Positions 1-64,000 of a DNA stretch of 64,000 nt are shown piece after piece. The notes under the pieces are model-generated. The model did no database searches and was not told the DNA's origin. It worked only from the letters and a program-made list of their open reading frames with translations. This DNA comes from a bacterium BMS3Bbin10 (GTDB lineage Bacteria > Pseudomonadota > Alphaproteobacteria > Rhizobiales > Methyloligellaceae): the NCBI GenBank assembly GCA_002897995.1, contig BDTT01000114.1, forward strand, positions 1-64,000, read 5' to 3'. The translations under genes and the position numbers were made by a program. Position 1 is the stretch's first letter; every line of letters starts with the position of its first letter.

Positions 1-555
1 GTTCCTTGCCCGTGCCGGTCTCCCCGACAATGAGCACGTCGGCATCGGTTTGCGCCAGCATGGCAATCGTCTCGCGCAACGCCTGCATTCCCGGGGACAG
101 TCCGATCAGGCGGCTTTCGAGTCCTTCTCCGGCGTCGAGCAGCCCCCGCAGCCGGCGGTTCTCCAGGACCAGACGCCGCTTGTCGAGCGCTTTGCGGACG
201 GTCTTGATGAGCGCCTCGGGATCGGCCGGCTTTTCGATGAAATCATATACTCCCTCACGCATGGCGGACACGGCCATGGAAATCTCGCCATGTGCGGTGA
301 CGAGGATAACGGGAAGCTCGGGATCAATCTCGCGCACCTTGTCGAACAGCTCCAGTCCGTCCATGCGCGGCATCCTGATGTCGCTCACCAGCACCCCCGG
401 CCACTGCTGCGAGACATGGGCCAGCGCACCTTCCGCGTCCGGCGACGCCGCCACCTCGAACCCCTCCAGCTCCAGCATCTGGCGATAGGCGTCGCGCACC
501 TCGCTCTCGTCGTCGACGAGGATCACCGAGTTGGCTTTTGCCGGTTGAGGTCCGG

Positions 556-559
<4 letters not shown>
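1..559 (-). CDS. Sigma-54-dependent response regulator (NtrC/DctD/PgtA type), C-terminus cut by window edge
   Basis: Minus-strand translation from ATG at 559: MTGPQPAKANSVILVDDESEVRDAYRQMLELEGF...LVSDIRMPRMDGLELF...EKPADPEALIKTVRKAL...ETGTGKE (receiver domain then Walker A). Overlaps the kinase stop as ATGA. Confidence 0.9.
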
Positions 560-2487
<1,928 letters not shown>

Positions 2488-2497
2488 TGGGCCCGGC

Positions 2498-3889
2498 TCA
2501 TTGGGTTTGGCTCATCAGACTGCGCGCGGCCAGAGCGCTGCGAACTTCATCGCTGATCCGCCTGGCCTCGGCGTAGCGCGATTTCGCACTCGCTACCCAC
2601 CCTGCCTCTAGCGCCGCCTGCCTCTGTGACACGGCGAAGCCCGGCTTCTTGCGGCTGAATTGCCGGGTGAAGGACGCCTGGCGCGACTCCTCCTTGCTGA
2701 CCGGAACCTGCGTCAGCAGATCGCGGGCCTCGGCGATGCGCGCCCGCAATTCCGGGTCAGGCAAACCGGCGAGGACGGCTTCGGCTTCATGCAGCGAGGC
2801 CCAGGCGGCCTTGGCGGCTGTCAGGCGGTGGGTAATCAGAACATCGAACAGCACATTCACCAGATGATAGCGCTGGCGCGACAGGTTGCTGTCGAAGATC
2901 AGGCCCTTGGTCCTGATCGACCCGTTGAAGGGATTGGGAATGGCGGCGGGCGCGTCCCGGTAGACATCGGGGCGGACCGGCAGGCGGCTGATCTCCGGCT
3001 TGAACAGGATGCGCTGCCCTTCGGCTGACTTCAAAAAGCGGATAAAGGCGGCCGCCGCGGGCAGGTTCTGCGCGCCTTCGACAATCGCCACATTGGCCGG
3101 CAAAAGCACCGTTTCGGCCGGATAGGCGAAGCCGACGGGCTTGCCGGTCGCCATTGACGAAAAACCGAAAAAGTCGATGACCGGACCGGTGCCGAACCGC
3201 CCGACCCGGATGCCGTCGCGCACGCCGAAACTGCGCGCGGTGACCGTGGCCAGATTGCCGCTCATGCGCAACAAGAGGTTCCAGCCCTCGCGCCAGCCCT
3301 TGCTTTGCAGAATAATCTCGACGATCAGATGGGTCGTGCCGGACCGCGACGGCGCGGTGATCGCCAGATGCCCCGCATAGGCCGGTTTGGCGAGGTCGTC
3401 CCAGTTTGCGGGCGCCTTGAGATTGTAGCGCGCGAGATATTCGGTGTTCCACATCACGCCGTAACCCGAAACGGCAAAGCCCGTGTAATAACCGTCCGGG
3501 TCGTCGAGCGGGTAGCCGGCGACACGCTTGACCGGAGCGCTCCCGGCGCCCTCGCGTTTGCGCAGATGCCCCGACTGCTTGAGCATCTCAAAAGCGTCGG
3601 GCGCCGACGCCCAGACCAGATCCACCTGGGTTGAGGATTTGTCCTGGATATAGGAAATGGCGGCGGAGGTTTTCTTGTTGAGGATGTGAATGGTGAGATC
3701 GGGATGTTTCGCCTGAAACGCGCGCCTGTAGGGATCGAACAGCGCATCGGGAAACGAGGTCAGGATGATAAGCCGCCCCTTGAGCGGTGTCTCGGCGGCG
3801 GCGCTCATCAGAACCGCGAACAGGACAAGGATCGCGGCCGGAAACGCTCTTGAGAAAATTCGCAACTGCAACGCCAATGACATTTCCAC
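2498..3889 (-). CDS. Extracellular solute-binding protein (iron/PgtC-like family)
   Basis: 463 aa with N-terminal signal; LKGRLIILTSFPDALFDPYRRAFQAKHPDL..., 10 bp upstream of the kinase gene. Confidence 0.85.
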   Translation of the reverse strand: MEMSLALQLRIFSRAFPAAILVLFAVLMSAAAETPLKGRLIILTSFPDALFDPYRRAFQAKHPDLTIHILNKKTSAAISYIQDKSSTQVDLVWASAPDAFEMLKQSGHLRKREGAGSAPVKRVAGYPLDDPDGYYTGFAVSGYGVMWNTEYLARYNLKAPANWDDLAKPAYAGHLAITAPSRSGTTHLIVEIILQSKGWREGWNLLLRMSGNLATVTARSFGVRDGIRVGRFGTGPVIDFFGFSSMATGKPVGFAYPAETVLLPANVAIVEGAQNLPAAAAFIRFLKSAEGQRILFKPEISRLPVRPDVYRDAPAAIPNPFNGSIRTKGLIFDSNLSRQRYHLVNVLFDVLITHRLTAAKAAWASLHEAEAVLAGLPDPELRARIAEARDLLTQVPVSKEESRQASFTRQFSRKKPGFAVSQRQAALEAGWVASAKSRYAEARRISDEVRSALAARSLMSQTQ

Positions 3890-3996
3890 TCAACTCACCG
3901 TCAACCGGACTCAACGCGCAACTTGCCGCCGGGCAATGATAGCTGTGTTTTATTTTTAGCACAGCAGAGATGCGCCGGGCCCCTTCCCGAAGCACT

Positions 3997-6900
3997 CTAA
4001 TGAAAATTGCGCCCCCTGGGCAGCACCTGTTGCGGCGCGCGCGCTTCATCGCCCCGCGAGAGATCGGCAAGACTTGAGCTGAGATCGGCAAGCTCTTCGG
4101 CCACCACATGGATGACGCCCTGTTCGCGCTGCAAGCGCCCGCGCACGCCAAGCAGCCGGGCGGCCATGACAATGCGGCGGCGGCGCTCGAAAATCTTCGG
4201 CCAGATAATGATATTGGCGACGCCTGTTTCATCCTCGATGGTGGCGAAGATGACGCCGCTCGCGGTGCCGGGGCGCTGGCGCACCAGAACGATGCCCGCG
4301 ACCTGCACAAGCTTGCCCACGGGCAGATGGGCAAGGGCGCGGGAGCGGACATAGCCTTGCCCCGCGAAGCGCGCGCGCAGCAATTGCAAAGGATGCGCCT
4401 TCAGGGACATGCGGATCGAGGCATAATCCTGAATTACATGCTCGCCGATTTTCATGTCCGGCAGATCGGCTTCGGGCTCTTTCCCAAGCGGGTCTGCATC
4501 TGCCACCTCGAACAGGGGGAGCCCTTTCAGACACTCCGCCGGCGTCTCCATTTCCTGATAGCGCGACACGGCCCACAGCGCCTGGCGGCGGTCGAGCCCG
4601 ATTGACCGGAAAGCGTCGGCGTCGGCGAGACGTTTCAGGGCGCCGGCGGACAGCCCCGTGCGCCGGGCAAAATCATCGATGGATGTGAACGGGTGGCTGC
4701 GCGCGCACATAATTGCCTCCGCGTCGTCTTCCTTAAAACCCCTGATCTGGCGGAACCCCAGCCGCAGGGCGCGCATGGGGGTCCCCGCGCCGCTCTCCTT
4801 CGATGGCGTCTCAAGCGCGTAGTCCCATGCGGAGCAATTGATGTCGGCGGCGCGCACCTCGCCGCCATGGTCGCGAAAGTCGCGCACGATCTGCGCCGGG
4901 GCGTAAAAGCCCATGGGCTGGGAATTCAGCAGCGCGCAGGCGAACACGTCCGGGTGGTGACGCTTCATCCAGCTTGAGACATAAACCAGCAGGGCGAAAC
5001 TCGCCGCATGGCTTTCGGGAAAGCCATATTCGCCGAACCCCTCGATCTGGCGGAAGCAGCGCTCGGCGAAATCCTTCTCATAGCCGCGCGCCGTCATGCC
5101 GTTCACCAGCTTGTCGCGGAATTCCTGAATGGCGCCGGTCTTGCGGAAGGTGGCCATGGCCCGGCGCAACTGGTCCGCTTGCGACGGCGTAAAGCCCGCC
5201 GCCACGATGGCGAGCTTCATGGCCTGCTCCTGAAACAGGGGAACCCCAAGGGTCTTCTCCAGAACCTCCCTCAATTCCTCTGTTGGATAATCGACCTTCT
5301 CCAGCCCCTGCCGGCGGCGCAGATAGGGGTGCACCATATCGCCCTGTATGGGCCCGGGGCGCACGATCGCCACCTCGATGACGAGGTCGTAGAAGCAGCG
5401 GGGGCGCAGGCGCGGCAGCATGGTCATCTGCGCCCGGCTTTCGATCTGGAACACACCGAGCGTGTCCGCCTTGCAGATCATGTCATAGGTGGGCTCATCT
5501 CCCTGCGGGATCGAGGCGAGATTATGGACGATGTTGTAATGCGCTTTGAGCAGATCGAAGCCTTTTCGGATACAGCTCAACATGCCGAGGGCGAGCACGT
5601 CGATCTTGAGCATTCCAAGGGCGCTGAGATCATCCTTGTCCCATTCGACATATGTGCGCTCCGCCATGGCCGCATTGGCGATGGGCATGATCTCGTCGAG
5701 GCGCGCGCGGGTAATGACGAAGCCGCCGGTATGCTGGCTGAGATGGCGGGGGAAGCCGATCAGCTCAAAGGTCAGCTCCAGCACGCGGGCCAGATTGACG
5801 TCACCCGGGTCGAGCCCGATCTCGCGCACATGATCCTCCTTCACGCCGCTGCGCGACCAGCCCCACACGGTGCCCGCCAGCGCGCCGATGGCGTCTTGCG
5901 ACAGCCCCAGCGCACGCCCGACTTCGCGCACGGCGCTGCGGGCGCGGTAGGTGACGACGGTGGCGGCGATGCCGGCGCGGCCCCGGCCATATTTGCGATA
6001 GATATGCTGGATGACCTCCTCGCGCCGCTCATGCTCGAAATCGACATCGATGTCGGGGGGCTCATTACGCTCGGCCGACACGAAACGCTCGAACAGAAGA
6101 TCGATTTCGGCGGTGTCGACCGAAGTGATGCCGAGGCAGTAGCACACGGCGGAATTGGCCGCCGACCCGCGCCCTTGGCACAGAATATCCTCGGAGCGGG
6201 CGAATTTCACGATGTCATGAACGGTGAGAAAATAGCGGGCGTAATCGAGTTCGCCGATGAGCTTCAGCTCATGGGCAACGGCGGATTTTATCTTTTCCGG
6301 AATGCCGTCCGGGTAGCGCGCGCGCGCGCCATCCCAGGTATGGGCGGCGAGGGCTTCATGCGGCGAGGCGTAGGGCGCGTAAGGCTCGTCGGGGTATTCG
6401 TAAGCCAGCTCATCGAGGGAAAAGCGGCACCGGGCGGCAATTTCAAGGGTCCGCGCCACCGCGTCTTCATAGCCCCTGTAGAGGCGCTGAATTTCGGGGG
6501 GCCCCTTGAGATGGCGTTCCGCATTGGCGCTAAGACGATAGCCCGCCTCGTTTATCCGGCATTTCTCGCGGATGCAGGTGAGCACATCCTGCAACCGCTT
6601 GCGCTCAGGCGCGTGATAGAGACAGTCGCCAACGCTCACCAGCGGCGCACTTGCCTGCTGCGAGAGTTCTGAAAGCCGCGCCAGGCGGCGCGCGTCGTGG
6701 CCGTCGAACAGCAGGGCCGCGCCGAGAAACACCGCGTGCGGAAAATGCGCTCCCAGCGCGGCGAGCGGTTCGGCAACGCTGTCCGGATCGCTCACCGGAG
6801 GAAGGACAATGAAAATCTGCTCCCCGCCATGGCCAATAACATCGTCCAGCCACAGATGGCACTCCCCCTTGGACGCGCGGCGGTTGCCGCGCGTCAGCAG

Positions 6901-7173
6901 CCGGCACAAGCGTCCATAGGCCGCCCGGTCCGTTGGCAGACAGACGATCTCATGGCCCTCGCGAAGCACCAGCCTTGCGCCGGGAATGAACTGGATGCCG
7001 AGCGTCTTTGCCGCTGTATGGCCGCGCACGATCCCGGCGAGGCTATTGCGGTCGGCGATGGCGATGGCTTTGAGCCCCAGCGCATGGGCCTCGCAGACCA
7101 TCTCGCCGGGGTGGGAGGCACCGCGCAGAAAACTGAAATTGCTGGCCGTGGCCAGTTCCGCATAGGCACTCAT
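3997..7173 (-). CDS. dnaE2: Error-prone DNA polymerase III alpha subunit DnaE2
   Basis: PHP domain plus PolIII alpha motifs (RGSAANSAVCYCLGIT, PPDIDVDFEHERREEVIQ). Start set at MSAYAELATASNFSFLRGASHP, ATGA overlap with imuB stop. Confidence 0.96.
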   Translation of the reverse strand: MSAYAELATASNFSFLRGASHPGEMVCEAHALGLKAIAIADRNSLAGIVRGHTAAKTLGIQFIPGARLVLREGHEIVCLPTDRAAYGRLCRLLTRGNRRASKGECHLWLDDVIGHGGEQIFIVLPPVSDPDSVAEPLAALGAHFPHAVFLGAALLFDGHDARRLARLSELSQQASAPLVSVGDCLYHAPERKRLQDVLTCIREKCRINEAGYRLSANAERHLKGPPEIQRLYRGYEDAVARTLEIAARCRFSLDELAYEYPDEPYAPYASPHEALAAHTWDGARARYPDGIPEKIKSAVAHELKLIGELDYARYFLTVHDIVKFARSEDILCQGRGSAANSAVCYCLGITSVDTAEIDLLFERFVSAERNEPPDIDVDFEHERREEVIQHIYRKYGRGRAGIAATVVTYRARSAVREVGRALGLSQDAIGALAGTVWGWSRSGVKEDHVREIGLDPGDVNLARVLELTFELIGFPRHLSQHTGGFVITRARLDEIMPIANAAMAERTYVEWDKDDLSALGMLKIDVLALGMLSCIRKGFDLLKAHYNIVHNLASIPQGDEPTYDMICKADTLGVFQIESRAQMTMLPRLRPRCFYDLVIEVAIVRPGPIQGDMVHPYLRRRQGLEKVDYPTEELREVLEKTLGVPLFQEQAMKLAIVAAGFTPSQADQLRRAMATFRKTGAIQEFRDKLVNGMTARGYEKDFAERCFRQIEGFGEYGFPESHAASFALLVYVSSWMKRHHPDVFACALLNSQPMGFYAPAQIVRDFRDHGGEVRAADINCSAWDYALETPSKESGAGTPMRALRLGFRQIRGFKEDDAEAIMCARSHPFTSIDDFARRTGLSAGALKRLADADAFRSIGLDRRQALWAVSRYQEMETPAECLKGLPLFEVADADPLGKEPEADLPDMKIGEHVIQDYASIRMSLKAHPLQLLRARFAGQGYVRSRALAHLPVGKLVQVAGIVLVRQRPGTASGVIFATIEDETGVANIIIWPKIFERRRRIVMAARLLGVRGRLQREQGVIHVVAEELADLSSSLADLSRGDEARAPQQVLPRGRNFH

Positions 7174-8711
7174 GGGAACAGCCCATGCATGAACCACTGG
7201 CACGGGGCCTCCCGGCGCTCATTGAGGCCGAGGCGGAAGATCCAGAAGCGCGCGCCCTGCGGCGCTTCCACGCGGAAATAATCCCGCGTCCTGAAATCTC
7301 CGTCGGCATTCTCGCGCCACCATTCGGCGCTCACGCGCTCGGGCCCCTCGGCCCGCGCCACCTCATAGGTGACCTTGCGCCATTCGAAACGGTGCGGCGG
7401 ATAGTCGGGCACCTCGGCGATGGCGCGAATGGCTTCGGGACGCGGCAGAAGCAGCAGGGGGCGCGGCGCAAGCGCGGGAGCGCGACCTTCCGGTTTCACC
7501 CCTGCCTCCGCGCGCGAGGCATAGGCCGCCCGCTCCGGAATATGGCTCTCGCGCAGATTAAGCCGGGCAACAGCGTTGCGCCCCAGCCGGGCGCGCAGCC
7601 GGTCGATCAGCGGATCGATATTCTCCTGCCCCGATGAATCATCTGCAATGTCGCCCTGCCTGTGTTCCAGCCGCTCGACGGCGCTGACCTGCAAGGAAAA
7701 GGCATCGGCGCCGAAATTGACATCAAACCGGTTTTCAAGAACCCGAAGGCGCTCCTGGAAAAGCCGCTTCACATGTTCGCCATCCGTGCCGAGGGCGGCG
7801 GTTTTCACTTCCACCGTAAAGACGCCCCCGGTGGCGCCATAAAGGGTGAGGAGAAAGCCGCGCGCGCCCTTGCCATGGGCCGCCAGGCAAGCCATCACCC
7901 TGGTTATCAGGATATCAGCCACCGCGTTGACATCGCTCAGCAGGCCGATGGGTTCAGGAAAGCGCAGCGAGGCCTGATAGTCCGGCTCGGGGGTCATGGG
8001 AGAGATGGGTTCCTTTTCCCGCCCGAGCGCCTGATTGAGCCGGCGCGTCACCTCCCTGCCAAAGCGCGAGCGAAAAGAGAGCGGCGCAATGTCATAGAGC
8101 TGGCCGATCCGCTTCAGCCCCAGCCGCTCAAGCTGACGGGCGACCGCCTCGCCAAGACGCAAAGCCGCCACGGGCAAACCCTCAAGAGATGTTTTCTGCG
8201 CACCCGCGGGAATGCAGCTCATGGCTTCGCGCCCGAAGCGCGCGAGCGCCCATGCCGCCCCGGGGGTATCGGCCATAGCGAGGCGGGCGCAAAGCCTAAG
8301 GCGCCCCAGGGCCGCATCCAGGGTTTCAAGAAACGCCGCCTCGCCGCCGAACAGATGAGTGGTGCCGGTGACATCCAGCCACAGCCCGTCCGGCGGGTCG
8401 GGAGACACCCATGGCGAAAACCGCCCGCACCAGCGCGCAAGGCGCTCCAGCCCCCGCGCTTCAGCGTCCGCGTCATGGGCAAGCGATTTCAGCTCCGGCG
8501 CCATGGCCCTGGCGTCGGCCAGCAGGAGGCCGGGAGCCAGCCCTTGCGCGCCCGCCGCCTCATTCACGGCAATGAGCCTGTCGCCTCCCTGCCCGCTATG
8601 CGTGAGAGCCAGCGGCCCCTCATGCGGCTCTGCGGCCATGGCGCTTCGCCCATTGGCCAGGCGGTCCGTGCGCCAGCGGGGAAGCCAGATGGAAACGACC
8701 CGACGCGTCAT
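7170..8711 (-). CDS. imuB: ImuB, Y-family polymerase-like accessory protein
   Basis: MTRRVVSIWLPRWRTDRL start, 513 aa, between imuA-like ORF and dnaE2. Confidence 0.93.
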   Translation of the reverse strand: MTRRVVSIWLPRWRTDRLANGRSAMAAEPHEGPLALTHSGQGGDRLIAVNEAAGAQGLAPGLLLADARAMAPELKSLAHDADAEARGLERLARWCGRFSPWVSPDPPDGLWLDVTGTTHLFGGEAAFLETLDAALGRLRLCARLAMADTPGAAWALARFGREAMSCIPAGAQKTSLEGLPVAALRLGEAVARQLERLGLKRIGQLYDIAPLSFRSRFGREVTRRLNQALGREKEPISPMTPEPDYQASLRFPEPIGLLSDVNAVADILITRVMACLAAHGKGARGFLLTLYGATGGVFTVEVKTAALGTDGEHVKRLFQERLRVLENRFDVNFGADAFSLQVSAVERLEHRQGDIADDSSGQENIDPLIDRLRARLGRNAVARLNLRESHIPERAAYASRAEAGVKPEGRAPALAPRPLLLLPRPEAIRAIAEVPDYPPHRFEWRKVTYEVARAEGPERVSAEWWRENADGDFRTRDYFRVEAPQGARFWIFRLGLNERREAPCQWFMHGLFP

Positions 8712-9402
8712 ACTCGAACTCCCAACTCCGTGGTTTCAGAAAAACGCCCCGCTCAAGGCGCAGGCGAAAGCGCGGACTGCTCACAAGCGGCATTCGCGAA
8801 CCGGCAAAAGACGCGGGCGCGCCGGGCAGGGCGGAGATGCGCCAGCGCGCGGCGGCCGCGCTCGCTCCACCGCGCCGCCAGTGACGGATCATGAAAAGCG
8901 GGATACCGGCCCTTTCCGCGCGCAGCTTCAAACGGCGCGAGATAGTAAAATCATAGAGCCGCTCCCAGGCCCCGAGAGACAGCACGATGGCGGCAATCCC
9001 CGGGCATGAGAGGCCCTGCTCCGCCACCCAGTAAACGTCCCTCTCGCGGGCCGCCCGCACGCAAAGCAGCCGATCAAGATCAACCCCCTGGCGCATGGCC
9101 CCCGGCGCATGGAGCGCGCCGGTTTCCTGACGTTCTCCCGAATGCGCGCAATACAGAACCGGCTTTGCCGTCTCCCGCTGCCCGAGGCCCGCGCAGGACA
9201 GGGCGAAGGCCAGGGCCGCCGCATGGTCTCCGCGCCCCTCACCAAGGCATTCATGAAATCCGCGCGTTAGAAAATGCCCGATTTCCCTCCCATCCGCGCC
9301 AGCCGGTTCAGAATATCCTCTCGCGAATTCGCAGGCCTTAAGCGCGCTAACCTCGCGCTTCGGGCTTTTCAGATTTTCCTTTTTGTTCCGTTTGCACGCC
9401 AT
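8620..9402 (-). CDS. imuA: ImuA-like protein (SulA/RecA-like family) of the imuA-imuB-dnaE2 cassette
   Basis: 260 aa; position upstream of imuB; C-terminal WEFEYDASGRFHLASPLAH resembles the ImuA end, so the 92-bp overlap with imuB appears real. Confidence 0.85.
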   Translation of the reverse strand: MACKRNKKENLKSPKREVSALKACEFARGYSEPAGADGREIGHFLTRGFHECLGEGRGDHAAALAFALSCAGLGQRETAKPVLYCAHSGERQETGALHAPGAMRQGVDLDRLLCVRAARERDVYWVAEQGLSCPGIAAIVLSLGAWERLYDFTISRRLKLRAERAGIPLFMIRHWRRGGASAAAARWRISALPGAPASFAGSRMPLVSSPRFRLRLERGVFLKPRSWEFEYDASGRFHLASPLAHGPPGQWAKRHGRRAA

Positions 9403-9416
9403 GGCCGGTCCATAAA

Positions 9417-9431
9417 GTTCCTGTTTTGTTC
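9417..9431 (-). promoter_or_regulatory. Alphaproteobacterial LexA (SOS) box
   Basis: GTTCCTGTTTTGTTC = GTTC-N7-GTTC, 15 bp upstream of the annotated imuA ATG. Confidence 0.75.
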
Positions 9432-9549
9432 TATTTTGAAAAACCCCCCGGAGTCAAGGCGGAGGAGAGCCATTGGACACTTCGCTGGAAGGAATTTTCC
9501 GGTGAGGAGAACAGACTGATGATAGTGGAGGCGCCGCCCGGTCTTTCCC

Positions 9550-10926
9550 CTATGCTGCGCCCGCCTTTTCAGGCTTGTAGCTTTCCCCCTCCACATAGCG
9601 CGTGGTCGCCAGATCCTCGCGAAAAACCCGATCGCGCAGGACCTGGCGGAGAAACGCCAGATTGGTCGATACGCCCTCGATCCCGACCTCACCCAGAGCG
9701 CCCAGCATCCGCTCGATTGCATCGCCGCGGGTTTTTCCGCGCGTGATGACCTTGGCGATCATCGGATCGTAATAAGGCGTGATGCGGTCGCCATTGCGAA
9801 GACCGGTATCGATGCGAAGATTGCCGTCTTCCCGGGGAAGATCAAAACGCGTCAGCTCACCGGGCGAAGGCAGAAAGTTCTTCTCCGGCCGCTCCGCATA
9901 AAGGCGGCATTCGATGGCGTGGCCGGAAGCTGAAATCTCGTTCTGTTCGGGCGGCGCGAAATTTCCCGATGCGAGGGCGATCTGGGCGGCCACCAGATCG
10001 GCCCCGGTAATCATCTCGCTCACCGCATGCTCGACCTGAATGCGCGTGTTCATCTCCAGGAAATAGAAGGCCCCGGATTCCCGGTCATAGATGAACTCGA
10101 CGGTGCCGGCGCCGCGGTAATTTACATGCCGGACCAGCGCCATGGCGGCGGCGCATATGGCGCCGCGTATTTCAGCAGGAAGCTCAGGGGCCGGCGCTTC
10201 CTCGATGATCTTCTGGAAGCGGCGCTGCACTGAACAGTCGCGGTCGAGATAATGCACGCCCTTACCGTCGCCGAACCCGAACACCTGAACCTCGATATGC
10301 CGCGCCGCGGAGATGAAACGCTCCAGATAGACCGTGCCGTCCCCAAAGCTGCGCTTCGCCAGGTTCTGGGTGGTTTCCACCTGGGTTTGCAGGTCCTGCG
10401 CGCGCTCAACCAGACGCATGCCGATGCCGCCTCCGCCCGCCGCCGCCTTGACCAGAAGGGGATAACCGACGCTCTCCCCCGCCGCCGCCAGGGCGGCCGT
10501 ATCGCCGGGCGAAAGCCGCGCGCTCCCCGGCAGCACCGGGATGCCGGCGGATTCGGCGATATCGCGGGCGCGCTCCTTGTCCCCCATGTCCTCGATGGTC
10601 TTCGGCCTTGGGCCGATCCAGGTGCGGCCCATACGCTCCACCGCTTCGGCAAAGCGGGCATTCTCCGCCAGAAAACCGTATCCCGGATGTAACGCGTCCG
10701 CGCCCGAGACGCGCAGCGCCGCGAGCACCGCATCCTGGTTCAGATAGCTCCCGGCCACCTGCGCCGGGCCGATCTCAAGGCTATGGCTGGCTTCGGCCAC
10801 ATGCAGCGCGTCCGCGTCGGCTTCCGAGTAAACCGCCACCGTTTTGAGGTTCATCGCGCGGCAGCTGCGGATGATCCGGCAGGCGATTTCGCCCCGGTTG
10901 GCGATGAAGACTTTGGCGATGCTCAT
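9550..10926 (-). CDS. Biotin carboxylase subunit of acyl-CoA carboxylase
   Basis: MSIAKVFIANRGEIACRIIRSCRAM...; PLLVKAAAGGGGIGMRLV; HIEVQVFGFGDG; FLEMNTRIQVEHAVSEMITG. Confidence 0.95.
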   Translation of the reverse strand: MSIAKVFIANRGEIACRIIRSCRAMNLKTVAVYSEADADALHVAEASHSLEIGPAQVAGSYLNQDAVLAALRVSGADALHPGYGFLAENARFAEAVERMGRTWIGPRPKTIEDMGDKERARDIAESAGIPVLPGSARLSPGDTAALAAAGESVGYPLLVKAAAGGGGIGMRLVERAQDLQTQVETTQNLAKRSFGDGTVYLERFISAARHIEVQVFGFGDGKGVHYLDRDCSVQRRFQKIIEEAPAPELPAEIRGAICAAAMALVRHVNYRGAGTVEFIYDRESGAFYFLEMNTRIQVEHAVSEMITGADLVAAQIALASGNFAPPEQNEISASGHAIECRLYAERPEKNFLPSPGELTRFDLPREDGNLRIDTGLRNGDRITPYYDPMIAKVITRGKTRGDAIERMLGALGEVGIEGVSTNLAFLRQVLRDRVFREDLATTRYVEGESYKPEKAGAA

Positions 10927-10936
10927 GCCCGGCCCC

Positions 10937-12532
10937 TCAAGGCGCAACGCCGGCCCGGGCGCGGGGGCCAAGGCCGATCTTCAGGCGCTGTTCCGCCAGC
11001 GCGATATAGTCGCAAAGGAGGGGCCGCGTTTCGCGCGGATCGATGACCTCCTCCACGCCGAGAGCCTCGGCGGTGCGGAAGGGCGAGGTATAGGCGCGCA
11101 GCTCGTCCTCCAACTCCTTCTCCCGCGCTTTCGGGTCGTCGGCGGCCGCGATCTCGCGGCGAAACGCCGCCGCCACGCCGCCCTCGACGGGCAGCGAGCC
11201 CCATTCGCCGCTCGGCCAGGCGAGCTTCAGATCGATGTCGTTCTTGTTGCAGGTCGCCATGCCGGCCATGCCGTAGCATTTGCGGATGACCATGGTCAGC
11301 GTCGGCACCTTCAACTGCCCGGCCGTATAAACGACGCGCATGCCTTCGCGCAGCGTCCCCTCCTGTTCCGCCTTCAGCCCGACCATGAAGCCCGGCACAT
11401 CAACGAGGAACACCAGCGGGATGTGGAAGGTGTCGCACAGCTCCATGAAGTGAATCTGCTTGCGCGCCGCATCGGCGTCCATGGCGCCGCCATAGATCAT
11501 CGGATTGTTGGCGACAATCCCCACCGGACGGCCACCGAGACGCGCAAGCATGGTGATGACGGCGCGGCCATAGGCGGGCCGGATCTCGAATGCGGAGTCC
11601 CGGTCGACGACCAGCGAAATCAGCTTCTTCATGTCATAGGGGCGTGTGCGCCGTTCGGGCACGATGCCCAGCAGGGCCTCTTCACGGCGGTTCACCGGGT
11701 CTTCGGCCGGCAGCACCGGCGGCAGTTCCCAGACATTCTGCGGCATAAAGGCGAGGAAACGCCTGATCTGGGCGAAAGCCTCATCTTCGGTTTCCGCCAC
11801 ATTATGTATGGAGCCGGCCTTTTTTACGGCGACCTGCGGCCCGCCCAGCTCCTCCTTGGAGATGGTCTGCCCGAGGGAGCGTTTCACCACCGGCGGACCG
11901 GCCGCGAAGATCTGGCTGGTGCCTTCGACCATGACGGAAAAATGGGACAGGATGGCGCGCCCGGCCGGGCCGCCCGCCGCGGTGCCCAGAACGGCGGAGA
12001 TCACCGGCACTTCGCCGAGCAGCCCAACGGAGCGCTCGAACCCGTCAACGCCGGGAAAGACGACAAACCCGCGCCGTTTCGCCGAGGTGACGGAACCGCC
12101 GGCGCCGTCGATGAGATTTATGAGCGGCATCTTGTAATGATGCGCAAGGTCCTCGATGTAACCGCCCTGCCCGCCCTTGCGGCGCTGGGCGCCAAAACTG
12201 GTGCCGCCACGCACGGTGAAATCCTCGCCGCCGATGGCCACCGGCCGCCCTTCGATGCGGGCCGTCCCGGCGACATAGGTGGCGGGGGTGAGCTTCTTCA
12301 GTTTCAGATCGTCATCATACTCTCCGGTACCGGCCAGCGTGCCGATCTCCCGGAAGCTGCCTTTATCGGTGACGCTCTCGATGCGCTCGCGCACGGTCAG
12401 CCGGCCGGCCCTGTGCTGGCGCGCAACGTTTTCCGGCCCGCCCATTTCAGCGGTGAAGGCGCGCCGCCGGGCGAGTTCATCGATCTGGTCGGCCCACAGA
12501 CCCTTGCCGTCTTCTAGCTTTCGATCAGGCAT
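10937..12532 (-). CDS. Acyl-CoA carboxylase carboxyltransferase (PccB/MccB family), paralogue 1
   Basis: 531 aa; VFLVDVPGFMVG, GEDFTVRGGTSFG, GMAGMATCNKNDIDLKLAWPSGEWG. Confidence 0.93.
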   Translation of the reverse strand: MPDRKLEDGKGLWADQIDELARRRAFTAEMGGPENVARQHRAGRLTVRERIESVTDKGSFREIGTLAGTGEYDDDLKLKKLTPATYVAGTARIEGRPVAIGGEDFTVRGGTSFGAQRRKGGQGGYIEDLAHHYKMPLINLIDGAGGSVTSAKRRGFVVFPGVDGFERSVGLLGEVPVISAVLGTAAGGPAGRAILSHFSVMVEGTSQIFAAGPPVVKRSLGQTISKEELGGPQVAVKKAGSIHNVAETEDEAFAQIRRFLAFMPQNVWELPPVLPAEDPVNRREEALLGIVPERRTRPYDMKKLISLVVDRDSAFEIRPAYGRAVITMLARLGGRPVGIVANNPMIYGGAMDADAARKQIHFMELCDTFHIPLVFLVDVPGFMVGLKAEQEGTLREGMRVVYTAGQLKVPTLTMVIRKCYGMAGMATCNKNDIDLKLAWPSGEWGSLPVEGGVAAAFRREIAAADDPKAREKELEDELRAYTSPFRTAEALGVEEVIDPRETRPLLCDYIALAEQRLKIGLGPRARAGVAP

Positions 12533-12735
12533 AGGACCTGGTCCTCCTCCACAGAGTCCTCGGGCGCCACCTTCAATTCGCTCAAGGTGCCGGCAACCGG
12601 CGCCTCGACCGGGATTTCCATTTTCATGGATTCCAGGATCATGATCAGGTCACCTTCGGCGAGGGCGTCGCCGGCCGCCTTTTCGACCTTCCAGACCGAG
12701 CCGATGACCTCTGATGTAACTTCGGTCGTTGCCAT
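12514..12735 (-). CDS. Small biotin/lipoyl carrier protein (BCCP domain)
   Basis: MATTEVTSEVIGSVWKVEKAAGD...LMILESMKMEIPVEAPVAGT; biotinylation motif MKM. Overlaps the next gene by 19 bp. Confidence 0.92.
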   Translation of the reverse strand: MATTEVTSEVIGSVWKVEKAAGDALAEGDLIMILESMKMEIPVEAPVAGTLSELKVAPEDSVEEDQVLCLIES

Positions 12736-12783
12736 GAATGTCTCTCCCCTTTTTTTAAAAATTCGCGCCCCTTCCATTGGCTT

Positions 12784-14322
12784 TCAGAAAGTCGTCGGCC
12801 AGGCCGCCATGCGATGCTCCCCAACGCCGCCGGAAGGGCGCATTTCATGAATTTCCAGCTGCTGGATCAGGTAGCGCCGGGTCTCGGCCGGCGCGATGAC
12901 TGCCTGCACGGCGTAGATTTCCGCCAGGCCGTAGGCGGAACTGTCCTTCTCCATCGCCGCGCGAATCTCCTGCTTGCGCTCCTCCGGGACCTGCTGGTTC
13001 CAGGAAACGATTTCCGTGGCGTAATGCGCATCCATGAAGCTGACCTCGGCGGTCGGCCAGATGGCGACATCGTCCGAGTTGCGCCCGCCGCCCATATTCA
13101 GATAGGCCTGCCCATAGCTCTTGCGCATGATGACCGACAGCTTCGGCACCGTGCACATTTGCAGGGCCTGCATGAAATTTATGATTTTTCCCGGCGCTTT
13201 CTGCTTCTCGCCCTCGATGCCGATCACAAATCCCGGCGTATCGACGAGCAGAATGAGCGGGATGTTGAAGCTGTCGCACAGGACGGTAAACCGGGTGGCC
13301 TTCTCGCAACCGGCAACGTCCAGCGCGCCCGCCTTGCCCATGGGGTTCGAAGCGATAAAGCCGACGCTGCGGCCGCCCAGCCGGGCGAGACCCGTCACGG
13401 CCGTGCGCCCGAACCTTGGTTTGAATTCAAGGAAACTGTCCAGATCGGCCAGGCATCCGATAATCTTGCGCACGTCATAGGCGCGCTTGCGGCTCTCGGG
13501 AAGGATGTCGGGAATACGCTGCGCACCTTCATCGCTGCCGGCGGGTATGGACGCGCGCGGCGGCGGCTCGTTGCAATGGGACGGCATATAGCTGAGGAAC
13601 CGCCTGATCTCGTCAAGCGCTTCTTCGTCGGTGTCGGCAACGCGGTCGATGAGACCGGAAATATCGCTATGCAGTTTCCACCCCCCCAGATCCTCCGCCT
13701 CCACCTTCTGGCCGATGGCGAAGGAAGCGAGACCCGGACTGGCCACCGCCAGAATGGCCCCCTTGCGCATGACCACGAAGTCGGCAAGGCAGGTGTACCA
13801 GGCCGAGGAGCCGTAGCATTGGCCGAGCACGGCCGAAGCCCAGGGGGTTTGGCGGGTGCGCACATATTGCTGCGGGTCATGGCCCAGATTGGTCCCCATG
13901 CCCTTCGCGCCCATATTGTCGGGCATCCGGGCGCCGGATGATTCACCGAAGAAGACGAGCGGAAACCCGCGCTCCGTGGCGACCCGTTTGACGTGACCTA
14001 CCTTCTTCATATTGGTGGCGCTGGAGGATGCCCCCTTGACGGTGAAATCATTCGAAGCGATGGCCACCATGCGCCCGTCCACCTTGGCGAATCCGGCGAC
14101 CTTGCCGTCGGCGGGGGTTTTGCCGCGGTCTTCGGGAACTATGGAGGACACCGCGAGCAGTCCGGTTTCCACCCAGCTCCCCGGATCGATGAAAGCCTCG
14201 ATCCTGCTGCGCGCGTTCAGCACCCCTTGCGCCTCGCGCCGGGCCAGCCGCTCCGGCCCGCCCATGGCCCTGGCTTTGGCTTCGCGCGCCTTCAAATCCT
14301 TGAGCATGTCGTCGAAGCTCAT
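12784..14322 (-). CDS. Acyl-CoA carboxylase carboxyltransferase, paralogue 2
   Basis: 512 aa; ILLVDTPGFVIGIEGE, FFGESSGARMPDNMGAKGMG; start overlaps CoA-transferase stop (ATGA). Confidence 0.93.
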   Translation of the reverse strand: MSFDDMLKDLKAREAKARAMGGPERLARREAQGVLNARSRIEAFIDPGSWVETGLLAVSSIVPEDRGKTPADGKVAGFAKVDGRMVAIASNDFTVKGASSSATNMKKVGHVKRVATERGFPLVFFGESSGARMPDNMGAKGMGTNLGHDPQQYVRTRQTPWASAVLGQCYGSSAWYTCLADFVVMRKGAILAVASPGLASFAIGQKVEAEDLGGWKLHSDISGLIDRVADTDEEALDEIRRFLSYMPSHCNEPPPRASIPAGSDEGAQRIPDILPESRKRAYDVRKIIGCLADLDSFLEFKPRFGRTAVTGLARLGGRSVGFIASNPMGKAGALDVAGCEKATRFTVLCDSFNIPLILLVDTPGFVIGIEGEKQKAPGKIINFMQALQMCTVPKLSVIMRKSYGQAYLNMGGGRNSDDVAIWPTAEVSFMDAHYATEIVSWNQQVPEERKQEIRAAMEKDSSAYGLAEIYAVQAVIAPAETRRYLIQQLEIHEMRPSGGVGEHRMAAWPTTF

Positions 14323-15575
14323 GACCCCTCTCCGCCTACGGCGAGACCGGGACCGGCGACGACGCCGGCGCGCGCCAGCGTCTCTATTTCAGCCTCGGCG
14401 AGTTCGAGTTCGGTTTTCAGCACCTCCACCGTATCCTCGCCGATATCGCGCCCGGCCCAGCCGACGGCGCCCGGCGTCGCCGACAATTTGGGGACGATGC
14501 CGGTGACGGTGACCGGCCCCAGCACGCGGTCCTCGACCTCGACGAGCATGTCGCGGTGGCGGTAATGGGGGTCGGCGAAAATATCCTCAACCGTATAGAT
14601 GGGCGCGGCGGGAACCTTTGCCTCTCTGAGCGCCGCCTCGACTTCCGCCAGATCCAGCGAGCGGGTCCATTTCCCGATAATGGCCTCGCAGGCCTCTTCA
14701 TTCCCGGCCCGTTTCAAAGCGGTGACGAAACGCGGGTCCTTCGCCAGCGCGGGCTGCCCCATGGCCTCGGCCAGCCGGGCGAAAACCGGGTCGGAGGCCG
14801 CCGCCAGAACGATATGGCGATGATCGCGGGTCTCGAACAGGGAGTTCGGCACATTGCCGGGGAGCCGGGAGCCTGCCCGTCTGGCAACCTCTCCCAGCTG
14901 CTGGAAGGCGGGGATATGCGGCTCCATGAAACTGAAGGAGCCTTCATAGAGCGCCGAGTCGACAACCTGCCCGCGCCCGGTGCGGGTTCTCTCCAGCACG
15001 GCCATGACCGCGCCGAAGGCCCCATACAGCCCGGCGATATAGTCGGTCAGCGAGGTGGCGATGCGCGGCGGCGGCCGGTCCGGGTCTCCGGTAATCTCGC
15101 GCAATCCGCTGACGGCCTCGCAGACAACCCCATAACCGCCCCGGTCGCTGTAAGGGCCGTCCTGGCCGTAGCCGCTGATGCGAACCATGACGAGACCCGG
15201 ATTGACCGCGCTCAATGTCTCATATCCAAGCCCCCACCGCTCCAGGGTGCCGGCGCGGAAGTTTTCGACGACGATATCCGCCGTTTCGCAAAGGCGGCGC
15301 ACCAGCGCGCGTCCTTCTTCGGTGCGCAGATTGATGGAGACGGCGCGTTTGCCGCGCAGGATCGACGCCCCGTAGAGCGAGCGCCCGTTGCACTGGCGGC
15401 CCATGGAGCGCACCGCGTCCCCTTCGCCCTGCTCCACCTTGATGACATCGGCCCCGAAGTCCGCCAGCAGGCGCGCGCAGAAGGGGCCCGCGACCGTCGA
15501 TCCCAGCTCAATGGCCCGCAGCCCCGACAAGGGGCCTTTGTTCCGCGCTTCAGATTGTTCCCCGGTCATCGTCAT
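14319..15575 (-). CDS. CaiB/BaiF family (class III) CoA-transferase
   Basis: 418 aa; GLRAIELGSTVAGPFCARLLADFGADVIKVEQGEGD. Confidence 0.95.
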   Translation of the reverse strand: MTMTGEQSEARNKGPLSGLRAIELGSTVAGPFCARLLADFGADVIKVEQGEGDAVRSMGRQCNGRSLYGASILRGKRAVSINLRTEEGRALVRRLCETADIVVENFRAGTLERWGLGYETLSAVNPGLVMVRISGYGQDGPYSDRGGYGVVCEAVSGLREITGDPDRPPPRIATSLTDYIAGLYGAFGAVMAVLERTRTGRGQVVDSALYEGSFSFMEPHIPAFQQLGEVARRAGSRLPGNVPNSLFETRDHRHIVLAAASDPVFARLAEAMGQPALAKDPRFVTALKRAGNEEACEAIIGKWTRSLDLAEVEAALREAKVPAAPIYTVEDIFADPHYRHRDMLVEVEDRVLGPVTVTGIVPKLSATPGAVGWAGRDIGEDTVEVLKTELELAEAEIETLARAGVVAGPGLAVGGEGS

Positions 15576-15578
15576 CCC

Positions 15579-16268
15579 CTACAGCAGATATTTCTGGTAA
15601 TTCGTGAACCAGTCGCGGGCATCGCGGATATTGGCCCGTTTCAGCCGCTCGGCTTCTTCCGCCTGCCCGGCGCGCATGGCGGCCAGTATTCCCCGGTGCT
15701 GGCGTATGCCTTCCTGCGCCCGCCCCGGCACCAGGACGAGGCGCCGGATCAGCACCTGGGTGCGGTCGTAAAGACTGTCCAGGAGATTGCTCAGGACTTC
15801 GTTGTCGGCGGCCGCGATGCATTGGCGACGGAACTGGTAGTTGGCCTCCGCATAGGCATCGAAGTCGTTTCGGGCCAGCGTTTCGTCCATGGAGGGACCG
15901 AACAGCTCGATCAGAGCGTCCCAGGTTTCCGGCGGTGCTTTTTCCGTCGCCAGACGCACCATCTGCGCTTCCAGCACCTCGCGGACCTCGAACAGCTCCT
16001 TGACCTTGTCGGCTTCCAGCCGGGTCACGATGGCGCCCCGGTTGGGGATGCGTTCAATCAGGCCGCGCTCTTCGAGAATGCCGAAGGTTTCGCGGATACG
16101 GGCCCTGGAGACGCCGAACTCGTTGGCGAGGTCCTGCTCGCGAAGACGCGCGCCCGGCGGCAGCTCGTGACAAACGATGCGCCGCCGCAATTCGCCGAGC
16201 AGCCTTTCCGTTCCCGGATTGGCGCTGGCCAGCTCTATCACCGTGCTGCTTGATTTCCGCGCCGCCAT
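15579..16268 (-). CDS. GntR-family regulator with FCD domain
   Basis: LRRRIVCHELPPGARLREQDLANEFGVSRARIRETFGILEERGLIERIPNRGAIV; start chosen at MAARKSSSTVIEL. Confidence 0.93.
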   Translation of the reverse strand: MAARKSSSTVIELASANPGTERLLGELRRRIVCHELPPGARLREQDLANEFGVSRARIRETFGILEERGLIERIPNRGAIVTRLEADKVKELFEVREVLEAQMVRLATEKAPPETWDALIELFGPSMDETLARNDFDAYAEANYQFRRQCIAAADNEVLSNLLDSLYDRTQVLIRRLVLVPGRAQEGIRQHRGILAAMRAGQAEEAERLKRANIRDARDWFTNYQKYLL

Positions 16269-16319
16269 GAGCGTCCCTCCCAATCGACAGGGACGCAGGG
16301 TGAATTGTGGCGGCAATAT

Positions 16320-16336
16320 TGTCAACAATTTTGACA
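16320..16336. promoter_or_regulatory. Candidate GntR operator upstream of the regulator gene
   Basis: Perfect inverted repeat TGTCAA-CAATT-TTGACA about 52 bp upstream of the GntR start. Confidence 0.5.
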
Positions 16337-16556
16337 GCAATCTCTGATTTCAAACCTCTCCGCCAACTGGAGCATGATCCCGGCCGCCATGCGGAATCCT
16401 TGCGCGGCCTTCATGCCGCCCTTTTTCCGGCTCCGATATAGGTGATCGGTGTCCGTTATTGATGCAAATCAATGCGCTTTTGCTCCCTCGGGCGCAGGCT
16501 TCCCGGTAAAGGAGGGAAAAGGGCGGCGGGCGCATGAAATGTGAAGGAGCACGCTC

Positions 16557-16889
16557 ATGACCATCGCACGCATCGTTTTCGCAGCGGGCTTGGCGCTGGC
16601 GCTCACCGGGCTGGCGCAGCCGGCCGAAGCCAGGCACCACACCAGCTTCCAGCTGCATACGCCGGGCTTCAGCCTGCATATCGGGAAATACCCGCGCTAC
16701 TATTATCGGCCCTATTATTACGGGCCGTATTACAGCCCCTACTACTACCGGCCCTACACCTACAAGCGCCGCTATCGCCGTTACTACCGGGCCAGCCGCT
16801 GCGCGCGCTGGAGTCGGCGATGCGCCGCCAACTGGGGTTATCGCAACCCGGACTATTATGGCTGCATGCGCTATCACCGCTGCCGGTAA
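16557..16889 (+). CDS. Secreted tyrosine-rich small protein
   Basis: Signal peptide, then YPRYYYRPYYYGPYYSPYYYRPYTYKRRYRRYY. Confidence 0.65.
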   Translation: MTIARIVFAAGLALALTGLAQPAEARHHTSFQLHTPGFSLHIGKYPRYYYRPYYYGPYYSPYYYRPYTYKRRYRRYYRASRCARWSRRCAANWGYRNPDYYGCMRYHRCR

Positions 16890-16990
16890 TACCAGGTTGC
16901 GCTGACGGCCAGCGGTGTTTGAGGCAAAAAGGACCATTATCTCAATGGCTTGCCCATTCGGCTATGAGTCAAAGTCAGCGCAACCGCGTA
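16890..16990. mobile_element. MITE-like 101-bp element, copy 1
   Basis: Termini TACCAGGTTGCGCTGAC ... GTCAGCGCAACCGCGTA (15/17 inverted match); 3-bp TAA on both sides; 98/101 identity to copy 2. Confidence 0.8.
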
Positions 16991-17469
16991 TAAGGAGGAG
17001 CTGGGGAGGCCGCAGCCGCGGCGTGATCCCGTTTCGCGTATCGGTCTAAGTCCGGTCCGCTCCGGGCTTGATCGCCAGCCGCGGGATGCGCGATTCTCTA
17101 ACGGGTGTTTTCCGTGAATATGACGCCGCCCCGAACGCCGGACCACGGCCCGGGGAGGTTTCCGGCCTTATTTGACGCTCACACCTGCTTTATCGGCAAG
17201 GGTGTTTCGGTCCATACCGACCAGAGCGCAGGGGCATGGCGGGGCTTGCATAAAATGATTGAGGGGCCAGCGCAATGCTGCCCCCCTTTACCATAACCCG
17301 GTCATTTCCTTGAGCCAGTTGGAGACGCTGGTAGCATGGCCGGCATGATGCCCATGCCCCCCGCGTGGTTCATCTTTTGCCTTCAGGGGCCGGCTTTCCG
17401 CTGGCCTCTTTTTTTGTCGGCTGGTGAAAAGACGCGGACGCTCTCCGTTATCCGGCAAACAAATGCGAG

Positions 17470-17862
17470 CTATTGTTTTGTGAGAATCACAGTCGCCGTG
17501 CCTTTGGAGCTTTTTGCCTTAACTGTCTGGCGGTTACCACTCACACTTATGCCGACATCGCCTGCCGTGCCATATTGCTCGCTATACAAACGGCCCGAAT
17601 AAAAACTTTTACTCAATTTCACGACTCGGCCCGACACCTGAAATGTGCCGTTGGAATGGGCGCATCTGACATAGAGGACAACAGTCCTGCCGGAACCCTT
17701 CTCGTAACGTATCCGGCAGCGGACTTTCTCAACCTGTCCGGAGGTCAGCTTCACGGACCCGCCGCCAGCCCAGGATCCCGCGATAGGTGTGGCTTTCGCA
17801 ACAGCCACGCCCGCGAATGCACCAACTGTGATAGTGAGCAAACATGCAAATATATAGCGCAT
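17470..17862 (-). CDS. Hypothetical secreted protein
   Basis: MRYIFACLLTITVGAFAGVAVAKA signal peptide; SWAGGGSVKLTSGQVEKVRCRIRYEK. Confidence 0.65.
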   Translation of the reverse strand: MRYIFACLLTITVGAFAGVAVAKATPIAGSWAGGGSVKLTSGQVEKVRCRIRYEKGSGRTVVLYVRCAHSNGTFQVSGRVVKLSKSFYSGRLYSEQYGTAGDVGISVSGNRQTVKAKSSKGTATVILTKQ

Positions 17863-18224
17863 CATGATTCCCCCTTTTGACATCAATGGGAGGATTCGCG
17901 ACGGATGGCAAATAACCGGTGGAATAGTGGCTATGAGGGCGCGGCGTCACCGAGAGCAAATCTGCCTGTCAGGCATTGTGCGATTTAGCCGGAACAGACC
18001 CCGCCGCGGAAGCCTTCAGTCGCCGGGGTGGAGGGGCAGTTCATCCCATTAGCTCAGACTATGCGAATCCAACACCGGGATCGCCCTGTGGCACCCGCAT
18101 ATATTCAGGCGGCCGGTTGACCGGTTGCGCAACGCCCAACCATGTTTTTCATCACACCGGCGGTAACTTCCCTGTTTGCGGACGGAGAAATCGGCAATAC
18201 AGCACCGTGTCCCATGGTCTCTTA

Positions 18225-18325
18225 TACCAGGTTGCGCTGACGGCCAGCGGTGCTTGAGGCAAAAAGGACCATTATCTCAATGGCCTGCCCATTCGGCTAT
18301 GAGTCAAGGTCAGCGCAACCGCGTA
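18225..18325. mobile_element. MITE-like 101-bp element, copy 2
   Basis: Same termini and length as copy 1, three transition differences; flanked by 3-bp TTA on both sides. Confidence 0.8.
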
Positions 18326-19105
18326 TTACTGAGCCGTATAGCCCCCATCGACCACGAGTTCACTGCCTGTTGCGAACTTCGACTCCTCGGATGCCAGATA
18401 AAGAACGGCGTAGGCGACATCGTCGGGCTCGCCCAGATGACCCAGCGGATGCAGGGCCTCAAGCGCTTTGCGCGCCTTGGCCACGTCGCCGTCTTCCGAA
18501 ATCGCCTTCAGGAATCCCTCAACCATCTTGGTGTCTATAAATCCGGGGTGCACCGTGTTGATGCGGATATTGTATTTATTCTTGGCGCAATGCAGCGCCG
18601 CTGACCGGCTGAGCATGACGATCCCGCCCTTGCTGGCGTCATATGCAACCATGCGGCGGTCTCCGACGAGCCCTTCAATAGATGAAATATTGACGATTGA
18701 TCCACCTCCGGTGGTCTTCATCGTCTCAATCGCTTTCTGAGTTCCCAGGAATGTTCCGTCCAGATTGACGCTCATCACCCAGCGCCAGTCTTCCAGAGTC
18801 GCCGCTTCGATATTCTTGCCCGCGCCTACGCCGGCATTGTTCACAAGAATATCCAGCTTGCCGAATTTCCCGGTAACGGCGGCAATGGCCTCCTCCCAGC
18901 TGTCTTCGCTGGACACATCGTGCTCAATGAAGATGGCTTCGCCTCCCGCGTCCCCGATTTTCTGCAAGACGACTTCCGAGCCATCGGCCTTGCGGTCCGA
19001 AATGGCCACTTTTGCGCCTTCCTTGGCCAGCATGACGGCTATCGCCGCGCCCAACCCCCGGCGTCCGCCGGTCACAAGGGCGACTTTACCTTTGACTCTG
19101 TCCAT
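18326..19105 (-). CDS. SDR family oxidoreductase
   Basis: KVALVTGGRRGLGAAIA, NNAGVG, YDASKGGIVMLSRS, 259 aa. Confidence 0.93.
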   Translation of the reverse strand: MDRVKGKVALVTGGRRGLGAAIAVMLAKEGAKVAISDRKADGSEVVLQKIGDAGGEAIFIEHDVSSEDSWEEAIAAVTGKFGKLDILVNNAGVGAGKNIEAATLEDWRWVMSVNLDGTFLGTQKAIETMKTTGGGSIVNISSIEGLVGDRRMVAYDASKGGIVMLSRSAALHCAKNKYNIRINTVHPGFIDTKMVEGFLKAISEDGDVAKARKALEALHPLGHLGEPDDVAYAVLYLASEESKFATGSELVVDGGYTAQ

Positions 19106-19132
19106 TGTTCCGATCCTTCCGTTTAACTTAGA

Positions 19133-19176
19133 GCACTTTCAGGAAAAGTGAGGGCGGTTTTCCGCCCGGAAAGTGC
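19133..19176. repeat. Nested intergenic hairpin in a RIME-like alphaproteobacterial mosaic repeat
   Basis: GCACTTTC ... GGGCGG-TTTT-CCGCCC ... GAAAGTGC, followed by GTTAAAACAAAGACTTGGAGC. Confidence 0.5.
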
Positions 19177-19230
19177 GTTAAAACAAAGACTTGGAGCACG
19201 CTTGGTGAACCGGAGTTCATCAAATCTGCT

Positions 19231-20418
19231 CTAGGAAATGGATTCCAGGGCCAGCGCGATTCCCTGCCCGCCACCGATGCAAAGCGTGACAATGCCGCGC
19301 TTGATGTTGTCCCGCTTCATCGAATGGAGCAGCCGTGTGGTCAGGATCGCGCCGGTCGCGCCAATCGGGTGACCGTGCGCGATGGCGCCCCCTTCGACAT
19401 TGACGATGTCTTCCGGCAGCTCCAGTTCGCGCATCACGGCGAGCGCGATGGCCGCGAAGGCCTCGTTGATCTCGATCCGTTCGACATCGCCAATCGTCCA
19501 ACCGGCTCGATCAAGCGCCTGATGAACGGCGGGTACAGGCCCCAAACCGAACATCCCGGGCTCCACGGCTCCAATCCCGTACGAAACGAGCCGCGCCATC
19601 GGTTCAAGCCCCCGTTTCCCGGCCCAGCCGGCCTCGGCAACGATCGTCGCCGACCCGGCGCTGTTGAGCCCGGGCGCGTTTCCGGCGGTGATCGTGCCCT
19701 CCTTGCGGAACACCGGTTTCAGTTTTGCGAGGGTCTCGGCCGTCGTGTCCGGACGGTTGTGCTCGTCCTTGGCAAAGGAGACCGGCCCTTTGCGGGTCTT
19801 AATCTCGACGGGCACGATTTCGCTTCTGAACCGGCCCGCGGCCTGGGCCTCGGCGAAGCGTTGCTGGGAGCGCAGAGCCCAGCGGTCCTGCTCCTCCCGC
19901 GCGATCTGGAACTTGGCGACGAGGTCTTCTGCGTGCCAGCCGGAGTGCTGGTTGGAAAAAGCGTCGTTCAGCCCGTCGCGAAGCATACTGTCGTAAATCT
20001 GGGCATCGCCCATGCGGTAGCCCCAGCGGCCCTTGCCCATGAGGTAGGGGGCCAGGTCCATGTTTTCCATGCCGCCGGCGACCGCGCAGTCCAGATTGCC
20101 CAACCAGACTTCCTGCGCCGCCGAAGCGATGGCCTGGGCGCCCGAGCCGCAGACGCGGTTCACCGTCATGGCCGGAGCCTCGACCGGGATGCCGCCGTTT
20201 ATAGCGGCCTGCCGCGCCGGGTTCATCTTGTTGCCGGCCTGGACCACGTTGCCCATGACGACGGTGCCGACATCGGACCCTTGCAGTTCGGCCTGTTTTA
20301 GGCAGGCCCGCACAACGGTTGCGCCCAAATCAGGCGCCGAAATGTCCTTCAGGGTTCCACCGTAGGTGCCGATCGCGGTGCGGACCGGCGAACACAGGAC
20401 TATTTGAAACTTTGCCAT
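19231..20418 (-). CDS. phaA: Acetyl-CoA C-acetyltransferase (thiolase)
   Basis: NRVCGSGAQAIASAAQEV, EAFAAIALAV, GGAIAHGHPIGATGA, CIGGGQGIALALE. Confidence 0.93.
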   Translation of the reverse strand: MAKFQIVLCSPVRTAIGTYGGTLKDISAPDLGATVVRACLKQAELQGSDVGTVVMGNVVQAGNKMNPARQAAINGGIPVEAPAMTVNRVCGSGAQAIASAAQEVWLGNLDCAVAGGMENMDLAPYLMGKGRWGYRMGDAQIYDSMLRDGLNDAFSNQHSGWHAEDLVAKFQIAREEQDRWALRSQQRFAEAQAAGRFRSEIVPVEIKTRKGPVSFAKDEHNRPDTTAETLAKLKPVFRKEGTITAGNAPGLNSAGSATIVAEAGWAGKRGLEPMARLVSYGIGAVEPGMFGLGPVPAVHQALDRAGWTIGDVERIEINEAFAAIALAVMRELELPEDIVNVEGGAIAHGHPIGATGAILTTRLLHSMKRDNIKRGIVTLCIGGGQGIALALESIS

Positions 20419-20454
20419 GGTCAAATCCAATCATTCTTGCTATCGAAATCTGCT

Positions 20455-20811
20455 TCACGCTCCATTTTCCCCCGCAAACTCGTCGGCCGCCTGCATCAAG
20501 GGCGTCATCCACATAAAGGCGGGACCGCCGTGCATGAGGACGGCCTGGAACCCGGCCTCGATGATCTCGTTCCTCGTCGCGCCCGCGCGCACGGCATTGC
20601 GGACGTGGAAGGCGATGCACCATTCGCATTGGGCCCCCACGGAAAGTGCCGTGTTGATCAACTCCTTCTCCTTTAAGGGCAAGGCCGCGCCACCTTCGGC
20701 CTCCTTTATGAATTCGAGGAACCCGGCCGTTTCGTTAGGAAACTCCTTTTGCAGCCGGCGGGTGAGATCTCCAACTTCCTTCAGCCGCTCTTTCATTGGC
20801 GTCATGTCCAT
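20455..20811 (-). CDS. Carboxymuconolactone decarboxylase/AhpD-like protein
   Basis: LINTALSVGAQCEWCIAFHVRNAVRAGATRNEIIEAG. Confidence 0.9.
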   Translation of the reverse strand: MDMTPMKERLKEVGDLTRRLQKEFPNETAGFLEFIKEAEGGAALPLKEKELINTALSVGAQCEWCIAFHVRNAVRAGATRNEIIEAGFQAVLMHGGPAFMWMTPLMQAADEFAGENGA

Positions 20812-20815
20812 TCTC

Positions 20816-22054
20816 CTATTGTCTCCCAACCGCTGTCCTGGTGGGGGGCTGCCGGCTTTCGAGCGCGCCATGGTCTTTCAAGACAGCAGTAGTATGCCGA
20901 GCGATCATCAGATCCTCGTCAGTCGGGATTACGAGTACCGAAACACGGCTTTCGGACGTGCTGATTCGCTCTCGCCCCTGTTCGTTTGCCGCGGAATCCA
21001 GCCGGATGCCGAGCCACCCGGCATCTTGGCATACGCGCTCGCGGACCGCGGACGCGTGCTCGCCGATTCCGCCCGTGAACACGAGGACGTCGAGCCCGCC
21101 AAGCGCACCGGCGAGCGAGCCGAGCTCGCGCCCGATGCGATAGGTGAACAGATCCACCGCTTCTTTCGCGGCGGCGGATTGACTGGCAAGAAGGTCGCGC
21201 ATGTCGTCGCTGATCCCGGAGACGCCGAGCAACCCCGACCGATGGTACAGAAGGTCCGTGAGGGACTCGTAATCCATGCCCTTTTCCCGCATCAGAAAAA
21301 GGAGCACGCCGGGATCGAGCGTGCCGCAACGCCGCCCCATGGGCAGCCCGTCGAGTGCGGTGAAGCCCATGGTCGTGGCGACAGAGCGTCGCGCGCGCAT
21401 GGCGCACATGCTGGCGCCATGTCCCAGATGGGCGACAACCACGCGGCCTTCGGCGGCGGCGCCCGCATAGTGGGGCAGGGCGCCGGCGATATATTCATAA
21501 GACAAGCCATGGAAGCCGTAGCGGCGCACGCCTTCATCGGTGAGTGCGCGCGGCAGCGCGAAGGTCGTCGCAAGAGACAAATTGGTCCGGTGAAAACCGG
21601 TGTCGAAACAGGCGACTTGCGGCAAGCCCGGCGCAGCCTCGGCGAGGCACCGTATAGCGGCGAGGTTGTGGGGTTGGTGTAGCGGTGCGAGGGGCACGAG
21701 CCGCTCCAGCTGCGCCAGTACGGTTTCGTCGATCAAGACCGGTGCGCTGAAGTCCGTACCGCCATGAACCACGCGGTGCCCGACGGCTATAAGCGAACGG
21801 CCGGCCAAGTGGTCGTCGATCCATTCCAGCAGCAGGTGAAGGAGTATCTTGTGATCCGAGCCGGCCGGCAGTTCCCTTCTTGCGGCAACGTTGCCGTTTG
21901 CTTCGCGAATGGCGAGTCGCGGAGCGTCGCCGATGCCTTCGATCTCGCCCCTGGCGATGGCCGCAAGGCTGGTGGCGTCGTCGGATCGCCAGGCATAAAG
22001 CGCGAACTTGATGCTCGAGGAACCGGCATTGAGGGCGAGGATCGCGTCGGTCAT
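20816..22054 (-). CDS. ackA: Acetate kinase
   Basis: ILALNAGSSSIKFALY, GHRVVHGG, RYGFHGLSYEYIA, VFTGGIGEH. Confidence 0.96.
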   Translation of the reverse strand: MTDAILALNAGSSSIKFALYAWRSDDATSLAAIARGEIEGIGDAPRLAIREANGNVAARRELPAGSDHKILLHLLLEWIDDHLAGRSLIAVGHRVVHGGTDFSAPVLIDETVLAQLERLVPLAPLHQPHNLAAIRCLAEAAPGLPQVACFDTGFHRTNLSLATTFALPRALTDEGVRRYGFHGLSYEYIAGALPHYAGAAAEGRVVVAHLGHGASMCAMRARRSVATTMGFTALDGLPMGRRCGTLDPGVLLFLMREKGMDYESLTDLLYHRSGLLGVSGISDDMRDLLASQSAAAKEAVDLFTYRIGRELGSLAGALGGLDVLVFTGGIGEHASAVRERVCQDAGWLGIRLDSAANEQGRERISTSESRVSVLVIPTDEDLMIARHTTAVLKDHGALESRQPPTRTAVGRQ

Positions 22055-23457
22055 GGTCCGCGCCTTTGGCTGTGGCGTTCGATGAGTGCTGCGACCGCGC
22101 TCGAGGCCAACCGGCTTTGTATGCTGTCGGCGCGGCTGGTCAGGATGATCGGCACCCGCGCGCCGACCACGACGCCGGCGGCATCGGCGTCGGCAAGGTA
22201 TTCGAGCTGCTTGGCCAGTATGTTGCCCGCTTCGACATCCGGGACAACCAGGATGTCGGCGCGGCCGGCCACCGGCGACTCGATTCCCTTCGCCCGCGCG
22301 GCGTCTTCGGACACGGCATTGTCGAATGCGAGCGGGCCGTCGACGATGCCTCCGGTGATCTGTTTGCGGTCGGCCATCTTACAAATGGCCGCGGCGTCGA
22401 CGGTCGATGGAATCTTCGATGTGACGACCTCGACCGCGGAAAGGACCGCGACCCTTGGCAGGTCGATGTCCAGCGCGTGCGCCATGTCGATGGCGTTTTG
22501 AACGATATCTCGCTTGTCCTCAAGATTTGGAGCGATATTGATGGCGCTGTCGGTAACGAAGAGCGGCCGGTCATAGGTGGGCACGTCCAACAAAAAAACG
22601 TGACTCATGCGGCGCTCCGTGCGCAAACCGCTATTGCTGTGGACGATCGGGAGCATGAACTCGTCTGTATGCAGGCTGCCCTTCATCAACGCGCGCACCT
22701 CACCTTTTTGCGCCATGGCAACCGCTTTCGCCGCCGCCGCATCGGAATGCGGGGTCGGGACCAGGCGATAGGGCGAAAGGTCGAGGCTCGCTTTCTCCGC
22801 GACGGCACGGATCTTGTGTTCGGGCCCGATAAGGACGGGTATGATGAGATTTGCCTGTGCCGCTGCTATGGCGCCGCCGAGCGAGTTCGCATCGACCGGA
22901 TGGACGACAGCGGTGACGATGGGCTCTGAGGCTTCGGCCTTCGCGATCATATGGCGGAACTTTGCGCCGTGCTCTTCTTTTTTGAACTCCGGAAGCGTGA
23001 CCCGCGGCCGCTTGATTTTTTCGGTCGGGGCGATCACGAGGGCGGTGCCATCGATCACGATCTTCCCGTTCTGATTTGCGCATTTACAGTCGAATGTGAT
23101 GTGGTGCCGCTCTTCGTCCATGTCGCGTGCCGTGACAGTGACGGTTACGGTATCGCCCAGTAAGATGGGTCCCAGAAATCGTAAACTCTGGTCGAGATAG
23201 ATCGTGCCCGGGCCAGGCAATTCGGTGCCGAGCACTGTGGAAATCAGGGCGCCGCCCCACATGCCATGGGCGATGACCTTATGGAACATGTCGCTTTTCG
23301 CGAATTCGGGATCCACGTGGGCCGGGTTGACGTCGCCCGACATGACCGCGAAGAGGTCGATATCGCGCCGGGTCAGCTTTCGCGTCAGGCCGGCGGAATC
23401 GCCGACCCTGATTTCATCGAAGGTTCGGTTCTCGATGTAATCGGTGCCGAGGTTCAT
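22051..23457 (-). CDS. Bifunctional enoyl-CoA hydratase/phosphate acetyltransferase
   Basis: N-terminal MaoC-like region (GDVNPAHVDPEFAKSDMFHKVIAHGMWGGALIS) fused to a Pta-type domain; ATGA overlap with ackA. Confidence 0.93.
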   Translation of the reverse strand: MNLGTDYIENRTFDEIRVGDSAGLTRKLTRRDIDLFAVMSGDVNPAHVDPEFAKSDMFHKVIAHGMWGGALISTVLGTELPGPGTIYLDQSLRFLGPILLGDTVTVTVTARDMDEERHHITFDCKCANQNGKIVIDGTALVIAPTEKIKRPRVTLPEFKKEEHGAKFRHMIAKAEASEPIVTAVVHPVDANSLGGAIAAAQANLIIPVLIGPEHKIRAVAEKASLDLSPYRLVPTPHSDAAAAKAVAMAQKGEVRALMKGSLHTDEFMLPIVHSNSGLRTERRMSHVFLLDVPTYDRPLFVTDSAINIAPNLEDKRDIVQNAIDMAHALDIDLPRVAVLSAVEVVTSKIPSTVDAAAICKMADRKQITGGIVDGPLAFDNAVSEDAARAKGIESPVAGRADILVVPDVEAGNILAKQLEYLADADAAGVVVGARVPIILTSRADSIQSRLASSAVAALIERHSQRRGP

Positions 23458-23497
23458 GGTCGTACTCCATCATGCTCTAGGCGCCCTGCTTCTCGGG

Positions 23498-25255
23498 CTA
23501 TTCCTGCAGCACGTAAGTGCCTGGGGCATCGCATAGCGGCGCGAGCCCGGCCTTGGCATCGCCCATATTCGGAGGTTTGACCCGATCGCCCGAATGCTCG
23601 GCCAGCCAGGCCTGCCAGGTTGGCCACCACGAACCGCCGCGCTCCTTGGTCATGGCGAACCACTCATCGGGCGCCAGGTAGGTGTCGCCCTCATGTTTGG
23701 TGGCGATGCGGTGGTGCCGGTGCGGATGGCCCGGTTCGCTGATGATCCCGGCATTGTGGCCACCGCTGGTCAAAAGGAAGGTTACGTCCGTGTCAGTGAG
23801 GAAATTGATCTTGAACACGGATTTCCACGGCGCGACATGGTCCTTCTCGGCGCCAACCGCAAAAATTGGCACGCGGATGTCGGTCAAAGCCACGGGCCTG
23901 TCCCCAACATAGTATCGCGCCTCGGCGAGATCGTTATCGAGAAACAGCCTTCGCAGATATTCTGAATGCATCCGATAGGGCAGGCGCGTGGCGTCCGCGT
24001 TCCAGGCCATGAGATCGATCATCGGCCGGCGCTCGCCCATCAGATAGTCGTGCACCATCCGCGACCAGATCAGATCGTTCGAGCGCAACAACTGGAAGGC
24101 CCCGGCCATCTGCCTGGTATCAAGATAACCCCGGTCCCACATCAGGTCTTCCAGATAGGCAACCTGGCTCTGGTCGATGAACAGCATCAACTCGCCTGCC
24201 TCGGTGAAGTCCGTCTGTGCGGCGAAAAGAGTCATCGATTTCAGCCAGTCCTTGCAGTTCCGCCCCAGCGCCGCCGCCGCGATGGAAAGCAGGGTGCCGC
24301 CAATGCAATAGCCGACCGCATGAACCGGTTGCTCCGGTACAATTGCGCGCACGGCCTCCAGCGCCTGCATGACACCGTGCTCGATATAGTCGTCCATGCC
24401 GAGATCGCGGTCCTCCTCGGTCGGGTTCTTCCAGGAAATCATGAAGACCGTGTGGCCCTGGTCGACCAGATATTTGACCATGGAGTTATTGGGCGATAGG
24501 TCCAGGATGTAGTACTTCATGATCCAGGCGGGGACGATCAGGATCGGCTCGGGATGAACCGTCTTGGTCGTCGGCGTGTACTGAATCAATTCGATCAAGC
24601 GGTTACGGTAAACCACTTTACCGGGGGTGATCGCGACCTCCTTGCCGACCCGGAAGTTCTCCACGCCCACAGGCGGCTTTTGAAGTATGGCCCGTTCCCC
24701 ATCCTCCACGAAGTTCTGGAAACCGCGCACGAGGTTCATGCCGCCGCTATCCAGGGTCGCTTTGAGGACTATGGGGTTGGTCGCCAGAAAGTTTGTGGGC
24801 GAAAAGATATCCAGGAACTGGCGCGCGGAGAATGCGACGACATCTTCATGGTGCTTGGAAACGCCGTGAACCCCGACCGTGGCGTTGTGCCACCACTGTT
24901 GCAGGAACAAGAACGCCTGATAGTAGAGGGAAAAAGGTGGTTGCCGCCAATCCGCTGCGCTGAAACGGCGGTCTTGCGGCAGTGGTTCGATGCAGACGCA
25001 CTCATCTTTGCAGGCGCACTTTTCCCTGTTCGAAGCAAGGCGTTCAAGGTAAGCACCGAATTTCACGCTCTTGCGGAAAGCTTTGTTGACCAGTTCGGCC
25101 TGCTTGCCGGGCGAGTTCGCAAGATGTACCGCCCAGTCCAGGTAGGCCAGCATCGCGGAAGGGGGGGAAAGACCAGCCGTCAGCCGCGCTTCGTTGGCGT
25201 GCAAAAAGCGATCGATGGGATATACATGGCGTGTTCGCGTGGGCAATTCGCGCAT
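23498..25255 (-). CDS. phaC: Poly(3-hydroxyalkanoate) synthase
   Basis: VHAVGYCIGGTLLSIAAAALG lipase-like box, SGGHNAGIISEPGHPHRHHRIA, 585 aa. Confidence 0.95.
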   Translation of the reverse strand: MRELPTRTRHVYPIDRFLHANEARLTAGLSPPSAMLAYLDWAVHLANSPGKQAELVNKAFRKSVKFGAYLERLASNREKCACKDECVCIEPLPQDRRFSAADWRQPPFSLYYQAFLFLQQWWHNATVGVHGVSKHHEDVVAFSARQFLDIFSPTNFLATNPIVLKATLDSGGMNLVRGFQNFVEDGERAILQKPPVGVENFRVGKEVAITPGKVVYRNRLIELIQYTPTTKTVHPEPILIVPAWIMKYYILDLSPNNSMVKYLVDQGHTVFMISWKNPTEEDRDLGMDDYIEHGVMQALEAVRAIVPEQPVHAVGYCIGGTLLSIAAAALGRNCKDWLKSMTLFAAQTDFTEAGELMLFIDQSQVAYLEDLMWDRGYLDTRQMAGAFQLLRSNDLIWSRMVHDYLMGERRPMIDLMAWNADATRLPYRMHSEYLRRLFLDNDLAEARYYVGDRPVALTDIRVPIFAVGAEKDHVAPWKSVFKINFLTDTDVTFLLTSGGHNAGIISEPGHPHRHHRIATKHEGDTYLAPDEWFAMTKERGGSWWPTWQAWLAEHSGDRVKPPNMGDAKAGLAPLCDAPGTYVLQE

Positions 25256-25495
25256 GATTGTTCTCCGAGACCTGACTAGCCTCTCTGGACCACGGGCGGA
25301 GAATTTTGGCCAGGATCCGTTGAACTGAAGACCTGACCGTTATAATCCTCCGGTAAAGGGGCTCGCTGGTGCGGCCGTCTTTGATAATCCATGTAGGCAT
25401 GCAAATGATGCAATGCAATATACCCGCTCTTGATTCCAAGAATTTCCCTTTTTCTTCGACTTATTTTGCGGTTGCGCCGCAGCATAAGCCTGATC

Positions 25496-28024
25496 TCATC
25501 GACCAGGTCCGCCGTGGGAGTGCAACCAGGTCTGTACCCGTCCGATGTGGCGCGCAACGCGCGGGTTCCGGTGACGGATCAGGCGGTAGACATAAATTTT
25601 CACTACATTGTTGATCAGGAACCAGATAAGCGCGTAGCCCCACACGGCCAAAGCGTATTTCCAGCCGATAGGCGTGACATACCAGCCATAGACCGCGGCT
25701 AGCGTGCCCAGAACCTGAGTGCTTTCCGTGGTGACGATCAGCCTCCAGTTGGGCCAGGGGCGATGCCAGAAAGCGCCTGTGTTGCGCGTCAGGTAGATCG
25801 TGAGATGACCGGCCACCAGAAGCTTCAGGAAAATCAGGGTTTGGATCGCATCGCGGGAAAGGAACAGATACTTCTCGGCGATCCAGAACAGCCCGAACGT
25901 GGAGATGACCCCAAGAATGCCCAGAACGATGCTGAGAGTCAGAACCCGGTGCATATCCCAGCGCACCGGCCGCTCGGCGACCGGGGCGTTGTCGTAGGCG
26001 ATCATCATGATTGGAAAGTCATTGAGGATCGCCAGCAGTACAATCATGATTGCGGTGACGGGGTAGAAATTGAAGACCAGGATCGAAAGGGTCATGAACA
26101 GCAATACGCGGATTGTCTCGGCGATCCGGAAGACCGCGTAGCTGGTCATGCGTTCGAATATCTTTCGCGCCTCTTCTATGGCGCGGGCGATGACGGACAG
26201 ACCGGATTCGGTTAAAATCAGATCAGCGGCGGCGCGCGCGGCGTCGGTGGCCCCGCTCACGGCAATGCCCATGTCCGCCTGCTTGAGGGCGGGTGCGTCG
26301 TTGACGCCGTCGCCAGTCATGCCCACGATATGGCCGCGGGACTGCAACTCCTTGACGATTCTGAACTTGTGCTCGGGAAAGACCTCGGCGAAGCCTTCTG
26401 CCTGCTCGATACGTTCACCGTCGAGGTGGCGCCCGGCGGAGTCGAAAATCTCTCCGGCGGGAATGATGTTGGTCCCCAGGTGGAGCTTGCGGGCGATCTC
26501 GCGTGCGATGGCCGTGTTGTCACCGGTCACCATCCTGACATCCAGACCCATGCTCTTGGCCTGCTCGATGGTCTGTACGGAATCGTCCCGAGGCGGGTCG
26601 AAAAGCGGCAGAAGTCCCAGGAACCGCCACTCTCCGTCGATATTTTTTCGTGCGACCCCGAGTGTGCGGTAGCCCTTCTCGGCCAGCGCCGTGACCTTGC
26701 TTTGGATCCCGCGCCGCGTGACATCGTCGGGGGAGGCAAGCTCGAGGATCACCTGCGGTGCTCCCTTGGCGACGCGAAACCCCTTGCCGCCGAACTCGAT
26801 CTCCGCCTCGGCGCGTTTCCGGACGGGATCAAAGGGCTCGAAGCGAACCGTTTTGTAGCCCTTCAGCTTGTCGCGGTCACCAAGCGCACTGAGCACGGCG
26901 GCGTCGATCGGGTCGTCTTCCGCCTCGGGATTCGATGCCAATGCGGCACATAGGAGGAGTTCGTCCGTATCCTTCGCCGCCACCACCGCCGGATCGCCGG
27001 CGACGAGTTCGTTCTTGGTTAGCGTTCCGGTCTTGTCCGAGCACAGCACGTCCATGCCCGCCATTTCCTCGATCGACACCAATCGCGAGACGATGGCCTT
27101 CATGCGCGCCAATTTGACCGCGCCGACGGCCATGGTGACCGAAAGCACGGCGGGAAGGGCGACGGGGATCGCCGCCACGGTCAGGATCAGGGCAAACAGG
27201 ATGGTTTCTACAAACGGATCCTGACGGAACAGCGCCACCATCAGGATCAGGGCAACCAGCCCCAGGGTGATGAGAATGAGGAAATTGCCGATCCTGAGCA
27301 CAGCCTGCTGGAAATGGGACGTGGCGCCCGCGCTCTCCACCAGCTTGGCCGTGCGGCCGAAATAGGTTTGTGCGCCGGTCGCCGTCACCACGGCCTTCAT
27401 CTCCCCCATCTTTGCGACGGAGCTCGAATAGGCTGTATCGCCGACGGCTTTGTCGACCGGCAATGACTCGCCGGTCAGGGCGGATTGATCGACGCTCAGA
27501 TACTCGCCCTCGACGAGCCTGACATCCGCGGGAATGATATTGCCCAGACGCAGCAGGATGACGTCGCCAGGCACGACATCGTGCGCCGTGATGCTGCGCC
27601 AGGCGCCGTCGCGCAAGACCCTGGCCTTCAGCGCCAGGGTTTTCTTCAGCGCCGCAATCGCGTTGTCGGCCTTGAATTCCTCCCAGAATCCGACCCCTGC
27701 GTTAATCAGGAGCATGATTGAGATGATGGCGAAGTCCTCCCAGTGCTGAGCGATAGCCGAGAGCGCCGCGGCGACTTCGATCATCCAGGGGATCGGACCC
27801 CAGAAGAAAGACAGGAACCTTATGTATGGGCGGGTGTGTTTTTCTTCGATGGCGTTCGGGCCATATGCCGCCAAGCGGCGTGCGGCCTCTGCTTGGCTGA
27901 GGCCGGTTTCCAGGTTGGTTCCGAGCTGGCCGGAGATTCCGTCCACCTTGTGAGGCTCGGCCGGGTTGGTTTGGTTCAATGTGAGTTCCTCCGCAAATCG
28001 CCGATATCTGGACGGCTCTCCCAC
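25496..28024 (-). CDS. Plasma-membrane proton-efflux P-type ATPase
   Basis: DKTGTLTKNELV, TGESLPV, MTGDGVNDAPALKQADMGIAV, 842 aa. Confidence 0.95.
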   Translation of the reverse strand: MGEPSRYRRFAEELTLNQTNPAEPHKVDGISGQLGTNLETGLSQAEAARRLAAYGPNAIEEKHTRPYIRFLSFFWGPIPWMIEVAAALSAIAQHWEDFAIISIMLLINAGVGFWEEFKADNAIAALKKTLALKARVLRDGAWRSITAHDVVPGDVILLRLGNIIPADVRLVEGEYLSVDQSALTGESLPVDKAVGDTAYSSSVAKMGEMKAVVTATGAQTYFGRTAKLVESAGATSHFQQAVLRIGNFLILITLGLVALILMVALFRQDPFVETILFALILTVAAIPVALPAVLSVTMAVGAVKLARMKAIVSRLVSIEEMAGMDVLCSDKTGTLTKNELVAGDPAVVAAKDTDELLLCAALASNPEAEDDPIDAAVLSALGDRDKLKGYKTVRFEPFDPVRKRAEAEIEFGGKGFRVAKGAPQVILELASPDDVTRRGIQSKVTALAEKGYRTLGVARKNIDGEWRFLGLLPLFDPPRDDSVQTIEQAKSMGLDVRMVTGDNTAIAREIARKLHLGTNIIPAGEIFDSAGRHLDGERIEQAEGFAEVFPEHKFRIVKELQSRGHIVGMTGDGVNDAPALKQADMGIAVSGATDAARAAADLILTESGLSVIARAIEEARKIFERMTSYAVFRIAETIRVLLFMTLSILVFNFYPVTAIMIVLLAILNDFPIMMIAYDNAPVAERPVRWDMHRVLTLSIVLGILGVISTFGLFWIAEKYLFLSRDAIQTLIFLKLLVAGHLTIYLTRNTGAFWHRPWPNWRLIVTTESTQVLGTLAAVYGWYVTPIGWKYALAVWGYALIWFLINNVVKIYVYRLIRHRNPRVARHIGRVQTWLHSHGGPGR

Positions 28025-28122
28025 ACGTATCGGGGGCCGCCTCTTAAGCTGGGCGCGATATCTCCAGTGGTGTGGCGACCCTCCGAAATGGCCGCCGCCC
28101 TTCCTGCCCCGGCCGCGCCAGG

Positions 28123-28350
28123 CTATTGATGCCTTTCGCCCCTTGCCGAGAGCGCCCGAGAATCGGTTTGAAGCCGCTCTTTTGCGAAGCGCACCATCTC
28201 CTGGTTCAAAGCCGCGGCACTCTCGATCAATGCCTGACTGGCCTGCGCATGGGCCGAGAACACATTGCCGTTAAATGCGGTCATCTAGAACTCCGGGAAC
28301 AGGAGGCTAGCCTCGTTTGCTTGGGCGGTTTTGTCAGTTGCTTTGCTCAT
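28123..28350 (-). pseudogene. Phasin-like protein interrupted by in-frame TAG and C-terminally short
   Basis: Minus frame: MSKATDKTAQANEASLLFPEF*MTAFNGNVFSAHAQASQALIESAAALNQEMVRFAKERLQTDSRALSARGERHQ*. Not in the ORF track because each half is under 60 aa. Confidence 0.6.
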
Positions 28351-28861
28351 CAGTCTTTCCTTTCTTGATGAAAGATTGTTACTCTGAGAGTTGGGAACCA
28401 ACATGCCGACACGCAAGTCCCGTTCTTGGTCCAAAGTGGCCGCCCTCAGAAAACCGCTACTCGCGCTACCGGAAGGAGGCAGCGACCCTCAACCGTCTGC
28501 GCCGACCTCGTTTCGCCCAATAGACCCGGTGCAGTCGATCTGCAGATACAGCCGCGGCGACTGTATAAAATTTTGGCGGGGGACAATGGTCCGAATTCAA
28601 ACCAGTCCATCGCCGACGCCAATAGCGGTTTGCCGGAATGCGCCAATTCTTCCGCCGCATGCCACTTGAAAATCAGCCGCGAACCGTATCTGCGAAAATA
28701 GCGAATGAGATATTTGCAGTACTCGGGTACAGATTGCCGGACCTCAGCGTCTCTCAGGGTCGGCTGATCAGCGCGGCAGCCCCGTAAGGCCCGGAAATGC
28801 CGGCAAGAAATTCAATGCCTGGAATGGCTCTGTATCCAGTGATCTCAATGTATTAACTGGC

Positions 28862-28951
28862 TGGCGGAGAGAGAGGGATTCGAACCCTCGAGACGGTTAC
28901 CCGCCTACACGCTTTCCAAGCGTGCGCCTTCAGCCACTCGGCCACCTCTCC
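28862..28951 (-). tRNA. tRNA-Ser (anticodon GGA), CCA encoded
   Basis: GGAGAGGTGGCCGAGTGGCTGAAGGCGCACGCTTGGAAAGCGTG...GGTTCGAATCCCTCTCTCTCCGCCA; class II long variable arm. Confidence 0.97.
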
Positions 28952-29017
28952 TAACCATTTGCACTTCGCAAGAAACCTTCCCCATGACTGCAGATAAGCG
29001 CATGCCCCTGCAAAAAA

Positions 29018-29043
29018 CTGCATATGGCGAACGCCATATGCAG
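29018..29043. repeat. Perfect 12-bp-arm palindrome
   Basis: CTGCATATGGCG-AA-CGCCATATGCAG. Confidence 0.8.
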
Positions 29044-29044
29044 G

Positions 29045-29071
29045 GGCGCCTTCAGCCACCCGGCCATCTCT
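29045..29071 (-). repeat. Partial duplicate of the tRNA-Ser 5' half
   Basis: gcgccttcagccacccggccatctctt versus tRNA region 28925-28951 gcgccttcagccactcggccacctctcc; 3 differences. Confidence 0.65.
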
Positions 29072-29254
29072 TCGGGTGCTGCTCAAACAGATTCTGCCTG
29101 GCCCCGCTGGCGAAACGAATTATACCATGCACCGGTGGCGCGCAAGCATCTGCAATGGCGCTTTCATCGTACATTATTTGAATAGGCGGGTCCGAATACC
29201 TATTTCCCTGCCAGACGAACTGTTCAACCTATTTGCGGGACGGAGAAAAAACCG

Positions 29255-29572
29255 ATGATGATGTTACGCGTCCTGGGAGTATGGTCGCTTCTCCTCGCCA
29301 TGGTCGTCCTGACGATCGACGGGACCAAATCCCTCGCCTCCAGCGAAGGGCAATGGATTGCGACGCCGCTTGGCGAGCACTGGTTCAAGCTCGATGCCGC
29401 CAGCCTGAACGCGGCGCAGGCGGCCATCGAACGCTATGTGAGCCCGACATTGTGGGATCCGGTCATCGTGTCGTTTCTACAGGTGCCGAGCTGGATCATC
29501 TTCGGCGTGCTTGGCCTGGCCCTGTACTGGTGCGGGCGCAAACGCCGCCGCATCAATGTGTATGACAATTAG
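29255..29572 (+). CDS. Small membrane protein of unknown function
   Basis: 105 aa, N- and C-terminal hydrophobic segments. Confidence 0.6.
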   Translation: MMMLRVLGVWSLLLAMVVLTIDGTKSLASSEGQWIATPLGEHWFKLDAASLNAAQAAIERYVSPTLWDPVIVSFLQVPSWIIFGVLGLALYWCGRKRRRINVYDN

Positions 29573-29596
29573 GGCGGTTTCGATGGAAACCGAAGG

Positions 29597-29680
29597 GCCC
29601 GGCCACCCGCTCCCCCTTGCCCAACCACCCCGCAATGGTACCCTTGGGGTGGTTGGGCAAGGGGGAGCGGGTGGCCGGGC
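29597..29680. repeat. Perfect 35-bp-arm inverted repeat, 14-nt loop
   Basis: GCCCGGCCACCCGCTCCCCCTTGCCCAACCACCCC / GGGGTGGTTGGGCAAGGGGGAGCGGGTGGCCGGGC, loop gcaatggtaccctt. Confidence 0.95.
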
Positions 29681-29736
29681 GACTCTAACCAAACTAGACC
29701 CGCCCTGGCGCGGGTTCGGGCCGCAGGAGGGCCTTC

Positions 29737-30369
29737 ATGTTTTTCCGCAAGCCCATTGAAATGCCGGCCGCCGCCACCGCATTGCCCGGACGCGATGAGC
29801 CACTGGCCACGGCGAAGACGCATTTCGTATCCGGACACGCACTCAAAGGGCCCTATCGGGAGGAAACCCGTAAGGCGATGTTCGGAATGGGCTGTTTCTG
29901 GGGCGCGGAGAAACTGTTCTGGCAACTGGACGGCGTTCACGTAACGGGCGTGGGCTATGCGGCCGGCTTTACGCCCAACGCCACTTACGAAGAGGTCTGT
30001 TCGGGACAGACCGGCCATAATGAAGTGGTGCTGGTGGTCTTCGACCCGGCGCGCGTCTCCTATGGAGACCTGCTCAAAACCTTCTGGGAGGGGCATGACC
30101 CGACCCAGGGCATGCGCCAGGGAAACGACGCCGGCACCCAGTACCGCTCCGGCATCTATGTTTATGGCAAAGCCCAGCGCGCGCAGGCGCAAGACTCAAA
30201 ACACGCCTATGCGGCCTTGCTCAAGGCGCGTGGATACGGCCCCGTGACCACCGAAATTCTGGATGCGCCGGAATTCTATTTCGCGGAAGACTGTCACCAG
30301 CAATATCTGGCGAAAAATCCGAGCGGCTATTGCGGCCTCGGCGGCACGGGCGTTGCGGCGGGGGCTTAA
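29737..30369 (+). CDS. msrA: Peptide-methionine (S)-S-oxide reductase MsrA
   Basis: [21 protein letters not shown]-type motif ([12 protein letters not shown]), [32 protein letters not shown]. Confidence 0.96.
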
Positions 30370-30755
30370 ACCAGATCGATGGCGTAGCGTTTCAGATCCT
30401 CGATCGACACAACTTCCAGCGTCGCCTCATGGGTGGCGCGCAGGACGACGCGCGGCGCCATGTCCGCCTGCAAAGCTTCCTTCCAGCGTTCCGCGCACAG
30501 GCACCAGCGGTCGCCCGGATTGAGCCCCGGAAAGCCGAATTCGGGCAGCGGCGTCGACAGATCATTGCCGCGTATCTTGGAAAAGCTCAAGAATTCCGCC
30601 GTCATCTCGACGCACACCGTATGAAGCCCAACATCGTCCTCGCCGGTATGGCAGCACCCGGAGCGGTAGAATCCGGTCATCGGACGGTTCGAGCACATCT
30701 CGATGAACTCGCCAAAGACGTTGCGTTGCCGGTCCAGCTCTTCCTGCAAGCTCAT
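30366..30755 (-). CDS. DUF2237 family protein
   Basis: [60 protein letters not shown]; start inferred by ATGA overlap with mepA stop. Confidence 0.85.
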
Positions 30756-31855
30756 CTGGGCTTCCTCTCCGGCGGCGGTATTTGCGCCGGACGCTTTGGC
30801 GCCGGCGCCGCGATCCCCCTCAACCACGGCAGATTGGGGTCTGTTGTCGTCTTGGCGGCTGCGGGCCGCACCAGTGGAGGGACCGCAGCGCGTTTGGGGA
30901 TGGGACCCGATTGCGTGCGCCGGGGCAAAGAGCCTGCATCCGCATCCAGCACGGAGCGGCAGGCCGGCGGCAAATCGGCCATGCGCAACTCCCTGCGCTT
31001 TGGCGCTTTTTTCGCCGGATCCTTTTTTTTGGTCTTGCTCCACTTCTCGGCCGCCGCGAGCTTTTTCATCCAGTCCGTGAGCTGGGGGCCGCAGCCATCC
31101 CCGGCCGGCGGCGGTTTCTGGTTTACGCATCCCGCCACCCCGGCAGGGCATTTGAGCCTGAGATGAAAGTGATAATTATGCGACCACCAGGGCCTGACCT
31201 TGCGCAGCCAGGCCCGGTCCTCGCCCGCCGCGTCGCACAAGGCGCGCTTCACCGCCGGGTGGACAAAAATCCGTGCGGTTTCGCGATAGGATACAACGCG
31301 CTTCAGCAAGGTCACATATTCCGGCTTCCAGTTCTTCTTGATGACCTGTTTGCCGTAAACCTCCGCGAGCTTTATCGACCAGCTGTCGGCGCGCTCCTTC
31401 CTGGTCATCGCGCGTGCGGGCTTGGGCTTGTACCAGATGTCGGCATCCAGGCCGCTCTGGTGGCTTTTGTGGCCGCCGAGCATGGGGCCGCCGCGCGGCT
31501 GCGCCATATCGCCGATCAGCAGGCCCGGCCAGCCATCTTTCTCCTGCAAGTCGGTGGCGAAACGCTGCAGGAACTTGATCAGCAGCGGGTGGCCCCAGTT
31601 GCGGTTGCGTTGCAGCTTCATGGCCTCCCAGGCCGGTCCGCTTACAGGGAGGCTTTGCCCGCCGGCGAGGCATCCCCTGGCATATGAACCGATTGAGCGG
31701 GCGGAGAGGGCCGCGGAAGTCTTCTGGGTGCCGAAAAGTTTTTTTGCGGCCGGTTCCGCGGCGGCCGGGACGGCAGCGGCGAGCAATCCACCGGCGGCAA
31801 TCAGCCCGAATGCGGCCCCCGCCCATCTGGCCGGGGACGAAGTGCGGCGGTGCAT
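30752..31855 (-). CDS. mepA: Penicillin-insensitive murein endopeptidase MepA
   Basis: GDMAQPRGGPMLGGHKSHQSGLDADIWY; HNYHFHLRLKCP. Confidence 0.93.
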   Translation of the reverse strand: MHRRTSSPARWAGAAFGLIAAGGLLAAAVPAAAEPAAKKLFGTQKTSAALSARSIGSYARGCLAGGQSLPVSGPAWEAMKLQRNRNWGHPLLIKFLQRFATDLQEKDGWPGLLIGDMAQPRGGPMLGGHKSHQSGLDADIWYKPKPARAMTRKERADSWSIKLAEVYGKQVIKKNWKPEYVTLLKRVVSYRETARIFVHPAVKRALCDAAGEDRAWLRKVRPWWSHNYHFHLRLKCPAGVAGCVNQKPPPAGDGCGPQLTDWMKKLAAAEKWSKTKKKDPAKKAPKRRELRMADLPPACRSVLDADAGSLPRRTQSGPIPKRAAVPPLVRPAAAKTTTDPNLPWLRGIAAPAPKRPAQIPPPERKPR

Positions 31856-32037
31856 CGGTGCTATTTCCCCCTCGCGCGGACATCACGGATTTGTGGAGAC
31901 GTTAGCACATAATATGGCCGCATTGCGAAATGCATATCCTTAGCTCCGCAACCCGTGTTCCAGGCTGGCGATACAGATGTTGATGGCGTAATCTGCGGCA
32001 TTGCGGCATCCCTCGCCGCCATGGCATCTTCAGGCGC

Positions 32038-32592
32038 ATGCTCCGGAAAAGCACCATATTGATGATTGGACTGTCGGCCGCGCTGAGCGCCTGCACCACG
32101 CTTTCGCGCGAAGAGTGCTCAAGCGGCGACTGGCGGAAGATCGGCGTTCAGGACGGCAGCGACGGCCGTCCCGCCGAACGCTTCAACCGGCATGTGAAGG
32201 CCTGCGGGCGGGAGGGCACCGCGCCGGACCGGGAGTTGTATCTGGCCGGACGGCAGAAGGGGCTCGCAACCTATTGCACGTCCGTGCGCGGCTACCGCGA
32301 AGGCGCGCTGGGGCAGAAATATTATGGCGTCTGCCCGCCGCAGTCCGAGGGCCAGTTCCAGACCGGCTTCAAGCTGGGCGACAGCATTTATCGCCTGGAA
32401 GCACAAATCAGCGACATGAATGATGCCTTTTTCGCCGCCAGCCAGGGGCTTCAAAACAAATCCATTTCCGATTCCGAAAGGACGCGTCTCAGCCAGGAAC
32501 AGACCAGGCTTCAAGCCGAGGAAGTCCGTTTGAACGAAGAACTGAAACGCCTGAGAGCCCAGGCCGACGCGCTGGTCGCCGCCGCAAGATAA
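32038..32592 (+). CDS. DUF2799-like lipoprotein
   Basis: Lipobox LSAC; coiled-coil C-terminus; YCTSVRGYREGALGQKYYGVCPP. Confidence 0.75.
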   Translation: MLRKSTILMIGLSAALSACTTLSREECSSGDWRKIGVQDGSDGRPAERFNRHVKACGREGTAPDRELYLAGRQKGLATYCTSVRGYREGALGQKYYGVCPPQSEGQFQTGFKLGDSIYRLEAQISDMNDAFFAASQGLQNKSISDSERTRLSQEQTRLQAEEVRLNEELKRLRAQADALVAAAR

Positions 32593-32619
32593 ACGAGATA
32601 CTCCGCCGCGGAACAGGCT

Positions 32620-33429
32620 CTAGCGCCTTGTCCCCTCCCAAGCCAGTTCATTGTCCCAGACTTTCCTGGGCATGGGCAGCCCGGCGAAGGCTTCATCTCC
32701 CAGGGGGTCATCCGGCGCCAGGCCCAGCGTCTCCAGGACGAGCATCAGCTGGCGCGTATGCTGCCCGGAGTGCCAGCAGGTGCGCTCCAGAACTTCATGC
32801 AGAGTGACCTCGCCGTAATAGACCTTGCCCGGCTGCGTAAAATCAGTGTCCGCGCCGCCGTTTTCCCACCAGCCGTTCACCCGCTCCATCACACCGTCCG
32901 CATAGTCCAGCACGTCATCGCGTGTCGCCATTTCCGGCGGCGGCTTGCTTGCCAGCGCTTCATAGGTATAGGGCGCGTCATGCTCTACCCGGTCCAGGAA
33001 CAACTCCGGGATCTGGAAGATATGGTAGGCCAGTTCACGATAGGTGCGAGGCCGGCCGGGCAGGAGCGTGTCGAGGTGCTCGTCGGGAATCTGGCCGGCG
33101 AAGCGCCGCGCGCCGCCCAGAATTCCATTCAGCCGCGTCATCATGCCGGCGGGCGCAAGCATGTCATGGCCGCCCCACTCAAATCCCGCGATCCGCGCAA
33201 CGTCGCGGAACACCGCGCCGTTGGCCCAGTCTTTCCCGCGCGCGACAATTGGCACCTGCCGCACGCCGAGCTCCTGAAGTTCGGCAAATCCGTTATTGTC
33301 CTCCAGGACATTCACGGATTCGGATTCGACGCCATTGTCGATCAGGAATTCCTTGGTCTTCAGGCAGCTGGAGCAGCCGGGCTGCCAATACACCTTTAAG
33401 GGTGCTCTGCCGGGCGCTGCTGCGCTCAT
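32620..33429 (-). CDS. Glutaredoxin domain fused to DinB-like domain
   Basis: KVYWQPGCSSCLKTKEFLIDNGVESESVNV... then DVLDYADGVMERVNGWWENGG...EVTLHEVLERTCWHSGQHTRQLM. Confidence 0.8.
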   Translation of the reverse strand: MSAAAPGRAPLKVYWQPGCSSCLKTKEFLIDNGVESESVNVLEDNNGFAELQELGVRQVPIVARGKDWANGAVFRDVARIAGFEWGGHDMLAPAGMMTRLNGILGGARRFAGQIPDEHLDTLLPGRPRTYRELAYHIFQIPELFLDRVEHDAPYTYEALASKPPPEMATRDDVLDYADGVMERVNGWWENGGADTDFTQPGKVYYGEVTLHEVLERTCWHSGQHTRQLMLVLETLGLAPDDPLGDEAFAGLPMPRKVWDNELAWEGTRR

Positions 33430-33633
33430 CGCCTGCCCTCCTGCTTTCATGAGAATTCCGGCAGTTTGTCATAACCGCCCCGGGAAACCAAACGGTCTCG
33501 ATGAGGCAAAACCAGTGCGCAGGCGCCCGCGATGAGCGATAGACAATTTTTGGTGAGTTCAGTATCCATTGCCTCCTCCGGCCCTGCGACAATACCCACA
33601 TTGGTGTTAGGGTCCGGACCTTGGGGCCTGTTC

Positions 33634-34629
33634 ATGGCATGGGAGTTTTCAGATATGTCGTCATTGGGCGATTGGCAGGTTCCCCCGGCGGCACAGCCGC
33701 GGCCCGAAGACTATGATTTTGACCTCGACGCCGTGCTTGGGGCGGTGGTCTCCGTGCGCACGCTTATCCCGTCTGACGCCTTTACCTCCGAAACCCTCGG
33801 CGATGAGCGGCGCGGCAATGGCGTGCTGATCTCCGGCGGCCTCGTTCTTACCATCGGCTATCTGGTGGTCGAAGCGGAAACGATCTGGCTCGGTTTCTCC
33901 GACGGCTCCGCCGTGCAGGGCCATACGCTCGGCTACGATCAGGAAACGGGACTTGCGCTCATTCAGCCGCTGGCCCGTATCGACTTCCCGGTGCTGGACC
34001 TCGGCGATTCCTCCGTCGCCGGCGCCGACGAGCGGGTCGTCATCGGCGCGCCGGGGGGGCGGAAACGCTCGATCGCCGCGCATATCGTCGCCCGGCAGGA
34101 ATTCGTCGGCTATTGGGAATATCTGCTCGAGGAAGCCATCTTCACCGCCCCGGCCCATCCCCATTGGGGCGGCGCGCCGCTCATCGATTGCAAGGGCAAG
34201 CTGATCGGCATCGGCTCCCTGCAGCTTCAGGCGGCGGACGATGACGGCGGCGAATTGCCGCTCAATATGTGTGTCCCGATCAACCTGTTGAAGCCGATCT
34301 TAAGCGGCCTGAAAAAGCTCGGCCGCGCCGACCGGCCCGTGCGGCCGTGGCTGGGGCTCTACAGCGCCGACATCGAAGGCGAAGTGGTCATACTCGAACT
34401 GGCGCAAAATGGACCCGCCGAGCGCGCCGGGGTATATGCGGGCGACATCGTCGTTTCGGTCGCCGGCGAGGACGTGCTCGATCTGGCGGATTTTTACCGC
34501 AAGGTCTGGCGGCTCGGCGATGCGGGCGTCGAGGTGGCGCTGACCGTGGCGCGCGAACAGGGCCCGGTGGCGCTGCGCATCGTTTCCGGCGACCGCAACG
34601 CGCTGTTGAAGCGCCCGAGCGTGCATTAG
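33634..34629 (+). CDS. Trypsin-like/PDZ protein (HtrA-related), catalytic triad apparently lost
   Basis: Protease core GNGVLISGGLVLTIGYLVVEA...ETGLALIQP...PHWGGAPLIDCKGKLIGIGS plus PDZ GPAERAGVYAGDIVVSVAGEDV. Start could also be 33655. Confidence 0.8.
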   Translation: MAWEFSDMSSLGDWQVPPAAQPRPEDYDFDLDAVLGAVVSVRTLIPSDAFTSETLGDERRGNGVLISGGLVLTIGYLVVEAETIWLGFSDGSAVQGHTLGYDQETGLALIQPLARIDFPVLDLGDSSVAGADERVVIGAPGGRKRSIAAHIVARQEFVGYWEYLLEEAIFTAPAHPHWGGAPLIDCKGKLIGIGSLQLQAADDDGGELPLNMCVPINLLKPILSGLKKLGRADRPVRPWLGLYSADIEGEVVILELAQNGPAERAGVYAGDIVVSVAGEDVLDLADFYRKVWRLGDAGVEVALTVAREQGPVALRIVSGDRNALLKRPSVH

Positions 34630-34691
34630 GTGGAATGAAAGACACCACTCATGCCGGCGGCGGCCGGATATGGGTGGCAGTGTGAGAAGCG

Positions 34692-35507
34692 ATGTTTGTG
34701 GACAAAGCCCTGGACAGCATTGGCGGCTGGCTTGCCCGCATCCTGAAAGCGGATTCCAGCGGGTATCTGCCGTTTACGGCGTCCGACCCCGAAACCTTGA
34801 GGAAAACGCTCCAGCCCGGCGACATCGTCCTCATCGAAAGCGGTTCGAAGATTGCCGTCGCGATCAAATATCTGACCCAGTCGACCTGGTCGCACGCGGC
34901 CATCTATGTGGGCGGCGCGCTTGGCCGCGCAAAAAAGGGCGAAGACCCGTTGACGCTGATTGAATCCAATCTCGGCGAAGGCTGCGTCGCGGTCCCGCTC
35001 TCCAAATACGCCACCTACAACACGCGGATCTGCCGCCCCGTCAATCTTTCCAGGGCCGACCGGAAGCAGGTCGTCAAATTCATGGTCGACGCCATCGGGA
35101 CAAAATACGACACCCGCAACATTCTCGATCTGGCGCGCTATCTTTTTCCCACACCCCCGGTGCCGCTGCGCTGGCGCCGCAACATGATCGCCCTGGGGTC
35201 GGGCACGCCGACGCGCGCCATCTGCTCCTCGCTGATCGCACAGGCCTTCCAGTCGGTGCGCTATCCCATCCTTCCCTCCATCGAGTATATCGAGCATCAA
35301 TGCAAGGAACTCTGCGCCTACAGCCGGGAGGAAATTCTCCGCATCAGGCATCACACCCTGTTCGTCCCGCGCGATTTCGATTTGTCTCCCTATTTCAGGA
35401 TCGTCAAGCCCACGCTCGAGGGAGGCTTCGATTACAAGAAGCTCAAATGGAGCAACGAAGACCCCGGCGAGGGGGCAATACCCGTCGTCAACACCAAAGC
35501 CGGCTAA
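34692..35507 (+). CDS. YiiX/YebB-like permuted NlpC/P60 cysteine hydrolase
   Basis: LQPGDIVLIES, TWSHAAIYVGGAL, AICSSLIAQAF. Confidence 0.8.
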   Translation: MFVDKALDSIGGWLARILKADSSGYLPFTASDPETLRKTLQPGDIVLIESGSKIAVAIKYLTQSTWSHAAIYVGGALGRAKKGEDPLTLIESNLGEGCVAVPLSKYATYNTRICRPVNLSRADRKQVVKFMVDAIGTKYDTRNILDLARYLFPTPPVPLRWRRNMIALGSGTPTRAICSSLIAQAFQSVRYPILPSIEYIEHQCKELCAYSREEILRIRHHTLFVPRDFDLSPYFRIVKPTLEGGFDYKKLKWSNEDPGEGAIPVVNTKAG

Positions 35508-35658
35508 AGGTCTGAATTCAATCAGATCGGACCCCGGGCCCGGGGTCCCGTAACGGCATGCAATTAATGAGTCCCGTGCCTAGACATTTTGCCGTCATTG
35601 GTTCAGCTTTCCCGCTGGCCGGAATTATGGACAATGACCCTGGTGCGGAGACGATGAC

Positions 35659-36342
35659 ATGGCTGAACTCGCCCTTGCCGCCTTTGTATTCCTGGCGATG
35701 CATATCCTCCCCGCCATCAGTGCGCGCGAATGGGTGATCCGCAAGATCGGAGACCCGGTCTATATGGGCCTGTTTTCGTTTGCCTCCATCCTCTCTCTGG
35801 CGTGGATGGTCTCGGCCTATAGAGGCGCGCCCGCCGGCGATCTGCTGTGGGTCACCGGAGCGGGCCTGCGCTGGGCAACCGCATTGCTCATGGCGCTGGC
35901 CTTTGTCCTTGTCGTTGCCGGCGCCACCACGCGCAACCCCTCCATGATCAGGGGCGAGGATGCCCTGAAGGCGTCCGAATCCTGGGGGGGCATTTTCGCG
36001 ATTACCCGGCATCCGCTCATGTGGGGCATCGCGCTGTGGGCGATTCTGCACCTTGCAAACCGGCCCAACATAACCTCGCTCCTGTTCTTCGGCACACTCG
36101 CATTGCTGGCAATCGTGGGATCAAAGCTTCAGGAAAAACGCAAGCGCCATGAGCTGGGCGCCGCCTGGGAGTCATTTGAAAATCAAACCTCTTTCGTGCC
36201 GTTTGCGGCCCTTCTCAGCGGCAAGGCCAAGCTGCATCTGAAGGAACTGGGCGGGTGGCGGCTGGCCGCGGCCATCGCGTTATGGGCTGTTGCGCTCTTC
36301 GTTCACGGACACATCCTGGGTGTCCCGGCACTGCCTCTCTAA
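35659..36342 (+). CDS. NnrU family membrane protein, paralogue 1
   Basis: AITRHPLMWGIALWAILHLANRPNITSLLFFGTLALLAIVG. Confidence 0.9.
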   Translation: MAELALAAFVFLAMHILPAISAREWVIRKIGDPVYMGLFSFASILSLAWMVSAYRGAPAGDLLWVTGAGLRWATALLMALAFVLVVAGATTRNPSMIRGEDALKASESWGGIFAITRHPLMWGIALWAILHLANRPNITSLLFFGTLALLAIVGSKLQEKRKRHELGAAWESFENQTSFVPFAALLSGKAKLHLKELGGWRLAAAIALWAVALFVHGHILGVPALPL

Positions 36343-36358
36343 GGCCCGTCAGATTTCC

Positions 36359-37042
36359 ATGACATATCTCCTTATCGCAATTGCGGCCTTTACGCTGTTT
36401 CACATGCTGCCCTCCACGCCGTTGCGGGCGTGGATTATCGCCCGCGTGGGGCGGCGCGGCTTCATGTGGGCCTTCTCGGCCCTGTCGGTGTTCTTCTTCG
36501 GCTGGATGTGGATGGCCTACCGCGCGGCTCCCGCCGGGCCGGTTTTCTGGGTGACGTCCCAGGGCGAGCGCTGGGTGAGCGCGGCGCTCATGCTGGCCGC
36601 CTTCGCGCTGGCGATCGGCGCGGTGACCGGGCGCCCGCGGGTTCTCCTGACGGCCGAGAAGGCGCTGGGCGGCCCCGAGCCGGTGCGCGGCGTCCTGCGC
36701 ATCACGCGCCACCCCCTGCTGTGGGCGGTCGGCCTCTGGGGGCTGGTGCATATGGCGAACAATGCCGGCCCCGCCGACTGGGTGTTCTTCGGCTATACAA
36801 CCGTGCTGGCGCTGGCCGGGACGTGGCTCATCGACCGCCGTCGCGCCCGGCTCCTGGGCGACGCCTGGCCCCCGCTGAAGGCGAAAACCTCAAACCTGCC
36901 CTTCCTCGCGATTTTACAGGGCCGGAACCGGCTCTTCCTCCGGGAATTCGGATTGGCCCGCGCCGCCGCCGCGCTGGCGGCGTGGGCGCTGGCGCTGTGG
37001 GCGCATGAGGCCGTCTTCGGGCTGCCCGCGGTCTGGTTTTAG
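36359..37042 (+). CDS. NnrU family membrane protein, paralogue 2
   Basis: RITRHPLLWAVGLWGLVHMANNAGPADWVFFGYTTVLALAGTWL; start at MTYLLIAIAAF. Confidence 0.9.
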   Translation: MTYLLIAIAAFTLFHMLPSTPLRAWIIARVGRRGFMWAFSALSVFFFGWMWMAYRAAPAGPVFWVTSQGERWVSAALMLAAFALAIGAVTGRPRVLLTAEKALGGPEPVRGVLRITRHPLLWAVGLWGLVHMANNAGPADWVFFGYTTVLALAGTWLIDRRRARLLGDAWPPLKAKTSNLPFLAILQGRNRLFLREFGLARAAAALAAWALALWAHEAVFGLPAVWF

Positions 37043-37059
37043 GCGCAGGACCCAAGCGG

Positions 37060-37395
37060 TCATGCCGCCCGTTTACGCTTGCCGCAAGCGCCGCGCTTGC
37101 GCCGCAACTGCACCAGCTTCGCGTCAATCGCCCTGGCCCATTCGCCGGTCGCGATCATAACGTTCCGGCCATAGGTGCCGCGCACAAGATTAAAGACAAT
37201 CCCCGCCGGGGCCACCGACTGGATGCCGGCAAGAAGACGATTGTCGTTCCTGGCCTTTTCTTCTTCCAGCATCCCGATTTGATAATTGACGTTGCCGCAA
37301 TTGGCCGAGACGGCCTCGATCTCACGCATCCGCATCGGCGCGGCGCATGCGCTGAGCGTCAACGCGGCGGCGAGTGCCAGACAAACTGAACGCAT
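37060..37395 (-). CDS. Small lipoprotein of unknown function
   Basis: MRSVCLALAAALTLSACAAP lipobox. Confidence 0.7.
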   Translation of the reverse strand: MRSVCLALAAALTLSACAAPMRMREIEAVSANCGNVNYQIGMLEEEKARNDNRLLAGIQSVAPAGIVFNLVRGTYGRNVMIATGEWARAIDAKLVQLRRKRGACGKRKRAA

Positions 37396-37703
37396 TGCCT
37401 TCCCCCGGAGCGGACACCCCGCCCAGACAGCAAGCAGCCTAAGTCATGAACTCATACATGTCATCCATACCCATGCCGCGTGGCGGATTTTGCACGCCCT
37501 TCAAGGCCATGAACGGGTTCAGGGGCTTGGCCGCGCGGCTTCGGGTCCCTATATGCAGAAGTGCCGTCTGCACTCCTGCGGGTGTGTGACGGCCAATGCG
37601 CGCGAATTGCCACGCGCATTGTTATATTGTCTTGCCGGCGCATAAATGATCCATCGCGCCGCGTGGCCGGAATGCCGACACCCGCCAATATGCGGGAATT
37701 ATT

Positions 37704-37807
37704 GCTCCCCTACCGCTTCGCTATATGAGGGGGGTTTTGCTCCCCTACCGCTTCGCTATATGAGGGGGGTTTTGCTCCCCTGCCGCTTCGCTGCATGAGG
37801 GGGGTTG
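37704..37807. repeat. Three tandem 35-bp hairpin units, two followed by T-tracts
   Basis: GCTCCCCTACCGCTTCGCTATATGAGGGGGGTTTT x2, then GCTCCCCTGCCGCTTCGCTGCATGAGGGGGGTTG. Confidence 0.92.
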
Positions 37808-37994
37808 TCGCCGGGCGCGAATTTCAACCAGCGATGGACCCGCAACATCCGTTTGCGACATTTGCGCTCCCGGCCCCGAGACTGACGGATGTGGTCTTGT
37901 CAGGCCCGCCCCGCATTCACTCAACCGAACCGACGTTGACTGGAAAACGCAACGGAGCTGCGCGTGGCGCACCCGTCAGATGAAGGGCAATGAC

Positions 37995-38420
37995 ATGAAA
38001 CTGGACCGACGCAAATTTCTTGGAGTAGCGGCGGCCTCGCCGCTGGCCGCGAAGGAAATAGCCACACGGGCAATGGAAGAAGCGCAGATGCAGGCCGCCG
38101 GCATGTCCCTGCATTCCGATGCTCTCTATACCGGCATCCCGGCGTCCGACCCGATGCCGAATATGCGCTCCTTGTGGGAAGCCATCTCCGAGCTTGGCAT
38201 GCCTGAATGGAAACGCGAGGATTTACGCGAAGACGCGCGGCGCAACCGGACGCTCGATCCCGACATCGCCGCCATGCGCTCGCTGTCGCTGGGCGCCAAG
38301 ATGCGCTGCCAATGGCGGCGCAATTACGAAGTCCTCGTTGAAAGCGCACTCCGGCAGAATAAAATGGAGAAGGTCAAACGCAGCTTCTTCAAGGAGCACC
38401 CGGACGTGGAGGAATATTAG
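37995..38420 (+). CDS. Hypothetical protein with Tat-type signal
   Basis: MKLDRRKFLGVAAASPLAAKEIATRAMEEAQ. Confidence 0.65.
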   Translation: MKLDRRKFLGVAAASPLAAKEIATRAMEEAQMQAAGMSLHSDALYTGIPASDPMPNMRSLWEAISELGMPEWKREDLREDARRNRTLDPDIAAMRSLSLGAKMRCQWRRNYEVLVESALRQNKMEKVKRSFFKEHPDVEEY

Positions 38421-38443
38421 CGGGGAATAACATGCCCCGCGCC

Positions 38444-38875
38444 TCACCCGGTATCGGCAACCAGCCCGGCGGCTTCGATTCCGGCAATGGCGCACATCTC
38501 GTCAGTGTCGGAATTGTCGCCGGTGACGCCGGCCGCGCCGAGCAGCGCCCCCGCGCCGTCGCGAATGAGCACGCCGCCGGGCACCGGCACCAGCGCGCCG
38601 TCGGCCAGCGCATTCATGGCGTCGAGAAAAAGGGGCTGCTTTTGCGCCCGGTCGTAGAGCGCGCGCGAGCCGAGCCCCATGGCGATCGCGCCATAGGCCT
38701 TGCCATGGGCGATCTTGAAGCGCATGGCGCTGGCGCCGTCCTGGCGCTCGAAGGCCGTTGTGTGGCCGCCCGCGTCCAGCACGGCGACGGCGAGGGGCTT
38801 GAGCCCCTCATCGGCGCCCTTTGCCAGGGCTTTGGCGATAATTATCCGTGCTTGCTCCAGAGTGACCCCTGCCAT
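38444..38875 (-). CDS. GlcG/HbpS family heme-binding-like protein
   Basis: MAGVTLEQARIIIAKALAKGADEGLKPLAVAVLDAGGHTTAFERQDGAS...VPVPGGVLIRDGAGALLGAAGVTGDNSDTDE. Confidence 0.92.
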   Translation of the reverse strand: MAGVTLEQARIIIAKALAKGADEGLKPLAVAVLDAGGHTTAFERQDGASAMRFKIAHGKAYGAIAMGLGSRALYDRAQKQPLFLDAMNALADGALVPVPGGVLIRDGAGALLGAAGVTGDNSDTDEMCAIAGIEAAGLVADTG

Positions 38876-39242
38876 GGTCTTCCCCCACCTTTCGCGGTTT
38901 CGCGCCGAACGCCCGATAATATAGACGCCGCGCGCCACAACTAGAGCATGATCCATTCATATTGAAGCATTTGACCGGTTTTTCACGTCTGCCGGCCGTG
39001 ACCGGCCCCCAGGGCGCCCGTGTCAGGGCCCGGGGCGGGCATCCGCGCGAAGAACCGCGCGCTCCCTTACCGGCCGCAAAGCCGGTGTCAAACCCATGCC
39101 GGGCATGCCGGGGCGCCAATCCAGGTCAAAACCAACACAGTGATAATTTTTGATGGAGAAGGAAGCGCGCGGGAGCTATACATCTGTTACCAAACAGCTT
39201 TTACGATGTTGAACCTGCTCTGGCGGATTTAGGGGGTATCGC

Positions 39243-39716
39243 TTGAAGAAATCGGACCAGGTGGAAATAGTGCCCTATGACCCGGCTTACCGGGAGGACT
39301 TCAAGCGCCTCAATATCGAGTGGCTGGAGGCCTATTTTCGCGTTGAGGAAGCTGACGAAAAGATTCTGTCAGACCCCGAAAAATACATCCTCGCCCCGGG
39401 AGGCGTCATCTTTTTTGCCCGGCGGGGCGGGGAGATCGTCGGCACCTGCGCGCTGACGCCGCGCGGAAACGGCGCCGTCGCGCTGTCCAGGATGGGGGTG
39501 ACGCAAAGTCACCGGGGAAAAGGCATAGGGCGCAAACTGCTGGCCGAGGCAATCCGGTGGTACGAGAAATCCGGCGCCGCGTTCCTGTGCCTGGAATCAA
39601 ACACCCTCCTTGAGGCGGCCATCGGGCTCTATGAGTCCGTGGGGTTCGCTCACGCCGAGCACCCCGAGCCGCCAACCCACGAGCGGTCAAATGTCTACAT
39701 GATTTATGGCGAATGA
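39243..39716 (+). CDS. GNAT family N-acetyltransferase
   Basis: RMGVTQSHRGKGIGRKLLAEAIRW. Confidence 0.9.
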   Translation: MKKSDQVEIVPYDPAYREDFKRLNIEWLEAYFRVEEADEKILSDPEKYILAPGGVIFFARRGGEIVGTCALTPRGNGAVALSRMGVTQSHRGKGIGRKLLAEAIRWYEKSGAAFLCLESNTLLEAAIGLYESVGFAHAEHPEPPTHERSNVYMIYGE

Positions 39717-39749
39717 CACTGCCCGGCGTGACCGCGCGCCGTGGGACCC

Positions 39750-40349
39750 CTACTTTACCAGCAGCACCCAGTCGCGGCTCGGGTTCTCCCAGTCTTCCTT
39801 GACCATCTCCCGCCTGGCGCGCTCGACATAGCCGCAGCGCTCATAGAGCCGCCGCGCGCGCGTATTGGCGTCGGTGATAACAAGGCTGAGGCGTTTTCTT
39901 CCCAGTTCGCCCGCCCGCGCGGCCGCGACCTCGAGCAGCCCGGTGCCGAGCCCGCGCCCGCGATATTGCGGGTAGACCGAAAGGATGTCCGTGTACCAGC
40001 TTCCCGCGGCCAGATTCTCCAGCTCCTTCAGGGGCACGAATATTGCCGGCATCGTACCGGTGTCGATGTCCTCGGGCCGATCCGCAATGGGATAGCCGAT
40101 CATGCAGGCGGCAGTCTCTCCCTCAATTTCCGCAATAGTCGCATTGCGATAGGAAAAGTCGCCCTCTTCGCGCCGCGCGCGGCGGCGCCCGAAGGCCCAC
40201 GCGCTCTCGCCTTCCTCCGCCATATGCTCCCACACATAGAGCGGCAGGCCCTCGCCCGCGATGTTGATGAGCTCGCACAGGACTTCCGCGTCATCGGGCG
40301 CCGCCGGGCGGAGATGAAGACTTGGGTCCATGAAAATACTTTCTGCCAT
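39750..40349 (-). CDS. GNAT family N-acetyltransferase
   Basis: ILSVYPQYRGRGLGTGLLEVAAARAGELGRKRLSLVITDANTRARRLYERCGY. Confidence 0.9.
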   Translation of the reverse strand: MAESIFMDPSLHLRPAAPDDAEVLCELINIAGEGLPLYVWEHMAEEGESAWAFGRRRARREEGDFSYRNATIAEIEGETAACMIGYPIADRPEDIDTGTMPAIFVPLKELENLAAGSWYTDILSVYPQYRGRGLGTGLLEVAAARAGELGRKRLSLVITDANTRARRLYERCGYVERARREMVKEDWENPSRDWVLLVK

Positions 40350-40480
40350 GATGAATCCCAAACTTCGCCCATGTCATAACACCATCGCGCCCGTGTCATA
40401 ACATCATCTTTTGTCATGCTGCCTTCTATGAGCGGTGTTCAGTTGTATACCCCCCCGGTAGATCAACCGATCCAGCTCAT

Positions 40481-40520
40481 ACCGTCATTTGACGCCATTA
40501 ATTTGGCGTCTCATGACGGT
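40481..40520. promoter_or_regulatory. 40-bp near-palindrome upstream of small secreted peptide gene
   Basis: ACCGTCAT-TT-GACGCCA-TTAATT-TGGCGTC-TC-ATGACGGT; a second hairpin GGGCGCCCG...CGGGCGCCC follows at 40525-40548. Confidence 0.6.
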
Positions 40521-40619
40521 TCATGGGCGCCCGCCCAACCGGGCGCCCGGCAGGCGATCGCGCATCCTGCGAAGGATCTGCGCGATACACGAAAAAGCAA
40601 AATACAGGAGGTAGAAAGC

Positions 40620-40805
40620 ATGAAAAATGCAGTAATGGCGTTACCGGTTTTCGGTCTGATTCTTGGTTTCACCAGCCCGGTGGGAGCCACGATTTCAAAA
40701 AGTTTGATCCTCCAATCGAACGAAATTGTTCAGCAGCAGGACACCTGCAAGGAAGATGAGGTCTGGGACGAAACACTCAAGAAGTGCGTGAAGAAGGAAA
40801 GCTAG
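40620..40805 (+). CDS. Small secreted two-cysteine peptide
   Basis: AGGAGG RBS, then MKNAVMALPVFGLILGFTSPVGATISKSLILQSNEIVQQQDTCKEDEVWDETLKKCVKKES. Confidence 0.7.
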   Translation: MKNAVMALPVFGLILGFTSPVGATISKSLILQSNEIVQQQDTCKEDEVWDETLKKCVKKES

Positions 40806-40833
40806 GCCAAGCCGGCCTTATCTGAGGTGCACG

Positions 40834-40868
40834 GGCGGGCAGCCAGCTTACGCCAAGGGCTGCCCGCC
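40834..40868. terminator. Terminator-like hairpin between convergent peptide gene and MCP gene
   Basis: GGCGGGCAGCC ... GGCTGCCCGCC followed by TAATTTT. Confidence 0.7.
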
Positions 40869-40891
40869 TAATTTTCCAAACGGTCCGGCGT

Positions 40892-42979
40892 CTATGCGGC
40901 CGCGACGTCCTTGAGGAACTCGTCCACCACGTTGCGCAGCTTTTCGGTATCGCCCGCGACATTATGCGCGGCGGCGAGCACCTGATCGGCCGACCTCTGG
41001 CTTTCGTCCGCCGCCTGGCTGACACCGGTGATGTTCTGGGACACCTCGTTCGAACCGGCGGCGGCCTGCTGGACATTGTTCGAAATTTCCGAGGTGCAGG
41101 CGCCCTGCTGCTCTACCGCCGCGGCAATCGATTCGGTTGCGGCGGACACTTCGCCCATGGTTTCCGCGATGCCGCGAATAGCCGCCACCGAGCTGTCGGT
41201 CTCCTGTTGAATGCCGGCGACCTGCTCGGAGATCGCCTCGGTGGCTTTGGCTGTCTGCGTGGCCAGTTCCTTGACCTCCGACGCCACCACTGCAAAGCCC
41301 TTGCCGGCCTCGCCGGCGCGCGCGGCCTCGATGGTGGCGTTGAGCGCCAGCAGATTGGTCTGCTCGGCGATGTCCTGAATCAGCGAAATCACCTCGCCGA
41401 TCTTCTGGGCCGCTTCGGCAAGGCTGGCGATCTTTCCATCGGTCTCGATGGTCGCCTCGCTGGCCCGGCCCACCACATCCTTGGTCTGGGAAATCTGGCG
41501 GGAGATCTCACTGATCGAAGCGCTCAGCTCTTCCGCCGCGGAGGCCACGGCCTGGACATTTGCCGAAGCCTCCTCCGAGGCGGCCGAAACGCTGCCGGCC
41601 TGAGCGGTGGTCTGCGTTGCGATCGTCGAGAGCGACTTGGCCGTGGACTCCATCTGCGCGGTGTTCGCCGACACGGTCTCGAGCACGGACTGGATGGTTT
41701 CGCGGAAGGCGGAAATGAGTTCGTCCACCCGCTTTTGAGTGGCCGCCCGCTCCGCCTGTTCCTTCTCGCTCGCGGACGCCAGCCGCGCGCGCTCAATCGC
41801 ATTCTCCTTGAACACATCGACGGAGCGCGCCATGGCGCCTATTTCATTGTCTTGACGGTACTGGGAGACATCGGCGCTGTCGTCCCCTTCCGCCAGCGCG
41901 GTCATCGCGGCGGTGATGCCGTTCACCGGCCGCATGATCCGCCGGAAAAGGACCACATAGGCCAGCGCGGCCAGAAGCAGCGAGGTCACGATGGCGATGG
42001 CCAGAACGATACGGGTGATCCTGGACGTCGCGGAAAGATCCGCGGACAGATCTCCTGCGGCCATAACCATATGATGGCCGATCAAGCTGACAAGCGTGGC
42101 GAGTCCCTTGAGCGCGGGCCCGTCGTTTACCTTGACCTGTTTGTCGATCTGCTCGGGCGTCAGGCCGGAGCCCGCCAGTTCCTCCACTTTCGCAAGTCCG
42201 GCCCCGTAGGCGTCAATCACGCCGGCGATATCGGAAAGGGCCTTCTCTTCTTTTTCGTCGACGCCGGACGCGCGATAGCGCTCGATCGTGGCGCGCAGCC
42301 CGCTCATCGCCTTGCGCACCTTTTCGATGCGGGGCGCGTCCTGGCGCAGCACATAGTTCTTGAACTGATGAATCATGCCGCCATAGCCGAAGCCGTCGCG
42401 CAAGCCCTTGACCAGTTCCGTTTTGGTGGCGCCGGCGCCATCCTCGCGGCCGCTTCTGACCGCATCCGTCAGCGTCGCAATACCCGCGATTGCGGCCTTG
42501 TCGGAAATCTTGACCGTCTGGTCGATTTCACGCGCTGTCTTGCCCTCCGCGGCGAGCCCGGAAACGACCGCGATCTTCTGGCTGTAGACGGCAACCGTCT
42601 TTCGGATCGCGTCGAGTGCGGCCTTCTCATCCGCGTTGGGAGCGGTGTTGGCATATCTGTCGAGCGCGGCCATCGCGGCGCCGGCCGAAATCTGGAATTT
42701 GGCGATACGGGGCGCGTCCTTGCGCAGCACGTAGTTCTTGAAGTGGTGGATCATGCCGCCATAGCCCACATGCTCGACAATCGAGTTGAGGGCCAGCGCT
42801 TTCGGCGAAGTGTCCGCCTTGTATTTGGTCCATAGACTCTGCGCCTCGCCGATCTTGGATGAGGTCAGCACGGAACTGCCGATGAATATGGCCCCCGAAC
42901 CCAGAACGAAGCCTATGACGATGAAACCCAGGGTTCGAATTTTCAAATTGTTGAATGCGTTGAATATCGGCGCGGCCAC
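40892..42979 (-). CDS. Methyl-accepting chemotaxis protein 1 with duplicated N-terminal sensor module
   Basis: Signalling hairpin [62 protein letters not shown] and [21 protein letters not shown]. Confidence 0.95.
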
Positions 42980-43237
42980 TGTTGTCGGCTCCTTGAAATG
43001 TCGATCGGAAAAGGCCCGGTCACCTCCCGCTACACGGGGTAAAATATCCGTACATTAGTCCAATTATTGGTAAATGAACCCCTAAGGCAGCGATGAAAAT
43101 GATTGCTACCCCAGATTGTGGAAATCGATATTTTACATAAATATCAAATATTTATGGTGTACCGGCCCCTGCAACATTGTGATGGATTTCTTTCCTTCCC
43201 GGATTGGTTGCGCATATTCCCGAAAAAATGAACACCG

Positions 43238-43345
43238 TCAAAACCATCCGCCCTGAAATTTGCGTTCAACCACCGCCCGGATCGCCTTCATGATTTTCTG
43301 CTGAACCGTTCATGCAGGGGATCGCGGCGAAGTTCCCGCCGCTGT
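43238..43345 (-). pseudogene. hemH 3'-end remnant A
   Basis: NSGGNFAAIPCMNGS..., frameshift, MKAIRAVVERKFQGGWF* versus intact hemH QNFAAIPCLNDSDEGMKVIRSVVERELQGWV*. Confidence 0.8.
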
Positions 43346-43357
43346 TTTTGCAAAAAA

Positions 43358-43410
43358 AAGATGGGGTCCGGGACGAGACACTCAAGAAATGCATGAAGAA
43401 AAAAAAGCAA
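43358..43410 (+). pseudogene. Decayed 3' end of a second small-peptide gene
   Basis: DGVRDETLKKCMKKKKQ versus intact DEVWDETLKKCVKKES at 40620-40805. Confidence 0.75.
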
Positions 43411-43497
43411 GGGTTAGCCGGCCCTTTCCGGGATGCCCGGGCGGGCAGCCGGCCTGAGGGCAGGGCCGCGCGCCCGATATTCCAGACAATCCGGCAG

Positions 43498-45654
43498 CTA
43501 CGCGGCCGCGGAGTGCGTTCCGGAGAGGAAACAGCGCATGCGGTCCCGCATCGCGGCGTCAAGGTCCAGTTTCAGATGAACGCCCTGTTCGCTCAAATTG
43601 ACGACCATGGCGGAAAGACCTTCGCCGAGTCCGTCAATATCGAGCTCCACGCGGTCTTTCACCGACAAACTGAACTCTATTTCGGAAGCCAGCGCACCGT
43701 CCGGCGAAAGGTCCCTGATCTTGCAGGGCGCACAATCTCCACCCTTCCGGAAAACGGCGTCCCATTCGCCTTCCAGGCGCTGCGTCTGGCGCCGGTCCTC
43801 GAGTTGCCAGCTCACAATATCTTCGAGGAAGGTATCGACCGACTGGTTCAGCTCGCCTGCTTCGGCCATCATCTGCGTCAGCGACTCAAGCATCCCGGTT
43901 GCCGATTCATCGACCTGCCCGAAAGCGCTGGTGATTTCGACGATGTTCTCCGAGACTTCCTGCGTGCCCGCGTTAACTTCCCTGATGCTGCCGGATATCT
44001 GCTCGACCGAGGCGTGCTGTTCCTGCATCGCCGCCGCGATCAATTCGGTAACCTGCGAGCTTTCCTGAATGCAGAGAGTTATGTCGCTGATCGAGGTTTG
44101 AGCCTCGGATGTGGCTTCCTGGATGCGTTGAATCTTTGTGGTGATGTCCTGGGTGGCGTTGGACGTCTGCTGGGCCAGTTCCTTGACCTCCGACGCCACC
44201 ACCGCAAAGCCCTTGCCGGCCGCGCCGGCGCGCGCCGCCTCGATGGTGGCGTTGAGCGCAAGCAGATTGGTTTGCTCGGCGACGGCGGAAATCATTTCCA
44301 CCACCTGGCCGACATCGGCGGCGGCGTCGGTGAGAACCGTGACCTTTTCATCGGCCGTTCTGGCCGTCTTCGCTGCGTCCGACGCGATCCCGCTGGCTTT
44401 TTGGATCATTTGACCGATCTCGCCGATGGAGGCGAATATCTGCTCGCTGGCTGACGCGACGGAGCCCAGATTGGATGTCGCCTCCTCCGAAGCCGAGGCA
44501 ACGGTCCCCGCGGTGCAGTTGGTATCCGTGGTTACGGTCGAGAGCAATTTTGCCGTTTCGCACAATTGTGTCGCGTTGGTCGCGACACTGGCGGCCGCGG
44601 GTTTCAGCACATTGGTGCAGAAGTCGGAGAGCTTCTCGGCGACCTGTTTGCGCTCCCTGGCGGTAAGGCGCTGATTTTCTATCTGCCGATCCTGCATGTT
44701 CTGCCGTTCCGCGACCGCCTCTTTCAGCACCTGCAGAGCCTTTGCCATCGAACCCAGCTCGTCCTTGCGGTCAAGCCCGGGCACTTCGGCGTCTTTGTCG
44801 CCCTCCGCCAGCCGTTTCATCACGCCGACCGCGTTCAGCAGCGGTCGGGTGACCGTTTTAACGGTGAGAATTGTCACAAGAGTCAGGAGGAGACCGGCGG
44901 CGATGGCGGCGATGACCATCTTGTCGGCTATGGCGGCGCCGGCGGCGAGTTGAGGCTCGATCACGGAAGATACCTCAAGCACACCGCGGACATCGCCGAG
45001 TTTCCAGTCGATCTTTGGCGAATCCGCGCGCGTGTTGTGGCAGGTCACACAACCCTGGGCCGCCATCTTGTCGGGAACCGCCACCCGGACGACCTCCTTG
45101 CCGGCTTTCATTTCCTGCCGGGAAAAGACCTTGTCCGGATTTGCGGTCAGGAATGCCCAGGCCTGTTTCTGAAATTCGTCCAGCTTGCGGTCCTTGCGGA
45201 CGGGAAAGGGAAAGCCGCTATAGAGGTTGACGTTCATGTCCTTCTTCGCCAGCAGTTTGCTGACGTCATGGATGAACGTGGCGGGCAGCGGAACACCGTT
45301 CGCCTCGTTCTTGTGATTGAACGAGGGCTTGAGGGATGGTGATTTCACGACCTTCCTGATGACGTTTCTCGTGTAGTAGCCGCGGATGGTCTTGAATTGA
45401 TCGGCGATCTGCTGACCCTGCCGGGTCGCCTCTTCTCGCGCATTGTCAGCCATGATTTTCGGCACAATCAGCGCGATGGCGGCGATGCATAAGACAATGA
45501 CGATGGGAACAGGGAGAATCAGCCGCCATGACAGGCTCCTGCCGCCAAATCTGGTCATACGGCCGATAACCGGGCGAGGCTTGCTGGCCGGGATTGAATT
45601 CGCCATGTGGCACCTCAAATAGCGAACGGGCGCGATGCGTCGTCTAAGCCGCAA
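43498..45654 (-). CDS. Chemoreceptor 2: heme-type (DUF3365-like) sensor, MCP domain, C-terminal PilZ-like domain
   Basis: [31 protein letters not shown] (CXXCH); MCP hairpin; C-terminus [16 protein letters not shown]...[16 protein letters not shown]. Confidence 0.9.
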
Positions 45655-45849
45655 AGCGCGGAAACAACATGCAATAGAGGTGGCGGGAAACCGGTAAATA
45701 ATTTCTTAAGAGGGCAATGAAATTAAGTACAACCCTAAGTTGTAATTACATGGATTACTTACTATCGCCTATAATTTGTCGCATAGAATCTTTGCCGTAA
45801 GAAGGTCACAATTCATTTCGGGAAGAGAATAGAGTACGGTTACAGGCCG

Positions 45850-45930
45850 TCAAACCCATCCCCCGAGGCCCCGCTCAACCGCCGCGCGGGCCGTCTTCAT
45901 GCCCCCGGATCATGAATGCATGAATGGCGT
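45850..45930 (-). pseudogene. hemH 3'-end remnant B
   Basis: GMKTARAAVERGLGGWV* versus hemH GMKVIRSVVERELQGWV*. Confidence 0.75.
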
Positions 45931-46182
45931 GCAGCGGTTTTCCTGCCATGTTTTTGGCTTGAGCCGTATCCGCCAGCCCCAATACAAGTCTAGATAGCTC
46001 CCGAGATCCTCAACTATACCAAATACAATTACCTCGTTAATAGAATAGTAATAACTAATTACCAATGTTACTGACTGTACTTCTGGTGTTCAAAACATAA
46101 CCACTGGTTGCATAATGTATAAAAATACAACTAAAAGTTGCTTTACTGTTTGAATATTTCCCGCTTCGGGCGCATTCCAAAA

Positions 46183-46743
46183 ATGGAGACATCTATGGGC
46201 AGGGATACTTTCGTTACCGGCAATGAAAATTTCTTCGGGGATGACGATATCATCGTCTCCAAGACCGATCTGAAAGGGCGCATCACCTACGCCAACAAGG
46301 TATTTCTGGATATTGCCGGCTATAGCGAGCGGGAAGTTCTGGGCCAGCCGCACTCCATGATACGCCATCCCGACATGCCGCGCTGCATTTTCAAGCTGCT
46401 GTGGGATACGCTGCAGAGTGGTTCGGAGATATTCGCCTATGTGATCAACCGCTGCAAGAATGGCGATCACTACTGGGTATACGCCCATGTCACGCCCAGC
46501 CAGAAAACCGACGGTGAGATAATCGGGTACCACTCAAACCGCCGTGTGCCCGATCGAAATATCCTCGATGCGGAAATCATCCCGCTTTACCATAAACTGA
46601 GGGCCGTTGAGCAGGCGCAGAACCGCAAGGAAGGTCTGGAAGCTTCGCAAAGCGCGGTCAGCGCTTTTCTGGCCGAGCGCGCCCTGGCCTATGACGAATT
46701 CATAATGACGGTAGGACAGAAGCAGCGGCGGGGTTACAGATAG
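46183..46743 (+). CDS. PAS domain protein (Aer-like)
   Basis: [58 protein letters not shown]. Confidence 0.92.
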
Positions 46744-46814
46744 CGGCAAGCCCCGCGGTATTCTGCCCCAGACCAATCCGACAGGCTCCGCAGGGCCACT
46801 CCCAAGGAACAGGT

Positions 46815-47978
46815 ATGATGTTAAAAATGGGCAATGGCAAAGCCATAGCAAAAGCACGCGCAGCATGCGAAGCGGTCGCCGCCGGCGATTTCGAGGCGCG
46901 TATTCTGAACATTACCGAAAAGGGCGAAGTGGGCGAGCTGATGCACGCCATCAATATGCTGATCGACCGGACCGACGCCTATATGCGCGAGTCCAAGGCG
47001 TGCCTCCAATATGTCAGCCGGAACCAGTATTTCCGGCTTATCGCCGAAAAGGGCATGGTTGGCTCCTTTCTCGAATCCGCCGAAACCATCAACAGGGCCA
47101 CCTATTTCATCAAGGGCCGCAACGATGAGTTCGCGAAAATCGCCGGCCAGTTTGAAGCCAAGATGAAAGAGGTCGTTGAGTCCGTTTCCACATCCGTTGG
47201 CGACCTTCAGACGGTCTCCGAGACCGTCAGCCAGTCATCGAATGACGCCAATGAAAAATCGACATCCGTTGCGGCCGGCGCGGAGGAAGCCTCCACCAAC
47301 ATGCAGGGCGTGGCATCCGCGACCGAAGAGCTCACAAGCGCGATCGGAGAAATAAACCGCCAGGTTGTACAGTCGGCCGGAATCACGTCGGAAGCCGTTG
47401 AAAAATCTCTGCAAATGAGTACACAGATCGGGAGCCTTACCGATGCGTCGCAAAAAATTGGCGATGTTATCGAGCTGATCAGCGCCATCGCGGAGCAGAC
47501 CAATCTTCTGGCGCTGAACGCCACTATCGAAGCCGCGCGCGCGGGAGAGGCGGGCAAGGGGTTTGCGGTGGTCGCCCAGGAGGTGAAAAGCCTGGCCGCC
47601 CAGACCGCGAAGGCGACCGAAGACACCGGAGTGCAGATCACCGGCATCCAGAATGCCACCATGGAGGCCGTTGCGGCCAATGAGGAAATCAGCGAAACGA
47701 TTGCCAAGGTGAATGAAATAACCACGACCATCGCCGCAGCGGTCGAAGAGCAGAGCGCCGCAACGCATGAGATTGCACGCAGCGTGGAACAGGCGGCGGC
47801 GGGCACCACGGAAATCAGCTCCAGCATTTCCCATGTTCGCGACGCCACCTGCAAAACCCAGGAAGCGGCTGAGAGGGTTCTGGGCGCCTCTCAGAATATC
47901 TCCAGGCAGGGAACCGTGCTGCAGGATCTGCGCGGTGAAATGAACGAATTTCTTAACGAGATCAGCAAAACAGGCTGA
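46815..47978 (+). CDS. Chemoreceptor 3, HAMP-like N-terminus, no obvious membrane segment
   Basis: [81 protein letters not shown]. Confidence 0.93.
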
Positions 47979-48280
47979 CGGGCGCCAGGATTATGGCGCG
48001 GGCATGGGAGTTGAAATGAAAACCGATGAAATATGTCGGCAATTCAAAACAAAAATACTGTTCAGGTTATTGAAGCAATTGCAGGCAGGCTGCTCGTTTC
48101 CGCTGTATCCCGGGGAAACGGGAACATTACGATTGATCAGGGCGGCCGGCGTCAGCGGCCTGCTTCCCCCCTGGTGTCCGGGCAGCTGCAGTATAGCCGA
48201 GGATGTGCTGCGATGCGTAGTGGGTGAACGGTGCTTTATCGAATGCTTTGAATCCGGCGACGATATCGCGTGGGTCTAGT

Positions 48281-48402
48281 GCGTATCACCGATAAGCATG
48301 TCCCCGCGAAGGCGGGGATGGAAACCGGTTATCGGAAAAATGATACGCATAAACAAAGAGCTGGATCGCGGTTTTGATTCCATCAAAACATGAAGCGATC
48401 TA
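48281..48402 (-). repeat. Dispersed alphaproteobacterial intergenic repeat, copy A
   Basis: Contains GTTTTGATtccATCAAAAC and GATACGCATAAACAAAGAG; reverse-complement match to 50573-50670. Confidence 0.75.
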
Positions 48403-48417
48403 GTCGTTGGCCAGCCA

Positions 48418-49479
48418 TCAGACCCACCCCTGAAGCTCGCGCTCAACCACGCTGCGGATCACCTTCATGCCTTCATCTGAATCGTTCAGACAGGGGATGG
48501 CGGCGAAATTCTGGCCGCCATGTTCCCTGAAGATATCGCCATTCTCGATCGCGATCTCTTCCAGGGTCTCGACGCAGTCGGCGGCGAAGCCCGGCGTGAT
48601 GACAGCCAGATTTTTCACCCCCTCCCGCGCCAGGGTCTCGACGGTTTTGTCCGTATAGGGCCTGATCCATTGCGCCTTGCCCATGCGCGACTGAAAGGTC
48701 AGGCGCAGGAAATCCTCGCTCCAGCCAAGTTTCTCGCGCAACGCCCGCATGGTCGCGGCGCAATGGTTTTGATAGGGGTCGCCTTTTTCAATATATTTTA
48801 CCGGCAGGCCGTGAAACGAGGCGAGGATGACGTCCGGCTTCCATTTGAGTCGTCTCACTTCGCGTTTGAGAGACGCGGCCAGCGCGCCGATATAAACCGG
48901 GTCGCCGTAATAGGGCGGCACGGTGCGGACGGCCGGCTGCCAGCGCATGGCCTCCAGCGCCTCGAACGCCTTGTCATAAGCGGTCGCGGTCGTGGCGGCG
49001 GCATATTGCGGGTAGAGCGCGAACAGCAGAATACGGTCGCACCCCCGGCTCTTGAGCGCCTCGATGCGGCTCCTGGTTGACGGGTTGCCATAGCGCATGG
49101 CCCAGTCGACGACGATCCTGCCGTTCCCCTTCAGGGCGGCGCCGAGCTTTTCCCCCTGAGAGCGCGTGATGGTGCGCAACGGCGATTCGTCAAGGGTCCT
49201 GTTCCAGATCGAGCGGTAGGCCTCGCCGGAGGAAAACGGGCGCCTCAAAAGGATTGGCCCATTGAGAATAAGCCACCATTTGAGCCGGTTTTCCTCAACC
49301 ACGCGCCGGTCCGACAGGAACTCCTTCAGGTACCGCCGCATGGACCAATAATCCGTCGCGTCCGGCGTGCCGAGATTGAGGAGCAGCACGCCGACCTTGC
49401 CCGAGGCCGGTTCTGCCTGGCCCCGCGGCACAGGTTCCGCATCGGAACGAAAACCACTGCCGCGCCGAGTTTCGCTCAT
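48418..49479 (-). CDS. hemH: Ferrochelatase
   Basis: KVGVLLLNLGTPDATDYWSMRRYLKEFLSDRRVVE, FSFHGLP-type motif (LASFHGLPVKYIEKGDPY), GFAADCVETLEEI. Confidence 0.96.
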   Translation of the reverse strand: MSETRRGSGFRSDAEPVPRGQAEPASGKVGVLLLNLGTPDATDYWSMRRYLKEFLSDRRVVEENRLKWWLILNGPILLRRPFSSGEAYRSIWNRTLDESPLRTITRSQGEKLGAALKGNGRIVVDWAMRYGNPSTRSRIEALKSRGCDRILLFALYPQYAAATTATAYDKAFEALEAMRWQPAVRTVPPYYGDPVYIGALAASLKREVRRLKWKPDVILASFHGLPVKYIEKGDPYQNHCAATMRALREKLGWSEDFLRLTFQSRMGKAQWIRPYTDKTVETLAREGVKNLAVITPGFAADCVETLEEIAIENGDIFREHGGQNFAAIPCLNDSDEGMKVIRSVVERELQGWV

Positions 49480-49637
49480 CTCACCCTGTCTCCATTGTCC
49501 AATATCATTCCTGCGGCCTTGATAGATCAAGCGCGCGGACAACCCAAGAGGCAGCATATGCAAAACCCTCGCTGAACATTGCCTGCCGGGGACGCTTGCA
49601 AGCGCGGTGGCGCCAAGCTAGAAGCCGCTTTTTATAT

Positions 49638-49778
49638 GTCCTACCGCTTGCGCTATATGAGGACTTTTTATATGTCCTGCCGCTTGCGCTTATGAGGACT
49701 TTTTTTATTTGTCCTACCGCTTCGCTATATGAGGACTCCCCCGCTATTATATGTCCTACCGCTTGCGCTTATGAGGAC
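49638..49778. repeat. Four tandem hairpin units directly upstream of the methyltransferase start
   Basis: GTCCT-ACCGCTTGCGCTATATG-AGGAC and variants at 49638-49664, 49674-49699, 49711-49736, 49753-49778. Confidence 0.92.
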
Positions 49779-49785
49779 TCCCCCC

Positions 49786-50550
49786 ATGGGATGGGACCCG
49801 GTTCAATATCTCGCCTTTGGCAGTGAGCGGCTTCAGCCGGCGCTCGATCTGCTCGCCCGCGTACCGCTCGATGCCCCCGGCGCGGTGGTCGATCTGGGCT
49901 GCGGACCCGGCAATGTCACGCGCGCGCTCAAGGCGCGCTGGCCGGAAGCGAAAATCACCGGCGTCGACGGCTCGCCGGAAATGCTGGCGCGGGCCCGCGG
50001 CGAAAACCCGGGCATCCAGTGGGTCGAAGCGGATATGAATGACTGGAAACCCGGCGCGCCGGCCGATCTGATTTATTCCAACGCGGCGCTGCACTGGCTC
50101 GACGATCATGACGCGCTGTTTCCACGCCTCATGGACAATATCGCACCGGGCGGCTTTCTGGCCGTTCAGATGCCGCGCAACTGGGCGGCCCCGTCGCATA
50201 GCTGCATCACGGGGACCGTGCGGGACGGTCCCTGGCGGAACGCATTGGAGCCGCTGCTACGCCCGGGGCCCTCGCACGCTCCCGATGCCTATTACGACAT
50301 CCTCGCCCCTCGCACATCGAGCCTGGCGATCTGGGAAACGGAGTATTGCCAGATCCTCGAAGGCGACAACCCGGTCGCGGAGTTTGTGAAAGGCACGCAG
50401 CTCAAACGCTTCCTCGATGCGCTCGATGAACCGCTACGCGGCAACTTCGAGAATGAGTATCGCGCGCGCATCCTCGCCGCCTATCCCAAACGCAAGGACG
50501 GGAAAACGCTGTTTCCCTTCCGCCGGCTGTTCCTGCTGGCCGGAAAATAG
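49786..50550 (+). CDS. tam: Trans-aconitate 2-methyltransferase
   Basis: MGWDPVQYLAFGSERLQPALDLLARVPLDAPGAVVDLGCGPGNVTRALKARWP. Confidence 0.93.
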   Translation: MGWDPVQYLAFGSERLQPALDLLARVPLDAPGAVVDLGCGPGNVTRALKARWPEAKITGVDGSPEMLARARGENPGIQWVEADMNDWKPGAPADLIYSNAALHWLDDHDALFPRLMDNIAPGGFLAVQMPRNWAAPSHSCITGTVRDGPWRNALEPLLRPGPSHAPDAYYDILAPRTSSLAIWETEYCQILEGDNPVAEFVKGTQLKRFLDALDEPLRGNFENEYRARILAAYPKRKDGKTLFPFRRLFLLAGK

Positions 50551-50572
50551 TCCAACCGCCCGGAACGGGCCT

Positions 50573-50670
50573 GGATCGCTTCATGTTTTGATGGAATCAA
50601 AACCGTGATCCGGGCTTTGTTTATGCGTATCGTTTTTCCGGTAAACGGTTCCCGCCTGCCGGTGATACGC
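50573..50670 (+). repeat. Dispersed alphaproteobacterial intergenic repeat, copy B
   Basis: GGATCGCTTCATGTTTTGATGGAATCAAAACCGTGATCC...GTGATACGC, inverted relative to copy A. Confidence 0.75.
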
Positions 50671-50697
50671 ATCAGGGCCTAGGTCATGAAATTCTTT

Positions 50698-50961
50698 TCA
50701 GCTGCCGTCACTTGACGGCCCGCCCTGGTCGCGGGAAGAGCCGCCCAGCTCCCCGCCGCCCGCGCTGGCCAGCGACTGCGCTTCCAATATTGCCATGTGC
50801 AGCAGATAGGAAAGAAATTCATATCCTTTCTTTTCCGCCCTCGCCTGAAGCTGGTTCAGATCCTTCACCAGCGGCAGCAGCCCTGCCGCCTCCGGTTTTC
50901 CCCGCGAAGACCTCTTGTCAGCATACTTACGTAGTGGGCTATTTTTACTTGAGTTTTTCAC
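50698..50961 (-). CDS. Small hypothetical protein
   Basis: 87 aa; LLPLVKDLNQLQARAEKKGYEFLSYLLHMAILEAQS. Confidence 0.6.
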   Translation of the reverse strand: MKNSSKNSPLRKYADKRSSRGKPEAAGLLPLVKDLNQLQARAEKKGYEFLSYLLHMAILEAQSLASAGGGELGGSSRDQGGPSSDGS

Positions 50962-51423
50962 AATATATAAAAAATTCTGTAGAATTCCCTAAACATTCAT
51001 TAATTAGATTGTGCAATTCCCACAATGGTTACAATTGACTTGCTTGCCAGGTTTCAAGGTCTAAATGATCAGAGAACTGGATTCTTTTGTTGAAAAACCA
51101 ATCGGGCCCATCGGGTTCGACTTCGGCATCGGGCTATGAATTCACAAATCCGCGCGAAATGGCATGTGGCGAATTGCCCATGTTATCAACTGCGTGCAAA
51201 ATCTCTGCGATCCGTATTGTCAATCCGCCCGACCGGAGGCCGGGGGGCGGGCCGTGCTTTTTCCCGGTCTTCCTTGTGCCGCGTTGCGGTCCCGGCAACC
51301 CTTGCGTTGCCATTTTCGGTGGGGGCCAGGCGCCGCTGAACGGGTTCATCCTCCGCGGCGCACCCATTTTTATCGGCCCGCAAATATCCGCCGCCTTCAC
51401 GGACTGGTTTGCAGCCTAGGGGC

Positions 51424-52086
51424 CTAGTCTTTTGGTTGCGGCACGATCCTCAGATAAGGCTTCGGCGCATCCCAGCCGTCGGGATATTTCTCCCTGGCCT
51501 CCTCGTCGCTCACGGCCGGAATGATAATGACATCTTCGCCGTCGTTCCAGTTCACCGGGGTTGCGACCTGATGCTTCGCGGTCAGTTGAAGAGAGTCGAG
51601 GACCCGCAGCACCTCGTGAAAATTCCGTCCGGTGCTCATGGGGTAGATGAAAATCAGTTTCACCGTCTTGTCCGGCCCAATAATATAAACATTGCGGACG
51701 GTCTGGTTGTCCAATGCGGTCCGGCCTTCCGATGTACTGCCCGCATTGGCCGGCAACATGTCGTAAAGCTTCGCGACCTCCAGCTTGGGATCGCCGATCA
51801 ACGGGTAATTCGGCGCGACGCCCTGCGTCTCCTTGATGTCCTTCGCCCATTCGGTATGGTTTTCGGCAGGGTCGATGCTCAGGCCTATGATCTTGCAATC
51901 GCGTGCGTCGAATTCCGGCTTGATCTTCGCCATGAAGCCCAGCTCGGTGGTGCAGACCGGCGTGAAGTCCTTGGGATGCGAAAACAGCACGCACCAGGAA
52001 TCGCCGATCCAGTCATGAAACCTGATCGGCCCCTCGGTGGTCTCGGCCTTGAAATCCGGAGCAATACTGCCAATCTGCAGCGACAT
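51424..52086 (-). CDS. Peroxiredoxin (1-Cys/Prx6-like)
   Basis: MSLQIGSIAPDFKAETTEGPIRFHDWIGDSWCVLFSHPKDFTPVCTTELG. Confidence 0.95.
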   Translation of the reverse strand: MSLQIGSIAPDFKAETTEGPIRFHDWIGDSWCVLFSHPKDFTPVCTTELGFMAKIKPEFDARDCKIIGLSIDPAENHTEWAKDIKETQGVAPNYPLIGDPKLEVAKLYDMLPANAGSTSEGRTALDNQTVRNVYIIGPDKTVKLIFIYPMSTGRNFHEVLRVLDSLQLTAKHQVATPVNWNDGEDVIIIPAVSDEEAREKYPDGWDAPKPYLRIVPQPKD

Positions 52087-52354
52087 TCCAACCTCCAACA
52101 ATAAGCGCAGCCGTCCTGAATCCTCTGGCTCGTCCCCAGGCTGCGTGCCCGGCCTCGATAACGAAAACCTGTTACCTTATAGGGCTGGATAGGGATGGAG
52201 GCGACCCTTCAATTATAGTGGAAAAAATTTCCATGTTAAGGCCGGAATACTATAGATACAGGAATAATCATTTAATTATCAGTGCTGTAATAAAATAATA
52301 CCCCAGATTTCCCGGCGCGGTTCCAATGGCTGAAATGCCGGGAGAGTTTGCGCC

Positions 52355-53728
52355 TTACCGCCGCCGGTCGAAGAGAATTCCGGCCGCGAAATAGAGACAC
52401 CCCAGCATCATCACCGACGCGGAGATAACCAGCAGCTTCGAGTATTTATGCTCAAGGCCGGTGAGCTGGTTCATGAGCGAAATATGGTTGCCGGCCTCAA
52501 GGAAATACAGGGCCGCGCCCGCAATGGCGGTGACGAAGGCAAGCAGGTAGGACCAGGCGGGCACGTCCTTGCGCCCGCCCCACAGGGAAAAGAAGGCGAC
52601 CGGAGCCAGGAACATCGATGCGGTGCCGGAAACCGCGACCGCGCTGAACAAATCCTTGGAGCCGAGAAACACCATGATGAGCCCGCCGGTGAGGAACAGC
52701 ATCATCGCAACCCGCCCCTTGAACACGGTCGGTTTGGCCATTTTCATATCGACAATCGAGAGCTTCGCCGCGCTGGCCAGCGTCGAGTCCAGCGTCGACA
52801 TGCAGGAGATAATCAGCGCGATATTAAACAGCAGCACCGGCGTGTCGCCGAACAGGCGCATGAAGGTCGGAACCAGGCTCTCGCCGGCGACTTTCTCCAG
52901 CCCGGCATAGGTACCCAGAAGGCCGAACGCCAGAATGCAGAGCACCGAAATCCAGGCAGCGTGATAGAAGCTCGCCATGGTGCTCTTCTTGTCCGATATA
53001 AGGCCGCGATCCATCATCACCGGATCATGCATCGGGTAACTCCAGACCTGCAGGAACGCAACGGCCAGCAGCACCCAGCCGGGGCCCGTACCGTCGGGGC
53101 TTGAAGCGGCAATCGCCGCAAAATCGAAACTTCCCTTGTCGAGCGCCAGGATAAGCAACACCCCGAGCACGATCATGAATATGATCATCTGGAACACGTC
53201 CGTGCGGATCGACGCCTGCAACCCGCCGAGCGCGGAATAGGCGAGCACAACCAGCCCCACGGCCACGATCGACACCACATAGGCGCTCGAGCCGGCAGGG
53301 CCGAAAATGATGCCGATGACAAGGAGGTTGGCGAACACTTCCGACAGCAGACGCAGGCCCGTGACAAAGGAGTAGCTGACCGGCCCGGCGGCGCCGAAAC
53401 GGTCGGCGAGGAAGGCCTGAATGGAATCGAAACCATGGCGCCAGCGCAGCGAGGCGATAATCCAGGCTCCGGTGAGGAATGACAGATAGTAGGTCGCATA
53501 TGCGAGCGCGCCGGCGATGCCGTAAAAATATCCCAGAATCGCGGCGTTCATGATCGAGCGCGCGAATATCCATGTGGTGACCAGGCTGAGGCTCAGGGAG
53601 AAAACGCCCGGCGCGCCGCCCGAGACCGCATGGCCCCTATAGAAGGAGCCCAGCGTCGAGACGCGCGGCGACAGGGCAAGGCTGCCGATGGCGACGAACA
53701 CCGTAACGAACACTAAAGTGTATGACAT
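52355..53728 (-). CDS. Sodium:solute symporter family protein
   Basis: 457 aa polytopic protein with SSS-family pattern (ALGGLQASIRTDVFQMIIFM; ISCMSTLDSTLASAAKLSIVDM). Confidence 0.88.
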   Translation of the reverse strand: MSYTLVFVTVFVAIGSLALSPRVSTLGSFYRGHAVSGGAPGVFSLSLSLVTTWIFARSIMNAAILGYFYGIAGALAYATYYLSFLTGAWIIASLRWRHGFDSIQAFLADRFGAAGPVSYSFVTGLRLLSEVFANLLVIGIIFGPAGSSAYVVSIVAVGLVVLAYSALGGLQASIRTDVFQMIIFMIVLGVLLILALDKGSFDFAAIAASSPDGTGPGWVLLAVAFLQVWSYPMHDPVMMDRGLISDKKSTMASFYHAAWISVLCILAFGLLGTYAGLEKVAGESLVPTFMRLFGDTPVLLFNIALIISCMSTLDSTLASAAKLSIVDMKMAKPTVFKGRVAMMLFLTGGLIMVFLGSKDLFSAVAVSGTASMFLAPVAFFSLWGGRKDVPAWSYLLAFVTAIAGAALYFLEAGNHISLMNQLTGLEHKYSKLLVISASVMMLGCLYFAAGILFDRRR

Positions 53729-53859
53729 GAATAGTCCTTAGAATCCGGATAGGGCGAAATGACCCCGCTGTATACTCAACTCCCCGCCCGATTGCGACAA
53801 ATTAGCAGCCACTGACCAATTTGTGACCGGGCCTGGACCAAGGTCCGCATGCGGCCCTG

Positions 53860-56800
53860 TCAAGCCGCATGGCGGCGCTTCGACGGCGGGGCCTTGAGGG
53901 CGCCAAGCAAATCCTTGCGCTGCTGCGCGGCCAGTTCCGCCGCCTCGCCCTTGACCGGGCCAAATCCGCTAATTTCGTCCGGTAACGCGGCAAGCTGAAC
54001 GGCGATGGCGTGATTGTCCGGGGTCAGATGCGCGGCGATCTCATCGAGCGAGGCCTCATAGTCCGCCAGGAGCGCGCGCTCAAGTTTGCGGTCGGCGCTG
54101 TATCTGAACGGGTCGAGCAGGGTGCCCCGCACGCCCTTCATCCGCGCCAGCATCGCGAATACGCGCATCATCCAGGGCCCGAAACGGCGCTTTTTCGGCC
54201 GCCCGGAAATGGGGTCCGGGCGCGAGAAAAAGGGCGGTGCAAGATGAAATTCGATCCTCGGATTGCCGGTGAACATGGCCTCGAGCTGGCGCTGAAACGC
54301 ACCATCGGTGTAAAGCCGCGCCACCTCATATTCGTCCTTGGAGGCCATCAGTTTGAACAACCCCCGGGCGGCCGCACCGGCGAGCGCGGAGGAGGACGGC
54401 ACGCACTCCAGCTCGAGTTTCCGGATCGCCTCGACCCGGGCGCGGTAACGCTCCCCATAGGCGGCATTCTGATACTCGGTCAAAAAGCGCTGCCGGCGCT
54501 CGATCGCCTCTTCGAGCGTTTCAGGCCGCGTGCTTCGGGCCGGCTGGGATGCGCTGGAGTTCAGGATATTGTCCATTGCGCCAGCGTCGTGGGCGGCGAA
54601 GCGGCCCCAGGAAAAGGCGTCCAGATTGCGCTCCACCGCAACCGCGTTGAGGCGGATGGCCGCGTGCAGGGCGTCGGCTGACACCGGCACCGCGCCGCGC
54701 TGCCAGGCATAGCCCAGCAGGAAGATATTGGCGGACATTGTGTCGCCCAGCAGGGCGGCGGCCGTCGCATGGGCGTCGATGAAACTGGCTGCATCCGCCC
54801 CCGCGCTCTGGCTCAAGGCGGCACGCATCTCATCCATCGGCATGGTCAGATCGCGCTGGCGGGTAAAATCACCGGTCATGATTTCATGGTCGTTGGCGAT
54901 TACTGTGGTCATGCCTTCCTTTACGAGCCCAAGCACGCTATCGGATGCGGCGACGACAAGATCGCATCCCAGGATCAGATCGGCCCCGGCGGCAGAGGCA
55001 CGCACCGATTTGATGTCATCGGGATGCTCGCCGACGCGCAAATGAACGGCCACCGCGCCGCCTTTCTGCGCCAGCCCCGACATGTCGATAACGCCGACCC
55101 CCTTGCCTTCCATATGCGCCGCCATGCCGACAAGCACGCCCACCGTAATGACGCCAGTACCGCCGACGCCGGTGATCACCATGGAATAGGGACGGCTCAG
55201 GTCCGGCATCCGGGGGGCGGGCAGGCCGGACATATCGGGGAGCGGCGGCAGCGCGCGCGCATCGTCGCCATCCCTGCCCCGCAAGGTTCCGCCGGAGACG
55301 GTCACGAAGCTCGGGCAAAAGCCCTTGAGGCAGGAATAGTCCTTGTTGCAGGCGGTCTGGTCGATGGCGCGCTTGCGGCCGAATTCACTTTCCACCGGCA
55401 CAATCGCCACACAGTTCGACTGCACGCCGCAATCGCCGCAGCCCTCGCACACCATCTCGTTGATGACCACCCGCCGGGGCGGGTCCGGCGCGGTGCCGCG
55501 CCGGCGTCTGCGCCGCAGCTCCGCCGAACAGGTCTGGTCGTAAATCAGCACCGAGACGCCGCTGACTTTCTGCAAGTCGCGCTGTACGGCGTCCAGTTCA
55601 TCGCGGTGATGAATGGCGACAGCGGAAGGGAAATCCGCACCCTTCGGGTATTTCGACGGGTCTTCGGCAACCACCACTACGCGCGCCGCGCCGTCCGCGC
55701 TCATCTGCCGGGCCAGCTGCGGTACGCTCAGCTCGCCATCGAGCCCCTGGCCCCCGGTCATGGCGACCGCGTCATTGAACAGGATTTTGAACGTCATGGT
55801 GGTGCCCGCGGCAATGGCGGCGCGGATGGCCAGCGCGCCTGAATGCACATAGGTGCCATCGCCGATATTCTGGAACACATGGCCCTGTTTCGAGAACGGC
55901 GCCTCGCCGATCCAGTTGGCGCCCTCGGCCCCCATATGGGTGAAGCCTTCCGTCGCGCGGTCCATCCACTGGGCCATATAGTGGCAGCCGATGCCCGCAT
56001 AGGCGTGCGCGCCCTCGGGCACGATGGTCGATGTGCTGTGCGGGCACCCGGCACAAAAGTAAGGCACGCGCTCGATGATGCCGGGCAGCGCGGCGACCCG
56101 CGCGGCCACCTGTCCGAGCTGCTCCATGCGGGCGCGCAATTCCTCGTCACCGGTGCGCGCCAGCAGCCGCTCGCCAAGCGCCAGCGCAATCTGCACGGGC
56201 TCAAGCGCGCCATGGGAAGGCAGAAGAGGCGCGCCATTCTCGTCCAGCTTGCCGATGATCGCCGGTGCGCCCCGCCTGCCATAGAGCTGCTCCTTGAGCT
56301 GGGTCTCGATGAGCGATCTTTTCTCCTCGACCACCAGCACCGTTTCGAGGCCGCTGGCGAAGCGGGCGGCGCCTTCCGGCTCCAGCGGCCAGGTGACGCC
56401 GAGTTTGTAAAACTTCACCCCGAGCGCCGCCGCGCGCGTGCCCCGGATTCCCAGCAGATCGAGCGCCTCTTCGGTGTCCAGATAGCTCTTGCCCGAAGCG
56501 ATGATGCCGATTTTGGGAGCGCCGCCCCCTTCCAGGATCATGCGATCGAGCGCATTGGCGCGAATGAAGGCGAGCGCGGCCGGAATCTTGTATTCGTAAG
56601 CCCGCGCCTCTTTTTCCAGGACATTGTCACCGCGCCGGATACCCAGACCGCCGGGCGGCATCTCGAAATCTTCCGGCAGGACGATATTCACCCGCTCGAG
56701 CGACCCGTCGATGGAGGCGCTTTGCTCGATATTGTCTTTGACGCATTTGATGCCGGTCCACACGCCCGCATAGCGCGACAGGGCCCAGCCATAGAGGCCG

Positions 56801-57339
56801 TAATCGAGCACCTCCTGCAAGCCCGCCGGGTTCATGACCGGCATCATGGCGTCGATGAATTTGAATTCCGACTGGTGCGCGGAAGTGGAGGATTCGCAGG
56901 TATGATCGTCGCCCATCAGCGCGATGACACCGCCATGTTTCGAGGTGCCCGCATGGTTGGCGTGGCGGAAGGCGTCGCCGGACCGGTCGACGCCCGGACC
57001 CTTGCCGTACCAGATGCCGAACACGCCGTCATACCGGCCCTGGCCGCGCAATTCCGCCTGCTGCGCGCCCCAGATGGCGGTTGCGGCCAGATCTTCGTTG
57101 ATGCCCGGCTGAAAAACGATTGACCGCTCGGCCAGAAACTTTTCCGCCTGTATGAGTTGCCGGTCAAGCCCGCCAAGCGGCGACCCGCGATAGCCCGAGA
57201 TATAGCCCGCCGTATTCAGCCCGGCACGGGCGTCGCGTTCATGCTGCATGAGCGCAAGGCGGACAATGGCCTGCGCGCCATTCACGAAAATCCGTGACTG
57301 GCTGAGGTCATATCTGTCGGTCAGGCTGACATGTTTCAT
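53860..57339 (-). CDS. Indolepyruvate ferredoxin oxidoreductase, fused subunits
   Basis: MKHVSLTDRYDLSQSRIFVNGAQAIVRLALMQHERD...GYISGYRGSPLGGLD; CEGCGDCGVQSNC cluster motif; GVGGTGVITVGVLVGMAA. Confidence 0.95.
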   Translation of the reverse strand: MKHVSLTDRYDLSQSRIFVNGAQAIVRLALMQHERDARAGLNTAGYISGYRGSPLGGLDRQLIQAEKFLAERSIVFQPGINEDLAATAIWGAQQAELRGQGRYDGVFGIWYGKGPGVDRSGDAFRHANHAGTSKHGGVIALMGDDHTCESSTSAHQSEFKFIDAMMPVMNPAGLQEVLDYGLYGWALSRYAGVWTGIKCVKDNIEQSASIDGSLERVNIVLPEDFEMPPGGLGIRRGDNVLEKEARAYEYKIPAALAFIRANALDRMILEGGGAPKIGIIASGKSYLDTEEALDLLGIRGTRAAALGVKFYKLGVTWPLEPEGAARFASGLETVLVVEEKRSLIETQLKEQLYGRRGAPAIIGKLDENGAPLLPSHGALEPVQIALALGERLLARTGDEELRARMEQLGQVAARVAALPGIIERVPYFCAGCPHSTSTIVPEGAHAYAGIGCHYMAQWMDRATEGFTHMGAEGANWIGEAPFSKQGHVFQNIGDGTYVHSGALAIRAAIAAGTTMTFKILFNDAVAMTGGQGLDGELSVPQLARQMSADGAARVVVVAEDPSKYPKGADFPSAVAIHHRDELDAVQRDLQKVSGVSVLIYDQTCSAELRRRRRRGTAPDPPRRVVINEMVCEGCGDCGVQSNCVAIVPVESEFGRKRAIDQTACNKDYSCLKGFCPSFVTVSGGTLRGRDGDDARALPPLPDMSGLPAPRMPDLSRPYSMVITGVGGTGVITVGVLVGMAAHMEGKGVGVIDMSGLAQKGGAVAVHLRVGEHPDDIKSVRASAAGADLILGCDLVVAASDSVLGLVKEGMTTVIANDHEIMTGDFTRQRDLTMPMDEMRAALSQSAGADAASFIDAHATAAALLGDTMSANIFLLGYAWQRGAVPVSADALHAAIRLNAVAVERNLDAFSWGRFAAHDAGAMDNILNSSASQPARSTRPETLEEAIERRQRFLTEYQNAAYGERYRARVEAIRKLELECVPSSSALAGAAARGLFKLMASKDEYEVARLYTDGAFQRQLEAMFTGNPRIEFHLAPPFFSRPDPISGRPKKRRFGPWMMRVFAMLARMKGVRGTLLDPFRYSADRKLERALLADYEASLDEIAAHLTPDNHAIAVQLAALPDEISGFGPVKGEAAELAAQQRKDLLGALKAPPSKRRHAA

Positions 57340-57484
57340 GGGGGGATAAGGCCGTGCCGGGTTTTGAAATTCAACACAAATCTGTATGCGAATGCGCGCC
57401 GATTTGCGTTTAAGCCGCGATTGGGCATCATACACGCAAAACCGGGCGGGAAATCCACATTGAGGGGGGGAGACGCGCCGAGCC

Positions 57485-57985
57485 ATGTCTCGCGATATAA
57501 AATTTTGGGGATTGATCGGCGTTGTATTCTTGGCGGTACTTTCCGGTTTCGCCGCCTATACCGTCCTGACGGCTCCTCTCTCCATAGAGCTGAAACTGGG
57601 CGCGGACCAGACCAACTCGGAGCCCTTTGAAATGGCGAGCGCCATCGCCCATGTGGTTGGGCGCAGTCACCCCGGCATCCGTATCGCGGTGAAAAGCACC
57701 GGCGGCTCGTCGCAGAACATGTCCCTGCTGGCCCAGGGAAAACTCGACATCGCACTGGTTCAGGCCGATGTCATCAGCCGCGGCGATGTCTCGCTTCTCG
57801 CCGTGCTCTATCCCGATCTGTTCCAGCTCCTTGTCCGCGAGGATTCCGGAATTTCGGCCATCAAGGATCTGGAGGGGCGCAGGATTGCCCTGCCCCCCGT
57901 TACCAGCGGCCAGTACCGGGCGAGGAGAAAAACACACCCTCCGGCAGAGCGAGGCAGCGCAGACCGGCGAAACACTCAAGTATAG
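57485..57985 (+). pseudogene. TAXI-family solute-binding protein, truncated
   Basis: LGADQTNSEPFEMASAIAHVVGRSHPGIRIAVKSTGGSSQNMSLLAQGKLDIALVQAD...GRRIALPPVTSGQYR, then unrelated sequence and a dispersed repeat. Confidence 0.7.
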
Positions 57986-58020
57986 TATAGCGGCGGCGGT
58001 TGGGTCTGACCGATCCGCAC

Positions 58021-58126
58021 ATCCTTCGAGACGGCGCTTCGCGCCTCCTCCCGATGAGGATTGCGTACGGAACAACAAGCATATGCCTCATGCTGAGGAG
58101 CGCCCGTAGGGCGCGTCTCGAAGCAT
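58021..58126. repeat. Dispersed inverted intergenic repeat (CTTCGAGACG ... CGTCTCGAAG termini)
   Basis: ATCCTTCGAGACGGCGCTTCGCGCC...CCTCATGCTGAGGAGCGCCCGTAGGGCGCGTCTCGAAGCAT. Confidence 0.75.
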
Positions 58127-58199
58127 CTGCCGCGAGCCAGGATCAATATCCCTCGCCATAGCGGGCCATTCAACAAGTCAGTACGTCCGCCCGAGATAT

Positions 58200-58877
58200 T
58201 CAGCCTATCAATGCCGGCAATTCGGACAGGGATGCGATGACCGCCTTCGGCTTGCCGGGCAGTCGCTCGGGCGGCTGGCCGAACCTGTTGAGATGGGCAA
58301 CCTGAAACCCGAAGCTCGCCGACCCGGCCACATCCCAGGCATTGGCCGACACGAAACAGATTTCCTCAGGGCGGGCGCCGGTCCGCTCCACCGCCAGCTG
58401 ATAGACTCTGGGCGAAGGTTTGTAGATGCCTGCATCCTCAATCGAGATCGGATGGTCGATCAGCGCGGCGAGACCGGAATGGCGAATTGCCGAGCTGAGC
58501 ATGGACGGCGCCCCGTTGGACAGGATCGCGGTGGTGTAACCCGCCTCCTTCAGCCGGGTCAGGGTGTCCCCGGCGTCGGGATAGGCCTCAAGATTTTCAT
58601 AGAGGTTCATCAGCCGCTCGCGGATGTCCGCATCGCCGATCCCGTGAACCTCCAGGGCATAGTCCAGACCATCACCCGTAAGTTGCCAGAAATCGGCATG
58701 GGCCCCCATGAGACTTCTCAGCCAGGTATATTCCAGCTGCTTGCGCCGCCACAGATCGGAAAGGGGGCGGGCCGCATCGCCCAGTTCTTCGGCGATGCTC
58801 GCGGCCGGCGCGTGAATATCGAACAATGTGCCATATGCATCGAAGACACAGGCCTGTATGTTACTGAATGGCGGCAT
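58200..58877 (-). CDS. Haloacid dehalogenase type II (HAD superfamily)
   Basis: ACVFDAYGTLFDIHAPA, AILSNGAPSML, FVSANAWDVAGSASFGF. Confidence 0.93.
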   Translation of the reverse strand: MPPFSNIQACVFDAYGTLFDIHAPAASIAEELGDAARPLSDLWRRKQLEYTWLRSLMGAHADFWQLTGDGLDYALEVHGIGDADIRERLMNLYENLEAYPDAGDTLTRLKEAGYTTAILSNGAPSMLSSAIRHSGLAALIDHPISIEDAGIYKPSPRVYQLAVERTGARPEEICFVSANAWDVAGSASFGFQVAHLNRFGQPPERLPGKPKAVIASLSELPALIG

Positions 58878-59068
58878 GGCAATGCTCCGGGCCGGCGGAC
58901 CTTGGGGCCGGGGAGGTTTTCGATCCATTCCAGGCCGCCCCAGCTTAACGGCACTTGCGCACCGCGCGAAATCATGCTTTCGCCATAACAGTTTTTCGCA
59001 TCGCGCTGGAGTGCTTCGGAGAAAAGCGGGAACCGGTTTTCCAACAAGAAGCACGTTAAATAAAAGAA

Positions 59069-59111
59069 CCAGGGTCCGATTTCGATACCATCGAAATCGA
59101 GAAGACCCTGG
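59069..59111. repeat. Long hairpin upstream of metallophosphoesterase gene
   Basis: CCAGGGTC-CGATTTCGAT-ACC-ATCGAAATCG-AGAA-GACCCTGG. Confidence 0.8.
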
Positions 59112-59131
59112 AAGCGGACAGGGCCTGACCG

Positions 59132-60031
59132 ATGGACACGCATATTTCCGTTAATTCCCACGGATCGGAAGTCCGCGACCTTGGACGCTTCGAGAAGCCG
59201 GTGCTTGTATGCGGCGGGGCCTATTCCAATCTGGAGGCCCTGTCGGCGCTGCTCGAGGCGGCGGACGCGCTGTCCATTCCGCCCGAGCGCATCATTCATA
59301 CAGGTGACGTCATTGCCTATTGCGCCGACCCGGCGGAGACGGCGGAACTTCTGCGAAGCGCGCGGGTTCACGCCATCCTGGGCAATGTCGAGGAAAGCCT
59401 CTCGGCCAGCCTGGCGGATTGCCAGTGCGGCTTTGAGGCGGAGTCCCTGTGCAGCGCGCTGTCGGCGGAATGGTTCGCCTACGCCGATGCGCGCGTTGGC
59501 GATGAGCTTCGGCAATGGATGGGGCGGCTGCCCCGCCACCTCACCTTCGAGATGTCCGGGCGGCGCATACGCGTCGTCCATGGCGGCGTCAGGGAGGTCA
59601 ACCGCTTTGTCTTCGCGTCACAGCCCGAGAGCGATTTGGAGGCCGAGTTCGCCGCCGCCGATGCGGATATGGTTATCGCCGGGCACAGCGGTCTGCCCTT
59701 TACCAGATTTGCCGGATCGCGGGTCTGGCATAATTCCGGACCCCTGGGGCTCCCCGCAAACGATGGAACGCTCCGCGCATGGTTCTCCGTCCTGACCCCG
59801 CGGGCCGGCGGCATCACGATCGAGCATCATGCGATCGACTATGATTTTGAGACGGCGCGGACAAAGATGGTCGAGGCGGGACTGTGCGCGGGATATGCGG
59901 ACGCGCTGCGCACGGGGCTGTGGCCGAGCCTGGACGTTCTGCCACAACCCGAACGCCTCCAGACCGGCGCGCCGCTGGATCTGAGCGAGCCCATCCATTG
60001 GAAGCCAGGCGCCGCACTCCCAAACTTGTGA
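59132..60031 (+). CDS. Metallophosphoesterase-family protein with altered motif I
   Basis: VLVCGGAYSNLEALSALLEAADAL...RIIHTGDVIAYCADP...ILGNVEESL...VHGG...IAGHSGLPF. Confidence 0.85.
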   Translation: MDTHISVNSHGSEVRDLGRFEKPVLVCGGAYSNLEALSALLEAADALSIPPERIIHTGDVIAYCADPAETAELLRSARVHAILGNVEESLSASLADCQCGFEAESLCSALSAEWFAYADARVGDELRQWMGRLPRHLTFEMSGRRIRVVHGGVREVNRFVFASQPESDLEAEFAAADADMVIAGHSGLPFTRFAGSRVWHNSGPLGLPANDGTLRAWFSVLTPRAGGITIEHHAIDYDFETARTKMVEAGLCAGYADALRTGLWPSLDVLPQPERLQTGAPLDLSEPIHWKPGAALPNL

Positions 60032-60034
60032 GCC

Positions 60035-60994
60035 ATGAAAAACTTCTGGAAAGCTCAGCTCGCCGCTTTGTCGATCATCGCCGCCGCGCCCCACGCCGGC
60101 CAGGCCGCGTCATCTCCCAAAGTGGTCGTGACCATTGCGCCGGTTCATTCGCTGGTAGCGGGCGTTATGGAGGGGATCGGCGCGCCGGTGCTGCTGGTGC
60201 CCCCCGGTGCATCCGCGCACAGCTATACTCTCAAACCCTCCCAGGCGCGCGCGCTGAGCGCGGCGGGCGTCGTCATACGCGTGGGCGGCCAGCTTGAGAA
60301 TTTTCTCGACCGCGCATTGGTGAATCTCGCCGGCAAGGCGGCGGTTGTGACCCTCGCCCAATCCCCGGGCATGATCCTGTATGCGCCGCGCGAAGGCGGT
60401 GTCTGGCGGAAACCCGGAGAACACGGCGAACGCCCGGGCAAACCCGGGGAACAGGGCCCCCGCACTCCCGGCAATATCGATCCGCATATCTGGCTTGACC
60501 CGGAAAACGCCAAACACATCGTCGGCGCGGTTTCCCTCACCCTGCAAAAGGCCTATCCGGACCATGCCGGGGCATTTGAGAGAAACACGAAAAAAATCAT
60601 CGCCCGGCTCCGAAAGCTGGACCGCGAGTTGCGGGAGGCAACGGAGCCGGTACGCAGCAGGCCGTTTGTCGTGTTTCACGATGCCTACCGTTATTTCGAA
60701 GAGCGCTACGCCCTCAACGCGGCGGGCGCAATCACCATCAGCCCCGACCGGCCCGCCGGCGCGCGGCGGCTCGCCGAGATTCAGGCGCGGATAAGGTCGC
60801 AAGGCGTGGTCTGCGTGTTCGCCGAACCGCAGTTCCGGCCCGCGCTGGTGGAAATGCTGATAGCGGGCACGGGCGTGAAAGCGGGGGAACTTGACCCCGC
60901 GGGCGCCGGCCTCGCTCCGGGCGGGGAGCTCTATTTCAATCTTATGCGAAATCTTGCCGCCAGCCTGTCGGCCTGCCTGAAGCCAACCTTGTGA
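60035..60994 (+). CDS. Zinc ABC transporter substrate-binding protein (ZnuA-like)
   Basis: VVVTIAPVHSLVAGVMEGIGAPVLLVPPGASAHSYTLKPSQARAL; NIDPHIWLDPENAK; VFAEPQFRPALVE. Confidence 0.93.
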   Translation: MKNFWKAQLAALSIIAAAPHAGQAASSPKVVVTIAPVHSLVAGVMEGIGAPVLLVPPGASAHSYTLKPSQARALSAAGVVIRVGGQLENFLDRALVNLAGKAAVVTLAQSPGMILYAPREGGVWRKPGEHGERPGKPGEQGPRTPGNIDPHIWLDPENAKHIVGAVSLTLQKAYPDHAGAFERNTKKIIARLRKLDRELREATEPVRSRPFVVFHDAYRYFEERYALNAAGAITISPDRPAGARRLAEIQARIRSQGVVCVFAEPQFRPALVEMLIAGTGVKAGELDPAGAGLAPGGELYFNLMRNLAASLSACLKPTL

Positions 60995-61087
60995 AAGCGG
61001 CGGTTTGCCCTGAAAAAAGACCGGGCGGCTCCTGATCGAGAGCCGCCCGGTCCGGACAATCGAAAACATAAACTGCCGGCGCGATTC

Positions 61088-61678
61088 CTAGCTGGCAATC
61101 CGCCGGTTGGTGACGATGACCTTCGTTCCCACGGGTGCGCGGTTGTAGAGATCGATCACGTCATTGTTGTAAAGGCGGATGCAGCCGCTGGTCACATTCT
61201 GACCCACGGTCCAGGGCGCATCGGTGCCGTGAATGCGGTAAAGCGTGGAGCCCAGATACAGCGCCCGGACGCCGAGGGGATTTTTCGGATCGCCGCCCTT
61301 GACATGACCCGGCAGGGCGGGGTTCTCACGCCGCATGCGCGCCGTCGGGGTCCAGCCCGGGTTCACCTTCTTGCGGCTCACCCGCAATGTGCCCGCCCAG
61401 GACGCGCGGCCGCTCGGCACGCCGATCGGGTAGCTGAGGGCGGAGCCCTTCTTGTGGACGTAATAGAGCCGCCGGTCGGCGAAGCTGACGATAATCGTGC
61501 CGCGGCCATATTTGCTTGAAAAACCGATTTCCCGGCGGCCGCTTTGCCATCCGCCGCCACCGCCGAAGAAACTGGAGAAAATGCCCTGCGCGGCCGCCTT
61601 TTGCGGTGTCATTGCGCTCATAAATCCAGCGACCGCCACCAGGGCCAGGCCGAGTTTTAACCAAGCAAATCTCTTCAT
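61088..61678 (-). CDS. L,D-transpeptidase (YkuD domain)
   Basis: YRIHGTDAPWTVGQNVTSGCIRLYNNDVIDLYNRAPVGTKVIV. Confidence 0.95.
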   Translation of the reverse strand: MKRFAWLKLGLALVAVAGFMSAMTPQKAAAQGIFSSFFGGGGGWQSGRREIGFSSKYGRGTIIVSFADRRLYYVHKKGSALSYPIGVPSGRASWAGTLRVSRKKVNPGWTPTARMRRENPALPGHVKGGDPKNPLGVRALYLGSTLYRIHGTDAPWTVGQNVTSGCIRLYNNDVIDLYNRAPVGTKVIVTNRRIAS

Positions 61679-61991
61679 TTCAAATCTCCCTTCCGATTGT
61701 CCCCGCCCGTCAATAGACAAAGGGCATTAACACAAACGTATATACTGCTACCGGTCCAACGGAGCTTCAAGAGGCGCGCCGCCCGGATTTCAACGTTATG
61801 GGGCCGAAATTGTGAGATTGTGGGCACAGTGTGGGAATTTAGCCACAGCTTTACCGGTGCGGGACCGGCGCGCCAAACCGGCGGCGCTTGAGAATCGGAT
61901 GCGGTCCGGCGGTGCCGCGAGACCCGTTTGCAGACCGCGGAACCCCTCTCCCGGCAATTTGCCCGATTGGCTAATTAAAGTGATGTTCCGG

Positions 61992-62016
61992 GCGCAATCT
62001 AACATTTTAGTTGCGC
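61992..62016. promoter_or_regulatory. Candidate operator upstream of TRAP operon
   Basis: GCGCAA-T-CTAA-CATT-TTAG-TTGCGC. Confidence 0.35.
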
Positions 62017-62187
62017 GCGGCAGCGTGATAGGATGACATAGTAACCGGCCAATGCGTAGACGCTGGGCCCCGGCTTCGAAATTCGGGGTGAAATGGCTTG
62101 GCCATCGTCTTTCGCTCATCGTGGACCGGCCTCGATCTGGCTGGCCCCGTGAGAATGCGTTTTGTTGTTATTATTGGGAGGAAATAA

Positions 62188-63324
62188 ATGTCCGCTAAAA
62201 GTAAAGCGAACAATGTATCGCGGCGCAAATTCCTTAAAGGAGGCGCGGTTGCGACAGGGGCGGCGGCGGCTACGGTAGCCTTCCCGCAGGTGTCCAGAGC
62301 TCAGACCACAACTCTGAAAATGCAGAGTTCCTGGGGCGCGAAGTCCATTTTCCAGGACATGGCGAAGCAATATGTGACCCGTATCGAAGCAATGTCAGGC
62401 GGCCGCCTGAAAGTCGATCTGCTGGCATCGGGCGCGGTTGTGAAGGCATTCCAGGTGCAGGATGCCTGCAACAAGGGCGTTCTCGACGGCGCGCATACGG
62501 TGACGGCTTACTGGTACGGCAAGAATAAAGCCGCGTCGCTGTTCGGCACCGGCCCGGTGTTCGGCGCCAATGCCTCGCAGATTCTGGCCTGGATTCATTA
62601 TGGCGGCGGCAAGGAACTCTATCGCGAGCTGGTTCAGGACATTCTCAAATTGAACCTCGTCGGCTATTTCGCCATGCCGATGCCGACTCAGCCCCTGGGC
62701 TGGTTCTCAGAGGAAATCAAGAGCGCCGACCAGATGAAGGGCCTCAAATACCGCACGGTCGGTCTTGCAACCGACATCATGCAGGGCATGGGCGTGAAGG
62801 TCACCCAGCTTCCGGGCGGCGAAATCGTTCCGGCCCTGGAGCGCGGCGTGATCGAGGCCTTCGAGTTCAACAACCCGACGTCGGACCGTCAGTTCGGCGC
62901 CCAGGATGTGCGCAAGCACTATATGATGGGCTCCTATCATCAGGCCGCCGAGTTCTTCGAAATCATCTTCAACAAGGACAAGTTCCAGTCGCTCGCGAAA
63001 GAGCAGCAGGCGATCCTCGAATATGGCGCGGAAGCCGCGAATACGGCGAATTACGGCATGGCGATGGACAGCTATTCCAACTCGCTGCAGACGCTGATCA
63101 ACAAGGACGGCGTCAAGGTGCACCGCACGCCGGACTCCGTTCTGCAGGCTCAGCTGACGTCCTGGGACAAGGTTCTCGGCAAGCTGACTTCGGATCCCTT
63201 CTTCAAGAAGGTCGTCGACAGCCAGAAGGCCTGGTCGCACCGGGTTGCCTATTATGACCTGAACAACGCAGCCAACTACAAGCTGGCGTTCAAGCACTAC
63301 TTCCCGGGCGAGATTAAGTTCTAA
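62188..63324 (+). CDS. TRAP transporter substrate-binding protein with Tat signal
   Basis: SRRKFLKGGAVATGAAAATVAFPQVSRAQTTTLKMQSSW; DctP-type. Confidence 0.93.
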   Translation: MSAKSKANNVSRRKFLKGGAVATGAAAATVAFPQVSRAQTTTLKMQSSWGAKSIFQDMAKQYVTRIEAMSGGRLKVDLLASGAVVKAFQVQDACNKGVLDGAHTVTAYWYGKNKAASLFGTGPVFGANASQILAWIHYGGGKELYRELVQDILKLNLVGYFAMPMPTQPLGWFSEEIKSADQMKGLKYRTVGLATDIMQGMGVKVTQLPGGEIVPALERGVIEAFEFNNPTSDRQFGAQDVRKHYMMGSYHQAAEFFEIIFNKDKFQSLAKEQQAILEYGAEAANTANYGMAMDSYSNSLQTLINKDGVKVHRTPDSVLQAQLTSWDKVLGKLTSDPFFKKVVDSQKAWSHRVAYYDLNNAANYKLAFKHYFPGEIKF

Positions 63325-63418
63325 TCAACCCGGTACAACGCACAACATTCGGGACGGCGCCATACCGGCGCCGTCCCTGCCGCGTTTTTGAGTTGACGCT
63401 CGCGCGTCGGGGGGCACA

Positions 63419-63982
63419 TTGGTCAACTTCATAAATTTCATCGACAAGATTACGTCCTGGGTGGGCAAGGCCTTCTCCTGGACCATCATGATCATGACCT
63501 TCGCCATGGCCTATGAGGTGTTCGTGCGCTACATGCTGCGCGACCCGACATCATGGGCCTTCGATTTCAGCTACATGATGTATGGCACGCTGTTCATGAT
63601 GGCCGGCGCCTACACGCTTTCGCGCGACGGCCATGTGCGCGGCGACGTTCTCTACAGGCTGTGGAAACCCAGAACCCAGGCCAGGGTCGAGCTGGTGCTC
63701 TATTTTCTGTTTTTCTTCCCTGGAGTGCTGGCCCTCGTATTCGCCGGCCTCGACTATGCCGGCGAGTCCTGGTTCTACAAGGAAGTGAGCGTGATGAGCC
63801 CGGCCAACGTGCCGATCTTCCAGTTCAAAATGATAATTCCTTTCGCCGGGGGGCTCCTGTTCATCCAGGGGCTGGCCCAGGTCTGCCGCTGTATCATCTG
63901 TATCAAGACAGGGAAGTGGCCCGCGCATCTGGAAGACGTTGAAGAGATGGAAACCATGCTCCTCAAACAGGGCAAGGGCTAG
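63419..63982 (+). CDS. TRAP transporter small permease (DctQ type)
   Basis: 187 aa, four hydrophobic segments, directly downstream of the binding protein. Confidence 0.9.
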   Translation: MVNFINFIDKITSWVGKAFSWTIMIMTFAMAYEVFVRYMLRDPTSWAFDFSYMMYGTLFMMAGAYTLSRDGHVRGDVLYRLWKPRTQARVELVLYFLFFFPGVLALVFAGLDYAGESWFYKEVSVMSPANVPIFQFKMIIPFAGGLLFIQGLAQVCRCIICIKTGKWPAHLEDVEEMETMLLKQGKG

Positions 63983-64000
63983 ACAGTCACAAAATTTGTA

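Follow-up and report, generated by a model that had tools for sequence, protein, structure and literature searches.

A tam-like gene (trans-aconitate methyltransferase-like) in the 64,000-nt stretch of DNA analysed here (the window) is preceded by four hairpin units, the last of which ends in a Shine-Dalgarno (SD)-like sequence just ahead of the start codon. The locus raises the question whether these hairpins form a leader controlling the gene, as the initial annotation proposed, or lie there for another reason.

The array before the tam-like gene

The relevant features of the window are:

37707-37802, +: second array of the same family (locus 1), three units, CCCCT/AGGGG stem, 270 nt to the next called start
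49608-49628, +: putative old upstream region GGCGCCAAGCTAGAAGCCGC, matching GCGCCCAGGATAGAAGCCACCC directly before the ATG in the empty congener G003
49629-49637, +: T-rich linker TTTTTATAT, 5' part of unit 1, assigned from the T-richness upstream of first or only units genome-wide
49638-49664, +: hairpin unit 1, GTCCT/AGGAC stem, CCGCTTGCGCT core
49674-49699, +: hairpin unit 2
49711-49736, +: hairpin unit 3, core identical to the family consensus CCGCTTCGCT
49753-49778, +: hairpin unit 4, 3' arm AGGAC SD-like, 7 nt before the start codon
49779-49785, +: spacer TCCCCCC between hairpin and start codon
49786-50550, +: tam-like gene, start supported by congeners

The array consists of four hairpin units of 26-27 nt (49638-49778, + strand), spaced 36, 37 and 42 nt from start to start, with a TRF score of 183. 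Their placement before the gene was confirmed as initially annotated, and so was the distance: the AGGAC of the last unit, with its AGGA at 49774-49777, ends at 49778 and the ATG begins at 49786, leaving 7 nt in between. Units 1, 2 and 4 carry one extra apical-loop base (CTTGCG vs CTTCG; 49644-49654, 49680-49690 and 49759-49769), and on the opposite strand these extra-base loops read GCAA (GNRA type) vs a GNA triloop. Just 3' of the gene, 50570-50690 is part of another dispersed repeat (CGCTTCATGTTTTGATGGAATCAAAACC ... GATACGCAT); sequence resembling it is found beside the array in L066, and L071 contains AAGTGGGAACCGGTTTT-type repeats.

The encoded protein matches the trans-aconitate methyltransferase models over the full length with 271 bits, below the cut-off of 297, so 'tam-like' is the safe name. 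The upstream in-frame ATGs inside the repeats are real and extend the ORF to 49729-50550. Since the congener proteins start at the position of ATG 49786 (MAWDP/MTWDP), the extra upstream residues represent repeat read-through and not an established N-terminus.

The tam site is empty in three congeners (G001, G003 and G004), which are 74-79% identical in protein, leaving the exact junction uncertain by a few bases. In G003, GCGCCCAGGATAGAAGCCACCC is followed directly by the ATG; in the window, GGCGCCAAGCTAGAAGCCGC is followed by the array and then by TCCCCCC-ATG. The array thus stands between the old purine-rich SD region and the ATG, with the AGGA of the element now at the SD position. Most likely, the element inserted between SD and start codon and took over as ribosome-binding site. 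Ribosomes would then use the AGGA of the last unit, and its partial pairing would lower tam translation modestly.

A dispersed family with a free but paired stem

About 28 such arrays exist in the 3.18-Mb genome. The full unit pattern of the GTCCT type occurs 17 times exactly and 0 times when the pattern is read backwards, so the array greatly exceeds chance expectation. With a looser core pattern and a covariance model made from 46 different units, 92 matches (E<=1) are obtained. Units are found single or head to tail with a period of 35-38, isolated single copies making up 134 of 203. In each hairpin, the 5-bp stem is free in sequence, whereas the apical core (R-YCGC-loop-GC...TG) is conserved. 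The T fraction is 0.63 upstream of first or only units in this genome vs 0.38 after last units, and 0.53 vs 0.27 elsewhere. As the T-rich stretch thus lies on the 5' side, the replicating unit is a T-rich tract of 9-10 nt plus hairpin, about 36 nt in total. The contig ends G000:C6:1-191 and G000:C16:36717-36960 look like pieces of a single long array (38-nt period) and probably reflect an assembly break at the repeat.

In Rfam, nothing credible was found in 49400-50000 up to E=5 (a chance lncRNA match only, E=2.6), and no family was placed at the element in 12 loci. A full-text literature search returned no paper with the unit sequence, although subscription papers are mostly outside such a search and an earlier description is possible. 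The suspicion that this is an undescribed family thus appears justified from both searches.

As had been noted for the two arrays of the window, the stem changes in a compensatory manner, and this turned out to be general across the family. In the own-genome alignment, 98.8% of the cells are paired and three outer pairs are changed on both sides, and the covariation score is reached by 0 of 500 shuffles; the inner 2-bp helix is invariant there and hence uninformative. Over all loci, 281 of 319 units are fully paired, and nine stem types (GTCCT, GCGCT, CTCCT, GCCCT, CCCCT, GGCCT, ATGCT, GCTCT and ATCCT with their complements) are fully Watson-Crick paired. Among units other than GTCCT/AGGAC, 68 of 106 are fully paired, compared to a mean of 19 and a maximum of 33 in 1000 shuffles. 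With an open pattern permitting mismatched arms, 90 of 98 units in viral contigs are paired and 8 are unpaired or partly paired. These tests indicate a constraint on stem pairing, with the stem sequence itself largely free. In Robiginitomaculum, a longer inner arm (CGCCTAGCGG) fits an inner hairpin; in this rarer subfamily the outer-stem covariation is not significant (6 of 23 fully paired vs 5.1).

Seven of the eight genomes in the genus, the source genome included, have matches to the element, as do most genomes of the family, and one genome of another family in the order holds 56 matches. In a class-wide sample, strong matches are scattered over families in 11 of 289 genomes. Named carriers are Erythrobacter, Porphyrobacter, Qipengyuania, Robiginitomaculum, Caulobacter, Cognatishimia, Aliiroseovarius and Tateyamaria, and metagenome bins labelled Euzebyaceae/Actinomycetota (the label of the record only) carry it too. 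Many copies lie on phage-like or prophage contigs, for instance ahead of genes that match tail protein, minor tail, tape-measure and glycoside-hydrolase families; blastn against the phages collection gave no match. Fourteen plasmid records contain the element, and all five examined have it in or next to rRNA operons. Within 23S rRNA, it is present in helix 9 (Cereibacter, Rhodobacter and Sulfitobacter records) and in a second helix (Aliiroseovarius, Cognatishimia and Cereibacter) which by sequence context appears to be helix 45; relatives without the element have a short loop at those helices. One 23S rRNA gene of Cereibacter sphaeroides (L291, CP031752.1) has two copies, at 1502-1528 and 2672-2698, with a GTCCT stem in helix 9 and a GCGCT stem in opposite orientation in the second helix.

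A local palindrome duplicated in tandem by chance, without broader significance, would account for the variation of array copy number by tandem change. This reading is refuted by about 90 copies in the genome and by near-identical units in many other genera and in phages, leaving it a negligible probability.

Site C86:38214 is filled in G000 and G006 and empty in five congeners, the two flanking genes overlapping as TGATG in at least two species when it is empty. At C29:26697, G000 has a single unit and G006 has five, whereas three other congeners are empty. In Robiginitomaculum S012, a unit sits inside copies of another repeat, with intact unit-free copies alongside. This landing site is a second repeat of roughly 60 nt (GCATTTTTAGCAAAAGTGGGAACCGGTTTTGCGGCCAAAAATGCGACAG) with several nested hairpin copies, seen at L109, L135, L140, L147, L153, L156, L174, L176 and L184. 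Taken together, the empty and filled sites, copy number, patchiness, 23S rRNA copies and phage contigs mark the element, by sequence comparison, as a small mobile palindromic element; we infer the transposition step from the comparative sites only. The analysis found no mobilising gene and did not prove a target-site duplication. A search for an autonomous partner retrieved 19 hairpin pairs 350-3000 nt apart, several of them in rRNA.

Placement at starts and stops and the regulatory readings

Placement was analysed for 191 deduplicated arrays against uniform placement in the same gap; genes were called by a simple home-made codon scorer and the loci are not phylogenetically independent, making all z-scores and p-values approximate. 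At 4-10 nt before a facing start, 25 arrays are found vs 14.5 expected (z 3.4, approximate), equal to 25 of the 127 arrays facing a start, with no excess at 0-3 or 11-16 nt. The source genome alone has no start-codon enrichment (2 of 25 observed vs 1.5 expected). In viral contigs, AGGAC/AGGGG arms occupy the 4-10 nt position in 11 of 26 cases and AGCGC/AGGCC arms in 6 of 64 (Fisher p 7e-4, approximate), the AGGGC arm being intermediate (5 of 30). Start-codon placement depends on the SD-likeness of the arm. With a GTCCT/AGGAC or CCCCT/AGGGG stem, either strand ends SD-like, in AGGA or AGGG. At L114, L133 and L151, the element precedes gloB (hydroxyacylglutathione hydrolase) in three genera, once in the opposite orientation, suggesting that this gene was hit independently more than once.

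As RNA, the single hairpins before tam are predicted to be weak (-3.9 to -6.0 kcal/mol). The GG of AGGA is paired at all leader lengths folded and, after in silico mutation of the 5' arm, is still paired, now with downstream bases; the stability of the 176-nt leader does not clearly exceed expectation (z -1.43). Because the GG is paired even with the 5' arms mutated and the leader z-score is only -1.43, the predicted sequestration is not specific. In these models, SD sequestration as such is plausible, its specificity is not supported, and neither is regulation by SD pairing.

A cis-regulatory leader, with hairpins evolved to sequester the tam SD in a signal-responsive way (thermometer-like or protein-bound), would explain the AGGA in the 3' arm at the correct spacing, its two G's paired in all folds and the conserved stem pairing. 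It would explain neither the missing array at tam in three congeners nor the occurrence of the same unit inside rRNA helices, behind stop codons and at a distance from starts, and the low energies of the single hairpins and the pairing of the GG despite mutated 5' arms also speak against it, making this reading unlikely. From the initial leader claim, the AGGA at the SD position with its two G's paired in every fold is retained; the dedicated tam leader is not, as the genome holds about 28 such arrays and tam lacks one in three congeners.

Termination control, the other function initially considered, was not borne out, as the T-run lies 5' of the unit and is usually missing after the last one. 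T-runs do follow units 1 and 2, and 24 arrays lie 0-3 nt from a facing stop vs 11 expected, as tandem intrinsic terminators or an RNA-stability/processing hairpin might. Yet the 5-bp stems are weak and the T-tract precedes the unit, which leaves little probability for this reading. The intrinsic terminator, defined by a stable hairpin plus U-run, was rejected, TTTT being present behind just 5 of the 28 last units.

Overall reading and known systems

The explanation that we prefer, at a probability of roughly 70%, is that a very small non-coding mobile element has formed the tandem array and that one of its SD-like arms has replaced the tam ribosome-binding site. Copies would insert as single units and then grow into short tandem arrays. 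They would persist where they are harmless, i.e. in gene spacers, just after stops, just before starts, in ribosomal spacers and in 23S helix loops. A copy with an SD-like arm between the SD of a gene and its start codon could become the new ribosome-binding site.

A bolder extension is tentative and, in our estimate, has clearly less than an even chance: the hairpins may represent a new mobile class of about 36 nt that needs just an apical core and a paired stem, moves possibly through an RNA or ssDNA intermediate, and spreads through rRNA, phages and operon junctions by bringing its own both-strand ribosome-binding site, enabling it to settle between SD and start, where an insertion would otherwise do harm. 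If true, the smallest bacterial mobile element shrinks to about 36 nt with one structural demand, and in Alphaproteobacteria certain intervening sequences of rRNA and repeats of gene spacers become one thing. It would also offer a concrete route for insertions to rewrite translation starts, the incoming element supplying the ribosome-binding site, and account for start-site hairpins otherwise mistaken for riboregulators. The fixed core with a free stem would then be a handle for finding the mobilising enzyme.

Among known systems, REP/REPIN elements with RAYT (PMC3116915) and Br-REP1/2 of Bradyrhizobium (PMC5082802) are likewise short dispersed extragenic palindromes that form hairpins in ssDNA or RNA, occur in ordered tandem clusters and have evidence of mobility. 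Mobilisation by a RAYT (Y1) transposase, as a REP/REPIN-type element, would fit the short, palindromic, extragenic sequence in tens of copies, the sometimes ordered tandem arrays as in REPINs (PMC3116915) and the single Y1_Tnp (PF01797) match in the source genome. However, Y1_Tnp is absent from G006, G008, G009, G019 and G020 despite 18-36 copies each, and the RAYT association was rejected on account of such copy-rich genomes. The basic unit is moreover a single asymmetric hairpin, found alone or head to tail, and not an inverted doublet, rendering this origin improbable. Unlike REP/REPIN and Br-REP1/2, the element has a T-rich 5' tract and a covarying free stem, is independent of RAYT, is also found in 23S rRNA helices and is near-identical across many genera and phages.

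At start codons, the closest parallel is SAS/extended SAS (ESAS) of Cluster K mycobacteriophages and Cluster EF Microbacterium phages (PMC3203893, PMC7302621), conserved repeats that contain an SD, occupy the ribosome-binding position in front of many genes and have inverted repeats close by. These have a different sequence, are phage-specific, mostly in one orientation and tied to starts, whereas the element is bacterial and phage-borne, found in both orientations and has its SD inside a hairpin arm. Most of its copies are off starts: the ribosome-binding position that defines most SAS copies is occupied in 25 of 127 cases overall and in 2 of 25 in the source genome.

For rRNA, intervening sequences (IVS) are known at 23S helices 9, 25 and 45, each said to replace a tetraloop (PMC4990558). 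They are described at helix 9 in Alphaproteobacteria and at helices 25/45 elsewhere (PMC4990558; Evguenieva-Hackenberg and Klug 2000 via PMC6121014). The element resembles them as an extra hairpin in place of a 23S helix loop (helix 9 and apparently helix 45); insertion in such a loop is seen for the rDNA copies only, the copy in the window being outside rDNA. IVS are described as rRNA insertions, whereas the element is also a dispersed genome and phage repeat. The element behaves like a REP-type mobile palindrome and, at some starts, like phage SAS; in rDNA it is, by position, an IVS.
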